In this document: piece after piece, positions 1 to 64,000 of the stretch
How positions within the stretch are numbered: position 1 is the first letter of the stretch
Layout: each line of letters starts with the position of its first letter
NCBI RefSeq assembly: GCF_913775985.1
Contig: NZ_CAJYMB010000124.1
Span: 1 to 64,000, forward strand
Direction: 5' to 3'
DNA from: an uncultured Pluralibacter sp.
GTDB taxonomy: Bacteria; Pseudomonadota; Gammaproteobacteria; Enterobacterales; Enterobacteriaceae
DNA: 64,000 nucleotides
The notes under the pieces: model-generated
What the model was told of the DNA's origin: nothing
The model's input: the letters and a program-made list of their open reading frames with translations, nothing else
The model's database searches: none
Position numbers and translations under genes: made by a program

Positions 1-1057
1 CGTCGCCAACGTCCACGGAGCCGATGATTTCACCGTTGTCCCAGACGTCGATGCGGTTGCCCGGCTCGCCGGTGCCTGAGAGCTCCGGCTGCGGGTCGTC
101 GGTTACGTCGCCGCTCTGGATCGGGCCGGTCTTCTCGCCCACGTTATCCATGGCAACCGGTGGCTTATCATTGCCTGCTGGCGCCGTAGTATCGACGACA
201 ATATTCATCCCCGGCGACGGTTCAGAAACATTGCCTGCACGATCGGTTTCAGTAGTAGAGATATCATGGCTTCCGTCAGCTAAAGGCACATCCGGCGTCC
301 ATGACCAATTTCCGTTATCGTCAACGGTTGTTGAACCAATCGCTTTATTGTTATCGAGGATGGTAATTGTATTGCCCGGCTCACCTTTACCGGTGATTTG
401 CGGGCGAGTTTCATCGGTGATATCGCCTGGTGAAAGCGGTCCGGTTTTAGTTCCGGTATTATCCAGCATTCCACTAACGCCCTGACTTACCGGCGGTGTC
501 GTATCAATGACGGGATTATCATGATGACCGTCACCTTTACGATTATGATGAACCACGGCAGCGCCTACACCCACCGCACCTGCGAGCCCAAATAACCCCA
601 GGAAAAGTGGCCACAGAGTAGTATCTGATTCGTCAGCGGCAAAGAATGCGTCTCCTGGCCCGACGGAAATACCGCCTAATGCAACAGGTAGCATCTGCCC
701 ATCGTTAACGACGTAGCCAGCCTCATAGCTTTCCCCAGACAGCGGAACATAAGGGTAAAGTTGACCATCTTCTGACATTCCTATCAGGACAGGTGAACGC
801 TCACCATCTCCAAGCTCGGCAAAGTAATCTTCGAGAATGAGGCAAGGCTTGTCATCGCCTTCATTGAAAACCAGAAGATCGTTATCTATGCGTTTTATCG
901 TGATGTTTTCTGGTGCAAAATTATCTGATTTGTTCTTCAGCAGATACACTGTATCTGATTTAGTTAATACACTAACCGTATTGTCAGAAGCGGGTTCGAA
1001 CATTCCACTTTTTCCATCCGTAGTCCTTGTGACGAGGACGATATTCTTCTCGTACAT
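1..1057 (-). CDS. BapA/SiiE-like giant Ig-repeat adhesin, N-terminal part (partial)
   Basis: The reverse strand is open from an ATG at 1057 to the window edge (about 352 codons, no stop), so only the N-terminus is present. A GGAG ribosome site lies just before the ATG. Residues 1-145 form a soluble prefix beginning MYEKNIVLVTR. Residues about 147-170 are a hydrophobic, glycine/alanine-rich segment (LWPLFLGLFGLAGAVGVGAA) followed by a His/Lys/Asp-rich linker. From about residue 178 there are two tandem bacterial Ig-like units of roughly 100 residues, with the shared pattern DNxGxKTGPxxxGDxTDxxxP and G(K/T)GEPGN. This layout is typical of Bap/BapA-type biofilm adhesins exported by type I secretion and anchored at the surface. 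Full length, C-terminal secretion signal and secretion genes lie outside the window. The first codons are AT-rich and the second repeat is GC-rich. Family assignment is confident; function in biofilm or host adhesion is inference. Confidence 0.85.
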   Translation of the reverse strand, partial: MYEKNIVLVTRTTDGKSGMFEPASDNTVSVLTKSDTVYLLKNKSDNFAPENITIKRIDNDLLVFNEGDDKPCLILEDYFAELGDGERSPVLIGMSEDGQLYPYVPLSGESYEAGYVVNDGQMLPVALGGISVGPGDAFFAADESDTTLWPLFLGLFGLAGAVGVGAAVVHHNRKGDGHHDNPVIDTTPPVSQGVSGMLDNTGTKTGPLSPGDITDETRPQITGKGEPGNTITILDNNKAIGSTTVDDNGNWSWTPDVPLADGSHDISTTETDRAGNVSEPSPGMNIVVDTTAPAGNDKPPVAMDNVGEKTGPIQSGDVTDDPQPELSGTGEPGNRIDVWDNGEIIGSVDVGD

Positions 1058-1620
1058 ACTTTCTCCAGATATGATTTTTGAGCTCAGCTCTCCAGGCAAA
1101 CTCTTGGCGGTTAGGCCAATCTTAATATTCTATTTAACCAACAAGGCCAAAGATACCGAGGGAAATAGACCCTAAATAACCTCAGTTTTGAAACAGCCCA
1201 AAAACACATCATAACCAACTGAAATAAAAAGAGTTTAAACCCCAAGCAACGTGCCGATCCCGCCAGAAAAATAATCAAATTTAAGAAATACTCAATTAAT
1301 TACTTACGCTTTTTCAGAAGAAATAAGTAATTTATTCCGTATTACCGTAAGATGAACCTGTATTTAAAATAAGGTTCACAAGGAATTCTACGAAAGCCAG
1401 AGCTCGATACTACGAAGCCTGCAATAGACTTAATGACTAATACGCACAGTACTGTAGTTAATCCATTAATATTACTTAATTATTTCTTTTGGTTATTTAT
1501 GGCAGTTAGTCATGTATTGTTACAAGATGAAGATGGGATAATGCAGAAATAAGAGCAGTATGAGTTTTTGAAAAAGTCTAATACTTGCCACCCTAAGTTA
1601 GAAATGGCAAGAAAAAAATA
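1058..1620. other. AT-rich intergenic region upstream of the adhesin
   Basis: No credible gene is seen in these 563 bases. They lie between the adhesin start and the 3' end of a LuxR-type gene that points the same way, so they should contain the adhesin promoter. They hold an 8-bp perfect inverted repeat (1298-1305 and 1325-1332), and three short words (TCATAACCAACTGAA at 1209, ATTACTTA at 1299, ATTACCGT at 1341) that recur in the same order upstream of the winged-helix regulator at 3346. No promoter boxes can be assigned with confidence. Confidence 0.5.
1298..1332. promoter_or_regulatory. Inverted repeat in the adhesin upstream region
   Basis: AATTACTT at 1298-1305 is matched by AAGTAATT at 1325-1332 with a 19-base spacer. 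It could be an operator for one of the adjacent regulators, but in AT-rich DNA a chance dyad is also possible. It has no T-run and does not look like a terminator. Confidence 0.3.
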
Positions 1621-2238
1621 TTACCTGTCTGTTTTTTTAGACAGAGGTCCTTTTAGCTGCCAGCTTTTAATGCCTAATTTTTTAAAAATATTCGATTTAT
1701 GAGAACTTATTGTTTTTTCACTTCTGGAGAGCTTATGAGAAATCGATTTATTAGTTTCACCAGCAAGGCACAGTCTGAGAATTTCTTTTTCTCTACGCGT
1801 TAATCCTGCTTTTTCATAAATATCATCAGCCATATTACCATATGCTGGTGCCACACAGTTTGAAATATTCCATGAAAAGCAATACCCTCCCCCTACGATT
1901 AGCTCAATAGCTTTAGCCAGAAATCCGGCATTCACGTTGCGATTAATCATCCCTTTCAAAGAAGGCAACTCATTTTGAAAGGTGCGCAGGAGATTGCTTT
2001 CCACTGCAATGACTAATACTGGAATATGAGTTCCAGAAAACATATTACTTACAGTATCTAAATGCGGGCTTACTGCTTCACAATCAAGAATAATAATATC
2101 GTAGTGATCATGAAAAGGAGTACAGCCATCGCTTTCAATACTAGCGAATACAATATCGTCCTTAACAAAATATTGCTTAAGGATATAATACATCCCATTA
2201 CAGCTGAGATTATCTATTCCTACGTATAACATTTTCAT
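1621..2238 (-). CDS. LuxR/FixJ-type transcriptional regulator
   Basis: 205 residues. The N-terminal half looks like a response-regulator receiver (MKMLYVGIDN start, acidic residue in IIILDCEAV near residue 53). The C-terminal part is a GerE/LuxR helix-turn-helix: LTRREKEILRLCLAGE, then KSISHKLSRSEKTISSHKSNI, about residues 142-187. This is the size and domain order of RcsB/FimZ/YhjB-type regulators. It lies 33 nt downstream of a second LuxR-type gene and points towards the adhesin, so the two regulators probably form an operon. No cognate histidine kinase is visible. The gene is AT-rich relative to the backbone, which suggests horizontal acquisition. Control of the neighbouring adhesin is inferred from position only. 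Confidence 0.85.
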   Translation of the reverse strand: MKMLYVGIDNLSCNGMYYILKQYFVKDDIVFASIESDGCTPFHDHYDIIILDCEAVSPHLDTVSNMFSGTHIPVLVIAVESNLLRTFQNELPSLKGMINRNVNAGFLAKAIELIVGGGYCFSWNISNCVAPAYGNMADDIYEKAGLTRREKEILRLCLAGETNKSISHKLSRSEKTISSHKSNIFKKLGIKSWQLKGPLSKKTDR

Positions 2239-2271
2239 TGTCAGTTTCCCTTCCGCCCAATGATTTTTATT

Positions 2272-2931
2272 TTAAATGGGAGAGAATGTTTCAGAGTTAT
2301 TATAAAAAATTGGTAATTTAATACGCCTGGATGTATCAATATTAGGTGTTTTTGAAATGCCAGAACTCTTTCCATACGGCATTTTCTTATTTAATGATAA
2401 TGGTAAAAAAAGCATTAATGATAACAGAGCAATGTCATTATTGTTAATCAGCCCTGACTTTTCACTAATATGACTTTTATGTAAACTTACCGTTTTGATA
2501 CTCAAACCTAGCGATGAGGAAATCTCCTTAAGACTCGCCCCTTCAAGCATCATAGACATAACCGTTTCTTCTCGCTGAGTAAGATATCTCTTACGCAAAG
2601 CATACTTTTTCCCATATAAAACGCTCTCAACATCTTGAACTGATGCATGAGCAGATAAAAAAAATATATTGTTAACTTCTGATAAGATAGTAGAGAATTT
2701 AAAATCAAGGCAGATAATTATCTTTGCCCGGCTATAATTCATATAGTGGTTATAGAAATAATACATATCTTCTAGTGAGGAAAGGTTTAGCAAAATCCAG
2801 TCTTCACTTGAGATATGCGGGAAAAAACGCCTGTTCTTTTTTACATTTTCAGGGGAATAATAGATAGCATCGACTACGTCCTGCAGTCCCTGCATGTAAT
2901 AATAATTATCAGTTACAATCAAAACCTTCAT
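2272..2931 (-). CDS. LuxR-type regulator with degenerate receiver
   Basis: 219 residues. The N-terminus (MKVLIVTDNYYYMQGL) resembles a receiver fold, but the usual phospho-acceptor position reads ILLNLSS, with no clear aspartate, so phosphorylation is doubtful. A LuxR helix-turn-helix follows at about residues 115-165: YLTQREETVMSMMLEGASL, then KEISSSLGLSIKTVSLHKSHI. A C-terminal tail of about 50 residues is not conserved in the family as I know it. It is the first gene of a probable two-gene regulator unit (33 nt before the next gene) and is divergent from the winged-helix gene at 3346. AT-rich composition marks it as accessory. Confidence 0.8.
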   Translation of the reverse strand: MKVLIVTDNYYYMQGLQDVVDAIYYSPENVKKNRRFFPHISSEDWILLNLSSLEDMYYFYNHYMNYSRAKIIICLDFKFSTILSEVNNIFFLSAHASVQDVESVLYGKKYALRKRYLTQREETVMSMMLEGASLKEISSSLGLSIKTVSLHKSHISEKSGLINNNDIALLSLMLFLPLSLNKKMPYGKSSGISKTPNIDTSRRIKLPIFYNNSETFSPI

Positions 2932-3345
2932 GATTATTTTCGCTATATTAGCAAGTCGTATACACTTCTTAACCTACTCCATTAACTCTTGCTCCTGAGA
3001 GATGAAGTGAGGAACCCATTACCTGAGCATCGGTTGAAGATGCGGATGTTCAGCATACCCCTTACACAACTCTTGAGACGATAGTAATCAAGAAAATTCT
3101 GTAATGGATACTCATATTTTTATGAAATACACCACTTCATAACTTCACTTCTTCATAAAGTCATAACCAATTGAATTTTAAGTAAAATCACATTTAAGCA
3201 TTACTTAAAATTACCGTTTCGATTATTTTTTATTGAGATTTTTCTTACGCATCATAAGCTGAATTGTGCTGTCCCTGTGCTAATATGCAACTTCATAAAT
3301 CAGATGGATTCTGATAGTTATCATTATTAGCAAAGCAGATGTGAT
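2932..3345. other. Divergent intergenic region between regulators
   Basis: 414 AT-rich bases with no credible gene. They must contain promoters for the leftward LuxR-type gene and the rightward winged-helix gene. The octamer CTTCATAA occurs three times on the + strand (3135, 3151, 3291), the first two 16 bases apart. TCATAACCAATTGAA (3161), ATTACTTA (3200) and ATTACCGT (3210) also occur upstream of the adhesin. These are possible regulator sites, not proven ones. Confidence 0.4.
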
Positions 3346-4146
3346 ATGGATACCATTTATCTTATTGATAACTCTTTCATTTTTAACCCTTCAGCGCATA
3401 CCTTGCAAAAAATAGAGGGTAGCGAAACTATTAATCTGGCCATTTCGGCTAGCCTCTGCTTAACACTCCTTATTGAAAATCAAGGAGAGGTGACATTACG
3501 CCATGAGCTTCTCAACCAGGTCTGGGGGAGTCGAGGCATGAACGTAACCACTAACACGCTTTATCAGAATATCTCATTATTACGTAAGGCTTTTACCCGA
3601 GCAGGTATTGATATATCAATGATTCAGACAGTACCAAGGCGTGGTTTCTTATTTGATAGAAATGTTGATATCAAAAAGCAGATTGGGGAAAGAAGGCCGA
3701 CCAAACTAATTGATACATCTGACGTTTATAATGCAAGATCGACAGAGATATACCAGACGGTAAACTATGCTTCAAATTTAACGCTCAGTAAAGAAGACAA
3801 TGCAAAAATAACCACAAAGTGTTATAAAAAAATAGCCATTGGTAGTATAAGCATATTCTTGTTTATCATGATTTTTATTACTGCTTATGCAAGTAAGTTG
3901 GATAGCCTGCCTGAGACTTATGATAGGTTTATTTCTAAAAACAGCTGCGTAAAGAACATCAATCAGAGCTCAGCCATCGCTAACGGCTATGATAAAAATA
4001 CTGCGAATAGTGATTTTAAGTGCGGCCAAAGGAATACAACATCAAAACTAATACATCATCCTGTATCACACCCGGACAGCGTGCTATGCCAATACCCGAT
4101 AACGTTATCCCATTGGTCTGAGTGCGCCCCGTCAGTTTATTTTTAA
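3346..4146 (+). CDS. Membrane-anchored winged-helix regulator (ToxR/CadC-like)
   Basis: 266 residues. Residues about 1-105 are an OmpR/PhoB-type winged helix: LRHELLNQVWGSRG, then NTLYQNISLLRKAF, then IQTVPRRGFLF, the hallmark of the CadC/ToxR group. A single transmembrane segment spans about 163-184 (IAIGSISIFLFIMIFITAYA). The C-terminal part, about 80 residues and presumably periplasmic, contains four cysteines that could form disulfides and is shorter than the CadC sensor. Such proteins bind promoter DNA from the membrane. It is divergent from the two LuxR-type genes and shares promoter words with the adhesin, so adhesin control is a reasonable inference. AT-rich, accessory. Target and signal are unknown. 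Confidence 0.82.
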   Translation: MDTIYLIDNSFIFNPSAHTLQKIEGSETINLAISASLCLTLLIENQGEVTLRHELLNQVWGSRGMNVTTNTLYQNISLLRKAFTRAGIDISMIQTVPRRGFLFDRNVDIKKQIGERRPTKLIDTSDVYNARSTEIYQTVNYASNLTLSKEDNAKITTKCYKKIAIGSISIFLFIMIFITAYASKLDSLPETYDRFISKNSCVKNINQSSAIANGYDKNTANSDFKCGQRNTTSKLIHHPVSHPDSVLCQYPITLSHWSECAPSVYF

Positions 4147-4582
4147 GAGCACCAAAAAAATATCCCCGGATAGTCAACCAATAGCACAGGTTGCTGCCTT
4201 TTAATGAAAGGCGATCTTATTTTCTTAGCGAACCTATTCATTAGGCAGTATTAAGTATTAGCAGTTAACTTATTACTATGCTATCAGTTGAATGAAGTCA
4301 CTGGATGTCAGTATTTATATCAAAATGAGTAGTCGGGAGTCAGTTCATCTAATACATACGCTACCGGCAAGGCCCTGACGGAGCAGGAGCACATATCCTC
4401 ATTTAAAGTGCCAGCTCCCTGAGCGTTGCCTGTGATACCTCAAATCAGCGTGGATATCATCAACAGCTACCTTAACGCGCCGTAAAGCTTTAGTCTGCGC
4501 CCCGCTCCAGCATGGGTTATAAAAAACCCCGGATATTGAATGACAACATCCGGGGTGTTCAGATCGCACTAAGTAAAAGTAC
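4147..4582. other. Intergenic region, no gene recognised
   Basis: Between the winged-helix gene and the 3' end of bax. Apart from the bax terminator at 4521-4556 I see no conserved feature. A 66-codon open frame here matches nothing I know and overlaps that terminator. Confidence 0.5.
4521..4556 (-). terminator. Rho-independent terminator of bax
   Basis: On the reverse strand ACCCCGGAT pairs with ATCCGGGGT (4526-4534 with 4548-4556) around a 13-base loop, followed by six T. It sits 27 bases past the bax stop. Confidence 0.85.
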
Positions 4583-5410
4583 TCACATATGTGCAGCAAT
4601 CAGCCGCTGATTATCCTGATACATACTCAGAAGGAAGTTGTTATAGCTGGAGCCACGCGTTGAGTAACCCTTAAGCTTATGGATCATCGCCGTAGCCGTA
4701 ACTTCCTGATCGGTCTTGCGAAGCTGGGCCCGCGACTTGCGGAAAGAGTTATACGCCGGGTGGGTATTGATATTCACAACGTACGCTTCAACAGACTCTT
4801 TGACCGAATTAAAATTCGAATAGCCTTTTACCTTACCACCGGTAGAGGAACATTTGCCACGTCCGCACTTCATACCGAACAGGTTGTTATTAGAGCGCGC
4901 GAGTTTCGAGGTGCCCCAACCGCTCTCTGCCGCGGCCATCGTGGCAACCATGCTGCCCGGGATAATGTCCACGCGCTCAAGCAGCGAGTTCCACGGAACC
5001 TTGCGGGTGTTGCCTGACCACTTGACCTTATAACGCTGGGCGATATCCTTCAGGCGCGCGCGCTCGGAAGGTGACCAGCGAGACTCATACTGCTTTGAAA
5101 TCAACCAGTTGCGATCTGAGTTGATTTTAGCATTTTGATTTTTAATAAAAGGCATCACTGTCCGGAGAAACGCTCTTTTCCTTGGGGTTCCGGAAGGGTA
5201 TTTTCGCAAATCAGGAAGTGAACTGCTCTTTGCACTATTGCGAGAATACTCTTGTTTACTGCTGACCTTAGAACTGCCTGTTGCTTTTATTATTGGGGCT
5301 TTGTGACTCGCTGTTGCCGTGTGCTTTTGTGCCAGCACTTCACCTGAAAATGCGCAGATGAGTAACATGAGTATCGCTGCCCCATATCGTCGAATGGGAG
5401 TCGATATCAT
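4583..5410 (-). CDS. bax: Bax, glucosaminidase-like periplasmic protein
   Basis: 275 residues, same length and near-identical over long blocks to E. coli Bax. A Sec signal peptide covers about residues 1-27 (AAILMLLICAFSGEVLAQ). A variable Ser/Lys-rich linker follows, then a conserved block starting SLPDLRKYPSGTPRK. The C-terminal glucosaminidase/FlgJ-type domain has the catalytic-Glu region MAAAESGWGTSKLARSNNN and the GYSNFNSVKESVEAYV block. This family cleaves N-acetylglucosaminyl linkages in peptidoglycan; the exact role of Bax is not well defined. It is divergent from malS as in E. coli, marking the return to the conserved backbone. The ATG is preceded by an AGGAGA site. Confidence 0.95.
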   Translation of the reverse strand: MISTPIRRYGAAILMLLICAFSGEVLAQKHTATASHKAPIIKATGSSKVSSKQEYSRNSAKSSSLPDLRKYPSGTPRKRAFLRTVMPFIKNQNAKINSDRNWLISKQYESRWSPSERARLKDIAQRYKVKWSGNTRKVPWNSLLERVDIIPGSMVATMAAAESGWGTSKLARSNNNLFGMKCGRGKCSSTGGKVKGYSNFNSVKESVEAYVVNINTHPAYNSFRKSRAQLRKTDQEVTATAMIHKLKGYSTRGSSYNNFLLSMYQDNQRLIAAHM

Positions 5411-5735
5411 TAGGTCTCCTGGTCGGATTTAATCATTCCAACACCGTTGGTTTATCAAAAGTTTGCGTTAAAGAGCAGCAAATTATATCAAAAATACCCG
5501 TTTGGCGCATCCCAATTAATAGTCCAATTCCGAAAGGCTGTCACCAGGCAATGCAGGCTGTTCGCGGCTTAGCGCAACATATTTATGAAATTTAACGAGT
5601 TAGCGCAGTAACATTTTCCCCCAATTTGCCCGCACGATCCTCCTGCGTCATCCTCCCCCACAAAAGCGCATCAGGAGGAGTTGCGCCTGCCGCGCCGCTG
5701 GCAAAATAGCCAAAAATCGACAACAGGTGAACGCC
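5411..5735. promoter_or_regulatory. bax-malS divergent control region
   Basis: 325 bases between divergent genes. The malS-proximal half carries the MalT-box-like elements listed separately. I see no gene in it. Confidence 0.6.
5638..5679 (+). promoter_or_regulatory. Cluster of MalT-box-like sites upstream of malS
   Basis: MalT binds copies of GGGGA(T/G)GAGG with a GGA(G/T)GA core. Here the core GGAGGA occurs on the reverse strand at 5638-5643, a better match GGGGAGGATG on the reverse strand at 5649-5658, and GGAGGA on the forward strand at 5674-5679. They end about 57 bases before the malS ATG. Three sites in a short stretch before a known maltose-regulon gene support MalT activation; binding itself is inferred. 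Confidence 0.7.
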
Positions 5736-7766
5736 ATGAAGCTTGCCGCCCTGCCCATTCTCCTCCTGCCGGGATCTGCTCTCGCCGCCTGGACTACCAC
5801 GGACTTCCCCGACCTGGTGCCAGACGGTAGCGGAAAATTCGTTACCCACAAAACGCTGGATAAAGGCGTACGCACGCTGCAGCTTAGCGCTGACGGCCAG
5901 TGCTGGCAGCCGGCTTCCCCCATTAAGCTCAATCAAACACTGTCGATGATGCCCTGCGAAGGTACCGCCCCCGAATGGCGCATCTTTCGCCGCGGTAGCT
6001 ACACGGTCGCGGTAGACACGCGGTCGGGCACGCCGACGCTGCTGCTGAGTATTGAAAATACAGACCCGCCAGAAAAAGCGCCCGCGCTGCGCCAGTGCCC
6101 GCTATGGGACGGTAAACCGCTGACCGTTGAGGTGAGCCCCACCTTCGTCGAGGGTAGCCAGGTACGGGACTTTTACAGCGGGCAGACGGCGATTGTGAAG
6201 CAGGGAAAAGTCACGCTGCAGCCCGCCGCCGACAGCAACGGCCTGCTGCTGCTTGAGCAAGCCAGCGCGCCCGGCACAGCGCCCTTTGACTGGCACAACG
6301 CTACCGTCTACTTCGTCCTCACCGACCGCTTTGCCAACGGCAATCCCGATAATGACGGTAGTTACGGCCGCCACCGGGACGGCATGCAGGATATCGGCAC
6401 CTTTCACGGCGGCGATCTGGCCGGCCTTACCGGCAAGCTGGATTACCTTCGCCAGCTCGGGGTTAACGTGCTGTGGATAAGCTCGCCTCTGGAGCAAATC
6501 CACGGTTGGGTGGGCGGCGGCACCAAAGGGGATTTTCCGCACTATGCCTATCACGGCTATTACCCGATGGACTGGACGAAGCTCGACGCCAACATGGGCA
6601 CCGAAGCCGATCTACTCAAGCTTGTGGATGAAGCCCACCGCCGCGGCATCCGCATTCTTTTTGACGTCGTGATGAATCACGCCGGCTACGCCACGCTTGC
6701 AGACATGCAGGAGTTTCAGTTCGGCGCTCTATACGTGGCCGGAGCCGAGAAGGAAAAAATCCTCGGCGCGCGCTGGACGGACTGGACGCCGGGCCCGGGA
6801 CAGACGTGGCACAGCTTTAACGACTACATCAACTTCAGCGATAAATCCGGCTGGGCCCAATGGTGGGGCAAACACTGGATCCGCACCGACATCGGCGACT
6901 ACGACAGCCCGGGCTTTGACGATATCACCATGTCGCTCTCCTTCCTGCCCGATTTAAAGACCGAATCCACCGAAGCCTCGGGCCTGCCGATATTCTATCA
7001 GCACAAACCCGACACCCGCGCCCGGGACATTCCCGGCTTTACCCCGCGGGATTACCTCACCCGCTGGCTCAGCCAGTGGGTACGCGACTACGGCATCGAC
7101 GGCTTTCGCATAGATACCGCTAAACACGTCGAGCTTCCCGCCTGGCAGCAGCTGAAAGACCAGAGCCAGCAGGCGCTGGCCGCGTGGAAAAAGGCCAATC
7201 CGGGCAAATCCCCGGACGAGGGCCCTTTCTGGATGACCGGCGAGTCCTGGGGCCACGGCGTCATGAAAAGCGCGTATTACCAGAATGGCTTTGATGCGAT
7301 GATCAATTTTGATTATCAGGAGCAGGCTGCCAAAGCCGCCGGCTGCCTTGCGGATATTGATCCGGTCTGGCAGCAGATGGCGGAAAAACTGCAGGATTTC
7401 AACGTACTGAGCTATCTCTCTTCGCACGATACGCGGCTGTTCCGCGAAAGTGACTCCTCTGCTGCCGAACTACTGCTGCTCGCCCCCGGTGCGGTACAGA
7501 TTTTTTACGGTGATGAATCCGCGAGGCCCGAGGGCCCGGGCGGCTCGGATCCGCTGCAGGGCACCCGCTCTGATATGAACTGGCAGGATGTTACCGGGAA
7601 AGATGCCGCGCGGGTTGCGCACTGGCAAGTGCTCGGCCAGTTCCGCGCGCGTCATCCGGCTATCGGCGCGGGAAGGCAAACGACACTGCCGCTGCCCCGG
7701 GGCTACGGATTTGTCCGCGAGCGCGGCGACGATAAGGTCATGATTATCTGGGCAGGCAAATCCTGA
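5736..7766 (+). CDS. malS: Periplasmic alpha-amylase MalS
   Basis: 676 residues from the ATG at 5736, equal to E. coli MalS. A GTG nine bases upstream is less likely because AACAGG is well spaced from the ATG. Signal peptide MKLAALPILLLPGSALA. The glycoside hydrolase 13 domain begins near residue 190 (FDWHNATVYFVLTDRF). Visible catalytic regions are DVVMNH, GFRIDTAKHVE (nucleophile Asp), MTGESWGHG (acid/base Glu) and LSSHDTRLF (third Asp). It hydrolyses long maltodextrins in the periplasm so that the products can be imported by the maltose system. It stands alone, divergent from bax, with MalT-like sites upstream and a terminator after the stop. Confidence 0.97.
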   Translation: MKLAALPILLLPGSALAAWTTTDFPDLVPDGSGKFVTHKTLDKGVRTLQLSADGQCWQPASPIKLNQTLSMMPCEGTAPEWRIFRRGSYTVAVDTRSGTPTLLLSIENTDPPEKAPALRQCPLWDGKPLTVEVSPTFVEGSQVRDFYSGQTAIVKQGKVTLQPAADSNGLLLLEQASAPGTAPFDWHNATVYFVLTDRFANGNPDNDGSYGRHRDGMQDIGTFHGGDLAGLTGKLDYLRQLGVNVLWISSPLEQIHGWVGGGTKGDFPHYAYHGYYPMDWTKLDANMGTEADLLKLVDEAHRRGIRILFDVVMNHAGYATLADMQEFQFGALYVAGAEKEKILGARWTDWTPGPGQTWHSFNDYINFSDKSGWAQWWGKHWIRTDIGDYDSPGFDDITMSLSFLPDLKTESTEASGLPIFYQHKPDTRARDIPGFTPRDYLTRWLSQWVRDYGIDGFRIDTAKHVELPAWQQLKDQSQQALAAWKKANPGKSPDEGPFWMTGESWGHGVMKSAYYQNGFDAMINFDYQEQAAKAAGCLADIDPVWQQMAEKLQDFNVLSYLSSHDTRLFRESDSSAAELLLLAPGAVQIFYGDESARPEGPGGSDPLQGTRSDMNWQDVTGKDAARVAHWQVLGQFRARHPAIGAGRQTTLPLPRGYGFVRERGDDKVMIIWAGKS

Positions 7767-7778
7767 GCATTCGACTCA

Positions 7779-7810
7779 ATCCCTCCGGTTCACCGGAGGG
7801 ATCTGCTTTT
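7779..7810 (+). terminator. Rho-independent terminator after malS
   Basis: ATCCCTCCGG (7779-7788) pairs with CCGGAGGGAT (7793-7802) around a TTCA loop, followed by CTGCTTTT. Begins 12 bases after the malS stop. Confidence 0.8.
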
Positions 7811-7926
7811 AACATAAACATAATCAGCACAAATCACTCATCGTATGACCACTCCCCCGTTTGCACCACGCCAGCGCAAGGGTTATCGTTAGCCACTTCT
7901 TTGTGAGACCGACAGATTACCCGCAT

Positions 7927-9192
7927 ATGACATTTTCACTTTTCGGCGACAAATTCACCCATCACTCCGGTATTACCCGCCTGATGGAAGACCTTAACGA
8001 CGGCCTGAGAACGCCGGGAGCCATCATGCTCGGCGGTGGAAACCCGGCGCAAATTCCGCAGATGAATGATTACTTCGACCAGCTGCTGGCGGAGATGCTG
8101 AAAAGCGGGAAACTCGCAGACTCGCTGTGCAACTACGACGGCCCGCAGGGCAAGTCAGAGCTGCTGACCCTGCTGGCGCAGATGCTGCAATCGGAGCTGG
8201 GCTGGGATATCGGACCACAGAATATTGCACTGACAAACGGCAGCCAGAGCGCATTTTTCTACTTGTTTAATCTCTTCGCGGGCCGCAGGGCCGACGGTAC
8301 CACCCGCAAGGTGCTGTTTCCCCTGACGCCGGAGTACATCGGCTATGCCGACGCCGGTCTTGAAGAAGACCTGTTCGTCTCCGCGCGGCCGAACATTGAG
8401 CTGCTGCCGGAAGGCCAGTTTAAGTACCACGTTGATTTTGAGCATCTGCGGGTGACTGACGAAACCGGGATGATCTGCGTTTCGCGCCCGACCAACCCTA
8501 CCGGCAACGTCATTACCGACGACGAGCTGAGAAAGCTGGACGCTATTGCCAACCAGCACAATATTCCGCTGGTGATTGATAACGCTTACGGCGTGCCTTT
8601 CCCGGCCATTATCTTCAGCGAAGCGCGCCCGCTGTGGAATCCAAACATCGTGCTGTGTATGAGCCTGTCGAAGCTCGGCCTGCCGGGCAGCCGCTGTGGA
8701 ATTATTATTGCCAGCGAGCAGATCATCAGCGCCATCAGTAATATGAACGGCATTATCAGCCTGGCACCCGGCGGCGTCGGTCCGGCAATGATGTGCGAGA
8801 TGATCAAACGTAACGATCTGCTGCGCCTGTCGGAAACCGTAATCAAGCCGTTTTACTATCAGCGCGTTCATGAAACGATTGCCACAATTCGCCGCTATCT
8901 GCCGGAAGATCGCTGCCTGATCCATAAACCGGAAGGCGCCATTTTCCTCTGGCTGTGGTTTAAAGATCTGCCGATTACTACCGAAGTGCTTTACCAGCGC
9001 CTTAAAAAGCGCGGCGTGCTGATGGTGCCCGGGCACTTCTTCTTCCCGGGCCTGGATAAGCCCTGGCCGCACACTCACCAGTGCATGCGCATGAACTACG
9101 TGCCGGATCCGGAAAAAATTGAGGCGGGCGTGAAAATACTGGCGGAAGAAGTTGAAATCGCCTGGCGGGAGAGCGGCTGTGAGCCAGCCTGA
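7927..9192 (+). CDS. avtA: Valine-pyruvate aminotransferase
   Basis: 421 residues from the ATG at 7927, which matches the E. coli AvtA start (MTFSLFGDKFT); the frame is open further upstream but that part is not conserved. Fold-type I PLP enzyme: GSQSAFFY near residue 100, SRPTNPTGN, DNAYGVPFP, and the Schiff-base lysine in MSLSKLGLPGSRCG. It transfers amino groups between valine (or alanine) and keto acids in alanine/valine synthesis. The C-terminus is about four residues longer than in E. coli (ESGCEPA). Same position and orientation as in K-12, after malS, with a strong terminator behind it. Confidence 0.97.
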   Translation: MTFSLFGDKFTHHSGITRLMEDLNDGLRTPGAIMLGGGNPAQIPQMNDYFDQLLAEMLKSGKLADSLCNYDGPQGKSELLTLLAQMLQSELGWDIGPQNIALTNGSQSAFFYLFNLFAGRRADGTTRKVLFPLTPEYIGYADAGLEEDLFVSARPNIELLPEGQFKYHVDFEHLRVTDETGMICVSRPTNPTGNVITDDELRKLDAIANQHNIPLVIDNAYGVPFPAIIFSEARPLWNPNIVLCMSLSKLGLPGSRCGIIIASEQIISAISNMNGIISLAPGGVGPAMMCEMIKRNDLLRLSETVIKPFYYQRVHETIATIRRYLPEDRCLIHKPEGAIFLWLWFKDLPITTEVLYQRLKKRGVLMVPGHFFFPGLDKPWPHTHQCMRMNYVPDPEKIEAGVKILAEEVEIAWRESGCEPA

Positions 9193-9205
9193 GCCTGAAA
9201 ATGCG

Positions 9206-9229
9206 AAAAGCCCCGATGGGGCTTTTTTT
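9206..9229 (+). terminator. Rho-independent terminator after avtA
   Basis: AGCCCC and GGGGCT flank a GAT loop, with a run of seven T following; 13 bases after the avtA stop. Confidence 0.92.
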
Positions 9230-9298
9230 CTGCGCTGAGGGCGAAACGGGCCACCCGAATTCGGTGGCCCGTCCGGCAGTTCCCTCTGCGACCATTCG

Positions 9299-9508
9299 TT
9301 ATTTAGTCAGTTCAGCGGTCATGTGCACGCGGTTGTTGAACTGAGCGCTGGTAATTTTATAAGACGCCCCTTCTTTAGCAGCCTGTGCTGCAATTTTCGC
9401 TTCGGCGTTATCCAGCGTGGAAGCAGTTGCGCTTACGCTCTGGGCAAAAGCACCGAAAGAAAGGACTGAGAGGGCGGCAACAGCAACAAAAGTTTTGATA
9501 GTTTTCAT
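9299..9508 (-). CDS. Small periplasmic DUF1471 (YhcN/BhsA-type) protein
   Basis: 69 residues. Signal peptide MKTIKTFVAVAALSVLSFGAFAQ, then a mature part of about 46 residues containing ATASTLDNAEAKIAAQAAKEGA and ending in AQFNNRVHMTAELTK. This resembles the small secreted YhcN/BhsA/YdgH domain, members of which respond to stress and affect biofilm or surface properties in E. coli. The usual domain is a little longer, so this is a minimal version. It is monocistronic, with AAGGAATACGACC before the ATG, and is not present at this locus in K-12. Its specific role is unknown. Confidence 0.8.
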   Translation of the reverse strand: MKTIKTFVAVAALSVLSFGAFAQSVSATASTLDNAEAKIAAQAAKEGASYKITSAQFNNRVHMTAELTK

Positions 9509-9765
9509 GGTCGTATTCCTTAGCTAATCTGTTCACTGGAAGGCGTTTCGCCTTGATGTGATAAATAGTAGCCGCAGACCTGACTGATTAAAATCGAAAC
9601 AATTTGCAGTTCTCATTCAAAATAAATGAATAATAATACCTCTCATTGTTTTACCTCTCTGAGCAACTTTCCGACCCGGCTAAACATCTCCTGAAACACC
9701 TGCATAATTGACAAATCCTGACGTGACAGTAATTATGCACCCAAATTACTGACCAGGCAGCAATC

Positions 9766-10218
9766 ATGCAGGACGATTATCCGCAAACGCTCAAACTCAA
9801 CCTTGCGCTTCTCTTTCACCTGTCGAACCAGTTCAAAGACCAGCTGATTGGCAAATACTTTGCCGGGATTGGCGTCACCGCCGCGCAGTTCAAGGTACTG
9901 ATCAATATCTATCGCGGTACCGTCACGCCGGCGGAGATCTGCAAGCACCTGCAAATGGATACCGGCGCCATGAGCCGGATGATTGGCAGGATGGTTAATA
10001 GCCAGCTGATAGAGCGTCATCCCGACCCGCACAATAAACGCCAGGTGCGGCTGGGCCTGACCGACAAAGGCAGAGAAATCTGCCAGTCTTTTGAAAGCGT
10101 CGCGCTGGCGGACATCCTCGGCGATCTCACCGCACGCCTGGCCCCGGAAGAAGTGAATCAGCTTACCGGCCTGCTGCTCAAGCTGCTGCCGGACGAATTT
10201 ACCGCCCGCTATCGCTAA
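9766..10218 (+). CDS. MarR-family regulator of the adjacent efflux operon
   Basis: 150 residues. Winged helix-turn-helix at about 45-110: VTPAEICKHLQMDTGAMSRMI (recognition region), then ERHPDPHNKRQVRLGLTDKG (wing with the DxRxxxLxLTxxG-type pattern). MarR proteins repress drug-resistance genes and are released by small phenolic or lipophilic ligands. It is followed after 15 nt by an EmrA-like gene and then an EmrB-like gene in the same direction, as mprA (emrR) precedes emrAB in E. coli. It is distinct from chromosomal mprA by locus (K-12 mprA is elsewhere), so this is an additional efflux unit. Ligand unknown. Confidence 0.88.
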   Translation: MQDDYPQTLKLNLALLFHLSNQFKDQLIGKYFAGIGVTAAQFKVLINIYRGTVTPAEICKHLQMDTGAMSRMIGRMVNSQLIERHPDPHNKRQVRLGLTDKGREICQSFESVALADILGDLTARLAPEEVNQLTGLLLKLLPDEFTARYR

Positions 10219-10233
10219 CGTTAAGGCACTCAA

Positions 10234-11412
10234 ATGACCGACACCACCACTGAATCTCCCGCGCGTCCGGGCAGAAGAAAACGTAATTTACTGATACTTC
10301 TGCTTGTGCTGGTGCTGATTGGCGCAGGCACCCTGGCCTGGTATCTGCTCTACGGCCGCTACTACGAAAGCACCGATGACGCCTACGTTAACGGCAATCT
10401 GGTGACCCTGACGCCGCAGATCACCGGCACGGTAACCCAGGTCAGCGTTGACGACGGCGATCTCGTCCATAAGGGCCAGCCGCTGGTGCAGCTCGATCCC
10501 AGCGACACAAAAATCGCGCTGGAGCAGGCCGAAGCTTCGCTTGCCAACACCGTTCGCCAGGTGCGTGGCCTGTACAGCACGGCGGATAACTATCGCGCTC
10601 AGGTGGCCGCCCGCCGGGTTGCGCTGAAAACCGCGGAGAGCGATTTCGCCCGGCGCAGCAAAATTTTCGCCGCCGGGGCGGTCTCCGCCGAAGACCTCTC
10701 CCACTATCGGGATGCCGTGACCTCCGCCCGCAGCGATTTAGCCGCCGCCGAACAGGCGCTGAACACTAACCAGGCTATGGTTGACGACACCGTTATTGAC
10801 AGCCATCCGGAGATCAAAGCTGCTGTCGCGACGCTGCGCCAGCGCTATCTCGACAACGCCCGTACCGCGATCCTGTCTCCGGTCAGCGGCTATGTGGCCA
10901 AACGCGCCGTGCAGCTGGGAATGCGGGTCACTTCCGGCACCACGCTGCTGTCCATTGTTCCTCTTGATGAGGTGTGGGTTGACGCCAACTTCAAAGAGAG
11001 CCAAATGCAGGCGATGCGCCTCGGCCAAAAGGTCACCCTCAGCGCCGATCTGTACGGCGACGACATCAAGTATCGGGGACGCATCGAAAGCCTGGGGATC
11101 GGCACCGGCAGCGCCTTCTCGCTGCTGCCCGCGCAGAACGCCAGCGGCAACTGGATCAAAATCGTCCAGCGCCTGCCGGTGCGCATTGTTCTCGACCCGC
11201 ACGATATGCAGAAGCACCCGCTGCGCATCGGCCTGTCGATGGACGTAAAAGTGGATATTCACAACACCGACGGGCATCTGCTGCCGCAGAAAACCGTGGC
11301 GCAGCCGCGATTTACCACCGACGTCTACGATTCACCGCTGGCAGGCGCCGACCGGCTGGTGGCTAAAATCCTGCATGAGAATCTCAGCGCCGCTGCTGCG
11401 GTAAAACCGTAA
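10234..11412 (+). CDS. EmrA-like membrane fusion (HlyD-family) protein
   Basis: 392 residues. A short cytoplasmic Arg/Lys-rich N-terminus precedes one membrane anchor at about 18-38 (LLILLLVLVLIGAGTLAWYLL). The biotinyl-lipoyl-like motif spans YYESTDDAYVNGNLVTLTP and VSVDDGDLVHKGQPLVQLD. A coiled-coil hairpin occupies about 95-200, and the barrel region contains ILSPVSGYVAKRAVQLGMRV and VWVDANFKESQ. It links the inner-membrane pump encoded next to it with an outer-membrane TolC-type channel. It lies between the MarR gene (15 nt) and the EmrB-like gene (9 nt). No outer-membrane factor is encoded here. Confidence 0.92.
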   Translation: MTDTTTESPARPGRRKRNLLILLLVLVLIGAGTLAWYLLYGRYYESTDDAYVNGNLVTLTPQITGTVTQVSVDDGDLVHKGQPLVQLDPSDTKIALEQAEASLANTVRQVRGLYSTADNYRAQVAARRVALKTAESDFARRSKIFAAGAVSAEDLSHYRDAVTSARSDLAAAEQALNTNQAMVDDTVIDSHPEIKAAVATLRQRYLDNARTAILSPVSGYVAKRAVQLGMRVTSGTTLLSIVPLDEVWVDANFKESQMQAMRLGQKVTLSADLYGDDIKYRGRIESLGIGTGSAFSLLPAQNASGNWIKIVQRLPVRIVLDPHDMQKHPLRIGLSMDVKVDIHNTDGHLLPQKTVAQPRFTTDVYDSPLAGADRLVAKILHENLSAAAAVKP

Positions 11413-11421
11413 GGAAGCCGT

Positions 11422-12963
11422 ATGTCAGAGCAGAAGGCCGCCTTTACGCCACCCAGCCTGTTTCTCGCCACCCTGGCACTTTCGCTGGCGACGTTTATGC
11501 AGGTGCTGGACTCCACCATTGCCAACGTAGCGCTGCCGACCATCTCCGGTAACCTCGGGGTCAGCGCCGATCAGGGCACCTGGGTTATCACCTCGTTCGC
11601 GGTGTGTAACGCGATCGCCCTGCCTCTGACCGGCTGGTTTACCCGCCGCTTTGGCCAGCTGCGGCTGTTTATCGGCTCGGTGGTCTTTTTTACGCTGACC
11701 TCGTTCCTGTGCGGCTTCGCCCACAGCATGACCGAGCTGATTATCTTTCGCGCGCTGCAGGGCTTCTTCGCCGGGCCGATGTTCCCGATGTGCCAGACGC
11801 TGCTGCTGGTGATTTTCCCGCCGATGAAGCGCAGCATGGCGCTGGCGCTGCTGTCGATGGTGACGGTGGTTGCGCCAATCGTCGGGCCGATCACCGGCGG
11901 CTGGATAACGGATAACTACTCCTGGCCGTGGATTTTTTATATCAACGTGCCGATCGGTATTTTCGCCGCGCTGGTGGTCTGGTCCCAGCTACGGAGTCGC
12001 GAGGAGACCACTCAGTCGTCGCCCATCGACTATATCGGCATCGCCCTGCTGGTCCTCGGCGTGGGGCTGCTGCAGGTGGTGCTCGACAAAGGCAATGACG
12101 AAGACTGGTTCTCCTCCACGCCCATCGTAGTGATGTCGATTATCTCGGCCATTAGCCTGATCACCTTCGTTATCTGGGAGCTGGACGAACGCCACCCGAT
12201 CGTTAATCTGCGGCTGTTCAAAGACCGCAACTTCGCCATTGGCACGCTGGCGCTGATGCTGGGCTACGCGGCATTTTTCGCCATCAACATTATTCTGCCC
12301 CAGTGGCTGCAAACCCAGATGGGCTACACCGCCACCTGGGCCGGGCTGGCGGCGGCGCCAATGGGCTTTTTGCCGCTGTTGCTGACGCCGATCCTCGGGC
12401 GCTACGCCACCCGCGTCGATATGCGCATTCTGACCACCATCTCGTTTCTGACAATATCCGCGTCGTGCCTGATGCGGGCGCAGTTCAACACCAGTGTGGA
12501 TTTCCAGACCATCGCCGGCGTGCAGCTGTTTATGGGTATCGGCGTGGCGTTCTTCTTTATGCCGCTGACCACCATCGTGCTCTCCAACCTGAGCGGCGGC
12601 GAGGTGGCGGAGGGCTCAGGGCTGGCGACCTTCTTCCGGGTGCTGGGCGGCTCGTTTGCCTCCTCGCTGACCACCTGGATCTGGCAGCGGCGGGAGATCT
12701 TCCACCACGCTAATCTGGCGGAGAGCGTCTCCCTCTACAATCCGTCGGCGGTGGACTATTTGCAAAAGGTGGGGGGCGCCAGCCAGCAGCACTTTGCCGC
12801 TATCGACAGAACCATTGAGCAGCAGGCGTACATGATGTCCACCATCGACTACTTCTGGCTGCTGGGCTGGGGCTTTCTCGGGCTTATCGCCATTATCTGG
12901 TTTACCCGTCCGCCGTTCGTGAAGTCCGGGCCGCCGGGGGCGGCGCCCGCGGGCGGGCATTAA
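11422..12963 (+). CDS. EmrB-like DHA2 multidrug efflux transporter (MFS)
   Basis: 513 residues with about 14 predicted transmembrane helices, the DHA2 topology. Signature motifs are LDSTIANVALPTI in helix 1, then TGWFTRRFGQLRLF (loop 2-3), RALQGFFAGPMFPM and PIVGPITGGWITDNYSWPWIFYIN near helix 5. These match EmrB/QacA relatives, which export hydrophobic drugs and uncouplers by proton antiport. It is the last gene of the MarR-EmrA-EmrB operon. The stop codon abuts the terminator of the convergent yiaY gene. Substrate cannot be predicted from sequence. Confidence 0.93.
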   Translation: MSEQKAAFTPPSLFLATLALSLATFMQVLDSTIANVALPTISGNLGVSADQGTWVITSFAVCNAIALPLTGWFTRRFGQLRLFIGSVVFFTLTSFLCGFAHSMTELIIFRALQGFFAGPMFPMCQTLLLVIFPPMKRSMALALLSMVTVVAPIVGPITGGWITDNYSWPWIFYINVPIGIFAALVVWSQLRSREETTQSSPIDYIGIALLVLGVGLLQVVLDKGNDEDWFSSTPIVVMSIISAISLITFVIWELDERHPIVNLRLFKDRNFAIGTLALMLGYAAFFAINIILPQWLQTQMGYTATWAGLAAAPMGFLPLLLTPILGRYATRVDMRILTTISFLTISASCLMRAQFNTSVDFQTIAGVQLFMGIGVAFFFMPLTTIVLSNLSGGEVAEGSGLATFFRVLGGSFASSLTTWIWQRREIFHHANLAESVSLYNPSAVDYLQKVGGASQQHFAAIDRTIEQQAYMMSTIDYFWLLGWGFLGLIAIIWFTRPPFVKSGPPGAAPAGGH

Positions 12964-13003
12964 AAAAGCCCGCGACCGCCTCCTGAAAGAGAGGGCTGCG
13001 GGC
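12962..13003 (-). terminator. Terminator of yiaY (convergent with the emr-like operon)
   Basis: On the reverse strand GCCCGC (13003-12998) pairs with GCGGGC (12973-12968), enclosing a small inner CCTC/GAGG-type stem, and is followed by six T. The forward strand lacks a T-run, so it should act mainly on the leftward transcript. Confidence 0.75.
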
Positions 13004-13025
13004 CTTGGTCAAGCGACGCGTACGA

Positions 13026-14177
13026 CTACATTGCCGCGCGGTAAATCGCCATAATCTCGTCGTGGCTGGCCTGAATCGGATTGGTCGCGCCGCAGGCGTC
13101 TTTCAGCGCGTTGGTCGCCAGCACCGGGAAATCTGCCTCCTTCACGTTCAGATCCCGCAGGCCGGCCGGGATATTGACCCGCTTCGCCAGCTGGCGAATG
13201 GCGTCAATGCAGGCTTTTGCCCCCTGCGCATCGCCCATTCCCTCAACGTTTACGCCCATCGCCCTGCCGCAGTCGCGCAGGCGACCGGCCACCGCTTTAC
13301 TGTTGAACGCCTCAACGTGGGGCAGCAGCACCGCGTTGCACACGCCGTGGGGCAGATCGTAAAAGCCGCCGAGCTGGTGCGCCATCGCGTGCACGTAGCC
13401 CAGCGAAGCATTATTAAAGGCCATTCCGGCGAGGAACTGGGCGTAGGCCATCGCCTCGCGGGCTTCGGCATTATTACCGTCATCAACCGCCGCAGGCAGA
13501 TTTTCGGCAATCATGGTCATCGCCTTCAGCGCGCAGGCGTCAGTGATCGGCGTCGCCGCCGTGGAGACGTAGGCCTCGATGGCGTGGGTCAGCGCGTCCA
13601 TCCCGGTGGCGGCGGTGAGCGACTTCGGCATCCCGGTCATCAGCGAGGCATCGTTGACCGACAGCAGCGGCGTGACGTGCTTATCAACAATCGCCATTTT
13701 AATGTGCCGCGCCTCGTCGGTAATGATGCAAAAGCGCGTCATCTCCGAGGCGGTGCCCGCGGTGGTGTTAATGGCAATCATCGGCAGCTGCGGTTTTGAC
13801 GAGCGGTCAATGCCTTCGTAATCGCGAATATCGCCGCCGTTCGCCGCCAGCAGCGCAATACCCTTGGCGCAGTCGTGAGGCGAGCCGCCGCCCAGCGAAA
13901 TGACGCTGTCGCACTGGTTTTCCTGCAAAAGCTTAAGGCCGTCTGCCACGTTGCGGGTGGTCGGGTTTGGATGGGTGCCGTCGTACACCACGCTGGAAAT
14001 ACCGTGCTGCTGCAGCGCGTTCTGAATCTCGCCCGCCATGCCCAGCTTGCTCAACATGGCGTCGGTGACGATCAGGGCGCGGCGAAAACCGTACTCCTCC
14101 ATCATCTTCAGGGCATCTTTTAAGCAGCCGGATCCAATAACGTTCACGGCTGGAATATAGAAAGTCGATGTTGGCAT
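13026..14177 (-). CDS. yiaY: Iron-dependent alcohol/L-threonine dehydrogenase YiaY
   Basis: 383 residues from the second of two adjacent ATGs (14177; the first, at 14180, would add one Met), matching E. coli YiaY, with an AAGGA site upstream. Group III Fe-dependent alcohol dehydrogenase: [13 protein letters not shown] (NAD-binding loop), [12 protein letters not shown], and the metal ligands in [23 protein letters not shown] and [14 protein letters not shown]. It oxidises alcohols and is reported to act on L-threonine in K-12. It follows aldB by 73 nt, so the alcohol and aldehyde dehydrogenases probably form a two-step unit. In K-12 the two genes are in the reverse order. Confidence 0.95.
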
Positions 14178-14250
14178 CATAGCGTCCTTTTTACGTGCAA
14201 TAAGGTCGAAAAGAAACAGGCGGCACGAGGGCCGCCCGCGGTGTTGGCGA

Positions 14251-15789
14251 TCAGAACAGACCCTGAGGTTTTTCGGAGTAGCTCACCAGCAGGCACTTCG
14301 TCTGCTGATAGTGTTCGAGCATCATCTTGTGGGTTTCGCGCCCGATACCGGACAGCTTGTAGCCGCCAAACGCGGCGTGTGCCGGATAGGCGTGATAGCA
14401 GTTGGTCCACACGCGCCCGGCCTGAATACCGCGGCCCATCTTATAGGCGATATTGCCGTTGCGGCTCCAGACGCCCGCCCCGAGTCCGTACTGAGTGTCG
14501 TTGGCGATAGCCAGCGCCTCTTCCATGGTTTTAAACGTAGTCACCGCCAGTACCGGGCCGAAGATCTCCTCCTGGAAGATGCGCATGTCGTTGGTGCCTG
14601 CCAGAATCGTCGGCTCAAGGTAGTAGCCGCCGTGCAGATCGCCCTCCAGCAGGCGGCGCTGGCCGCCGGTCAGCACCTTCGCGCCCTCTTTCTTGCCAAT
14701 GTCGATATAGTTGAGGATGGTATCCAGCTGGCCCTTCGAGACCTGGGCGCCCATCTGGGTCGTCAAGTCCAGCGGGTTGCCGCTGCGGATAGACGCCACT
14801 TTCTGCACCGCGCGCTCCATAAAGCGCTCGTAGATGGACTCGTGAACCAGCGCACGGCTCGGGCAGGTGCAGACTTCGCCCTGGTTGAAGGCGAACAGCG
14901 CAAACCCTTCCAGCGCCTTTTCAAGGTAGCTGTCGTCGGCGTCCATCACGTCCGGGAAGAAGATGTTCGGCGACTTGCCGCCCAGCTCCAGCGTGACCGG
15001 AATGATGTTCTGCGTCGCGTACTCCATGATCTGCTGGCCCACTTCCGTGGAGCCGGTAAAGGCCACTTTGGCGATGCGTTTCGAGGTAGAGAGGTATTCG
15101 CCAATTTCGCCGCCCGCGCCGTTGACCACGTTCACCACGCCCGGCGGCAGCAGATCGCCGATAATTTCCATCATCAGCAGTACCGACAGCGGCGTCAGGC
15201 GCGCGGGCTTGAGCACCACGCAGTTGCCGGCGGCCAGCGCCGGAGCCAGCTTCCAGCACGCCATCAGCAGCGGGAAGTTCCAGGGGATTATTTGCGCCAC
15301 CACGCCCAGCGGCTCGTGGAAGTGGTAAGCCACCGTTTCGCTGTCAATTTCGCTGATCCCGCCCTCCTGGGCGCGGATGCAGGAGGCAAAATAGCGGAAG
15401 TGGTCGATGGCCAGCGGCACGTCCGCCGCGCTGGTTTCGCGCAGGGGCTTGCCGTTGTCCCAGGTTTCCGCCGCGGCCAGCAGATCGAGATTCTGCTCCA
15501 TGCGGTCGGCAATTTTCAGCAGTACGGCGGCGCGCTGCTGTACGGAGGTATGCGCCCATTGGTCCTTCACCTTATGGGCCGCATCAAGGGCTAAATCGAT
15601 ATCTTTTTTACCCGAGGAAGCAATTTCGCAAAGCGGCTTACCGGTAACCGGGGTCAGGTTCTGGTAATACTCGCCGCTTGCCGGAGCAATCCACTCACCG
15701 CCGATAAAGTTATCGTAGCGCGGCTTTAAATTCAGAGAATATCCATATGTGCCGGGCTGAATGCCGGTGGTGGAAGAGGTCGTTGTCAT
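14251..15789 (-). CDS. aldB: Aldehyde dehydrogenase B
   Basis: 512 residues, the same length as E. coli AldB and collinear with it. NAD(P)-dependent aldehyde dehydrogenase motifs: [28 protein letters not shown], catalytic Glu in LELGGKSPN and catalytic Cys in [13 protein letters not shown], plus EIFGPVLAV and the C-terminal [12 protein letters not shown]. It oxidises aldehydes such as acetaldehyde to acids; the K-12 gene is RpoS- and CRP-activated. GGAG precedes the ATG. It lies 90 nt downstream of selB, with a 21-bp palindrome in the gap, and is followed by yiaY. Confidence 0.96.
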
Positions 15790-15834
15790 TATTATCTCCT
15801 TGCATTTTGTAGGTGCTTTGCAAGGATATATTCA

Positions 15835-15855
15835 GCTGGCGAATAATTCGCCAGC
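15835..15855. promoter_or_regulatory. Perfect palindrome between selB and aldB
   Basis: GCTGGCGAAT pairs with ATTCGCCAGC around a single base. It is 25 bases past the selB stop and 46 bases before the aldB ATG. There is no following T-run on the reverse strand, so it may be a weak terminator/attenuator or a protein-binding operator. Confidence 0.5.
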
Positions 15856-15879
15856 CATAATTAGTATTTACGAGGAAGA

Positions 15880-17739
15880 TCACTCATTTAATGGATCGGT
15901 TGCAGGAAACAACATTGCGTCCCGTAAAAGGTGATCGTTACCGCGGCGGCGGGTAAAACCGATGCGGTCAAAGTGCTCGAGGATCTGGATCGCCAGCTTG
16001 CGCCCGACGCCGAGGCTGTCGCGAAAGTCCGCCGCGCAGGTCGATCCGCGCGCCAGATCCAGCCGGCGGATCAGCTGGGCGAACTGCACAATGCGATCGT
16101 TGAGGTAATAGCGATCTTTAACGATCGCGGTGATGATCCCCTGCTGCGCCGCCTGGCGCAGGGTTGCGCGCATCAGCGCCTCGTCGGTGGCGGTTTCCCG
16201 CGCTAAATCCCGAACCCACCACGGCTCATCGGCAAACAGCGCCTGCGCTTTCTGCCACACCGCGGCCTGCTCGTCGGTAAAGCCCGCCTGGTGTTCCGGC
16301 AGGTGCAGCCAGCCGTGGTGGCTGGCGATAACGCCGCTGGCCCGCAGCTGCTCGATAAGCGCCAGCACCAGCCCTTCATCTTCCACCGGCAGCGCAATAC
16401 GCCGCAGGCGTTCGCGCCCGGGGCCGGGCTCGTCGCGGTGCTGTTCGTGATAAACCGCCAGCGCTTTCAGCAGCGCCTGCTGCCAGCCGGCGGCAACCCC
16501 GGCGCTGAGCAGGCTATCCCCGGCAACGATGGTTTCCGGTTCGCGGATCAGCGCGGCTAATCCGCCCTCGCCGAGCTGCCGCGCCCAGCCGAAGGCCCGG
16601 CGGCTAACCGCGCCGCGCTGCAGATGAACCGCCAGTGTCCGCGCGTCGGTTTGCGCCTCGGCAAGCTCGGCCAGCCACTGCAGATAGGCCGGCTTGCGCT
16701 TGCCGCGCCGGGGAGGATTGAGCGCGACGACCCGCGCGCCGGCCAGCGTTTCCCGGGCAGAAATATCCCGCAGCACCAGCCGATCGTTATCCGCCAGCCG
16801 CAGCGGCGCGTCCAGCACCAGCTCCGCCAGATTGCCCTCCAGCAGGGAAACCCGCCCGGTAATGTGGCTCGCCGCGTGGTGAATGTGCAGCGGCTGCCAC
16901 TGGCCGAGCGGCGCGTGGCGGGCCAGCTCAACGATCACCCGCTCCGACGCCGCGGGCAGCTCCTGCGCCAGCAGCCAGTCGCCCCGGTGCAGATCCTCTT
17001 TTTCCACGTCGCCGGTAATGTTCAGGGCAATGCGCTGCCCGGCACGCGCCTGCTCTACCGGCTGATTCTGGGCGTGCAGGCCGCGCACGCGAACCGGCTT
17101 ATCAACGCCGGTCAGCCACAGCGTATCGCCGACACGCACTTCACCGGAAAGCGCCGTGCCGGTCACCACCAGCCCTGCGCCTTTCACGCTAAAGGCGCGG
17201 TCCAGCGCCAGCCGGAAACGTTTGTCTCCGGTATGCTGGCGCTCGGGCAGGTTCAGCAGATGCGCGCGCAGCGCCTCAATCCCGACCCCTTCGGCAGCCG
17301 CAGTTTCAAATATCGCTGCGCCGTTGAAGCCGTACTGTTGAAGAACGTTGGTAACTTCCCGGCGAACGTCGGCAATTCTGCTGCTATCCACGCGATCGAT
17401 TTTGGTCAGCGCCACCGTTAACGTCGGGCTACCGGTCAGCTGCAGGATAGCCAGATGCTCCCGGGTCTGGGCCATCACGCCGTCGTCACAGGCCACCACC
17501 AGCAGGGCGTGATCGATGCCGCCCACGCCGGCCAGCATATTGGCGAGAAACTTTTCATGCCCCGGCACGTCGATAAAGCCCGGCACGCGCCCGTCGGGCT
17601 GCGGCCAGTAGGCATAGCCTAAATCAATCGTCATTCCGCGCGCTTTTTCTTCCGGCAGGCGATCGGCGTTGATCCCGGTGATCGCCTGCAGCAGCGTAGT
17701 TTTGCCGTGGTCAACGTGACCGGCGGTGGCAATAATCAT
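15880..17739 (-). CDS. selB: Selenocysteine-specific elongation factor SelB
   Basis: 619 residues. The N-terminal GTPase domain has P-loop [23 protein letters not shown] and TKIDRVD. EF-Tu-like domains 2-3 follow (about 170-360). Four C-terminal winged-helix modules bind the SECIS hairpin of the mRNA, ending in [12 protein letters not shown]. It delivers selenocysteyl-tRNA(Sec) to UGA codons with a downstream SECIS. Its ATG overlaps the selA stop by 4 nt, giving translational coupling. Length is close to E. coli SelB (about 614). No selenoprotein gene lies in this window. Confidence 0.97.
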
Positions 17740-19118
17740 TTCAGCATTATCTCCAGAAAGCGGGATTCATCTTCGAGGCAGCGCAGGTCGAGCCACAGCC
17801 GGGCGTCACTGATGCGGCCAATCACCGGCACCACACCGCTGCGCAGCTTCTCAGCCAATGCCTCCAGGCTGCTGCCACGCCCGTCGTTAGGGGCAAAGGT
17901 CAGCCCCAGAGACGGCAGGCGGTCGACCGGCAGCGAGCCGCTGCCGATCTGCGACAGGCACGGCTCCAGCCGCAGGGTAAAGTCGGGAAACGCGGGCGCC
18001 AGCGCCGCCAGCAACCGCTCGCCCGGCGCGCGCAGCGCCTCGGCCGTGCGGGTCAGCAGACGCAGGGTCGGCAGAGCCTCCGCCAGCTTTTCAGGATGCA
18101 GATAGAGGCGCAGCGTGGCCTCCAGCGCTGCCAGGGTCATCTTATCGGCGCGCAGGGCGCGCTTGAGCGGGTGCTTTTGCAGCTTTGCAATCAGCGCCCG
18201 CTTGCCGACGATAATTCCGGCCTGCGGGCCGCCGAGCAGCTTGTCGCCGGAGAAGCTCACCAGGCTCACGCCGCTGGCAATCAGCGTCTGCGGCATCGGC
18301 TCCCGGGGCAGGCCATACAGACTCAAATCCACCAGCGAACCGCTGCCCAAATCGGCAATGACCGGCACATTCAGCTCGCGGCCAATGTCCGCCAGCTCAG
18401 CCTCATCGACCGCTTTGGTAAAACCCTCAACGCTGTAGTTGCTGGTATGAACCTTCATCAGCAGGGCCGTATTTTCTCCCACCGCCTCGCGGTAGTCCCG
18501 CTGGTGGGTGCGGTTGGTGGTGCCCACTTCGCGCAGCACGCAGCCGGCCTGGCGCATCACGTCGGGAATGCGGAACGCGCCGCCGATCTCCACCAGCTCG
18601 CCCCGGGAAACTACCACCTCTTTGCCTTCGGCGGTGGCCGCCAGCATCAGCAGCACCGCCGCCGCGTTATTATTAACGATGCAGGCATCTTCCGCGCCGG
18701 TCAGCCGGCACAGCAGGTCGGCGATCCCTCTATCCCGGTGACCGCGCCCGGCGCCGTCGAGATCGTATTCAAGGGTCACCGGAGAGCGCATGGCCTGGGT
18801 CACCGCTTCTATCGCCGCTTCCGCCTGGATCGCGCGGCCCAGATTGGTGTGCAGCACGGTGCCGGTAAGATTGAATACCGGACGCAGCACCGTTTGCGGT
18901 CTGAGTAGCGTGTCTACCGCCTTTGCCCAGTCGCCGCTCCAGCCAGGCAGCGTGCCGCTGGCGCGGATATGCGCCCGGGCCTCTTCCTGCAACTGGCGCA
19001 AGGCATGAGTCACCTGCGCATGGCCAAAAGTGTCCAGCAGCGGCGCAAACGCGGGCTCGCGCAGCAGGCGATCGGTGGCGGGGATCTGGCTAAACGGCGA
19101 TGGATTTTCGGTAGTCAT
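17736..19118 (-). CDS. selA: L-seryl-tRNA(Sec) selenium transferase
   Basis: 460 residues from the ATG at 19118 ([11 protein letters not shown]), which aligns with the E. coli start; the frame is open 75 bases further upstream but that stretch includes a dyad repeat and is not conserved. PLP enzyme converting Ser-tRNA(Sec) to Sec-tRNA(Sec) with selenophosphate. Seen: [40 protein letters not shown] and the PLP-lysine region [16 protein letters not shown]. It is the first gene of selAB, with 4-nt overlap. Confidence 0.97.
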
Positions 19119-19135
19119 GGATAAACCTGTAGTTT

Positions 19136-19160
19136 GCCTCCTCCCGACGGGAGAGGGGTC
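19136..19160. repeat. Short dyad repeat upstream of selA
   Basis: CTCCC and GGGAG flank a GAC loop (19141-19153) within a CCTC/GAGG-rich stretch. The same CTC/GAG-rich hairpin style recurs in the larger dyad between mtlA and mtlD (25851-25907), which suggests an interspersed palindromic repeat family. Confidence 0.5.
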
Positions 19161-19304
19161 AGAAGACGGTAATCTGCCGCCAGCGTGAATCATAGCAGAC
19201 GCGCCGTAAAGGTTGCGCCAGCCCGGCGGGCGAAGCCATACACAGTAGCAGGAAGCGCTGGCAGGCGGTTTGATCTTAACCGCCGCGGGCCGAATTTTTT
19301 ATGG

Positions 19305-19379
19305 TATACCCTAAATACGTCGAGTTGCATGCGGGATGGACAAAAGAAGCCAATACGCAGGCAACCCGAAGCATGACGG
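19305..19379. repeat. Short copy of an interspersed dyad element
   Basis: The left end TATACCCTAAATACGTCGAG leads into TTGC; the right end is GCAACCCGAAGCATGACGG. Both ends match the ends of the longer element at 21217-21487 (ATACCC...GTTGC and GCAA...GGGTAT types). This copy is about 75 bases and is only 36 bases before the LysR start codon. Similar ATACCC/TTCGAGTTGC repeats are common between genes of Enterobacterales; I do not assign a formal family name. Confidence 0.6.
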
Positions 19380-19415
19380 AGAGATTCCTGCTGAAAAACA
19401 TCGCGGAGAAAGCGC

Positions 19416-20330
19416 GTGGATAAGGTCGAAAACTTACTGCCGATGGCAATATTTGCCCGGGTTGCCGAAACGCTGAGCGTCACGGAGGCCGCCCGCTCGC
19501 TGGGAGTGTCAAAATCTTCCGTCAGCCGGGCCATCGCCCAGCTGGAAGAGGCTACTGGCGGACCGCTGCTGAAAAGAACCACCCGCAAAATTGAAATCAC
19601 CGGGCTGGGCGCGGAGTATGCGCGCTACTGCACCCGCATCGTTGAGACGCTCGCGGAATCGGAGGCGTTTATCCGGGAATATTACCGCCCGCCGGAAGGA
19701 ACGATGACCCTGCTGGCGCCGGTGACCTTCGGCACCCAGCACGTGGTGCCGGTCTTGAGCCGCTTTCTGAAAAATAATCTTCACGCCCGCATCGACCTGG
19801 ATCTCTCGGATAAAGAGGTGGATATCCGCGAGAGCCATTACGATCTGGTGATTGAAGTCCTGCAGGGCACACCCGCCCACGAGCACGCCCGCTATTTGTG
19901 CGCAATCAGCTGGGGGCTGTACACCACCCCGGACTATCTGCGGCACATCAAACCCATCGTGGTACCGAAAGACCTGCCCTGTCACGACTACATTTTATTT
20001 CGCGGCGTGGCCCGCACGGTGTCGCTGCCGTTTCGCAAAGAGAAGCAGAAATTTGCCCTTAGCGTCGAGAGCCGCTTTCGCAGTAACAACAGCATTACGC
20101 TGATGAATATGGCGCTTTCCGGCTGCGGTATCGCCTATCTGCCCGCCTACGCCGCCCGCGCCTTCGTCGAGAGCGGGCAGCTGGTGAGGCTGCTGCCGGG
20201 CTGGACAATGGACGAGCATAAAATCTGGCTGCTGGCAAAAGAGAAACAGACGTTAACCGAGAGCATCAGGCGCTTTAGTGAAGATCTGCAGCAGCACATT
20301 GCTGCCGCAGAGGGGCGGGAAAATCAGTAG
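19416..20330 (+). CDS. LysR-family transcriptional regulator
   Basis: 304 residues from a GTG at 19416 with GGAG eight bases upstream. N-terminal helix-turn-helix at about 17-45 (TLSVTEAARSLGVSKSSVSRAIAQLEEA), with the common LysR ending GGPLLKRTTRKIEIT. The effector-binding domain occupies residues about 90-295. The MDKVENLLPMAIFARVAE start and FRSNNSITLMNMALSGCGIAYLP block are typical of the large AaeR/DsdC-distant group that regulates nearby or divergent genes. Its 3' end overlaps the 3' end of the convergent YrdC-like gene by 7 bases. It is flanked by the short dyad element. Target unknown. Confidence 0.87.
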   Translation: MDKVENLLPMAIFARVAETLSVTEAARSLGVSKSSVSRAIAQLEEATGGPLLKRTTRKIEITGLGAEYARYCTRIVETLAESEAFIREYYRPPEGTMTLLAPVTFGTQHVVPVLSRFLKNNLHARIDLDLSDKEVDIRESHYDLVIEVLQGTPAHEHARYLCAISWGLYTTPDYLRHIKPIVVPKDLPCHDYILFRGVARTVSLPFRKEKQKFALSVESRFRSNNSITLMNMALSGCGIAYLPAYAARAFVESGQLVRLLPGWTMDEHKIWLLAKEKQTLTESIRRFSEDLQQHIAAAEGRENQ

Positions 20331-21103
20331 TAGTCGCCGTGGCGGTAGTCCCAGCTGGTAAAGCCGTCCGCCAGCAGCGCCATGATTTTATCGACGTCCA
20401 GCCCTTTGCGGATCAGTACCGGGCACGGCGTGACTTTGCGCTGCCCGCGCTGCTCCGGCACCAGGCGGCCCTCGCTGTCCACCATCGACACCATTACGCC
20501 CTGCTCGTAGCGCGCGTCCTCGCTTTTACCCGACTGGATTGACGCCACGTAGTCGTTAGCGCTGATAATTAAATCCGCCCGGGACTCAATGCGCTCGCCA
20601 ATCCCCTCCACCAGGCCGCGGTTGCCCTTGCCGGAAGGATTCGCCGAGCTGGCGAAGGCCAGCTTGCCGTGCTGGCTCCACAGCGCGTCGGCCAGCATTT
20701 CGCCGGGCTTGCCAAATTTAATGACGAAACAGCTGGTCTGGCGGCCGTCCATCATCAACGCCTTTAGCCCGTCATCGGCCAGCTGCGCCACGGCTTCCGG
20801 TTTCCACGGCAGGATGCAGCCAAGCAGGATATCCGCGTCCCAGTGGGCCTGATAAAACGCCTCAATTTCCGGATTAAGCTGCGCCAGCGATTTGAGCTGC
20901 TCCATGCTGGCACACAGCACCACGCCGGGCTTGTTGCGGTTGCGCTGCTTGGCTTCAAACTTGCGTTCGAGCCCGGCCTTGTCCGAGGTCATGATGATGT
21001 AGCCCACTTTGGTGGGGCAGACAATCATTCCGCCGTCGGCGGCTAACAGGGTCATGGCTTCTGGCTGGACGCCGCCGTTCCAGACAACTTTGCTGTGGGT
21101 CAT
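20324..21103 (-). CDS. Sua5/YciO/YrdC-family protein
   Basis: 259 residues from the ATG at 21103 (MTHSKVVWNGG); the frame is open 66 bases further upstream but without better signals. The YrdC fold is indicated by ICPTKVGYIIMTSD-like residues near 26-38 (IVCPTKVGYIIMTS), KQRNRNKPGVVL near 52-63 and the nucleotide-binding FASSANPSGKGNRG. True TsaC/Sua5 makes threonylcarbamoyl-AMP for tRNA t6A. This is a paralogue with an altered first motif (PTKVGY in place of PTDTVYG) and no Sua5 C-terminal domain, so activity is uncertain. The C-terminal 30 residues are rich in Asp/Tyr (FTSWDYRHGDYY). It is not at this locus in K-12. Its function in the cell is unknown. Confidence 0.75.
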   Translation of the reverse strand: MTHSKVVWNGGVQPEAMTLLAADGGMIVCPTKVGYIIMTSDKAGLERKFEAKQRNRNKPGVVLCASMEQLKSLAQLNPEIEAFYQAHWDADILLGCILPWKPEAVAQLADDGLKALMMDGRQTSCFVIKFGKPGEMLADALWSQHGKLAFASSANPSGKGNRGLVEGIGERIESRADLIISANDYVASIQSGKSEDARYEQGVMVSMVDSEGRLVPEQRGQRKVTPCPVLIRKGLDVDKIMALLADGFTSWDYRHGDYY

Positions 21104-21216
21104 ATTTACGCTCGCTGATGAGGGAGAAGTCCCTGCATCATTGCCGCCGCCGGTGAGTCCGGCAATCAATGGTCGCTAATTGGGCGCATTGTTCCTCTCC
21201 TGCAACAGAAGACATC

Positions 21217-21487
21217 TATACCCGTCATACTTCAAGCTGCTTGTGCGTTGGCTTTATTACTCGGCTCATCCCTGAGCCTCGCCCTGAAGGGCCGCCGCTC
21301 CGCGACGTTCAAATCTGCTCCAGACAGATTTGTCGTTCACCCCGGTCACTTACGGAAGTCAAGCTCCCGGGGATTCACTCACTTGCCGCGTTATTCGGCC
21401 TGCGGCCTCACCCTTTCAGGGTCAGCGCAAGCGCTGCTCAAAGCATCAGAGATGCTTTGTCAAGCAACTCGAATTATTTAGGGTATA
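21217..21487. repeat. Long interspersed dyad element
   Basis: About 271 bases bounded by imperfect inverted ends: TATACCCGTCATACTTCAAG leading into CTGC at the left, and GCAACTCGAATTATTTAGGG leading into TATA at the right (17 of 23 positions pair). The interior contains several small palindromes (for example GCGCAAGCGC and GCATCAGAGATGC) and no gene. It fills most of the 404-base gap between the YrdC-like gene and the next LysR gene. It is related to the short copy at 19305-19379, so the two bracket the LysR/YrdC-like pair. Confidence 0.7.
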
Positions 21488-21507
21488 TATACGCTTAATC
21501 TGATCTC

Positions 21508-22437
21508 TCAACGCTCCGCCAGCATGCGGGTAAAAATGTCGACGAAGGCGCTCACTTTGGCCGGGCGATAGCTGGTGGTGGGATAGACGATATAGATGTC
21601 GGCAGCGGGCAGCGTCCAGTCGGGCAGAACCTCAAACAGCCTTCCCTCTGCAATATCCCCGGCCACCACATAATCCGGCAGCACGGCAATACCGCCGCCC
21701 GCCAGCACTGCGCGGTGCACCGCCAGGGTGGCGTTAAACAGCATCGACGCCTGAATAGCGACTTTTTGCTGCTCTGCGCCGCGGGAGAAAACCAGCCGGG
21801 TGGGCTCTTTCAGTGCGGTATTGGCAATCAGCGAGGCGTTCTGCAGTTCAGACGGCGCGCCAATACCGGCAAACTGCGCCGACAGCACCGGGGAGGCCAC
21901 CAGCTTCTGGGCAAACGTGCCTATTTTGCGCCCCTGAAGATGCGATTCGGTCAGCCAGCCCATGCGCACCGAAAGATCGAACTGGCTGGCATTGATGTCC
22001 TGAATCTGGTCGCTGAAGCTCACCTCCACTTTGCAGTCCGGGTAGCGGGTGGTAAAGCGGGCCAGCGCGGGGACGATCACTTCAATGCCGTAGTCGTAGG
22101 GCGCGGTAAGGCGCAGCACGCCGGAAGGTTTGCCGGAAGACTCCGACAGCTCGCCAAAGGCGTTTTCAGCCTCTTTCAAAATGCGGATACAGCGCAGGTA
22201 AAAGCCTTCGCCGGCCTCGGTCAGCCGCACCCGGCGGGTGGTGCGGATCAGCAGCGCAATATTGAAATCCGCTTCGAGCCTCGCCACCTGCTGGCTGACC
22301 ACCGCTTTAGTGATCCCCAGCCGGTCGGCGGCGGCAGTGAACGAGCCTGCCTCCACCACCGCGACAAAATAGACGATGCGGTTAAGACTAAAGCCCTCTA
22401 CGGAGGTCACGCTATCGATATTGTTTATTTTTTCCAT
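21508..22437 (-). CDS. LysR-family regulator, divergent from the MBL lipoprotein gene
   Basis: 309 residues. Helix-turn-helix at about 30-58 (GSFTAAADRLGITKAVVSQQVARLEADF) ending IALLIRTTRRVRLTEAG. The effector domain includes RLTAPYDYGIEVIVPAL and GGGIAVLPDYVV. It is divergent from the metallo-beta-lactamase-fold gene at 22539 with 101 bases between start codons, the standard arrangement for a LysR regulator and its target. Its 3' end is 20 bases from the long dyad element. The effector is unknown. Confidence 0.87.
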   Translation of the reverse strand: MEKINNIDSVTSVEGFSLNRIVYFVAVVEAGSFTAAADRLGITKAVVSQQVARLEADFNIALLIRTTRRVRLTEAGEGFYLRCIRILKEAENAFGELSESSGKPSGVLRLTAPYDYGIEVIVPALARFTTRYPDCKVEVSFSDQIQDINASQFDLSVRMGWLTESHLQGRKIGTFAQKLVASPVLSAQFAGIGAPSELQNASLIANTALKEPTRLVFSRGAEQQKVAIQASMLFNATLAVHRAVLAGGGIAVLPDYVVAGDIAEGRLFEVLPDWTLPAADIYIVYPTTSYRPAKVSAFVDIFTRMLAER

Positions 22438-22538
22438 ACTATATGTTCGTATTGTATGCGTTTATCTGTCAATAGGGAGCCGATATAGTCTGCGGCATGC
22501 GATACCGCTGACCACAATGAATTAATAAGGTGAACTCA

Positions 22539-23459
22539 ATGATGTTATCCCGTTATGCACTGCCTGCCGGCGCTATCCTGCTGGCATCACTGATCGCCGG
22601 CTGCCAGCCTCACGAAGCCATTGCTAAAACATCCGCCACAGCGGTATCCGGCGCGCAGCAGCAGGCGCTGAAAACCGTGGTATTTAATCCCGGCGAGCAG
22701 GCCATTTTTGCCGTCTCTTCGGTGCTGGTGGAAGGCAATAAAGACGCGGTGCTGATCGACGCCCAGTTCTCCGCCGAGCAGGCCCGCAAGCTGGCAGAAC
22801 AGATCAAAGCCTCCGGCAAGCGCCTGACCACCATCTATATCAGCCACGGCGATCCGGACTACTACTTCGGGCTGGACACCCTCCACGCCGCTTTCCCGGA
22901 CGCGAAAATCCTCGCCACGCCGCAGACCATCGCCCACATCGAGGAAACGAAGGCCGAAAAGCTGAAAATCTGGGGCCCAAAGCTGGCCGCCAACGCGCCG
23001 AAAACCCTGATCGTACCGCAGCCGCTGGTGGGCGATACGATCGAGCTTGAAGGCCAGCCGCTGAAAATCATCGGCCCGACGCCGGACCGCACCGTTGTCT
23101 GGATCCCATCCATCAGAACGGTTGCCGGCGGTATTCCGGTGCAGGCGGGCGAGCACGTATGGATGGCGGATACGCAAACCGCGAAGTCCCACATCGACTG
23201 GCTGGCAACCCTGGCGCAAATCAAAGCGCTTTCGCCGCGCGTCGTCATTCCGGGCCACTTCGTCGGCCAGATGCCGTCTGGCGTGCAGGCAGTAGATTTT
23301 ACCGCCGACTACATCCGCGCCTTCGATAAAGCAGCGGCCAACGCGAAAAACTCAGCCGCGCTGATTAAAGCGATGAACGCGCGCTATCCCGGTCTCGGCG
23401 GCGAAGTTTCGCTGGAGCTGAGTGCCAAAGTGGCCAAAGGCGAGATGGCCTGGAAATAA
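22539..23459 (+). CDS. Metallo-beta-lactamase-fold lipoprotein with degenerate metal motif
   Basis: 306 residues from the first of two ATGs (22539), with AAGG well placed. The N-terminus is a lipoprotein signal with lipobox LIAGC, so the mature protein should be lipid-anchored on the periplasmic side. The MBL fold is seen in VLVEGNKDAVLIDAQF, IYISHGDPDYYFG (residues about 99-111), MADT and VVIPGHF. The usual metal motif HxHxDH reads H-G-D-P-D-Y, so the second His and the final His are replaced; the PGHF histidine remains. Metal use and substrate are therefore uncertain. It is probably controlled by the divergent LysR gene. Not part of the K-12 order here. Confidence 0.82.
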   Translation: MMLSRYALPAGAILLASLIAGCQPHEAIAKTSATAVSGAQQQALKTVVFNPGEQAIFAVSSVLVEGNKDAVLIDAQFSAEQARKLAEQIKASGKRLTTIYISHGDPDYYFGLDTLHAAFPDAKILATPQTIAHIEETKAEKLKIWGPKLAANAPKTLIVPQPLVGDTIELEGQPLKIIGPTPDRTVVWIPSIRTVAGGIPVQAGEHVWMADTQTAKSHIDWLATLAQIKALSPRVVIPGHFVGQMPSGVQAVDFTADYIRAFDKAAANAKNSAALIKAMNARYPGLGGEVSLELSAKVAKGEMAWK

Positions 23460-23920
23460 GCGGCATCAGCGATGATCGGAGTGCCGGGATCGGCATTCTG
23501 TTTTAACAGGCCCGGCGCAGCGCGTCGAGCCTGTTGTTACATTTGCGCCGCGCCGGAAAGTTTGCGCCCCGTCACATTCGTTACCGTCCGGTTAAAAATA
23601 CTTTGTGAAACACCTCACACTTCTCGAATAAACAGACGATTCAGAAATGTGACACATATCACTTACAAGACCAATAGCACCGCATTTTTGGTCACGATTT
23701 AGCAGGCGCAAATCCATTTATGTGATCTAAGTCACTCTAAAACACCGCCTACCCCACACCAATTCGTGACACGAGTCACACAAAATCCCGCCTGCTGGAC
23801 AGCTTCGCCTTTCGATGCCAGATTTCAGCTCATTAACATTATCCGGCTTCCTCTGCCACTCATTAACAACAAACCTCGGGCCTCCGGCCTCGCGACAGCA
23901 ACTAAGAAGGGGTGTTTTTT
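23460..23920 (+). promoter_or_regulatory. mtl operon control region
   Basis: 461 bases without a gene, containing four CRP-like sites (listed separately). The spacing of sites over about 180 bases upstream of mtlA fits the strong catabolite control known for the E. coli mtl promoter. The ribosome site AAGAAGGGG is near 23905, before the mtlA ATG at 23921. Confidence 0.75.
23604..23780 (+). promoter_or_regulatory. Four CRP-like binding sites upstream of mtlA
   Basis: Matches to TGTGA-N6-TCACA: TGTGA/TCACA at 23604-23619 (perfect), TGTGA/TCACT at 23648-23663, TGTGA/TCACT at 23721-23736, and CGTGA/TCACA at 23765-23780. All have exactly six bases between half-sites. Several CRP sites are known upstream of E. 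coli mtlADR, so this is the expected arrangement; occupancy is inferred. Confidence 0.88.
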
Positions 23921-25837
23921 ATGTCATCCGATATCAAGATCAAAGTGCAAAGCTTTGGTCGATTCCTCAGCAATATGGTGATGCCAAATATCGGCGCGTT
24001 TATCGCGTGGGGCATTATCACCGCTCTGTTTATTCCGACAGGCTGGTTGCCGAACGAGACGCTGGCGAAGCTGGTCGGCCCGATGATCACCTACCTGCTG
24101 CCGCTGCTGATTGGCTACACCGGCGGACGCCTGGTAGGCGGCGAGCGCGGCGGCGTGGTAGGTGCGATCACGACCATGGGCGTTATCGTGGGCGCCGACA
24201 TGCCGATGTTCCTCGGTTCGATGATTGCCGGCCCGCTGGGCGGCTACTGCATCAAGAAATTTGACGCAGCCGTCGACGGCAAAATCAAATCCGGCTTTGA
24301 AATGCTGGTAAATAACTTCTCCGCGGGCATTATCGGGATGATCCTCGCCATTCTGGCGTTCCTCGGTATCGGTCCTGCGGTTGAGGTGCTGTCCAAACTT
24401 CTGGCGTCGGGCGTTAACTTCATGGTCGCCCACGACATGCTGCCGCTGGCGTCTATCTTTGTTGAACCGGCGAAAATCCTGTTCCTCAACAACGCCATTA
24501 ACCACGGCATCTTCTCGCCGCTGGGTATTCAGCAGTCCAACGAGCTCGGCAAGTCCATCTTCTTCCTGATTGAAGCCAACCCGGGTCCGGGCATGGGCGT
24601 TCTGCTGGCATATATGTTCTTCGGCCGCGGCAGCGCGAAGCAGTCCGCGGGCGGCGCAGCAATCATTCACTTCCTCGGCGGCATCCACGAGATCTATTTC
24701 CCGTACGTGCTGATGAACCCGCGCCTGATTATCGCCGTGATCCTCGGCGGCATGACCGGCGTCTTTACCCTGACGCTGCTGAACGGCGGCCTGGTCTCTC
24801 CGGCTTCTCCGGGATCCATCCTGGCCGTGCTGGCGATGACGCCAAAAGGCGCCTACTTCGCCAATATTGCAGCAATTCTTGCCGCTACCGCCGTCTCTTT
24901 CGTGGTCGCTGCCTTCCTGCTGAAAACCAGCAAAGTGAAGGAAGAAGATGACATTGATGCCGCAACTCGCCGGATGCAGGACATGAAAGCGGCCTCCAAA
25001 GGCGCCGCCTCTCCGCTGGCTGCCGGTGACGTGACCAGTGACCTGAGCCACGTGCGCAAAATCATTGTTGCCTGCGACGCGGGCATGGGCTCCAGCGCCA
25101 TGGGCGCCGGCGTGCTGCGTAAAAAAGTAAAAGACGCGGGTCTGGACCACATTTCCGTCACCAACAGCGCGATCAATAACCTGCCGCCGGACGTGGACCT
25201 GGTGATCACTCACCGCGACCTGACCGAACGCGCGATGCGCCAGGTGCCACAGGCCCAGCACATCTCCCTGACCAACTTCTTAGACAGCGGCCTGTACAGC
25301 AGCCTGACCGAGCGTCTGGCGGCGGCCCAGCGCCACGAAAGTAACGAAGTTAAAGTGCGCGACAACCTGAAAGACAGCTTCGATGAGAGCGAAACTCACC
25401 TGTTCAAGCCGGGCCCGGAAAACGTCTTCCTCGGCTGCAAGGCAACAAATAAAGAAGAGGCGATCCGTTTCGCGGGCGAGCAGCTGGTGAAAGGCGGCTA
25501 CGTTGAGCCGGCCTATATCGACGCCATGCTGGCGCGCGAGCAGCTGACCTCGACCTACCTCGGCGAATCCATCGCCGTGCCGCACGGCACCATCGAAGCA
25601 AAAGATCGGGTGCTGAAAACCGGCATCGTCTTCTGCCAGTACCCGGAAGGCGTGCGCTTCGGCGACGAACCGGACGAGGTCGCTCGCCTGGTGATCGGCA
25701 TCGCGGCGCGCAACAACGAGCACATTCACGTCATTACTGCCCTGACCAATGCGCTGGACGACGACGCGGTTATTGAGCGTCTGGCCACCACCCAGAGTGT
25801 GCAGGAAGTGCTGGATCTGATTGCCCCGAAACCGTAA
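23921..25837 (+). CDS. mtlA: Mannitol-specific PTS enzyme IICBA
   Basis: 638 residues from the ATG at 23921, as in E. coli (MSSDIKIKVQSFGRFLS). Membrane IIC domain about 1-335 with GIITALFIPTGW and the GGIHEIYFPYV loop. IIB domain starts near 378 with the phospho-cysteine in VACDAGMGSSAMGAG. IIA domain about 490-638 with the phospho-histidine in ESIAVPHGTIEAKDR. It imports and phosphorylates mannitol to mannitol 1-phosphate. First gene of mtlADR. The gap to mtlD holds a strong dyad repeat. Confidence 0.98.
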   Translation: MSSDIKIKVQSFGRFLSNMVMPNIGAFIAWGIITALFIPTGWLPNETLAKLVGPMITYLLPLLIGYTGGRLVGGERGGVVGAITTMGVIVGADMPMFLGSMIAGPLGGYCIKKFDAAVDGKIKSGFEMLVNNFSAGIIGMILAILAFLGIGPAVEVLSKLLASGVNFMVAHDMLPLASIFVEPAKILFLNNAINHGIFSPLGIQQSNELGKSIFFLIEANPGPGMGVLLAYMFFGRGSAKQSAGGAAIIHFLGGIHEIYFPYVLMNPRLIIAVILGGMTGVFTLTLLNGGLVSPASPGSILAVLAMTPKGAYFANIAAILAATAVSFVVAAFLLKTSKVKEEDDIDAATRRMQDMKAASKGAASPLAAGDVTSDLSHVRKIIVACDAGMGSSAMGAGVLRKKVKDAGLDHISVTNSAINNLPPDVDLVITHRDLTERAMRQVPQAQHISLTNFLDSGLYSSLTERLAAAQRHESNEVKVRDNLKDSFDESETHLFKPGPENVFLGCKATNKEEAIRFAGEQLVKGGYVEPAYIDAMLAREQLTSTYLGESIAVPHGTIEAKDRVLKTGIVFCQYPEGVRFGDEPDEVARLVIGIAARNNEHIHVITALTNALDDDAVIERLATTQSVQEVLDLIAPKP

Positions 25838-25850
25838 CGCCGTTTCCCCC

Positions 25851-25907
25851 CTCTCCCCACCGGGAGAGGGCTGGGGTGAGGGGAAAGCCTCACCCCAGCC
25901 CTCTCGG
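25851..25907. repeat. Long dyad repeat between mtlA and mtlD
   Basis: A 17-bp perfect inverted repeat (25865-25881 with 25888-25904, loop of 6) follows an overlapping smaller one (CTCTCCC with GGGAGAG at 25851-25867). There is no T-run, so it is not a typical terminator. It sits inside an operon, where REP-like elements commonly stabilise the upstream message; in K-12 the same gap also holds palindromic repeats, as I recall. Confidence 0.7.
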
Positions 25908-25932
25908 GTAACAACATTGAAAGGTAACGATG

Positions 25933-27081
25933 ATGAAAGCATTACACTTTGGCGCAGGTAACATTGGCCGCGGCTTTATTGGCAAACTGCTGGCGGACGC
26001 CGGTATCTCCCTGACGTTTGCCGACGTTAACCAGACGGTGCTGGACGCGCTCAACGCCCGCCACAGCTATCAGGTTCACGTGGTCGGAGAACAGGAGCAG
26101 GTGGACACCGTCTCCGGCGTCAGCGCCGTCAGCAGCATCGGCGACGAGGTTATCGATCTGATTGCAAACGTCGACCTGGTCACTACCGCGGTGGGTCCGG
26201 TGGTGCTGGAGCGTATTGCGCCGGCCATCGCTAAAGGCCTCAGCAAGCGCCGGGCCGCGGGCAACACCGCGCCGCTGAATATCATCGCCTGTGAAAACAT
26301 GGTGCGCGGCACGACCCAGCTGAAAGGCCACGTTGACGCCGCGCTGGCGGAAGAGGACAAAGCCTGGGTCGCCGAACACGTCGGCTTCGTCGACTCTGCC
26401 GTAGACCGCATCGTACCGCCGTCGGCCTCCGCCACGCAGGATCCGCTGGAAGTGACCGTGGAAACCTTCAGCGAGTGGATCGTTGATGAAACCCAGTTCA
26501 AAGGCCCGCTGCCGGCGATCCCGGGTATGGAACTTACCAACAACCTGATGGCGTTTGTTGAGCGTAAACTCTTCACCCTGAACACCGGGCATGCTATAAC
26601 CGCCTACCTCGGCAAGCAGGCAGGCCTGCAAACCATTCGCGAAGCGATTCTGGATACGGCGATCCGCGCGGTGGTGAAAGGCGCGATGGAAGAGAGCGGC
26701 GCGGTGCTGATTAAGCGCTACGGCTTTGATGCTGACATGCACGCGGCCTATATCCAGAAAATCCTTGGCCGCTTTGAAAACCCGTTCCTGCAAGATGACG
26801 TTGAGCGGGTAGGACGCCAGCCGCTGCGCAAGCTGAGCGCCGGCGATCGCCTGATCAAGCCGCTGCTGGGCACCCTGGAGTACGGTCTGCCCCACGCCAA
26901 CCTGATCAAGGGCATCGCCGCTGCCATGCACTACCGCAGCGCGGAAGATCCGCAGGCGCAGGAGCTGGAAGCGCTGATTAACGCTAAAGGTCCGCAGGCG
27001 GCGCTGGCTGAAATCTCCGGGCTGGATGCCCACAGCGACGTTGTCGTTGAAGCCGTTAACGACTATAACGCCAGCCGATGA
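25933..27081 (+). CDS. mtlD: Mannitol-1-phosphate 5-dehydrogenase
   Basis: 382 residues from the second of two adjacent ATGs (25933; the first at 25930 would add one Met). Rossmann motif at the N-terminus ([17 protein letters not shown]), then the polyol-specific dehydrogenase block [16 protein letters not shown] and the catalytic lysine region [20 protein letters not shown]. It oxidises mannitol 1-phosphate to fructose 6-phosphate with NAD. Its stop overlaps the mtlR start by 4 nt. Confidence 0.98.
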
Positions 27082-27671
27082 TGCCCGATCCGGTGCTGTC
27101 CGGCGGGCAGCACCTCATCAACAGATTGTCAGATATGCAGGCAATAATGGAACAAACCCAGGCTTTTGAAAATCGGGTGCTTGAGCGTCTGAACGGCGGT
27201 AAAACCGTCCGAAGCTTCCTGATAGCCGCGGTCGAGCTGCTGACAGAAGCGGTGAACATGCTGGTGCTTCAGGTCTTTCGCAAAGACGATTACGCGGTAA
27301 AGTACGCCGTGGAGCCGCTGCTGGACGGCGAAGGCCCGCTGGGCAATCTGTCGGTACGCCTGAAGCTTATCTACGGCCTGGGCGTTATCAACCGGGCCGA
27401 GTATGAAGATGCCGAGCTGCTGATGGCCCTGCGCGAAGAGCTTAATTACGACGGCAGCGACTACGCCTTCACCGATGACGAGATCCTCGGCCCCCTGGGC
27501 GAGCTGCACTGTGTTGACGCCCTGCCCCCGCAGCCGCATTTTGACAGCAGCGACGCTGAACTCTACGACATGCAGCGCCAGCGCTATCAGCAGGTGGTGC
27601 GCTCAACAATGGTCCTTTCACTGACAGAGCTGATCTCGCGTATCAGCCTGAAAAAAGCCTTTCAGAAGTAG
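27078..27671 (+). CDS. mtlR: Mannitol operon repressor
   Basis: 197 residues. Clear MtlR orthologue: [21 protein letters not shown] near residue 16, the central [19 protein letters not shown], and [20 protein letters not shown] at the end. The first 15 residues differ from E. coli, and a start at 27081 is also possible. MtlR represses mtlADR; structural work shows an all-helical fold without a classic helix-turn-helix. The ATGA overlap with mtlD indicates translational coupling. The next gene is convergent, with one base between stops. Confidence 0.95.
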
Positions 27672-27672
27672 C

Positions 27673-28581
27673 TTATCCTCTCTTCCCTTCCGAGCAGCAG
27701 GTCAGCCCTTTGGCGTAGCCAATAAAATCCGCCAGCGCGCCGTTTTTACCGCGCCGCTTCCAGATTAAGGTAAGCGTAGTGGTCGCCTCGGCATCCTCCA
27801 GCGCGCAGTAGCTGACGTCAGTCATCATCACCGACCGCTGGGTCTCCGGCACCAGCGCCACGCCCATTCCGGTTGACGCCAGGCTAATGGCCACCGACAC
27901 GTCGCGGGTGAGCTGTACCTTTCCCGGTACAAATCCCGCCCGCTCGCAGGCGCGCAGCACCGACCAGCCCAGCCCGATTCCCGGCGGATCGTCCTGGATC
28001 AGAAACGGCATATCGGCGAGGGCGGCGAGGTCGATCCTGGAGGTGCCCGCCAGCGGATGATCGTAGGGCAGCGCCGCCACCAGCGGGCGGGTAGCTACGT
28101 CGAGATACTCCAGCTCGTGGCTTCGCGGCACCGGGGAGCGCACGAGGCCAAAATCGAGCTGGCCCTCCCTCAGCAGCGCCAGCTGGCTGTTAACATTATG
28201 TTCTTCAATCGAGACCCGGATCCCGGGATGCTGCCTGCGGTAACCGTTAATTAACAGCGGCATTGCCGGATCGAGAATCGAGGAGCCGACATAGCCGAGC
28301 GTGATCTGCCCCTGAAAACCCGCGCGCAGGCTGCCGGCACGCTCCTGGAAAGCGCGATAGTGCTCCAGCACGCTCTGCGCTTTTTCCACCAGCTGCCGGC
28401 CTTCAAACGTCAGGGCCACGTTGCGCTTATCGCGGTTAAACAGGGCCAGGCCGAGGCTCGACTCCAGGCTTTTAATCTGTTGGCTGAGCGCCGGCTGGGC
28501 GATATTAAGCCGCAGCGCGGCCCTGCCAAAGTGCAGCTCTTCGGCCAGCACCACAAACGCGCGCAACTGTCGATATTCCAC
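27673..28581 (-). CDS. LysR-family regulator of the adjacent decarboxylase gene
   Basis: 302 residues. Typical CatR/BenM-like N-terminus (MEYRQLRAFVVLAEELHFGRAALRLNIAQPALSQQIKSLE), and the effector domain with GYVGSSILDPAMPLLINGYR. This subgroup often senses aromatic acids. It is divergent from the UbiD-family gene at 28734, with 152 bases between starts and an AT-rich T-N11-A type dyad at 28598-28616. It lies between mtlR and yibL, where K-12 has no such genes. The aromatic effector is inferred from family and neighbour only. Confidence 0.88.
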   Translation of the reverse strand: MEYRQLRAFVVLAEELHFGRAALRLNIAQPALSQQIKSLESSLGLALFNRDKRNVALTFEGRQLVEKAQSVLEHYRAFQERAGSLRAGFQGQITLGYVGSSILDPAMPLLINGYRRQHPGIRVSIEEHNVNSQLALLREGQLDFGLVRSPVPRSHELEYLDVATRPLVAALPYDHPLAGTSRIDLAALADMPFLIQDDPPGIGLGWSVLRACERAGFVPGKVQLTRDVSVAISLASTGMGVALVPETQRSVMMTDVSYCALEDAEATTTLTLIWKRRGKNGALADFIGYAKGLTCCSEGKRG

Positions 28582-28597
28582 GGCGACCTCGCTGAAC

Positions 28598-28616
28598 TAA
28601 TAAAAAATACTTATTA
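28598..28616. promoter_or_regulatory. Candidate LysR-type operator
   Basis: TAATAA (28598) and TTATTA (ending 28616) are inverted around seven bases, giving a T-N11-A pattern typical of LysR sites, 17 bases upstream of the lysR start and 118 before the decarboxylase start. AT-rich content makes chance possible. Confidence 0.45.
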
Positions 28617-28733
28617 AATATAGCAAGTTTAATATTGGATTTTTACTGCCGACCGCCGTGAAAATAAACCCTACAAACAATAAGCGTGCTCTTCCAACAG
28701 CGCGCGCAAAAATAACGATGAGAGGAAAATTTA

Positions 28734-30221
28734 ATGTCTGAACATGCACCCGTTAACGATTTACGCTCGGCGCTGGCCCTACTTGACCGCTACGGCGACG
28801 AACTGATCGGCACCGATGAACCCGTCGATCCTGCTGCTGAACTCTCCGGCGTGTACCGCTACGTCGGCGCGCACGGCACGGTGATGCGCCCAACCCGCGT
28901 GGGCCCGGCCATGATCTTTAACCGTATCAAAGGTTACGACGACATGCGGGTGCTGATTGGCCTGCTCTGCTCCCGCCGGCGCGTGGCGCGCCTGTTCGGC
29001 ACCGAGCCGGAAAAGCTGGCCTTCCTGCTGAAGGACTCGGTCGCCAATCCTATTGCGCCGGTGGTTATTCCGCGCGAGCAGGCGAAGTGCCAGGAGGTGG
29101 TGCACCTGGCCTCGGATCCGGACTTTGATATCCTGAAAATTCTGCCTGCTCCCACCAACACGCCGGAAGACGCGGGCCCCTATTTCACCCTCGGCATGTG
29201 TTACGCCGCCGACCCCGAAACCGGCGAGCACGACGTGACCATCCACCGCCTGTGCGTGCAGGGCAGAGATGAAATTTCGATGTATTTCGTACCCGGCCGC
29301 CATCTCGACGTTTTCCGCCAGAAAGCGGAAGCCGCCGGCAAGCCGCTGCCGATTTCGGTCAGCATCGGCGTAGATCCGGCCATTGAGATTGGCGCCTGCT
29401 TCGAACCGCCTACCACACCGCTGGGCTTTGACGAGCTGTCGATAGCCGGCAGCCTGCGCAACCGGCCAGTGGAGCTGACCGAATGCATCACCGTCGGCGC
29501 CCGGGCCATCGCTAACGCTGAGATTGTGATTGAAGGGGAGCTACTGCCGAACTACCGCGTGCAGGAGGACCAGCATACCCACACCGGCAAAGCGATGCCG
29601 GAATTTCCGGGGTACACCGGCGAAGCGCAGGCCGCCGTGCCGGTAATTAAAGTGAAAGCCATTACCCACCGCCGCCATCCGATCCTGCAAACCTGCATCG
29701 GCCCGAGCGACGAACACACTAATCTGGCGGGCATTCCTACCGAAGCCAGCATTCTGCAAATGGTGGAGCGCGCCCTGCCGGGCTTCGTGCAGAACGTACA
29801 CTGCCCGTCGCCGGGCACCGGCAAATACCTGGCGGTGATTCAGGTGAAAAAACGCTTCGCCGGAGACGAAGGGCGCCAGCGCCAGGCCGCCCTGCTGGCC
29901 TTCGCGGCGTTCTCCGAGCTGAAGCACGTCATGCTGGTGGACGAGGACGTGGATATTTTCGATATGAATGACGTGATGTGGGCGATGACTACCCGCTACC
30001 AGGGCGATGCCAGCACGGTGTTTATTCCCGGCGTGCGCTGCCATCCTCTCGACCCGTCGTCGGACCCGGCCTTCAGCCCGTCGATTCGCGATCGCGGCAT
30101 CGCCTGCAAGACCATTTTCGACTGCACGGTGCCCTACGACATGAAACACAGCTTCCGGCGCAGCGCGTTTATGGACGTGGACGTAGAACGCTTCATTCCC
30201 GGCTTTAATCGCAAAAAATAG
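28734..30221 (+). CDS. UbiD-family decarboxylase (AroY/LpdC type)
   Basis: 495 residues. Strong similarity over the whole length to gallate decarboxylase LpdC and protocatechuate decarboxylase AroY: VDPAAELSGVYRYVGAHGTV, GPAMIFNRIKGYDDMRVL, PAPTNTPEDAGPYFTLG, VTIHRLCVQGRDE, EFPGYTGEA, GIPTEASIL and VDEDVDIFDMNDVMWAM. These enzymes use prenylated FMN to decarboxylate phenolic acids non-oxidatively (gallate to pyrogallol, protocatechuate to catechol). The flavin prenyltransferase (UbiX/LpdB) and LpdD-type partners are not next to it, so it would depend on a UbiX encoded elsewhere. Substrate choice between protocatechuate, gallate and relatives cannot be read from sequence. AGAGGAAAA precedes the ATG. 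Confidence 0.88.
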   Translation: MSEHAPVNDLRSALALLDRYGDELIGTDEPVDPAAELSGVYRYVGAHGTVMRPTRVGPAMIFNRIKGYDDMRVLIGLLCSRRRVARLFGTEPEKLAFLLKDSVANPIAPVVIPREQAKCQEVVHLASDPDFDILKILPAPTNTPEDAGPYFTLGMCYAADPETGEHDVTIHRLCVQGRDEISMYFVPGRHLDVFRQKAEAAGKPLPISVSIGVDPAIEIGACFEPPTTPLGFDELSIAGSLRNRPVELTECITVGARAIANAEIVIEGELLPNYRVQEDQHTHTGKAMPEFPGYTGEAQAAVPVIKVKAITHRRHPILQTCIGPSDEHTNLAGIPTEASILQMVERALPGFVQNVHCPSPGTGKYLAVIQVKKRFAGDEGRQRQAALLAFAAFSELKHVMLVDEDVDIFDMNDVMWAMTTRYQGDASTVFIPGVRCHPLDPSSDPAFSPSIRDRGIACKTIFDCTVPYDMKHSFRRSAFMDVDVERFIPGFNRKK

Positions 30222-30331
30222 CGGGTATTCGCTGCAGATTAGCTAAAATTCATCGCCGTGGACTATCAGTCGCGGCGCTCAGCGCATACTATAGGCCATC
30301 GATACACTTTTACGACACGTAGCCCGAAACC

Positions 30332-30694
30332 ATGAAAGAAGTTGAAAAGAACGAAATCAAGCGCCTGAGCGATCGCCTCGACGCCATCCGCCACCAGCAG
30401 GCCGATATGCCGCTGGTAGATGCCGCCGATAAATATGCCGAACTTGAGAAAGAGAAAGAGACTATCGAGGCGGAAATCATCCGCCTGCGCGGCGTGCAGA
30501 GCCAGAAGCTGAGTAAAGAAGCGCAGAAGCTGATGGCGATGCCGTACCGCCGCGCCATCACCAAAAAAGAGCAGGCCGATATGGGCAAGCTGAAGAAAAG
30601 CGTGCGCGGCCTGGTGGTGGTGCACCCCATGACCGCCCTTGGCCGGGAAATGTCCCTCGAAGAGATGACGGGATTCTCGAAGACCGAGTTCTGA
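30332..30694 (+). CDS. yibL: YibL family protein
   Basis: 120 residues, orthologous in sequence and position (before lldP) to E. coli YibL. The first 70 residues are charged and likely helical or coiled-coil ([30 protein letters not shown]). The C-terminal part is basic ([22 protein letters not shown]). YibL has been reported associated with ribosomes in E. coli; its role is not settled. A strong terminator follows the stop. Confidence 0.92.
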
Positions 30695-30711
30695 TCGCCG
30701 CCTCTCGCAAG

Positions 30712-30738
30712 GCCCTCTTCCACGAAGAGGGCTTTTTT
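30712..30738 (+). terminator. Rho-independent terminator after yibL
   Basis: GCCCTCTTC (30712-30720) pairs with GAAGAGGGC (30724-30732) around CAC, followed by six T. Confidence 0.95.
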
Positions 30739-30751
30739 CTTACCTCGCCGA

Positions 30752-30767
30752 AATTGGCCCTACCAAT
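30752..30767 (+). promoter_or_regulatory. LldR operator O1-like site
   Basis: AATTGGCCCTACCAAT is a near-palindrome of the GntR/FadR-type pattern (TTGG...CCAA) that LldR binds upstream of the lld promoter in E. coli. It lies about 200 bases before lldP and pairs in style with the downstream site at 30879. Confidence 0.82.
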
Positions 30768-30878
30768 ATCCCTTTAATCTGTACACCTCCTCACAGATCT
30801 GCAAGATAGCGCAACAGCCACGTTGCTAAGAAGCAACATCTGATTAACCATTCGTTGTCATTAACCCTACACTGCACT

Positions 30879-30893
30879 ATTGGCAGGGCCAAT
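30879..30893 (+). promoter_or_regulatory. LldR operator O2-like site
   Basis: ATTGGCAGGGCCAAT has the same TTGG...CCAA dyad as the site at 30752, 127 bases away. In E. coli LldR bridges two such operators and the promoter lies between them; the layout here is the same. Confidence 0.82.
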
Positions 30894-30964
30894 TTTACAT
30901 TACGTGCGTATTAAGACGGGCAAAGACCCGGTCGCGCAATGTGGGCCCCACTGGAGACCTCTGC

Positions 30965-32620
30965 ATGAATCTGTGGCAACAAAACTACGATCCCGCCGGC
31001 AATATCTGGCTCTCCAGCCTGGTTGCCGCGCTGCCTATTCTGTTCTTCTTCTTTGCCCTGATTAAGCTCAAGCTCAAAGGCTACGTGGCGGCCAGCGTTA
31101 CGGTGCTGATCGCCCTGGCGGTGGCGCTGCTGTTTTATAAGATGCCGGTGGATCGCGCGCTGGCGTCGGTGGTGTACGGTTTCCTCTACGGGCTCTGGCC
31201 GATTGCCTGGATAATTATCGCGGCGGTGTTCGTCTACAAAATCTCGGTGAAAACCGGGCAGTTCGACATTATCCGCTCCTCTATCCTCTCCATTACGCCG
31301 GACCAGCGCCTGCAGATGCTGATCGTCGGCTTCTCTTTCGGGGCCTTCCTGGAAGGGGCCGCCGGCTTCGGCGCGCCGGTGGCCATCACCGCAGCGCTGC
31401 TGGTGGGGCTGGGCTTTAATCCGCTGTACGCCGCCGGGCTGTGCCTGATTGTCAATACCGCGCCGGTGGCGTTCGGCGCGATGGGGATTCCGATTCTGGT
31501 AGCCGGGCAGGTAACGGGGCTCGACAGCTTCCAGATTGGCCAGATGGTAGGCCGCCAGCTGCCGTTCCTGACGATTATTGTCCTGTTCTGGATCATGGCG
31601 ATTATGGACGGCTGGCGCGGCATTAAAGAGACATGGCCGGCGGTAATCGTCGCCGGCGGCTCGTTTGCCGTTGCCCAGTTCCTGAGTTCCAACTTCCTCG
31701 GCCCGGAACTGCCGGACATCATCTCATCGCTGGTATCGCTGGTGTGCCTGACGCTGTTCCTCAAGCGCTGGAAGCCGGTGCGCATTTTCCGCTTCGGCGA
31801 CATGGGCGCTTCGCAGGTAGACATGACGCTGGCGCAAACCAAATACAGCGCCGGGCAGATTATTCGCGCCTGGTCGCCGTTCCTGTTCCTCACCGCCACC
31901 GTGACGCTGTGGAGCATTCCGCCGTTTAAAGCGCTGTTCGCTCCGGGCGGCGCGCTGTACGACTGGGTGATTGCCGTACCGGTGCCGATGCTCGATAAGC
32001 TGGTTGCCCGCATGCCGCCGGTGGTCAGCGAGGCCACGCCGTATGCCGCAGTCTTTAAGCTCGACTGGCTCTCCGCGACCGGCACCGCCATTCTGTTCGC
32101 CGCGCTGCTCTCCATCATCAAACTGCGCATGAAGCCGCGCGACGCCATTGCCACCTTCAGCCTGACGCTGAAGGAGCTGGCGCTGCCCATCTACTCTATC
32201 GGCATGGTGCTGGCGTTTGCCTTTATCTCGAACTACTCCGGCCTGTCGTCTACCCTGGCGCTGGCGCTGGCCCACACCGGCAGCGCGTTTCCGTTCTTCT
32301 CGCCGTTCCTCGGCTGGCTGGGCGTGTTCCTGACCGGATCGGATACCTCCTCCAACGCGCTGTTTGCCGCGCTGCAGGCCACCGCCGCCCAGCAGATTGG
32401 CGTCTCGGACCTGCTGATGGTGGCGGCCAACACCACCGGCGGCGTGACCGGCAAGATGATTTCGCCGCAGTCCATCGCCATTGCCTGCGCGGCGGTGGGG
32501 CTGGTGGGCAAGGAGTCGGACCTGTTCCGCTTTACCGTTAAGCACAGCCTGATTTTCACCTGTATGGTGGGGCTGATTACCACCCTGCAGGCCTATGTTT
32601 TAACCTGGATGATCCCATGA
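30965..32620 (+). CDS. lldP: L-lactate permease
   Basis: 551 residues from the ATG at 30965 ([19 protein letters not shown]), equal to E. coli LldP; GGAG is eight bases upstream, and the longer open frame is not conserved. About 12-14 hydrophobic segments; LctP-family blocks [34 protein letters not shown] and [16 protein letters not shown]. It imports lactate (and glycolate) with protons. First gene of lldPRD; its stop overlaps lldR (ATGA). Confidence 0.97.
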
Positions 32621-33393
32621 TAGTGATGCCACGGCGCCTCGCGGACGATGTTGCAGACCGCATTCGGGCGCTGATTAACGAACAGCAGCTGGAGGCGGGC
32701 ATGAGATTACCCGCCGAACGCCAGCTGGCAATCCGGCTCGGCGTCTCCCGCAACTCGCTGCGGGAGGCGCTGGCGAAGCTGGTAAGCGAGGGACTTTTGC
32801 TAAGCCGCCGCGGCGGCGGCACCTTCGTGCGCTGGCAGCACGAGCCCTGGTCTGAGCAGAATATTGTTCAGCCCCTGAAGGGCCTGCTGGCGGACGATCC
32901 GGATTACAGCTTTGATATTCTCGAAGCCCGCCACGCCATCGAGGGCAGCACCGCCTGGCACGCGGCGCTGCGGGCCTCCGACGCCGATAAAGAAAAAATT
33001 CGCCTCTGTTTCGAGGCGACACTGGTTGACGATCCGGACCTCGCCTCCCAGGCCGACGTCCGCTTCCACCTCGCCATTGCCGAAGCGTCGCACAACGTGG
33101 TGCTGCTGCAGACCATGCGCGGCTTCTTCGATCTGCTCCAGTCCTCGGTGAAGCAGAGCCGCCAGCGCATGTACCAGGTGCCGCCGGTTTTCGCCGGACT
33201 CACCGAGCAGCACCAGTCCATTCTCGACGCCATCCTGCGCGGCGACGCCGACGGCGCTCGCCAGGCCATGATGGCCCACCTCAGTTTTGTTCATACCACC
33301 ATTAAGCAGTTTGACGAAGACAGGGCCCGCCAGGCACGCATCACCCGCCTGCCCGGCGACGCCGACATTTCTTCAGGGGAGAAAAACCGATGA
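32617..33393 (+). CDS. lldR: L-lactate-responsive regulator LldR
   Basis: 258 residues. GntR/FadR subfamily: N-terminal winged helix ([21 protein letters not shown] followed by [10 protein letters not shown]) and an all-helical FCD effector domain ([31 protein letters not shown]). It represses or activates lldPRD depending on L-lactate, through the two TTGG...CCAA sites upstream of lldP. Translation is coupled at both ends: 4-nt overlaps with lldP and lldD. Confidence 0.96.
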
Positions 33394-34577
33394 TTATTTC
33401 CGCAGCAAGCGACTACCGGGCGGCCGCGAAACGCACTCTGCCGCCGTTTCTGTTCCACTATATCGACGGCGGCGCCTACGCCGAACACACGCTGCGCCGC
33501 AACGTCGAGGATCTTTCCCAGGTGGCGCTGCGCCAGCGGGTGCTGAACAACATGTCCGATCTGAGCCTTGAGACCCGGCTGTTTAACGAAACGCTGTCGA
33601 TGCCGGTGGCCCTTGGCCCGGTCGGCCTGTGCGGCATGTACGCCCGGCGCGGTGAAGTGCAGGCGTCGGCGGCAGCGGATGCCAAAGGCATTCCGTTCAC
33701 CCTCTCTACGGTTTCCGTCTGCCCCATTGAAGAGGTGGCGCCAAAACTTAGCCGCCCGATGTGGTTCCAGCTGTACGTCCTGCGGGATCGCGGCTTTATG
33801 CGCAACGCGCTGGAGCGCGCCAAGGCCGCGGGCTGCTCAACGCTGGTGTTTACCGTAGATATGCCCACACCCGGCGCGCGCTACCGGGACGCCCACTCCG
33901 GGATGAGCGGCCCGAACGCCGCCATGCGCCGCTATCTGCAGGCCGTTACCCATCCCAAATGGGCGTGGGACGTGGGCCTCAACGGCCGCCCGCACGATCT
34001 CGGCAATATTTCCGCTTATCTCGGCAAGCCCACCGGACTGGAAGACTATATCGGCTGGCTGGCGAACAACTTCGATCCGTCAATTTCGTGGAAAGACCTG
34101 GAGTGGATCCGCGAATTCTGGGACGGCCCGATGGTGATCAAAGGGATCCTCGATCCGGATGACGCCCGCGACGCGGTGCGCTTCGGCGCGGACGGGATTA
34201 TTGTCTCCAACCACGGCGGCCGCCAGCTGGACGGCGTGCTCTCGTCCGCCCGCGCTCTGCCCGCCATTGCCGATGCGGTGAAGGGAGACATCACGGTGAT
34301 GGCCGACAGCGGCATCCGCAACGGTCTGGACGTGGTGCGGATGATTGCGCTGGGCGCCGACACGGTGCTGCTGGGCCGCGCCTACCTGTACGCACTGGCT
34401 ACCGCCGGGCAGGCCGGGGTGGCAAACCTGCTGGATCTGATTGAAAAAGAGATGCGGGTGGCGATGACGCTCACCGGCGCGAAGACGATCCGCGATATTA
34501 CCCGCGACTCGCTGGTGCAGGAAGCCACCGCGCTCAACGCGGCGCTGGCGCCGCTGGCCCACGGAGATGCGGCCTGA
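33390..34577 (+). CDS. lldD: L-lactate dehydrogenase (quinone, FMN)
   Basis: 395 residues. FMN-dependent alpha-hydroxy acid dehydrogenase: substrate/FMN residues in [16 protein letters not shown] and [12 protein letters not shown], and the catalytic histidine in [12 protein letters not shown] followed by [20 protein letters not shown]. It oxidises L-lactate to pyruvate at the membrane and feeds electrons to quinone. GGGGAG is well spaced before the ATG that overlaps the lldR stop. Last gene of the operon. Confidence 0.97.
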
Positions 34578-34685
34578 TAAAACAGACCCGGCTCCGCTGG
34601 CGGAGTCGGGTATCCTGCCCGCGCGATCCTCTTTCCCTGCCGCTGCGGATTTCTGCTATCCTGCCCGCCGTCAAAAGGGGGCAGC

Positions 34686-35156
34686 ATGCTTAACATCGTC
34701 TTATTTGAACCTGAGATCCCGCCGAACACCGGCAACATCATCCGCCTGTGCGCCAACACCGGCTTTCGCCTGCACATCATCGAGCCGATGGGGTTTGCCT
34801 GGGACGACAAGCGCCTGCGCCGCGCCGGGCTGGATTACCACGAGTTTGCCGCCGTAAAGCGCCATCGCGACATGGCAGCATTTATGGCCGCCGAAAACCC
34901 GCAGCGCCTGTTTGCCCTGACCACCAAGGGTACGCCCGCACACAGCGCGGTAGGCTATCAGGCCGGGGACTATATGATGTTTGGTCCGGAAACCCGCGGC
35001 CTGCCGGGAACGACTCTCGACGCGCTGCCGCCGGAGCAGAAGATCCGCATTCCGATGATGCCGGACAGCCGCAGCATGAACCTGTCTAACGCGGTGTCGG
35101 TAGTGGTATACGAGGCGTGGCGCCAGCTGGGCTATGCCGGCGCGGTGCTACGCTAG
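34686..35156 (+). CDS. trmL: tRNA (cytidine/uridine-2'-O-)-methyltransferase TrmL
   Basis: 156 residues. SPOUT methyltransferase with the trefoil-knot motifs [19 protein letters not shown] (motif 1), [10 protein letters not shown] (motif 2) and [24 protein letters not shown] (motif 3). It methylates position 34 of the tRNA(Leu) isoacceptors. GGGGGCAGC precedes the ATG. Same place as in K-12, convergent with cysE; a TAGCCTG/CAGGCTA hairpin at its stop has no T-run. Confidence 0.96.
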
Positions 35157-35202
35157 CCTGTTATCAGGCTACAGGGGCAGAGGAGAGTAAGCGGAGGCGG
35201 TA

Positions 35203-36024
35203 TCAGATCCCGTCGCCGTACTCAAAGGTGTGGTGGATGCCGTTAAAGTGCTGATCCATATCCATTGAGGGTTTGTCGCTGTCGGGCTTGCCGACGATGC
35301 GCGCCGGCACCCCTGCGGCGGTGGTGTGCGGCGGAACCGGCTGCAGCACCACCGAGCCGGCACCGATCTTGGCGCCCGCGCCCACTTCAATATTGCCGAG
35401 AATTTTCGCTCCGGCGCCAATCATCACGCCTTCGCGAATTTTCGGGTGGCGATCGCCGCTGGTTTTCCCCGTCCCGCCGAGCGTCACGGACTGCAGAATC
35501 GAGACGTCGTTTTCAATCACCGCCGTTTCCCCCACCACAATGCCGGTGGCGTGGTCGAGCATGATCCCGCGGCCGATTTTCGCCGCCGGGTGAATATCCA
35601 CCTGGAAACTCACCGACACTTCGTTCTGCAGGAAGATAGCCAGCGCCTGACGCCCCTGATGCCACAGCCAGTGGCCGATGCGATAGGCCTGCAGGGCGTG
35701 GAAACCTTTGAGGTAGAGCAGCGGCGTGGAGTATTTATCGACGGCGGGATCGCGGGTGCGCACGGCCTGAATATCGCAGGCGGCGGAGGCAATCATCTCG
35801 GGATCGGCGGCGTAGGCCTCCTCCACCACTTCGCGAATGGCTATGGCGGGCATGATCGGAGACGCGAGCTTATTCGCGAGCATGTAGCTCAGGGCGCTGC
35901 CGAGGTTTTCGTGCTTGAGCAGGGTTGCGTGGTAAAAACTGGCCAGCATCGGCTCACAGTCGGCCAGCGCCCGGGCTTCAGCTTTGATATTGTTCCAGAC
36001 AATGTCCAGTTCTTCACACGGCAT
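35203..36024 (-). CDS. cysE: Serine acetyltransferase
   Basis: 273 residues. An N-terminal helical domain is followed from about 140 by the left-handed beta-helix of hexapeptide repeats: VDIHPAAKIGRGIMLDHATG (catalytic His/Asp region), VVGETAVIENDVSI and IGAGAKILGNIEVGAGAKIG. It acetylates serine for cysteine synthesis and is feedback-inhibited by cysteine. Last gene of the leftward yibN-grxC-secB-gpsA-cysE group. Confidence 0.97.
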   Translation of the reverse strand: MPCEELDIVWNNIKAEARALADCEPMLASFYHATLLKHENLGSALSYMLANKLASPIMPAIAIREVVEEAYAADPEMIASAACDIQAVRTRDPAVDKYSTPLLYLKGFHALQAYRIGHWLWHQGRQALAIFLQNEVSVSFQVDIHPAAKIGRGIMLDHATGIVVGETAVIENDVSILQSVTLGGTGKTSGDRHPKIREGVMIGAGAKILGNIEVGAGAKIGAGSVVLQPVPPHTTAAGVPARIVGKPDSDKPSMDMDQHFNGIHHTFEYGDGI

Positions 36025-36087
36025 GGCTAACTCCAGAGACGATAAAAACGCCCGGCCAGCGCGGCGCTGGTCGGGTCATTCAGGTGG

Positions 36088-37107
36088 CTAGTCGCGGCTG
36101 CGCTCGTCTTTGCGGGCGCGGCCCAGAAGCGTTAATGCTGCCTCGCGCGCGTTTTTTCCGCAATACAATACCTGATAAATTTCCTCGGTAATGGGCATTT
36201 CGACACCGTAACGGTGTGCCAGCGCCCTCACCTCTTTGGTATTGCGATAGCCTTCAACTACCTGGCCTATCTCGTCTTGGGCGGTCTGCACGTCCTTGCC
36301 CTCGCCAAGCTTCATACCGAAGCGGCGGTTGCGGGACTGATTATCGGTGCAGGTCAGCACCAGATCGCCTAACCCCGCCATCCCCATAAAGGTGGCCGGA
36401 TCGGCACCGAGCGCGGCACCCAGGCGGGACATCTCGGTCAGACCGCGGGTGATCAGCGCCGTGCGGGCATTGGCACCAAAGCCGATGCCGTCGGACATGC
36501 CCGCGCCGATGGCGATAACGTTCTTCACCGCGCCGCCCAGCTGTACGCCGATAAGATCCGGGTTGCTGTAGACGCGAAAGCTCTTGCCGCAGTGCAGCAG
36601 CGTCTGCAGCTCACTGGCAAACTGCGCGTCCGGTGACGCGAGGGCAATCGCCGTCGGCAAACCAGCGGCCAGCTCTTTGGCAAAAGTGGGCCCGGAAATC
36701 GCCGCCAGCGGAATGGCATCACCCAGCGCTTCGCGCGCGACGTCCTGCAGCAGGCGACCGGTTTCGGCCTCCAACCCTTTCGTCGCCCACACCAGGCGCG
36801 CGTCCGGACGCAGCAGCGGCTTCAGCTGGCGCAGCACGTCGCCAAACACGTGGCTCGGTACAACCACCAGAATATCGCGGCTGGCGGCCAGTGCGGTGGC
36901 CAGATCGCTCTCAAGGTGCAGGGTATCGGGGAAGGTGACGTCGGGAAGGAAAGCCGCGTTGCAGCGGTCGTGGGCCAGCGTGGCGATGTGTTTGGGGTCG
37001 TGCCCCCACAGCACCACGTCGTGGCCGTTTCTTGCCAGCGTGATGGCAAGAGCGGTGCCGTACGAGCCGGCACCGATCACAGTCATTGCAGCATTAGGCG
37101 CGTTCAT
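36088..37107 (-). CDS. gpsA: Glycerol-3-phosphate dehydrogenase (NAD(P)+)
   Basis: 339 residues. Rossmann motif [20 protein letters not shown] at the start, then [26 protein letters not shown], and the catalytic-lysine region [18 protein letters not shown]. It makes sn-glycerol 3-phosphate for phospholipids. Its ATG shares one base with the secB stop (TGATG), so the genes are coupled. Confidence 0.97.
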
Positions 37108-37574
37108 CAGGCATCCTGATGTTGCTCGGCACCTTCGCCAGCCTGCTGCTGCAGGTAGTTCATGAACAGCGCGTCAAAGTTGACCGGCGCGAGGTTCAGC
37201 TGCGGGAATGTACCGCGGCCAACCAGGCTGGTGATGCATTCGCGGGCATACGGGAACAGGATGTTCGGGCAGTAGGCACCCAGGCAATGCGCCATCTGGT
37301 TGCCGTCGATGCCTTCGATGGAGAAAATACCGGCCTGCTGTGCTTCGCACAGGAATGCGGTTTCTTCGCCCAGAGACGCGGTCACGGTCACGCGCAGCAC
37401 GACTTCATAAACACCTTCCGCCAGCTGGGTAGATGCGGTGTCGAGGTCAAGCTTAACTTCCGGCTGCCACTCTTTCTGGAAAACCTGCGGCGCGTTCGGC
37501 GCTTCGAAAGAGACATCTTTGGTGTAAATACGCTGGATCTGGAAAGTCATTTCCGGGTTGTTTTGTTCTGACAT
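37107..37574 (-). CDS. secB: Export chaperone SecB
   Basis: 155 residues. Orthologue of E. coli Sec[46 protein letters not shown] and a C-terminal tail ending [12 protein letters not shown] tetrameric cytosolic chaperone that keeps preproteins unfolded and hands them to SecA. AAGGAC lies before the ATG. It follows grxC by 22 nt. Confidence 0.97.
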
Positions 37575-37596
37575 CTTTTAGTCCTTAAAAGGGAAA

Positions 37597-37848
37597 TTAG
37601 CGCAGCAGGGGATCGAGTCCACCACGCGCGTCAAGAGCATACAAGTCGTCGCAGCCGCCAATGTGCTGCCCATCAATAAAAATCTGCGGCACCGTGGTGC
37701 GGCCACTACGTTCAATCATCACTTCACGCTTCGCGGCGTCGCCGTCAATCGGCAGCTCCTGGAAGGTCACGCCTTTGTCGTTCAGCAGCGCTTTCGCGCG
37801 GTGGCAGAACGGGCACGTTGCTTTGGTATAGATTTCAATATTGGCCAT
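37597..37848 (-). CDS. grxC: Glutaredoxin 3
   Basis: 83 residues. Thioredoxin-fold glutaredoxin with active site TCPFCHRAKALL, TTVPQIFIDGQHIGGCDDL (cis-Pro and glutathione site). The active site is C-P-F-C, whereas E. coli Grx3 has C-P-Y-C; both cysteines are kept, so dithiol activity should remain. It reduces disulfides with glutathione. It starts 12 bases after the yibN stop. Confidence 0.96.
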   Translation of the reverse strand: MANIEIYTKATCPFCHRAKALLNDKGVTFQELPIDGDAAKREVMIERSGRTTVPQIFIDGQHIGGCDDLYALDARGGLDPLLR

Positions 37849-37860
37849 ACAACACCTCAG

Positions 37861-38292
37861 TTATTTTCCGCGAACCAGCGGCAGGTTTTCACCGCTCCAG
37901 CCCGCAACACCGTCTTTCAGAACATACACGCGCTCGAAGCCCGCTTTATTCAACGCGGTCGCGGGTTCCTGCGCCTGCATACCGGAACCATCAACAACAA
38001 TAATGGGCTTATCTTTATGCTTTTCAAGCTCGCCCAGGTTATTGGCTTTAATTTCGGCCGGCATCAGGTTAATGGCGCTGGCAATATGGCCCTTGCGGAA
38101 ATCGTCACGCTGGCGCAGATCGACGACAACAGCATCTTCTTTATTGATAAGGCGCGTTGCTTCACCGCGGCTGATCGTTTTGACGCTGGAGGTCAGTCCT
38201 TTGATGAAGGTGAAGATAACGGCTGCCAGCAGGCCAATCCACGCGATGCTCAGAACAGGGTGGCGACCAACAAATTGCATAATTTCTTGCAT
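37861..38292 (-). CDS. yibN: Rhodanese-like membrane protein YibN
   Basis: 143 residues from the ATG at 38292 ([15 protein letters not shown]), as in E. coli; the frame is open upstream but not conserved, and no clear Shine-Dalgarno precedes this ATG (TACCCCCC). One N-terminal membrane helix at about 12-32, then a rhodanese domain ([23 protein letters not shown]). Where E. coli YibN has MQCQEPA this protein has MQAQEPA, so there is no cysteine in that loop and sulfurtransferase activity is unlikely. First gene of the yibN-grxC-secB-gpsA-cysE group. Confidence 0.92.
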
Positions 38293-38538
38293 GGGGGGTA
38301 CAGACTCCCGACTGTGTGATAAAAAAAACCAGCAGGGAGTATACCTGTGCGTGGTGGCAAATACAGCAAACCGCGCATCCCCGAAACTAATTTCTGCGCG
38401 CTTGCCCGAGAAAATCACCTTTAAAATCGATCTCCGAAACCCCCACCCGACCCGATCTTTGATCTTCTACGGCAGTTTTATCGATTCAGCTGGAGTAAAA
38501 TTGCGCAAAATTTTATTTTCAGCACAGAGGTTGTCGCA

Positions 38539-40083
38539 ATGTCGGTTACTAAAAAACCTATGGTACTGGTGATTCTGGATGGCTACGGCTATCGCGAAGA
38601 TCAGCAGGATAATGCAATTTACAGCGCTAAAACCCCGGTTATGGACGCGCTGTGGGCAACCCGCCCGCACACGCTGATTGATGCATCCGGCCTTGAAGTG
38701 GGCCTGCCGGATCGCCAGATGGGCAACTCCGAAGTCGGCCACGTTAACCTCGGCGCCGGCCGCATTGTTTATCAGGACCTGACTCGCCTGGACGTTGAAA
38801 TTAAAGAGCGCACCTTCTTTAAAAACAGCGTGCTGACCGGCGCGGTGGACAGTGCGGTTGCCGCCGGCAAAGCGGTTCACATTATGGGCCTGCTCTCCGC
38901 GGGCGGCGTACACAGCCACGAAGAACACATTCTGGCGATGGTCGAACTGGCGGCCGAGCGCGGTGCTGAAAAAATCTACCTGCACGCCTTCCTCGACGGC
39001 CGCGACACGCCGCCGCGCAGCGCCAAAGGCTCGCTGGAGAAATTTGAAGCGAAGTTTGCCGAACTGGGTAAAGGCCGCGTCGCCTCCCTGATTGGCCGCT
39101 ACTACGCCATGGACCGCGATAACCGCTGGGACCGCGTCGAGCAGGCCTACGATCTGATGACCCTGGCGAAAGGCGAGTTCCAGTTTGATACCGCCGTAGC
39201 CGGCCTGGAAGCAGCATACGCCCGCGATGAAAACGACGAGTTCGTGAAAGCCACGGTTATTCGCGCCGAAGGTCAGGCCGATGCGGCGATGGAAGACGGC
39301 GACGCGCTGATTTTCATGAACTTCCGCGCCGATCGCGCTCGCGAAATCACCCGTGCCTTCGTTAACAGCGACTTCGACGGCTTTGCCCGTAAGAAAGTGG
39401 TTAAGCTCAACTACATCATGCTGACCGAATACGCCGCCGATATTAAAGTGCCGTGCGCTTATCCGCCGGCATCCCTTGCAAACACCTTCGGCGAGTGGAT
39501 GGCGAAGCACGATAAAACCCAGCTGCGCATCTCCGAAACTGAGAAATATGCCCACGTCACCTTCTTCTTTAACGGCGGCATTGAAGCGCCGTTCGCCGGC
39601 GAAGAGCGTATTCTTATCAACTCGCCGAAAGTCGCTACCTACGATCTGCAGCCGGAAATGAGCTCCGCCGAGCTGACCGAAAAGCTGGTTGGCGCCATTA
39701 AAGGCGGCCAGTTCGACGCCATCATCTGCAACTACCCTAACGGCGATATGGTCGGCCATACCGGCGTGATGGAAGCCGCGGTGAAAGCGGTAGAAACGCT
39801 GGATAGCTGCATGAATGAAGTGAGCAAAGCGGTAGAGTCCGTCGGCGGCCAGCTGCTGATCACCGCCGACCACGGCAACGCCGAGCAGATGCGCGATCCG
39901 GCTACCGGCCAGGCGCACACCGCGCACACTAATCTGCCGGTGCCGCTGATTTACGTGGGTGACAAAGCAGTGAAAGCGGTAAACGGCGGCAAGCTGTCCG
40001 ATATCGCACCAACTATGCTGTCGCTGATGGGGATGGCGATCCCGGAAGAGATGACTGGTAAGCCGCTGTTCATCGTGGAATAA
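38539..40083 (+). CDS. gpmI: Phosphoglycerate mutase, cofactor-independent
   Basis: 514 residues, as in E. coli. Alkaline-phosphatase-superfamily metal sites: [13 protein letters not shown], phospho-serine region [30 protein letters not shown], and [10 protein letters not shown] near the C-terminus. A Mn-dependent glycolytic enzyme interconverting 2- and 3-phosphoglycerate. A GAGG site precedes the ATG. It is followed by envC after 9 nt and probably cotranscribed with envC-yibQ. Confidence 0.97.
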
Positions 40084-40092
40084 TCCCTCCCC

Positions 40093-41364
40093 ATGAGGGG
40101 AACGGCGATAAATTCCAGAACATGGATTGCGACTGTAGTCCGATCCGTATGCTACGCCAGCGCGCTCAGCGCTGGCGTATTGCTGTGCGCGTCGTATGCC
40201 CACGCCGACGATCGAGATCAGCTAAAGTCTATTCAGGCGGACATCGCCGCCAAGGAGCGCGCGGTGCGCCAGCAGCAGCAGCAGCGTGCTGCCCTGCTGG
40301 CCCAGCTTAAAGCGCAGGAGGAGGCGATTGCCGCTGCCGCCCGCACGCTGCGCGCAACGCAGGACTCCCTGACCCAGATAAACCGGCAGGTGGATGCCAT
40401 GAACGCCTCCATCGCCAAACTCGAAAAGCAGAAGGCCGTGCAGGAGAAAAACCTCTCCGCGCAGCTCGATGCCGCCTTCCGCCAAGGTGAGCACACGGGA
40501 ATTCAGATGATTCTTAGCGGTGAAGAGGGCCAGCGCGCCCAGCGCCTGCAGGCCTACTTTGGCTATCTGAATCAGGCCCGCCAGGAAACCATCGCCCAGC
40601 TCAAACAGACCCGGGAAGAAGTCGCCGCCCAGCGCGCCGAGCTGGAAGAGAAGCAGAGCCAGCAGCAAACCCTGCTGTACGAGCAGAAAGCCCAGCAGGC
40701 GAAGCTTGAGCAGGCGCGCAACGAGCGTAAGAAAACCCTTTCCGGCCTTGAATCCTCGATTCAGGCAGGCCAGCAGCAGCTCGGCGAAATGCGCGCTAAC
40801 GAATCCCGCCTGCGCAATAGCATCGCCAGAGCGGAAGCTGCCGCCAGAGCCCGCGCCGAAAAAGAGGCCCGCGAAGCGCAGGTCGTTCGCAACAAGCAGC
40901 AGGACGCCTCCCGCAAAGGCTCCACCTATAAACCGTCCGAAAGCGAGCGCTCGCTGATAGCCCGCACCGGCGGACTGGGCGCGCCGCGCGGTCAGGCTTT
41001 CTGGCCGGTTCGCGGCCCGATCCTGCACCGCTACGGCGAACAGCTGCAGGGTGAGCTACGCTGGAAGGGCATGGTTATCGGCGCCTCCGAAGGTACCGAC
41101 GTGCGGGCAATTGCCGATGGCCGGGTGATCCTCGCCGACTGGCTGCAGGGCTACGGCCTGGTGGTGGTGGTCGAGCACGGAAAAGGCGACATGAGCCTGT
41201 ACGGCTATAATCAGAGCGCGCTGGTCAGCGTCGGAACCCAGGTTCGCGCCGGACAGCCGATTGCCCTCGTGGGCAGCAGTGGCGGACAGGGCAGACCGTC
41301 ACTCTACTTCGAAATTCGCCGCCAGGGTCAGGCGGTCAATCCACAGCCGTGGTTGGGAAGATAA
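40093..41364 (+). CDS. envC: Murein hydrolase activator EnvC
   Basis: 423 residues from the ATG at 40093. Signal peptide ending near residue 38 (VCYASALSAGVLLCASYAHA). A long coiled coil covers about 40-280 (Gln/Ala/Glu-rich), then a LytM/M23 domain from about 300 (GQAFWPVRGPILHRYGE ... VVVVEHGKGDMSLYGYN). As in E. coli the LytM fold lacks catalytic metal ligands; it activates amidases AmiA/AmiB at the septum under FtsEX control. The start is uncertain: the ATG has no clear ribosome site, and AGGGG after it is well spaced for an ATA codon at 40108. Confidence 0.95.
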   Translation: MRGTAINSRTWIATVVRSVCYASALSAGVLLCASYAHADDRDQLKSIQADIAAKERAVRQQQQQRAALLAQLKAQEEAIAAAARTLRATQDSLTQINRQVDAMNASIAKLEKQKAVQEKNLSAQLDAAFRQGEHTGIQMILSGEEGQRAQRLQAYFGYLNQARQETIAQLKQTREEVAAQRAELEEKQSQQQTLLYEQKAQQAKLEQARNERKKTLSGLESSIQAGQQQLGEMRANESRLRNSIARAEAAARARAEKEAREAQVVRNKQQDASRKGSTYKPSESERSLIARTGGLGAPRGQAFWPVRGPILHRYGEQLQGELRWKGMVIGASEGTDVRAIADGRVILADWLQGYGLVVVVEHGKGDMSLYGYNQSALVSVGTQVRAGQPIALVGSSGGQGRPSLYFEIRRQGQAVNPQPWLGR

Positions 41365-41367
41365 GTT

Positions 41368-42306
41368 TTGCTTCAATTTCGCGCTATTGTTTTATCCGCT
41401 GTCGCTGCCCTGGCGATTGCGGCACCGGCGCAGGCCGGCAAGCTCGCCATCGTCATTGACGATTTTGGCTACCGCCCGCATCAGGAAAATCAGGTTCTGG
41501 CCCTGCCAAATACCGTTTCCGTAGCGGTGTTGCCCAACGCGCCGCACGCGCGGGAGATGGCGACCAAAGCCCACAGCGGCGGCCACGAAGTGCTCATTCA
41601 CCTGCCGATGGCCCCGATCAGCAAGCAGCCGCTGGAGAAAGACACCCTGCGCCCGGACATGAGCAGCGCGGAGGTAGAGCGCATTATTCGCGACGCGGTG
41701 AGCAAGGTGCCTTACGCGGTAGGTCTGAACAACCACATGGGCAGCGCCATGACCTCCAGCCTGTTCGGCATGCAGAAGGTGATGCAGGCGCTCAGCCACT
41801 ACAATCTCTACTTCCTCGACAGCGTCACCATCGGCAACACCCAGGCGATGCGCGCCGCCGCCGGCACCGGCGTGAAGGTGATCAAGCGTAAGGTGTTCCT
41901 CGACGATACGCAGAATGAGGCAGATATCCGCGTCCAGTTCAACCGCGCCGTGCAGCTGGCGCGCCGTAACGGCTCCGCCATTGCCATTGGCCATCCGCAC
42001 CCCACCACGGTAAGAGTGCTCCAGCAGATGGTGTACAATCTGCCGCCGGATATTACGCTGGTGCGCCCGAGCAGCCTGCTTAACGAGCCCCAGGTGGATA
42101 CTTCCACGCCGAACGGCGCTGGCCCGGCTACCGCTCAACCGCAGAAACCGCGCAATCCGTTCAGCGGCGTGAAGCTATGCCGGGCGAAGAAAGGTGTCGA
42201 GCCGGTGTACGCCAGCCGCTACTTTGAGATTCTGGGCGACAGCATCCGCCACAGTACGCTGGTGCAGTACATGACGCTGCAGTGGCAGGGCTGGGGAAAC
42301 AAGTAA
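41368..42306 (+). CDS. yibQ: Divergent polysaccharide deacetylase family protein YibQ
   Basis: 312 residues from a TTG at 41368, with GGAAG about eight bases upstream. Signal peptide to about residue 23 (LSAVAALAIAAPAQA). The divergent polysaccharide deacetylase (DUF610-type) domain begins KLAIVIDDFGYRP, with HEVLIHLPM, GLNNHMGSAMTS, FLDSVT and IGHPHPTTVRVL. Located 3 nt after envC, same order as K-12. A periplasmic role in envelope remodelling with EnvC is plausible but unproven. Confidence 0.93.
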   Translation: MLQFRAIVLSAVAALAIAAPAQAGKLAIVIDDFGYRPHQENQVLALPNTVSVAVLPNAPHAREMATKAHSGGHEVLIHLPMAPISKQPLEKDTLRPDMSSAEVERIIRDAVSKVPYAVGLNNHMGSAMTSSLFGMQKVMQALSHYNLYFLDSVTIGNTQAMRAAAGTGVKVIKRKVFLDDTQNEADIRVQFNRAVQLARRNGSAIAIGHPHPTTVRVLQQMVYNLPPDITLVRPSSLLNEPQVDTSTPNGAGPATAQPQKPRNPFSGVKLCRAKKGVEPVYASRYFEILGDSIRHSTLVQYMTLQWQGWGNK

Positions 42307-42309
42307 AAG

Positions 42310-42336
42310 AAAGGGGCCGATGGCCCCTTTCTCATT
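42310..42336. terminator. Bidirectional terminator between yibQ and tdh
   Basis: GAAAGGGGCC and GGCCCCTTTC flank a GAT loop (42310-42332), followed by CATTTT on the forward strand and by AAAA (T on the reverse strand) upstream. It serves the two convergent operons. Confidence 0.88.
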
Positions 42337-43362
<1,026 letters not shown>

Positions 43363-43371
43363 CTCACATCC

Positions 43372-44568
43372 TCAGGCAATCACGCCCAGTTGCTTACCAA
43401 TACGAATAAACGCGGCGACCGCGTGCTCGATTTGCTCAGGGGTGTGCGCCGCGGACATCTGGGTGCGGATGCGCGCCTGCCCTTTCGGCACCACCGGATA
43501 GAAGAAGCCCGTCACGTAAATGCCCTCTTTTTGCAGTTCGCGGGCAAAGGCCTGAGCGACCGTGGCTTCGCCAAGCATCACCGGGATAATCGCGTGATCG
43601 GCACCGGCCAGCGTAAAGCCCGCAGCGCTCATTTTTTCGCGGAACAGGCGGGCGTTGGCCCACAGGCGGTCGCGCAGCTCGCTACCGCTTTCCACCATTT
43701 CCAGCACTTTAATGGAGGCGGCAACAATCGCCGGCGCCAGCGAGTTGGAGAACAGATACGGGCGCGAGCGCTGGCGTAGCCACTCCACTACCTCTTTGCG
43801 GGCAGCGGTATAGCCGCCGGACGCGCCGCCGAGGGCCTTGCCCAGTGTGCCGGTAATAATATCGACGCGGCCCATCACCTCACAGTATTCGTGGGAGCCG
43901 CGGCCGTTTTCGCCCACAAAGCCCACCGCGTGGGAGTCGTCGACCATCACCAGCGCGTCATATTTGTCTGCCAGATCGCACACGCCTTTCAGATTGGCGA
44001 TCACGCCGTCCATCGAGAACACGCCGTCGGTGGCAATCAGCACGTGGCGGGCGCCGGCTTCGCGGGCCTCTTGCAGGCGCGCTTCCAGCTCCTGCATGTC
44101 GTTATTGGCATAGCGGAAACGCTTCGCCTTGCACAGGCGCACGCCGTCAATAATCGAGGCGTGGTTCAGGGCGTCGGAGATAATGGCGTCTTCCGGGCCG
44201 AGCAGCGTCTCAAACAGGCCGCCGTTGGCGTCAAAACAGGAGGAGTAGAGAATGGCATCTTCCATACCGAGGAAGTCGGCGAGCTTTTTTTCCAGCTGCT
44301 TGTGGCTGTCCTGAGTGCCGCAGATAAAGCGCACGGAGGCCATGCCGAAACCGTGGCTGTCCATACCTTCTTTAGCAGCGGCAATCAGATCGGGGTGGTT
44401 GGCCAGGCCGAGATAGTTATTGGCGCAGAAGTTAATGACCCGGCTGCCGTCGCCGACGGTAATATCCGCCTGCTGCGCGGAGGTAATAATCCGCTCTTCT
44501 TTAAAGAGTCCTTCTTCCCGGGCGGTATCAAGATCGCGGTTCAACTGCTGATAAAAATCACCACGCAT
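43372..44568 (-). CDS. kbl: 2-amino-3-ketobutyrate CoA ligase
   Basis: 398 residues. Alpha-oxoamine synthase family: [42 protein letters not shown], and the PLP lysine in [15 protein letters not shown]. It cleaves 2-amino-3-ketobutyrate with CoA to glycine and acetyl-CoA, completing threonine breakdown with Tdh. GGAG before the ATG. First gene of kbl-tdh. Confidence 0.97.
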
Positions 44569-44784
44569 TGCAATTCTCCAGATTCAGCAAAATTTAGTCG
44601 ATATTACCCAATGCCGCACGGGGATACGAGATGACGCAGCACAGGATTCCTGTTTTGCAGCATAAATCACGCGTACCCCTGCCGCCAGTCGGTGAATGGC
44701 TGAAGCCTCCGCCGTGTGATGATATGATATTAGACATTCGCGTCCGGGAGAGTCCCGGCCATCTACAGTTCAAGGGCTATCGTT

Positions 44785-45729
44785 ATGATCATCGTTACCG
44801 GCGGCGCAGGCTTTATCGGCAGCAACATTGTTAAGGCGTTAAATGACAAGGGCATCACCGACATTCTGGTGGTCGACAACCTGAAGGACGGCACCAAGTT
44901 CGTCAACCTGGTGGATCTGAACATCGCCGACTACATGGATAAAGAAGATTTCCTGATCCAGATTATGGCCGGGGAAGACTTCGGTGATATCGACGCGGTA
45001 TTCCACGAAGGCGCCTGCTCTTCCACCACCGAGTGGGACGGCAAGTACATGATGGATAACAACTATCAGTATTCGAAGGAGCTGCTGCACTACTGCCTGG
45101 AGCGCGAAATTCCGTTCCTGTACGCCTCTTCTGCAGCGACCTACGGCGGACGCACTTCCGACTTTATCGAGTCCCGCGAGTACGAGCAGCCGCTGAACGT
45201 CTACGGCTACTCCAAGTTCCTGTTCGACGAATACGTGCGCCAGATCCTGCCGGAAGCGAACTCCCAGGTTGTCGGCTTCCGCTACTTTAACGTCTACGGA
45301 CCGCGCGAAGGCCACAAGGGCAGCATGGCCAGCGTCGCTTTCCATCTCAACACCCAGCTTAACAACGGCGAAAGCCCGAAACTGTTCGAAGGAAGCGATG
45401 GCTTCAAGCGCGACTTCGTGTACGTGGGTGACGTGGCAGCGGTTAATCTGTGGTTCATGGAAAACGGCGTTTCCGGCATTTTTAACCTCGGCACCGGCCG
45501 CGCAGAGTCGTTCCAGGCGGTTGCCGACGCGACGCTGGCATTCCACAGCAAGGGCAGCATCGAATATATCCCGTTCCCGGACAAGCTGAAGGGCCGCTAC
45601 CAGGCGTTTACGCAGGCCGACCTCACCAACCTGCGCGCCGCCGGCTATAAAGACGAATTCAAAACCGTTGCCGAAGGCGTAACCGAATATATGGCGTGGC
45701 TGAACCGCAGCGCCAATCCGCATTCATAA
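44785..45729 (+). CDS. hldD: ADP-L-glycero-D-manno-heptose 6-epimerase
   Basis: 314 residues. Short-chain dehydrogenase/epimerase with [15 protein letters not shown], the SSAATYGG segment, catalytic YGYSKFLFD (Tyr-x-x-x-Lys), and [15 protein letters not shown]. It makes the L-glycero-D-manno heptose donor of LPS inner core. Its promoter region (44570-44784) has a TATGAT-like -10 near 44723 and a CCGGGA/TCCCGG hairpin; a heat-shock promoter as known for K-12 rfaD cannot be assigned. The gap to waaF is 112 nt, much longer than in K-12. Confidence 0.97.
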
Positions 45730-45841
45730 TTTCGTTCAGGCAGTATCAAAACGGGCATCGGATACAGCGGCGGGAGCGTCTTACAGGCGCGCCCGCTGCA
45801 TCATCGGTGGCCAATGCAGAGACGCGCGTAGGATTAAGTGA

Positions 45842-46888
45842 ATGAAAATACTGGTGATAGGCCCGTCCTGGGTGGGCGATATGATGATGTCGCAGAGTCT
45901 CTACCGCTCGCTGAAGGCGCGCTTTCCCCAGGCCATCATCGACGTGATGGCGCCCGCATGGTGCCGCCCGCTGCTGTCGCGAATGCCGGAGGTGAACGAA
46001 GCTATCCCGATGCCGCTGGGCCACGGCGCGCTGGAGATTGGCGAGCGCCGCAGGCTCGGACGCAGCCTGCGGGATCGCCGCTATGACCGTGCCTATGTAT
46101 TGCCTAACTCGTTTAAGTCGGCGCTGGTTCCCTTCTTCGCCGGTATTCCGCTGCGCACCGGCTGGCGCGGCGAGATGCGCTACGGTCTGCTGAACGATGC
46201 CCGGGTGCTGGACAAAGCGGCCTGGCCGCTGATGGTTGAGCGCTACGTTGCGCTGGCGTTTGATAAAGGCGCGATGGACAGCGCGAAAGATCTTCCCCAG
46301 CCGCTGCTCTGGCCGCAGCTGCAGGTGAGCGAGTCGGAAAAAATGCAGGTTACCGGCGCGTTCAACCTCTCATCCGAGCGCCAGATAATCGGCTTCTGCC
46401 CGGGCGCCGAGTTTGGCCCTGCGAAACGCTGGCCGCATTACCACTATGCGGAGCTGGCAAAGCAGCTGATCGATGAAGGCTATCAGGTGGTACTGTTCGG
46501 CTCGGCAAAAGACCACGATGCCGGTAACGAAATCCTGGCGGCTCTGACCGTCGAACAGCAGGCGTGGTGCCGCAATCTGGCAGGGGAAACTCAGCTTGAG
46601 CAAGCGGTGGTGCTGCTGTCGGCCTGTAAAGCCGTGGTCACTAACGACTCCGGCCTGATGCACGTTGCCGCCGCGCTCAATCGCCCGCTGGTAGCGCTGT
46701 ACGGCCCGAGCAGCCCCGACTTCACCCCGCCGCTGTCGAAAAAAGCCAAAGTCATTCGCCTGATCGACGGCTATCACCGCGTGCGTAAGGGCGATGGCGA
46801 TGAAGGCTATCACCAGAGCCTGATCGACATTACGCCCGCACGGGTGCTGGAGACGCTCAATCAGCTGCTGCTGGATGAGGAAGCCTGA
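45842..46888 (+). CDS. waaF: ADP-heptose:LPS heptosyltransferase II
   Basis: 348 residues, GT9 family. N-terminal KILVIGPSWVGDMMMSQSLYR; donor-site C-terminal fold with GFCPGAEFGPAKRWP and VVTNDSGLMHVAAALNRPLVALYGPSSP. Adds the second L,D-heptose to LPS inner core. AGGA precedes the ATG. It precedes waaC by 3 nt. Confidence 0.97.
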   Translation: MKILVIGPSWVGDMMMSQSLYRSLKARFPQAIIDVMAPAWCRPLLSRMPEVNEAIPMPLGHGALEIGERRRLGRSLRDRRYDRAYVLPNSFKSALVPFFAGIPLRTGWRGEMRYGLLNDARVLDKAAWPLMVERYVALAFDKGAMDSAKDLPQPLLWPQLQVSESEKMQVTGAFNLSSERQIIGFCPGAEFGPAKRWPHYHYAELAKQLIDEGYQVVLFGSAKDHDAGNEILAALTVEQQAWCRNLAGETQLEQAVVLLSACKAVVTNDSGLMHVAAALNRPLVALYGPSSPDFTPPLSKKAKVIRLIDGYHRVRKGDGDEGYHQSLIDITPARVLETLNQLLLDEEA

Positions 46889-46891
46889 CGG

Positions 46892-47851
46892 ATGCGGGTA
46901 CTGATTGTTAAAACCTCATCAATGGGCGACGTGCTGCACACGCTGCCTGCCCTGACCGACGCCGTACAAGCGATTCCGGACATTCGTTTTGACTGGGTGG
47001 TGGAAGAAGGCTTCGCGCAAATCCCCGGCTGGCACGCAGCGGTAGATCGGGTGATCCCGGTAGCAATCCGCCGCTGGCGCAAGGCGTGGTTCTCTGCGCC
47101 GGTGAAAGCGGAACGGCTGGCCTTTCGTCAGGCGGTGCAGGAACATAAATACGACGCGGTTATCGACGCGCAGGGGCTGGTAAAAAGCGCCGCGCTGGTG
47201 ACCCGGCTGGCGCGGGGCGTCAAACACGGCATGGACTGGCAAACCGCCCGCGAGCCGCTGGCGAGCCTGTTCTACAACCGCCGCCACCACATCGCTAAAC
47301 AGCAGCACGCCGTTGAGCGCACCCGGGAACTGTTCGCCAAAAGCCTCGGCTATAGCAAGCCGGAAACCCGCGGCGATTACGCCATCGCGCAGCATTTCCT
47401 GAATAACCTGAATGCTGAAGCGGAACAGTACGCCATCTTTCTGCATGCCACCACCCGCGACGACAAGCACTGGCCAGAAGCACGCTGGCGGGATCTGATC
47501 GCGCTGCTGGGCGCGTCGGGTATTCGCATCAGGCTGCCCTGGGGCGCACCGCATGAAGAGGCGAGAGCCAAAAGGCTGGCGGAAGGGTTTGACTACGTTG
47601 AAGTGCTGCCGAAGATGAGTCTGGAGGGCGTTGCAAGGGAGCTTGCCGGTGCGAAATTTGTGGTTTCGGTGGATACCGGGCTGAGCCATTTGACCGCCGC
47701 GCTGGACCGCCCTAACGTCACGCTGTACGGGCCGACGGATCCGGGGCTGATTGGGGGATATGGGAAGAATCAGGTGGTGTGTCGGGCGCCGGATGGGGAT
47801 CTCAGCGCCCTGACGGCTGATGCCGTTTTCGATAAGCTGGCGACGCTGTAG
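46892..47851 (+). CDS. waaC: ADP-heptose:LPS heptosyltransferase I
   Basis: 319 residues, GT9 family: VLIVKTSSMGDVLHTLPALTD at the N-terminus, then VIDAQGLVKSA, LHATTRDDKHWPEARW and FVVSVDTGLSHLTAALDRP. It adds the first heptose to Kdo2-lipid A. It ends 41 bases before the convergent waaL stop, with a 27-base dyad between. In K-12 waaL follows in the same direction; here it is opposite. Confidence 0.97.
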   Translation: MRVLIVKTSSMGDVLHTLPALTDAVQAIPDIRFDWVVEEGFAQIPGWHAAVDRVIPVAIRRWRKAWFSAPVKAERLAFRQAVQEHKYDAVIDAQGLVKSAALVTRLARGVKHGMDWQTAREPLASLFYNRRHHIAKQQHAVERTRELFAKSLGYSKPETRGDYAIAQHFLNNLNAEAEQYAIFLHATTRDDKHWPEARWRDLIALLGASGIRIRLPWGAPHEEARAKRLAEGFDYVEVLPKMSLEGVARELAGAKFVVSVDTGLSHLTAALDRPNVTLYGPTDPGLIGGYGKNQVVCRAPDGDLSALTADAVFDKLATL

Positions 47852-47859
47852 CATTTCTG

Positions 47860-47886
47860 TCGCTATCGGCGCAGCGCCGATAGCGA
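47860..47886. terminator. Strong dyad between waaC and waaL
   Basis: A perfect 13-bp inverted repeat TCGCTATCGGCGC / GCGCCGATAGCGA around one base. There is no T-run on either strand, so it is a terminator-like or message-stabilising hairpin between convergent operons rather than a classic terminator. Confidence 0.6.
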
Positions 47887-47892
47887 TGCCTG

Positions 47893-49155
47893 TTACTCCT
47901 TAATCTGTATCGGCTGCTTTATCTTTGAACCCGCTTTTAAAAAAACAAACAGCAACACGAAAGCGATAAATACGGATGTCGGCACAGATTTAGAAAAGAA
48001 GATGACGTCGCTTAATCCCTCTGCCAGCACCGCCAGCAGCATAACCAATATACACGGCTGCCTGGCTTTTTTTACCGCGTAGTAAATCAGCGAGAGGTAA
48101 ACCAGTAGAATTGATAAAACACCCGGCAGGCCGCGTGTCGACAGGGTTTCGATAAAATCGTTATGCAAGTGAGAGTCAATAAATTCAAGCGCGCCGCTTA
48201 ATCTTGGTTCTGCGGCTTCTACTTTTCTAATCTTCTCATTACGCTGCTCAATAGACTGCCCCCACGCATCATAGGTTTTTAGACCGAGCTCGTACATAGC
48301 CAGCCGGGCGCCGATTGAAGTTACGCTATCATTATTTTCATAATGCGTTAAATCGCTATTAATCTCCTGAGCCCTGTTCATGAGGGTATCTTTAAACAAG
48401 AATGCGCCAGCCACAGCCGCAATCAGGAAAAAAAGGTAAAGGCGATAATCAATCTTCTTGCTCAAAATACCTTCAACGGTAATAAGCAAGAAAATAGAGA
48501 CCAGATAAACCAAAATGACGGATCGCGTCCCTGTCGCGAAGAGAGTCAGGAAACCCAGCACGACAGTCAAAGCAAACAGTAGCGTTTTATATTTTATATC
48601 ACTTTTTAGCGTAGCAATTGCAGAGAGCAATGCAGAGCTCATTATCACATATCCCGCCGTTGTCGCGTGGGATGTTGATAAAATAATGCGATCGATGTGC
48701 AGGTGATAGTGCTGCCACATAGCAAATATAAAATAAATGACAGGTGCTACTAGCGCACCGCAAAGTATCCATTTCCGGGGTTGTATCATAAATGCAGTAT
48801 TATCATCAGATAACAGTGCAATAAAGATAAAGGCACTGAGTATAGCAAGCTTACCGGCCTCCATCGGCCCGCGATAGGCATTAGCAAAAACGGTGCCGGG
48901 TTCTTTATATAGCGTATACCAGGCCAGATTCATGATACCAAACAGGCATAATGCACAAAAAATCAAGAATGCCGGACTTTTCAGAAAGTCTTTTTTAGGC
49001 ATCATTACAATATATAATAATGAAAGCGCGCCTGCCGCATGCAACATTTTAGTTGCAATACCATCCTTAAAGGACAGGAAAATCAAAGAAGCTACACTCA
49101 ATATCAAAATCAGCGTCTTATTATATGAACTGATTTGATTTCTTGTTAAATGCAT
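47893..49155 (-). CDS. waaL: O-antigen ligase WaaL
   Basis: 420 residues from the ATG at 49155 (MHLTRNQISSYNKTL), with AAAGGG upstream. About 10-12 transmembrane segments and a large periplasmic loop near residues 260-340 containing GARLAMYELGLKTYD and the conserved ligase H in FIDSHLHNDFIETLSTRGLPG (Wzy_C-like). It transfers O antigen from undecaprenyl-PP to lipid A-core on the periplasmic face. It is the last gene of the leftward waaQ operon, an orientation known from some E. coli core types (R1-like) and unlike K-12. AT-rich relative to neighbours. Confidence 0.9.
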   Translation of the reverse strand: MHLTRNQISSYNKTLILILSVASLIFLSFKDGIATKMLHAAGALSLLYIVMMPKKDFLKSPAFLIFCALCLFGIMNLAWYTLYKEPGTVFANAYRGPMEAGKLAILSAFIFIALLSDDNTAFMIQPRKWILCGALVAPVIYFIFAMWQHYHLHIDRIILSTSHATTAGYVIMSSALLSAIATLKSDIKYKTLLFALTVVLGFLTLFATGTRSVILVYLVSIFLLITVEGILSKKIDYRLYLFFLIAAVAGAFLFKDTLMNRAQEINSDLTHYENNDSVTSIGARLAMYELGLKTYDAWGQSIEQRNEKIRKVEAAEPRLSGALEFIDSHLHNDFIETLSTRGLPGVLSILLVYLSLIYYAVKKARQPCILVMLLAVLAEGLSDVIFFSKSVPTSVFIAFVLLFVFLKAGSKIKQPIQIKE

Positions 49156-49276
49156 ACATTGCCCTTTACAATACAATAAATTACCCATCCTAAAAAGTTC
49201 GAGTTACTCGAAGTAGGACGGATATAAGACCAATTTTCGTCGTTTTCCCAGCTATCGTGTAGGATAAACCTACCGA

Positions 49277-50260
49277 TTAAGGCTTTCTATTAATTAAGCG
49301 AACAACTTTCCATACAAGAATGTTATCGCTCTTAAGAATTTTAATTTTCTTCCTTGATTTAGTATCCAGAGTTTTAATATTTGCAGGTTCACTGAATTCA
49401 TTTCTGTTTTCAGCAACCAGTTGCTTCAGCAGACTAAAATCACCGTAAAGCAGCGTCTTCCACATATATCTGACTTTATGATGAAACATCTTCTCAGACA
49501 ACATTTGTAAAACCTTATGACGCTCTTCTCCCTGATAAATCTCCTCCATTGCCTGGTAAATTAGACCGTGAGCATAAGATTCATGCTGATAATGATTGAG
49601 CGTTCTTTTTGAGTTCATAAGCGAGTCCTCCCGGAACATGTGCGTATACATGTAAGAGGGAACAGAGCTTACGTGGCAGAGGGTCAAAAGTTTATAAATA
49701 AAAAGAAGATCTTCACCTAACCGCAATCTCTCGTCAAAATATAAACCAATTTCTTCGACGTATTCACGCTTAAGAAATATGCCGCCGACGTGAAATTTGA
49801 CCTTTTTATTCAAAAAATCGAGCAGGATAAGGCCTTCTGCGAAGTTAGAGTCAATACTTTTATAAGTACCAGTATCTCTTCCCTGATAGCGATGTAATCC
49901 ACAGTAGATTGCATTTGCCCCCGTCTCCAGGTGTCTGGCATACATCTTATCTAAAAATGCAGGATCGTACTGATCGTCATCATCCAAAAAAGAGATAAAT
50001 TCGCCTTTTGCAGCTTTTATGCCGGCATTCCGGGCTGAAGAAACACCGCCGTTGACCTTATTGATAACGACCAGTTTTTGATTAGAGGCAGCTTCCTGCT
50101 CCAGTATTTCTAATGTGTTATCTTTAGAACCGTCGTTGACAACTACGATTTCAAAATTACAGTAGCTTTGCTGCTCTAATTTTTTAAGCGTGTTTTTTAT
50201 ATAACTCGATGAATTATAGGTAGGAATGATGACAGATACTAATGGATAATTTTTCATCAT
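49277..50260 (-). CDS. GT2-family glycosyltransferase of the outer core (WaaV-like)
   Basis: 327 residues. Inverting GT-A enzyme: VSVIIPTYNSSSYIKNTL, VVVNDGSKDNT, NGGVSSARNAGIKAAKG and the metal-binding FLDDDDQYDPAF. A C-terminal basic helical tail (KSRKKIKILKSDN) may contact the membrane. By family and position (between waaY and waaL) it could be the beta-1,3-glucosyltransferase WaaV type of E. coli R1 core, but donor, acceptor and linkage cannot be read from sequence. AT-rich. Starts 92 nt after waaY; two ATGs are adjacent at the start (50260, 50257). Confidence 0.82.
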   Translation of the reverse strand: MMKNYPLVSVIIPTYNSSSYIKNTLKKLEQQSYCNFEIVVVNDGSKDNTLEILEQEAASNQKLVVINKVNGGVSSARNAGIKAAKGEFISFLDDDDQYDPAFLDKMYARHLETGANAIYCGLHRYQGRDTGTYKSIDSNFAEGLILLDFLNKKVKFHVGGIFLKREYVEEIGLYFDERLRLGEDLLFIYKLLTLCHVSSVPSYMYTHMFREDSLMNSKRTLNHYQHESYAHGLIYQAMEEIYQGEERHKVLQMLSEKMFHHKVRYMWKTLLYGDFSLLKQLVAENRNEFSEPANIKTLDTKSRKKIKILKSDNILVWKVVRLINRKP

Positions 50261-50352
50261 ATTAACACACTGGTGCGTAATCCGATGTAGAAAAGTGATG
50301 ACTGGCTAATGAACAGTAAGACATTGCCGCCTGCCTATTTAGAGTGAACATA

Positions 50353-51045
50353 TCATTTTTTACCCTTCAACTTCTTAATAAATTTCCGAAGCCGGGTCTT
50401 ATATATTACAGAATAATAACCAAAATCTTTAATCTCGTTAGGAATCGCAAGATGCCGCTCCATTGCAAGACGATCCCGGGCCTTTCTGTCGGCAGTGCTG
50501 CTTTTACCAGAAAGATCGATAATGCGCACGCCGTCTTTACTTACAATAAAATTGCCGCGGTGGGGATCGCCAGATAGCATGTTTAGCGCGTGCAGCTTTT
50601 CCATTGAGGATTTAATCTCGGCTCTGACATTATCCGGGATCTCATCCATATCGTTAAGCTCAACACCTTCAACGTACTCAATCAGCATAATAAAAACGCT
50701 GGCATAATTGAATATTTTTCGTTCGGCCAGAAAATAGAAATCGTTGGGAAACGTCAGACCGGCGTTGCGTACCCGATCGGTTTCAACGATCAGGTTTTTA
50801 TAGTAATCCCCCTTCACGAACGACTTAAAAAAACGTTCGTTACGCTTTGTCTTCGGCGCGAACACCTTGAACACGTAGCGGCCATAGCGGGTATCAATCA
50901 GAGACACTTTAGTGTCATCAATGTTACGCAATACTTTTACGGTTTTAACATTATAGCTCAGGATATCATCAAATATCTCTTTGTAGCGTGCATCATTATC
51001 TTTGTAATAAAATGCAAAACCGCGGTATTTGGTTGATGTAATCAT
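50353..51045 (-). CDS. waaY: LPS core heptose(II) kinase WaaY
   Basis: 230 residues. Kinase-like fold of the WaaY/RfaY family: VSLIDTRYGRYVFKVFAPKTKR (nucleotide-binding lysine region), FIMLIEYVEGVELND, and the catalytic loop SGDPHRGNFIVSKDGVRIIDLSGK. It phosphorylates heptose II and, with WaaP, gives the negatively charged inner core needed for outer-membrane stability. The ATG overlaps the upstream GT8 gene stop by 4 nt. Confidence 0.9.
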   Translation of the reverse strand: MITSTKYRGFAFYYKDNDARYKEIFDDILSYNVKTVKVLRNIDDTKVSLIDTRYGRYVFKVFAPKTKRNERFFKSFVKGDYYKNLIVETDRVRNAGLTFPNDFYFLAERKIFNYASVFIMLIEYVEGVELNDMDEIPDNVRAEIKSSMEKLHALNMLSGDPHRGNFIVSKDGVRIIDLSGKSSTADRKARDRLAMERHLAIPNEIKDFGYYSVIYKTRLRKFIKKLKGKK

Positions 51046-52061
51046 AATATTTTCTTAATTTTATATCTTATTAATGCCATGATGCCAGAAAGATAATGTC
51101 CCTGAGTGAACTGGTGCTTATAGGCTTTTTGCATCTCAACACGTGATTTCGCGGCCTGCAGCGGGCTGTCCCGCCACGGAGACGCCTGCCAGGCGTTATT
51201 GAATACGTCGCGGGAGCGATAGTCCGCCCAGGCATGCCACGGTTTGGTGATACCGGTATAGTGGACCAAAACCGTATCATCAGTAATGACAGAAAGGTAT
51301 TTTTGATGGGTTTTATCTTTCAGCTCGGACTTCAGAGTAAAAACCGTATTAAACCTGCGCGGAAAATAGATCAGCTTCCGGCTTAACAGCACATTTAAAA
51401 CATCCTGATCGGGATACTTTATCACCGCGCCATAATCAGAGGATAGCAGCATTTCAAGCGCGCTGTGGGTTAATTTCTGTGCGTGCCATTCTTTAAGATT
51501 TACGCACATAACCCCGGAATTAAAATAGTGTTCTCTGTCAGCTAAAAGGCTACCCAGTCGTTCAATACTGCGTGCTTTTGTGCCCGGCAGATCGTCAACC
51601 ACCACCGCAATACTCTCGCCGAAATCCACTTCGGCAAAAGCGCTAAGGTTACCGGCGCATATAACGTCCGCATCCAGATACAGGACGCGATCGGTTTGGC
51701 TATCAAGGTATTCGTAAGCCAGCAGCCGGTAGTACATCGCATGTGACCAGGCTTTTGTGCTCGGTAAGGTGGTAAAAAAAGCAGCATCAACATCATATAT
51801 GACGATGAGCGTAGAATATTTACGCGCGATCTCGTCGAGATTGCTCAAGTATTCATCGCTACATGCTTCGGTGAAGATATGAAAAACAAAGCGCCGGTCA
51901 GCATTATTAATCAACACTGAAACAATCGAGATCCCCACGCCAAGCTGATAATTAGCATCGGTTCCGTAGGTAATATGAAAGAGATTATCCTGCTGCTGCA
52001 GCGTCCGATCGCCTAATACCGTGGTCTTTTTTATCGAATCCCGGAGAGAGTAATTAAGCAT
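51042..52061 (-). CDS. GT8 LPS glycosyltransferase (WaaJ/WaaR/WaaT-like)
   Basis: 339 residues. Retaining GT8 fold: NLFHITYGTDANYQLGVGIS, DxD motif in RVLYLDADVICAG, YFNSGVMCVNLKEW, YPDQDVLNVLL and VLVHYTGITKPWHAW. Second of two tandem GT8 genes, the usual layout of waaO(I)-waaJ/R/T for the second and third outer-core hexoses. Whether it adds glucose or galactose, and in alpha-1,2 or other linkage, is not decidable here. Its ATG shares a base with the previous stop (TAATG). Confidence 0.88.
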   Translation of the reverse strand: MLNYSLRDSIKKTTVLGDRTLQQQDNLFHITYGTDANYQLGVGISIVSVLINNADRRFVFHIFTEACSDEYLSNLDEIARKYSTLIVIYDVDAAFFTTLPSTKAWSHAMYYRLLAYEYLDSQTDRVLYLDADVICAGNLSAFAEVDFGESIAVVVDDLPGTKARSIERLGSLLADREHYFNSGVMCVNLKEWHAQKLTHSALEMLLSSDYGAVIKYPDQDVLNVLLSRKLIYFPRRFNTVFTLKSELKDKTHQKYLSVITDDTVLVHYTGITKPWHAWADYRSRDVFNNAWQASPWRDSPLQAAKSRVEMQKAYKHQFTQGHYLSGIMALIRYKIKKIL

Positions 52062-53071
52062 TATTGAGTCAACTTAGCTTTAAAATAGAGACAGTAATAT
52101 TTAATACCGGCAAGCCGTTGCCGCTGCTTAAAGCTGTGTTTAGCCGCGTAGCGAAACTGCATGCTCGTGCGGGGCGATTGAAACGCCACATCCCGCCACG
52201 AGGACGCGCTTTTAGCACGCGTGTAGGGCCCGGAAATGTCGTAGCCGCAGGCGTAGGCGTGCCACGGCTTGGTCGGACCAATATAGTGCAGCAGCACCGC
52301 TTCGCGCTCGTTGGGGCGCGGATGCCTGTTTTGCAGCTCATAGTTCAGGCTATACTGGACATTATACTTACGATCGATAAACAGAACGCTGCCGCAGGTA
52401 ATCAGGTTCAGGACATCCTGATCGAAATAGCTCAGTCGACTGACAACATCCGGATCGCGCAGCAGCGCCACGGCGCGCGGCGTCACGTCCTGCTGATACC
52501 ATCGCTGCGTATCAATCAGCAAAACGCCGCTGTTGTAATAGCCCTTCGCCAGCGCTTTTTCGCCGAGGCTTTCTGCTCTGTTTGCCCACCAGCGCTCGTC
52601 GCGTTCGGTGACGGCGGCAACAGTATTGCCCTCAAGTCCGATATCAAAAAGCGGCTGCAGCGGACCGGTGCAGACAATATCGGAGTCGATATACAGCACC
52701 TTCTCTTTCTTCTGATAAAAGTAGTCGGCGATGATAAAACGGTAATAGATGGCCGTAGACCAGAGCTTATTTTCCGGCAGCGACGTTAGCAGGTCGCTGT
52801 TGATGATATGGATAACCACGCTAACCCGCTCGTTTTCGGCAAAAGCTTCAAAGCGGGCGCGATGGATATCATCGATGCCGTTGGTGAAAATATGGAAAGC
52901 GATATCTGACTGCGGATTTTCCGCCGCTACGGAAAAGGCGGACACGGCCGCGCCGGGCATAAAACTCGCGTCGGTACCGTAGCAGACCGTCATCTCGCCC
53001 TGAGGCGCACTGTCGCGCCGGTGAATAAAAGAGAGAGTTTCCAGCACAATATTGTCATCGAAATAACGCAT
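52061..53071 (-). CDS. GT8 LPS alpha-1,3-hexosyltransferase (WaaO/WaaI-like)
   Basis: 336 residues. GT8 motifs: MTVCYGTDASFMPGAAVSAFS, DxD in KVLYIDSDIVCTGPL, YYNSGVLLIDTQRWY, FDQDVLNLITCG and LLHYIGPTKPWHAYA. First of two tandem GT8 genes after waaP, the position of waaO (alpha-1,3-glucosyl) or waaI (alpha-1,3-galactosyl) transferase, which extends the first outer-core glucose set by WaaG. Sugar specificity is not resolved. Starts 12 nt after waaP. Confidence 0.88.
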   Translation of the reverse strand: MRYFDDNIVLETLSFIHRRDSAPQGEMTVCYGTDASFMPGAAVSAFSVAAENPQSDIAFHIFTNGIDDIHRARFEAFAENERVSVVIHIINSDLLTSLPENKLWSTAIYYRFIIADYFYQKKEKVLYIDSDIVCTGPLQPLFDIGLEGNTVAAVTERDERWWANRAESLGEKALAKGYYNSGVLLIDTQRWYQQDVTPRAVALLRDPDVVSRLSYFDQDVLNLITCGSVLFIDRKYNVQYSLNYELQNRHPRPNEREAVLLHYIGPTKPWHAYACGYDISGPYTRAKSASSWRDVAFQSPRTSMQFRYAAKHSFKQRQRLAGIKYYCLYFKAKLTQ

Positions 53072-53083
53072 AGGTTTATCTTC

Positions 53084-53881
53084 CTAAAGGGCCTTGCGAA
53101 CAGTTCGCTCTCTGATCTTCTCGGCTTTCTGCCCCGCTTCCACCAGCAGGCGCTGCTCGCTCGCGATTATTTCTTTCAGCGGCTTATTAAAATAGACCCG
53201 CATAAAGCGATAAATATCCCGCCGGGTAAGCCCAATGTTCATTGACGAGAAATAGAGGCCGATCAGGTCTTTGTCGCGCCAGCGGCGGGGCACTCTGGTG
53301 CGGATCTGCGCCCGGTGCAGGTCGATAACCGAAATCTTCAAATCGTCCTCGCGCCCGCTGAACGGAAGGTGCAGCAGAAAGTGGCAGATGTAGCAGTCGC
53401 GGTGGTTGATCCCGCCGGCGTGCATGTCGCGCACCATCGTCGCCACGCGATGAATAATCATCCGCTTCACCCGCACGTCCGGCGGATTCGTTGCCCAGTC
53501 CGCGCAGTAGTCTTCCAGGCTGACGGTGGGCGTTAAGTCTTCGGTAATAATGAACGAGGTGCGGGTCAGCGGATTGAGCCCCTTTTCACCAAACCCCACG
53601 CCGCACATTGTATCGACACCCAGCTTGTGGAGCCGGTGAATGGCATGCCACTCCCGGTCGGCGCCCAGCACCGGCGCGCGCAGCGACAGCAGATTTTTAA
53701 CGATCTCTTTGAGCGTCGTTCCTTTGTGCCATTTGAGAAAATAGCTTTTCCCCGCGGCCTCAAAGCGCAGCGTGCGGCGGGTCTCAAGCTCGCGGAAGAC
53801 CTCACCGTCCAGCTTTTTAACCTCTTCAAATGCGTCTTTACCGCGCCACAGCGTGGTAAAGGGCTCTTTCAGCTCAACCAT
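53084..53881 (-). CDS. waaP: LPS core heptose(I) kinase WaaP
   Basis: 265 residues from the ATG at 53881 ([20 protein letters not shown]), which aligns with E. coli WaaP; the ATG lies inside the waaG end (8-nt overlap). Protein-kinase-like: nucleotide-binding [15 protein letters not shown], catalytic loop [16 protein letters not shown] and metal site [12 protein letters not shown]. It phosphorylates heptose I, required for WaaQ and WaaY action and for outer-membrane integrity. Confidence 0.96.
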
Positions 53882-54998
53882 CAAGACCACCCGTTATAAT
53901 GTCCGCCGCCTTTTCCGGCAGACTGTATAGATCCTGCGTGTCGGCGTAGTGCCGCGCATTTTCAGCCCAGGCGGTGCACAGCGCGGGCTGAGCAAGCGCT
54001 TTACGCAATATTTCGTTCAACGCTTCCTGGCGAAATGGCTCGGCCAGAACGTCGCCGCAGTTTGCATCCGCCACATAGTGCGCGTAGCCGCAAACTGCCG
54101 TAGTCAGTACAGGTAAGCCCGCGGCAATCGCCTCCAGCAGCACGATGCCTGCCGCTTCCTGATACGCCGGATGCAGCAGCAGATCCGCCGCGGCCATCAG
54201 CTCGGCGACATCGTCGCGCCCGGCAAAAAAGCGGACGTTGCCCTTCACGCCGAGCTTCTCTGCCAGGGCGGCAAACTTCTTCGGCTTATCCTGACCGACC
54301 ACGTACAGCAGCGTATTGTGCCGCACGCTCTCCGGCAGCGCCGCCAGCGCCCGCACCGAGCGATCGACACCTTTGCGGGTAAAGTCAGAACCCACCTGCA
54401 GCAGCAGGTGCTGCTGGGCGCCGATACCGTTTTTTTGCCGGTATACCGCCCGCGCGTCGGGGATCTGCTGGCTGTATTTTCTGTCCGGATAGATACCCGG
54501 CGGCAGAATGCGGAAGCGCTCGGCTTCTGTCTGATAGTGCCGCTGGAAATCAGCGATCTGCTTATCGGTAAGCATCAGCAGCTGGGTGGTATTCCCTTGC
54601 TCAAAGGTGGCCCGCTCGAAGGCCGCATAGTGCCGGTAGCGGGAGGTAAGGCGATAGAAGAACCCTTTTTCGCGGGCGACCTTCTCGGCGTAGCAAACAT
54701 CAGCAGCGTAGTAGACATCGAGTCCCGGCATCTTGTTAAAGCCGACAATCCGGTCTACCGGATGCGCCTGCAGGTGGGACTCGACCCAGGCGTGATACTG
54801 CGCATTGCGCCCGTGATTGGTGCGGGAAGTGACCGGCACCTCGATCACTTCGAAGCTGCCGGGACGCTCGCCTTCCCAGGACTGGGTATAGACGTGGACA
54901 TGGTGCCCGCGCGCGGCCACGGTCTGCGCGATGCGCATAAAGTCGCGCTGCAGGCCGCCGAACGGAAAATATTTGTATAAGCAAAATGCGACAATCAT
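53874..54998 (-). CDS. waaG: LPS glucosyltransferase I WaaG
   Basis: 374 residues, GT4 family: N-terminal [18 protein letters not shown], acceptor region [21 protein letters not shown], and the donor site [20 protein letters not shown] and [19 protein letters not shown]. It adds the first glucose of the outer core to heptose II. ATGA overlap with waaQ; overlaps waaP by 8 nt. Confidence 0.97.
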
Positions 54999-56050
54999 GC
55001 GGACGCTCCCGGATACGCCGCCAGCAGTTTATCCACCGCGGCAATCACGTCCTGTGCCGGAATAGCAGAAAGGTACATCTCGCTGCGGTCCCGCTGCTCG
55101 CGGTCCGGCATCGGCCGGTAATCGCCGGCCCAGAACTGAATCATTTTATTTGACCACGGCCGCCAGAATTTATGATCCGTGGCGCCGAACAGGCTTATCA
55201 GCGGCGTATCAACCGCCGCCGCAATGTGGGCCGGCGCGGAGTCTACGCCGATAAACAGGCAGGCGCCATCGATAAGCGCGCCCAGCTCCGGGAAGGTCAG
55301 CTTGCCGGCGAGCGCCGTCACCGGCGTCTGGCTGCAGCCGTCGGCAATCGCGTTGACGCAGGCTAAATCGTCGGCGCCTGGCCCTGAGGTCAGCACCACT
55401 TCCAGGCCGCGTGCGTGAAGCGCATCGATCACCTGAGAGAACTTTTCGTTGTTCCAGCATTTGAATATCTGCCGCGCCGTCGGCTGGATCACCACGTAGC
55501 GCGGCCCCACTCCGGCACGGGCCAGCTCGTCGCGCACGCGCTCCCGGGCAGCGGGCGGATAGCTCATGGTGGTTCGGGCAATTGTCTCTTTTAGCCTCAG
55601 CGGCGCCAGCACCGAGAGATTGCTCTCGACGACGTTGCCGCCCTGCAGCGGAGCCAGTCGGGTAAAGCTGTTTTTCCAGAAGGCGGACTGCCGGTGCGTG
55701 TAGTCCTGGGAAATGCTCAACGGCGCATTGATGAGCCTGACCAGCATCGCCACCATCCACTGATCGGCCAGATTCACAATCAGATCGTAATGGTTAGCCC
55801 GCAGCGTCTTTACGAGATGCAGAAAGTTAGTGATTTTTTCGCCAGTTTTGGCTTTTTTGTTCTTAATGCCGTAAAGCGTATGAATTTCAGGGTTTTCAGA
55901 CAAAATAGGCATCGTGTCTTCGTAGAGAAGCACGTCGATGCGGGCATCGGGATAATTTTGTTTCAGCGTGCTAATCACGGGGGTTGTCAGCAGCATATCC
56001 CCGTGGAAACGCATTTTTATGAGCAAAATTTTTCGAAAAGGCTTATCCAC
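54995..56050 (-). CDS. waaQ: Heptosyltransferase III WaaQ
   Basis: 351 residues from a GTG at 56050 (the conserved MDKPFRKILLIKMRFHGDM start). GT9: MRFHGDMLLTTPVIS, VIQPTARQIFKCWNNEKF and FIGVDSAPAHIAAAVDTPLISLFGATDH. Adds the branching heptose III. First gene of the leftward core operon, with a JUMPStart/ops element 49 bases upstream. GAG is the only weak ribosome signal seen. Confidence 0.96.
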   Translation of the reverse strand: MDKPFRKILLIKMRFHGDMLLTTPVISTLKQNYPDARIDVLLYEDTMPILSENPEIHTLYGIKNKKAKTGEKITNFLHLVKTLRANHYDLIVNLADQWMVAMLVRLINAPLSISQDYTHRQSAFWKNSFTRLAPLQGGNVVESNLSVLAPLRLKETIARTTMSYPPAARERVRDELARAGVGPRYVVIQPTARQIFKCWNNEKFSQVIDALHARGLEVVLTSGPGADDLACVNAIADGCSQTPVTALAGKLTFPELGALIDGACLFIGVDSAPAHIAAAVDTPLISLFGATDHKFWRPWSNKMIQFWAGDYRPMPDREQRDRSEMYLSAIPAQDVIAAVDKLLAAYPGASA

Positions 56051-56461
56051 AAGCGACTCTTTTGTTGAGATTGTCCGTCAGAAAGTAAGCAGAAAAAGCA
56101 CGCTACCGCCCCAGGCTCAACAGCTACCCGTCCGCGAATACCGCACTTGCTTTAACGCGCTAGTGTAGCACTTCTTTATGTGCAATCCGACCTGAATGAA
56201 ATTCAGGCAAATTTTTATTTTTTACCTTTAAAAACATTAAGATATTAATATTTGATACTGAGAGCGTTACCGCACTTTTGCACTTATGGATTTAGCAACG
56301 TGCTAAATATCAACGAAACGAATAAAAATACAAAAAAACGGTGAGTCTGTGGGTACAGCGGGCTGGTTAAGCGCTATTTCAGTCAAATCAGGGAAAAGTA
56401 ATGGCAAAGGACAGGCTAAATACATAGAATCCCCAGCACATTCATAAGTCAGCTACCTACT
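56051..56461. promoter_or_regulatory. waaQ-waaA divergent control region
   Basis: 411 bases without a gene. The waaQ side holds the JUMPStart element; the middle (56190-56340) is AT-rich and should contain the two divergent promoters, which I cannot place exactly. Confidence 0.55.
56099..56137 (-). promoter_or_regulatory. JUMPStart/ops element of the waaQ operon
   Basis: On the reverse strand the 39-base JUMPStart pattern is seen, with GGTAGCTGTTGAGCC followed by the ops core GGCGGTAGCGTG (56110-56099). RfaH is recruited at ops to prevent early termination and to boost translation in long LPS operons. It is close to the E. coli/Salmonella waaQ element and 49 bases before the waaQ GTG, so RfaH control is expected. 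Confidence 0.93.
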
Positions 56462-58227
<1,766 letters not shown>

Positions 58228-58231
58228 GCGC

Positions 58232-59041
58232 TTACTTCTGACACTGACGGCAGTAGAAGGTCGCCCGCTGCGCGTGCTTAGTCGCAATAATTGGCGTACC
58301 GCACACCCGGCAGGGCTCGCCCTTGCGGCCATAAACCTGCAGCTCCTGCGCGAAATAGCCCGGCTTGCCATCGCTCTGCAGGAAATCCTTCAGCGTGGTA
58401 CCGCCCTGTTCAATGGAGCGCAGCAGCACCGCCTTAATGGTGCTCACCAGCAGCGCCGACTCCTCCGGCGATAGGGACGATGCCAGCCTGTCAGGGTGGA
58501 TCCCGGCGGCAAAGAGCGATTCGCTGGCGTAAATATTCCCCACGCCCACCACCAGCTTGTTATCCATCAGCCACGGCTTGATCGGGCTTTTTTTCTTTGC
58601 GCACTTCTCGCGGAAATAATCGGTATTGAATGCATCGCTAAGCGGCTCCGGCCCGAGGTGCGCCAGCACATTGTGCCCTTCCAGCTCTTTCGTCCACAGC
58701 CAGGCGCCGAAGCGGCGGGGATCGGTGTAGCGCAGCACCTTGCCGTTGCTCATCACCAGGTCGACGTGGTCGTGCTTCGCCGGGGGCAAATCCTCAGGCA
58801 GGATGCGCAGGCTGCCGGACATACCGAGGTGAATAATGATCCAGCCATCGGGCAGTTCCAGCAGCAGGTATTTGGCGCGGCGCTGCACGCTGAGCACCGG
58901 TTTGTCGCTCAGGCTGTGGATCTCGGCCGAGACCGGCCAGCGCAGGCGCCCGTTGCGCACAACTGCGTGCAGGATAGTCTCGCCGACCAGATGCGGCTCG
59001 ATGCCGCGGCGGCTGGTTTCAACTTCAGGTAATTCAGGCAT
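58232..59041 (-). CDS. mutM: Formamidopyrimidine-DNA glycosylase MutM
   Basis: 269 residues. The catalytic proline N-terminus is seen after Met ([20 protein letters not shown]). Helix-two-turn-helix region [19 protein letters not shown]-terminal zinc finger with CRVCG and FYCRQCQK. It removes 8-oxoguanine and FAPY lesions. It lies downstream of rpmB-rpmG, separated by a terminator that may allow some read-through. Confidence 0.97.
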
Positions 59042-59181
59042 AGCGACTCCGGCAGTGGCAGGTGTAGGCCCGGCATATCGTAGGCGGCAGGAATTTCAGA
59101 CGCGCACAGGCGCCGCGTCAGAGACCTTGCTCCACCGCTCGAATGATGTCGGATAGGATTATTATGGGGACGGCCTGAAAA

Positions 59182-59211
59182 CAAAAAACCCCGCCGAAGC
59201 GAGGTTTTTTG
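59182..59211 (-). terminator. Terminator after rpmG
   Basis: AACCTCGC and GCGGGGTT (reverse strand) pair around TTCG, with a run of six T following. Sits between rpmG and mutM. Confidence 0.9.
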
Positions 59212-59227
59212 TTTAAGAAACCGAAAA

Positions 59228-59398
<171 letters not shown>

Positions 59399-59416
59399 TT
59401 ATTTCCTCTTAAGTAC

Positions 59417-59674
<258 letters not shown>

Positions 59675-59857
59675 TTAGCTCGAGCTTCGTATAGGGTATT
59701 GGCGCCTCGTCAGGCTGCTACAGCCCGGTTTGACGGTTCTTAGTGAACTCGTACAGCCAGGCCCAATTGCCAAACCCGAGATTCTCAAAGGTGGCGTAGT
59801 ATACGCTGCCTGAGCGGTGTGCTCAAGTCCCGAACAGACAAAGATCCCGATGGATCG

Positions 59858-60520
59858 CTAAATCCAGCCGCGTTCGGCGAAAGAAACGATTTCACCGCGG
59901 CCAATTACCAGGTGATCGAGAACCTTTATCTCCATGAAGTTGCAGCTTTTTACCACTTTTTCGGTGATAAATCTATCCGCTTTGCTCGGTTCAGCGCTGC
60001 CTGACGGATGATTGTGCGCGAGAATTAATGCCGCGGCATTAGCTTTGATCGCCTCGCGGACAATCTCGCGCGGGTGCACTTCAACGTGGCTGAGGGTGCC
60101 AGAAAACATACGGCTGTGCTTGATCACCCGATTCTGGTTATCCAGAAAGATAACCATAAAGATCTCCCGCTCCTCATCGCACAGGTGGCTTTGCAAAAAT
60201 TCCCGCGTGGCGTCCGGCGTGTGCAGCGGATCCTGCTCCATTAACCGCACGCTAAAAAAGCGCCGGGCCAGCTCGGTAATCCCCTTCAACTGGGCATACT
60301 TGGCCATGCCAATGCCGTTCACGCCCCGCAGCTCGGCTTCGGATGCCTCAAGCAGCCCGTGTAGCGAGCCAAAGTGGCTGAGCAAATAATCGGCAAAGGT
60401 TAATAAGTCTTTGCCGCGGGTTCCGGTGCGTAAAAAAAGCGCCAGCAGCTCGGCATCTGTGAGCGCGCTAATACCGTTATGCTGCATCTTCTCCCGGGGC
60501 AATATCCGTTCTGTCTCCAT
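59858..60520 (-). CDS. radC: RadC/JAB-domain protein (YicR)
   Basis: 220 residues from the ATG at 60520, which has GGGAGG seven bases upstream; the frame is open 216 bases further but lacks similarity. N-terminal helix-hairpin-helix ([19 protein letters not shown]), then a JAB/MPN metal domain with [12 protein letters not shown] and [17 protein letters not shown], ending [10 protein letters not shown] as in E. coli. The historical DNA-repair role of RadC is doubtful; a biochemical function is unclear. Divergent from coaBC. Confidence 0.94.
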
Positions 60521-60686
60521 AAACACCTCCCTGTCAGCCAACAGTGTGCCGGGCCGCTTCCCGGGCCGCCATGCCGGGATCTGCCGCCTGCGCAGCGGCT
60601 CGCAAAGTGAATTTCCCTTTGCAACGCGGCTGCAGGGGGATTGTGATAAAATGGGCAGATTCCGATGTACAGCACAGGAAAGAATC

Positions 60687-61901
60687 ATGATCAGTCTGGC
60701 GGGTAAAAAAATCGTGCTCGGCGTCAGCGGCGGCATTGCCGCTTACAAGACGCCGGAACTGGTGCGTCGCCTGCGCGAGCGCGGCGCAGACGTGCGCGTC
60801 GCGATGACCGATGCAGCAAAAGCCTTCATTACACCGCTGAGCCTGCAGGCGGTGTCTGGCTATCCGGTTTCGGATAGCCTGCTGGATCCCGCAGCAGAAG
60901 CCGCGATGGGCCATATTGAACTGGGCAAATGGGCGGATCTGGTGATCCTGGCGCCGGCTACCGCCGATCTCATCGCCCGCGTAGCGGCGGGAATGGCTAA
61001 CGATCTGGTTTCTACTATTTGCCTGGCCACCGCCGCACCGGTAGCGGTGGTACCCGCGATGAATCAGCAGATGTACCGCGCCGCCGCAACCCAGCACAAC
61101 CTCGCCACGCTGTCCGAACGCGGACTGCTCATCTGGGGGCCGGACAGCGGCAGTCAGGCCTGCGGCGACGTGGGCCCGGGCCGCATGTTAGATCCGCTGA
61201 CGCTGGTAGAGATGGCCGCAGCCCACTTTTCGCCTGTCAACGATCTGCAACATCTGCGTATCATGATTACCGCAGGTCCCACCCGGGAGCCGCTGGATCC
61301 GGTTCGCTATATCAGCAACCACAGCTCCGGTAAGATGGGATTTGCCATTGCTGCCGCGGCAGCCCGGCGCGGCGCAAAGGTGACGCTGGTCAGCGGCCCG
61401 GTAAACTTGCCAACCCCGCCCGGCGTTCAGCGTATCGACGTGACTACCGCACTTGAAATGGAATCCGCCGTGCAGGCCCGCGCACCGCAGCAGCACATTT
61501 TTGTCGGCTGCGCCGCCGTTGCCGACTACCGCGCCGCCACCGTTGCCGATGAAAAAATTAAAAAGCAAGGCGATGAAATCACACTGAAAATGGTCAAAAA
61601 CCCGGACATTGTTGCCGGCGTCGCCGCGTTAAAAATCGATCGCCCCTATGTCGTAGGGTTTGCCGCAGAAACAAATAATGTGGAAGAATATGCGCGGCAA
61701 AAACGTGCCCGCAAAAACCTGGATCTGATTTGCGCCAACGACGTATCTCAGCAAAATCAGGGCTTTAACAGTGACAGTAATGCACTGCACCTTTTCTGGC
61801 AGGAAGGAGATAAAGTCTTAGCGCTTGCGCGCAAAGAGCTCCTGGGCCAACAACTACTGAACGAGATCGTTACCCGTTATGATGAAAAAAATCGACGTTA
61901 A
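60687..61901 (+). CDS. coaBC: Bifunctional phosphopantothenoylcysteine decarboxylase/synthetase
   Basis: 404 residues from the ATG at 60687, after AGGAAAG. The CoaC flavoprotein domain (1-190) has [20 protein letters not shown], the [19 protein letters not shown] block, and PAMNQQMY. The CoaB domain starts near 191 with [20 protein letters not shown], then [14 protein letters not shown] and [11 protein letters not shown]. It converts 4'-phosphopantothenate to 4'-phosphopantetheine for CoA. It overlaps dut by 23 bases, in a different frame. Confidence 0.97.
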
Positions 61902-62337
61902 GATTCTGGACCCGCGCGTGGGCGAGCAGTTCCCGCTGCCGACGTATGCGACCTCCGGCTCCGCCGGACTTGATCTGCGAGCGTGTCTTGATAACGCCGT
62001 TGAGCTTGCGCCGGGCGCAACCACGCTGCTGCCGACCGGACTGGCTATTCATATCGCAGACGCCTCTCTTGCCGCCGTTATTCTGCCGCGCTCGGGACTC
62101 GGCCATAAGCACGGCGTTGTGCTGGGCAACCTGGTCGGCCTTATCGATTCAGACTATCAAGGGCAGCTGATGGTTTCCGTCTGGAACCGCGGCCAGCAGA
62201 GCTTCACTATCGAACCGGGCGAGCGCATTGCGCAGATGGTTTTTGTGCCGGTAGTGCAGGCCGAATTTAATCTTGTTGAAGAGTTTGATGCCACCGACCG
62301 TGGCGAAGGCGGCTTTGGCCATTCAGGACGTAAATAA
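61879..62337 (+). CDS. dut: dUTP diphosphatase
   Basis: 152 residues. Trimeric dUTPase with the five motifs: [53 protein letters not shown] and the flexible C-terminal [12 protein letters not shown] that closes over the active site. It hydrolyses dUTP to dUMP and keeps uracil out of DNA. It starts inside the 3' end of coaBC. Confidence 0.97.
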
Positions 62338-62455
62338 CACGCCCTGCTGAGTATCCCACTGCGTAAAAATGCAAAAACAGTAACGCCAACATTATGTTGC
62401 GTTCGCAGTGCGGGTGCCTGTCTGATGCGCGTTTATTTCAGGGGTATTTTAAAAC

Positions 62456-63052
62456 ATGGCAGAAAAACAAACTGCGAAACGGAATCGTCGCGAAGAAATA
62501 CTTCAATCTCTGGCACTGATGCTTGAATCCAGCGACGGCAGTCAGCGTATTACCACCGCCAAGCTGGCCGCTTCCGTTGGCGTCTCCGAAGCGGCGCTGT
62601 ATCGTCACTTTCCCAGCAAGACGCGGATGTTCGACAGCCTGATCGAGTTTATCGAAGATAGCCTGATCACCCGCATCAACCTGATTCTGAAAGACGAAAA
62701 GGATACCGGCGCGCGCCTGCGGCTGATCGTGCAGCTTATCCTCGGCTTCGGCGAGCGCAATCCGGGACTGACCCGCATCATGACCGGCCATGCGCTGATG
62801 TTTGAGCAGGATCGCCTGCAGGACCGCATTAACCAGCTGTTTGAGCGTATTGAAGCCCAGCTGCGTCAGGTACTGCGGGAGAAAAAAATGCGCGAAGGGG
62901 AAGGCTACAGCGTTGATGAAACCCTGCTGGCAAGCCAGCTGCTGGCGTTCTGTGAAGGGATGCTGTCTCGCTTCGTGCGCAGCGAGTTCAAGTACAGCCC
63001 CACCGCCGACTTTGACGTGCGCTGGCCGCTGGTGGCCGCGCAGCTGCAGTAA
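62456..63052 (+). CDS. slmA: Nucleoid occlusion factor SlmA
   Basis: 198 residues. TetR-like: helix-turn-helix [21 protein letters not shown] near residues 32-52 and the FtsZ-binding C-terminal domain ([20 protein letters not shown], ending [11 protein letters not shown]). It binds SBS sites on the chromosome and blocks FtsZ rings over the nucleoid. It follows dut by 118 bases, convergent with pyrE. Confidence 0.97.
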
Positions 63053-63083
63053 GCAAAACCGGGCTGGCGCCCGGTTTCTATTT
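63053..63083. terminator. Bidirectional terminator between slmA and pyrE
   Basis: AAACCGGGC (63056-63064) pairs with GCCCGGTTT (63069-63077) around TGGC, with T-rich sequence on each side. Confidence 0.85.
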
Positions 63084-63725
63084 TCAGACGCCAAATGCCT
63101 CGCGGTAGGCTTCCACTGCCGCCAGATGATCGGCCATTTCCGGCTTCTCTTCCAGGTAAGCCACCAAATCTTTCAGGGTGATAATCGAAATCACCTTACA
63201 ACCGTAGTCGCGCTCAACTTCCTGAATTGCCGAGATATCGCCGCGTCCGCGCTCCTGCCGATCGAGAGAAATAAGCACGCCCGCAAGCGTCGCGCCGTGC
63301 GCCTGGATAATTTCCATCGACTCCCGGATAGCGGTGCCGGCAGTGATAACGTCGTCCACCAGCATGATGCGTCCTTCCAGCGGGCTGCCCACCAGGCTGC
63401 CGCCTTCGCCGTGATCTTTCGCCTCTTTGCGATTGAAGCAGTACGGCACGTCGCGCTCGTGATGCTCGGCGAGCGCCACGGCGGTAGTTGTGGCAATCGG
63501 AATACCCTTGTAGGCCGGGCCAAACAGCAGGTCGAAATCAATCCCGGAATCTACCAGCGCCTCGGCGTAGAAGCGACCCAACAACGCCAGATCGCGTCCG
63601 GTATTAAACAGCCCGGCGTTAAAGAAATAGGGGCTTTTGCGCCCGGATTTCAGCGTAAACTCGCCGAACTTAAGCACCTGCTTGTTAAGCGCAAATTCAA
63701 TAAACTGGCGCTGATACGGTTTCAT
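63084..63725 (-). CDS. pyrE: Orotate phosphoribosyltransferase
   Basis: 213 residues. Type I phosphoribosyltransferase: [20 protein letters not shown], the flexible loop [19 protein letters not shown], and the PRPP motif [17 protein letters not shown]. It makes OMP from orotate in pyrimidine synthesis. It lies downstream of rph with an attenuator between; the last residues are AYREAFGV. Confidence 0.97.
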
Positions 63726-63754
63726 GGATTTGCTCCTCGCTACGTTTTTTGGAC

Positions 63755-63781
63755 AAAAAAAAGGGCGACCGCGTCGCCCTT
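63755..63781 (-). terminator. pyrE attenuator (rph-pyrE gap)
   Basis: On the reverse strand AGGGCGAC pairs with GTCGCCCT around a 3-base loop, followed by eight T. It sits immediately after the rph stop and 30 bases before pyrE. In E. coli, UTP-dependent coupling of transcription and rph translation sets read-through into pyrE; the same layout is seen here. Confidence 0.9.
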
Positions 63782-63784
63782 AAA

Positions 63785-64000
63785 TCAATTTTCCAGTGCC
63801 GCTTTCTGCGTCACGATAATGGATTCGATGCCCCCTCTGGCCAGCGCCAGAAGCGTCAACAGCTCTTCGTGGGTGAACGGCTCGCCCTCGGCGGTGCCCT
63901 GCACCTCGATAATGCGCCCGTCTTCGGTCATCACCACGTTCATATCGGTTTCCGCTGCGGAATCTTCAACGTACTCCAGATCGCACACCGCTTCGCCGCC
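63785..64000 (-). CDS. rph: Ribonuclease PH, C-terminal part (partial)
   Basis: The last 71 or so residues of RNase [22 protein letters not shown], then [19 protein letters not shown] and the intact C-terminus [15 protein letters not shown]; the 5' part is outside the window. It trims tRNA 3' ends phosphorolytically. E. coli K-12 carries a frameshift near the rph end that reduces pyrE expression; the tail here reads through in frame, the ancestral state. Confidence 0.95.

Follow-up and report, generated by a model that had tools for sequence, protein, structure and literature searches.

A giant adhesin locus beside bax in which a LuxR/ToxR-like pair known from common-pilus loci adjoins the adhesin's usual LuxR regulator

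Results

Gene content and chromosomal setting

The window (the whole stretch of DNA analysed, 64,000 nucleotides) opens with a giant adhesin gene, two genes for LuxR-type regulators, termed LuxR-A and LuxR-B, and a gene for a ToxR-like membrane factor which diverges from that of LuxR-B. Together with the signals near them and the flanking bax gene, these make up the following features.

2..1057, minus strand: giant Ig-repeat (BapA/SiiE-like) adhesin, N-terminal part, cut by the contig end (Big_13, 2.5e-20, Pfam)
1116..1155, minus strand: conserved block upstream of the adhesin start, a possible adhesin promoter or leader (by-eye alignment of LuxR-A/adhesin intergenic regions)
1621-2238, minus strand: LuxR-A, CsgD-like LuxR-family regulator, 205 aa (GerE, 1.1e-17, Pfam)
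1624..1645, minus strand: terminator-like hairpin at the LuxR-A end (consensus scan; weak, with 9 sites in 1-5500 against 4.0 expected)
2272-2931, minus strand: LuxR-B, LuxR-family regulator without the receiver Asp, 219 aa (GerE, 1.2e-12, Pfam)
3112..3125, no strand: palindrome TCATA-N4-TATGA, candidate operator of the LuxR-B/ToxR-like cassette, conserved across pilus loci
3346-4146, plus strand: ToxR/YqeI-like transmembrane transcription factor (ToxR/CadC-like), 266 aa (Trans_reg_C, 1.3e-12, Pfam)
4147..4582, no strand: place of the FidL/YqeJ-like partner gene in pilus loci, empty here (profile and tblastn search)
4583-5410, minus strand: bax, the chromosomal flank of the island (NF007681, 2.2e-151)

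The original prediction of an AT-rich block beside bax, holding an Ig-repeat adhesin, two LuxR-type proteins and a membrane-anchored ToxR-like protein, is borne out by the open reading frames and their Pfam matches, except that the AT-richness belongs to the three regulator genes (33-39% G+C) and not to the adhesin piece (51%); the window from 5411 to 64000 has 58%. It had also been remarked that no kinase is visible, and the list of open reading frames for 1-9000, by reading, contains none. A chance or artefactual origin of the genes was rejected on the strength of open frames with matches to curated families.

The chromosome continues from bax into malS and then an avtA-like frame (the latter by reading), and the bax DNA is 85% identical to that of the same-genus genome G001. 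In G001, bax is preceded by xylB, xylA, xylF, xylG, an xylH-like permease gene and xylR, so the remark that the block stands where K-12 has xylR is true in kind. The island is missing from G001, the one other genome of the genus among those compared, and is known from one genome only. A search for xylA in the island's own genome (G000, rated 98.55% complete) gave no match, with a query run without a positive control.

The adhesin and its probable continuation

Because the first base of the window is also the first base of its contig (G000:C124), only 366 aa of the adhesin lie within it; the frame is open at base 2, the likely start is the ATG at 1057, and an in-frame TTG lies at 1099. Ig-like repeats follow a conserved N-terminal head, the arrangement of the BapA/SiiE type, and heads with 34-65% identity to this one (179 aa) occur in 31 further genomes among the 392 searched, on open frames of up to 7,545 aa.

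The adhesin probably continues at G000:C1:3-7790, on a contig (C1) that carries an adhesin C-terminal region with an RTX-like repeat, ABC/HlyD/TolC type I secretion (T1SS) genes and, additionally in the same operon, a halogenase-like gene and an OmpA-like gene. The proposed join between C124 and C1 draws on synteny and homology. T1SS genes adjoin the matching adhesin ends in two other genomes (G018 and G210), and the far side of C1 holds an acyltransferase gene and glyQ, which is the flank expected for the island. Two other contigs considered for the adhesin 3' end, C80 (beside a kdsA-like gene, by reading) and C56 (after a TolC-like gene), carry N-terminal openings instead, so that only C1, among the adhesin matches in the genome, offers a C-terminus. 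Because C1 holds the adhesin 3' end, the T1SS genes, the acyltransferase gene and glyQ, the island very probably takes the place of the xylose genes that G001 carries beside bax.

LuxR-A accompanies the adhesin

LuxR-A is the usual partner of the adhesin. Of the 18 places of the LuxR-A family, 13 have such an adhesin just downstream, in 13 of the 392 genomes with the present one included; the comparison used 18 of the adhesin-head places. The closest NCBIfam match of LuxR-A is CsgD, at 54 bits, far below the family cut-off of 250. The conserved block ahead of the adhesin start is kept in three relatives (L099, L103 and L105) and is less clear in two more (L101 and L107).

The other two regulators do not follow this pattern: upstream of eight LuxR-A/adhesin loci, read over about 13-14 kb in most, there is neither LuxR-B nor a ToxR-like gene. 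Among the 15 adhesin-head loci examined (11 close, and four with weaker heads: L106, L114, L117 and L118), LuxR-A is present in 8 and a ToxR-like gene in one (L106). The combination of adhesin and ToxR-like gene is rare but not without parallel, because two other genomes pair a ToxR-like gene with an adhesin whose N-terminus is distantly similar (37 and 43 bits; L139 and L106/L199), and one of the two also has a LuxR gene.

LuxR-B and the ToxR-like gene belong to pilus loci in relatives

Orthologs of both LuxR-B and the ToxR-like protein were found together at seven other loci (L068 and L159-L164), all seven beside common-pilus-type fimbriae. In each, the two genes are divergent, the fimbrin, chaperone, usher and tip genes come after LuxR-B, and a FidL/YqeJ-like gene comes after the ToxR-like gene. 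The pilus genes of L159 exceed the family cut-offs for EcpA (303 bits against 200) and EcpD (970 against 900), and MatB and EcpB_C were matched in L068 and L159. The seven loci are not independent, L159 and L160 being 91% and L163 and L164 95% identical, and the six Raoultella-type loci among them share 81-87% identity or more over long stretches. The loci came from one peptide pattern and one sample of 392 genomes, so that an adhesin form of the arrangement elsewhere may be missed.

LuxR-B is 45-47% identical to the LuxR protein of the six Raoultella-type pilus loci. Strong matches to it occur in 4 of the 392 genomes (its own and three others), and the three (L225-L227) are L068, L159 and L162 again, with 100% identical DNA; among plasmid records it has no match. 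The NCBIfam model for EcpR, with a cut-off of 300 bits, is not reached by LuxR-B (16.4 bits) and scores similarly low on its orthologs (21.8 in L159, 16.5 in L162, no match in L164 and L068). One of the two LuxR proteins had been said to have no clear phospho-acceptor Asp, and this agrees with the alignment: LuxR-B has Asn at the receiver position, where by-eye placement gives Gln in genome G283 and His in the six Raoultella-type proteins, whereas LuxR-A keeps D52, as do all ten aligned sequences, the window included. Neither protein has a Response_reg match in Pfam at E<=1. 

The palindrome between the divergent genes is exact in the window and in six of the seven pilus loci, with one mismatch in L162, and throughout it lies 234-249 bp before the ToxR-like start (245-249 bp in the pilus loci). 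Of 1000 shuffled versions of the intergenic region, 9 contain a loose form. The genome of the window carries the strict 16-base form twice, here and within a nikR-like coding frame, and there is no second strict copy near LuxR-A or the adhesin. The palindrome is absent from ten other ToxR-like loci. A variant with 3-base spacing occurs alone elsewhere in L162 and L163.

LuxR-B stops 33 bp before LuxR-A, and because of this the two genes are probably transcribed together. A consensus scan found no terminator-like site in the gap, and a promoter scan performed no better than chance (9 found against 14.0 expected), so it is the spacing that argues for the shared transcript.

The ToxR-like factor and its missing partner

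The ToxR-like protein consists of a winged helix-turn-helix domain (wHTH, 1-113), a predicted transmembrane helix at about 160-186 and a periplasmic part with four Cys. A PDB profile search matched the ToxR DNA-binding domain (2.5e-22) and CadC (3.5e-9), and in the AlphaFold model blocks within residues 1-110 average 90-97 pLDDT, a single transmembrane helix is predicted at 160-186 and the periplasmic part is of low confidence. The four Cys are invariant in all 22 sequences compared (that of the window plus 21 picked as full length from 66 loci). The wHTH retains 50-56% identity, and the periplasmic domain is 21-25% identical to the Raoultella-type domain, against 46-49% for that of G283; for LuxR-B, by contrast, the protein of the window equals or exceeds that of G283 in identity (39-42% and 54-57% against 32-39% and 47-49%).

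Neither a profile search nor tblastn of window 1-4800 gave a significant match to the FidL/YqeJ-like partner (best profile E 0.45), and the two FidL-like matches in the genome come after other ToxR-like genes, on C39 and C147. The protein is thus an orphan factor of the co-component family of VtrA/VtrC and YqeI/YqeJ and not a complete system, since no lipocalin-like partner gene lies directly downstream. ToxR-like homologs gave matches at 1e-12 in 106 of 295 genomes, and of 40 chosen places that were read, three of them in the present genome, seven have any LuxR-type match.

Discussion

A composite island

The explanation that accounts best for these results, and which is judged somewhat more probable than all others combined, is that the island is a composite in which a cassette for pilus control has come to lie ahead of the LuxR gene that belongs to the adhesin, so that a cascade results. 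One module would be the operon of a type I secreted giant adhesin with the CsgD-like LuxR-A, which would act at the adhesin promoter; the other would be a control cassette of ECP/Mat type, the divergent LuxR-B/ToxR-like pair with the conserved palindrome between. The position after LuxR-B that the pilus operon occupies in the relatives is taken here by LuxR-A and the adhesin. An envelope signal may reach the periplasmic domain of the ToxR-like protein, which together with LuxR-B would act at the intergenic region and switch the luxR-B/luxR-A transcript, and LuxR-A would in turn switch the adhesin operon. The signal itself has probably changed, because the lipocalin-like co-component is absent and the sensor domain has diverged. 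The architecture, known from one genome, is well supported; the regulation and the direction of the move are what we infer from it.

The locus had been read as an adhesin with three dedicated regulators, and the idea that these co-evolved with the adhesin as one self-contained switch draws support from their contiguity and shared AT-richness, from the company that LuxR-A keeps with the adhesin elsewhere, and from the two genomes in which a related adhesin has a ToxR-like neighbour, accompanied in one case by a LuxR gene. It is nevertheless very unlikely, because none of the eight LuxR-A/adhesin loci read upstream shows LuxR-B or a ToxR-like gene, and all seven distinct orthologous LuxR-B/ToxR-like pairs stand at fimbriae. 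A survey of loci for co-occurrence, which the original prediction had proposed, thus ties LuxR-A to the adhesin and ties LuxR-B and the ToxR-like gene to common-pilus-type fimbriae. Local LuxR control, the membrane-anchored ToxR-type factor and the xyl place beside bax are supported parts of the proposed adhesin switch; the single self-contained set is not supported.

The cassette might instead act in trans on fimbriae elsewhere, its adhesin neighbourhood being incidental, and the genome does contain a common-pilus-like usher operon without a cassette beside it (on C150, its usher 43% identical to that of the Raoultella type) and further fimbria-like genes on C39 (by reading). This is unlikely given that the strict palindrome is absent from both contigs, that the C150 operon is flanked on both sides by other short genes (one weakly LuxR-type, below cut-off), that a separate divergent LuxR/ToxR-like/FidL-like set belongs to C39, and that LuxR-B is so close to LuxR-A. 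It is also quite unlikely that the cassette is a decaying remnant which has lost co-component and pilus operon and now regulates nothing: the partner gene is absent, and the low identity of the periplasmic domain beside that of G283 could be a sign of decay, but neither frame is interrupted or shortened, and the wHTH identity, the four Cys and the palindrome have been kept.

On the composite reading, it looks as if a sensor-and-switch set was transferred between two attachment systems. There is about an even chance that the locus represents a natural output swap of a co-component system. A portable cassette made up of LuxR, ToxR-like factor and palindromic operator would have been redirected to a non-fimbrial, type I secreted giant adhesin through the adhesin's LuxR, and its membrane factor would have turned into a one-component sensor once the lipocalin partner was lost. 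If true, ToxR/co-component cassettes for envelope sensing are modular with respect to their output, a like sensor pair and operator preceding the common-pilus genes of one group and the giant adhesin of the present locus. The two natural forms, one with the lipocalin partner and one lacking it, provide a means to test the partner's role, and the palindrome is a candidate operator for regulon searches. The original prediction did not recognize the combination, and no report of LuxR, ToxR-like factor and giant adhesin together was found in open-licence papers; the two genomes described above are rare partial parallels.

Relation to known systems

The first gene of the E. coli common pilus (ECP/Mat) operon is the LuxR-type ecpR, and the relatives resemble it in having LuxR-B just ahead of EcpA/EcpB/EcpC/EcpD-type genes, whereas here the pilus genes are absent after LuxR-B; to our knowledge the E. 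coli operon includes no ToxR-like neighbour. BapA/SiiE-type adhesins with a LapB/LssB-type exporter share the Ig repeats and, on the probable continuation C1, the RTX-like C-terminal repeat and ABC/HlyD/TolC genes, but the operon, as joined through C1, would add the halogenase-like gene, the OmpA-like gene and LuxR-A.

Near the stb fimbriae of Salmonella lie STM0341, STM0344 and STM0347, which are similar to the present locus in that ToxR-like factors and a LuxR-type regulator stand near a fimbrial operon. STM0341 and STM0344 are described as ToxR-like factors (PMC9214523), and STM0347 as a LuxR-type regulator (PMC3361161, PMC9368917); theirs, in contrast, is a fimbrial neighbourhood with co-components. 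The co-component transcription factors of the VtrA/YqeI/GrvA/MarT type, which PMC9214523 assigns to the ToxR superfamily, are matched in the wHTH, the one transmembrane helix and the periplasmic domain with conserved Cys, one of them near the C terminus (PMC9214523), and in the FidL/YqeJ-like gene that follows in the pilus relatives; the difference is that here there is no partner gene and the neighbours are two LuxR proteins and the T1SS adhesin. Finally, PsaE/PsaF and MyfE/MyfF of Yersinia, as described in PMC10269533, represent the control of fimbriae by a membrane-anchored ToxR-type factor, while at the present locus the neighbouring output is a T1SS adhesin, accompanied by two LuxR genes.

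Organization of the island and its flanks

The gene content originally predicted beside bax is present, with the family matches claimed for it, and open reading frames together with these matches give the following order across window positions 1-5410, from the contig end inward, to which the intergenic palindrome and a gene on a second contig of the same genome are added.

2-1057, minus strand: N-terminus of an Ig-repeat adhesin
1621-2238, minus strand: LuxR-A, CsgD-like
2272-2931, minus strand: LuxR-B, LuxR-type
3112-3125: palindrome TCATA-N4-TATGA in the LuxR-B/ToxR-like intergenic region, 234 bp upstream of the ToxR-like start
3346-4146, plus strand: membrane-anchored ToxR/CadC-like protein
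4583-5410, minus strand: bax
G000:C1:7915-9426 (L051), contig C1: flavin-dependent halogenase-like gene between adhesin and OmpA-like gene (PF04820, 1.3e-104)

The regulator genes have a G+C content of 33-39%, the adhesin piece 51%, and the window beyond bax 58%. The contig (C124) belongs to a 4.78-Mb genome of 160 contigs, and because window base 1 is its first base, the adhesin is cut by the assembly. Elsewhere in this genome the adhesin matches best on contig C1, whose first bases lie within a 2,595-aa C-terminal adhesin part. Past the adhesin end come halogenase-like and OmpA-like genes, an ABC exporter gene of type I (TIGR03375 at 853 bits, over its cut-off), HlyD, a TolC-like gene, a short isochorismatase-like frame, an acyltransferase gene that we take to be wecH (PF01757) and glyQ. 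In G001, the one other genome of the genus compared, the order is glyQ, acyltransferase, AraC-type gene, isochorismatase-like gene, xylB, xylA, xylF, xylG, xylH-like gene, xylR, bax, malS, avtA (NCBIfam identifies xylB, A, F and G, Pfam identifies xylR and the AraC-type gene, and the xylH-like gene has no more than a permease match below cut-off); xylR thus stands directly before bax, in agreement with the proposal that the block occupies the site where K-12 has xylR. The window DNA has no match to G001 left of bax, and a xylA search of the window's own genome, with a query that had no positive control, gave no match. In two other genomes (G018, G210) a single contig carries a ~6,000-aa open frame with LuxR-A and the adhesin head at one end and halogenase-like, OmpA-like, ABC, HlyD and TolC genes at the other. 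Because of the C1 gene order, the G001 flank order, the xylA result and this arrangement, C124 and C1 are taken as the two sides, presumably joined, of one island that would have replaced the xylose genes.

A halogenase-like gene also belongs to the adhesin operon in G210 and in one of the two G018 loci; the G320 locus gave no match. Further giant-adhesin openings, each reaching a contig end, occur at G000:C80:5120-6742 and C56:8332-9318, which puts the probable number of giant adhesins in this genome at three or more.

Association of LuxR-A with the adhesin

Searched with a profile built from ten LuxR-A-type sequences (threshold 1e-30), 13 of the 392 family genomes have matches, 18 places in all. 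An adhesin head follows in the same orientation at 13 of these places, the window's included, at a distance of 350-814 bp; the other five include a copy 475 bases from a contig end (G245:C128) and a second G051 copy pointing away from the adhesin. Among eleven close adhesin loci read directly, LuxR-A is present in eight and a ToxR-like gene in none within the stretch read; adding four more distant loci gives 8/15 and 1/15. Three relatives, two of them nearly identical to each other, share with the window a similar block 59-98 bp upstream of the adhesin start. By its gene neighbourhood, LuxR-A is assigned to the adhesin. The Asp at the phospho-acceptor place is kept in 10/10 aligned LuxR-A sequences, and Pfam recognises no receiver domain in LuxR-A. 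In the G051 locus (L107) two LuxR-A relatives stand back to back (7956-8579 and 9746-10378), only one facing the adhesin, whose frame appears as several short pieces.

Association of LuxR-B and the ToxR-like gene with fimbriae

Strong LuxR-B matches occur in four of the 392 genomes, the window's own and three others. Scanning genome contigs for ToxR-like genes, by means of a single peptide pattern, yielded 66 loci. In six of them the ToxR-like gene is divergent from a LuxR-B ortholog that scores 188-206 bits against the LuxR-B profile and is 45-47% identical to LuxR-B: those of Raoultella terrigena, R. ornithinolytica, R. planticola, Raoultella sp. BIGb0138 and two strains entered under Enterobacter sp. 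(10-1 and JUb54). Each of these six loci carries fimbrin, chaperone, usher and tip-like genes behind LuxR-B and a FidL/YqeJ-like gene behind the ToxR-like gene, as does G283. The strong matches in the three further genomes duplicate, with 100% identical DNA, the loci of G283, R. terrigena and JUb54. This leaves seven distinct loci, every one of them fimbrial, the six of Raoultella type being closely related to each other. EcpA and EcpD are above cut-offs in one Raoultella-type locus (L159), and MatB and EcpB_C are found there and in the G283 locus (L068); by these matches, the fimbriae are typed as common-pilus (ECP/Mat). By gene order, LuxR-B and the ToxR-like gene are attributed to fimbriae. 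The idea of three regulators dedicated to the adhesin thus holds for LuxR-A, and fails for the other two. This pair probably came from a pilus locus; the move would have run from pilus locus to adhesin, because the pilus form is commoner among the loci searched.

The same genome has a second divergent LuxR (GerE 5.3e-10)/ToxR-like/FidL-like set near fimbria-like genes, without the palindrome (G000:C39:387-3168, L156). It also has an operon (G000:C150:25177-27648, L236) with an usher that shares 43% identity with the common-pilus usher of the Raoultella type; of the two short genes bordering this operon, one has a weak LuxR-type match under the cut-off and the other no Pfam match.

In L139 (G028) and L106/L199 (Tenebrionibacter intestinalis), ToxR-like and FidL/YqeJ-like genes are divergent from a small wHTH-like gene (Trans_reg_C under cut-off), an OmpA-like gene and a giant-adhesin opening, with adhesin heads distantly similar to the window's (37 and 43 bits); the stretches read ended before any secretion genes. 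A LuxR gene (GerE 1.3e-07) is also present in L139, and none was seen in L106/L199. This is a different kind of adhesin regulator set.

Conservation of the cassette

In L068, L159, L160, L161, L163 and L164 the palindrome is exact, 245-249 bp upstream of the ToxR-like start, and the L162 copy carries a single mismatch, while the surrounding DNA is largely different among the window, G283 and the Raoultella type. None was found in ten other ToxR-like loci. The window's genome contains the strict 16-base form twice, in the cassette and inside a nikR-like coding frame, and the loose form arose in 9/1000 shuffles of the intergenic region; what counts for this putative operator is that three diverged lineages have it in the same position.

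In the seven pilus loci the FidL/YqeJ-like gene begins at most about 25 bases from the ToxR-like stop (the Pfam FidL_like match of one such gene is weak: 0.0026, 18.6 bits, cut-off 27). A search of window positions 1-4800 found no such gene or relic; the two FidL-like matches of its genome, on C39 and C147, each lie just behind another ToxR-like gene. The window's ToxR-like protein best matches the ToxR DNA-binding domain (2.5e-22), and its structure model has a wHTH, a linker, a helix (160-186) and a low-confidence periplasmic part. Periplasmic identity to the six Raoultella-type proteins is 21-25% for the window and 46-49% for G283, compared with a smaller gap in the wHTH (50-56% vs 62-68%) and none in LuxR-B, where the window is as near to the Raoultella type as G283, or nearer; the sensor part has therefore changed more than the rest. 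The linker and TM are poorly conserved in all proteins compared. This change may reflect new specificity or decay, and the kept wHTH, palindrome and four Cys, the last invariant in 22/22 sequences (that of the window plus 21 selected as full length among the 66 loci), favour function.

Proposed regulation

LuxR-B and LuxR-A are separated by 33 bp, in which a scan found no terminator-like site, and one follows LuxR-A. In the simplest reading, both would form a single transcript under the cassette's operator, so that LuxR-A would be a target of the pilus-type cassette, and the adhesin would be driven from its own promoter under LuxR-A. A promoter consensus scan (9 found, 14.0 expected) gave no support for the proposed transcript. 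We infer every regulatory step of this cascade.

Comparison with known systems

LuxR-B occupies the position that ecpR has in E. coli, but scores far under the cut-off of the EcpR model. Among open-licence papers, no report of an adhesin combined with a LuxR pair and a ToxR-like protein was found. The components have described relatives: one paper treats ToxR-like factors with lipocalin-like partners as co-component systems (PMC9214523), a table in another includes PsaE, MyfE, YqeI and MarT among transmembrane transcription regulators (PMC10269533), and STM0347 is assigned to the LuxR family (PMC3361161) and compared to CsgD (PMC9368917).
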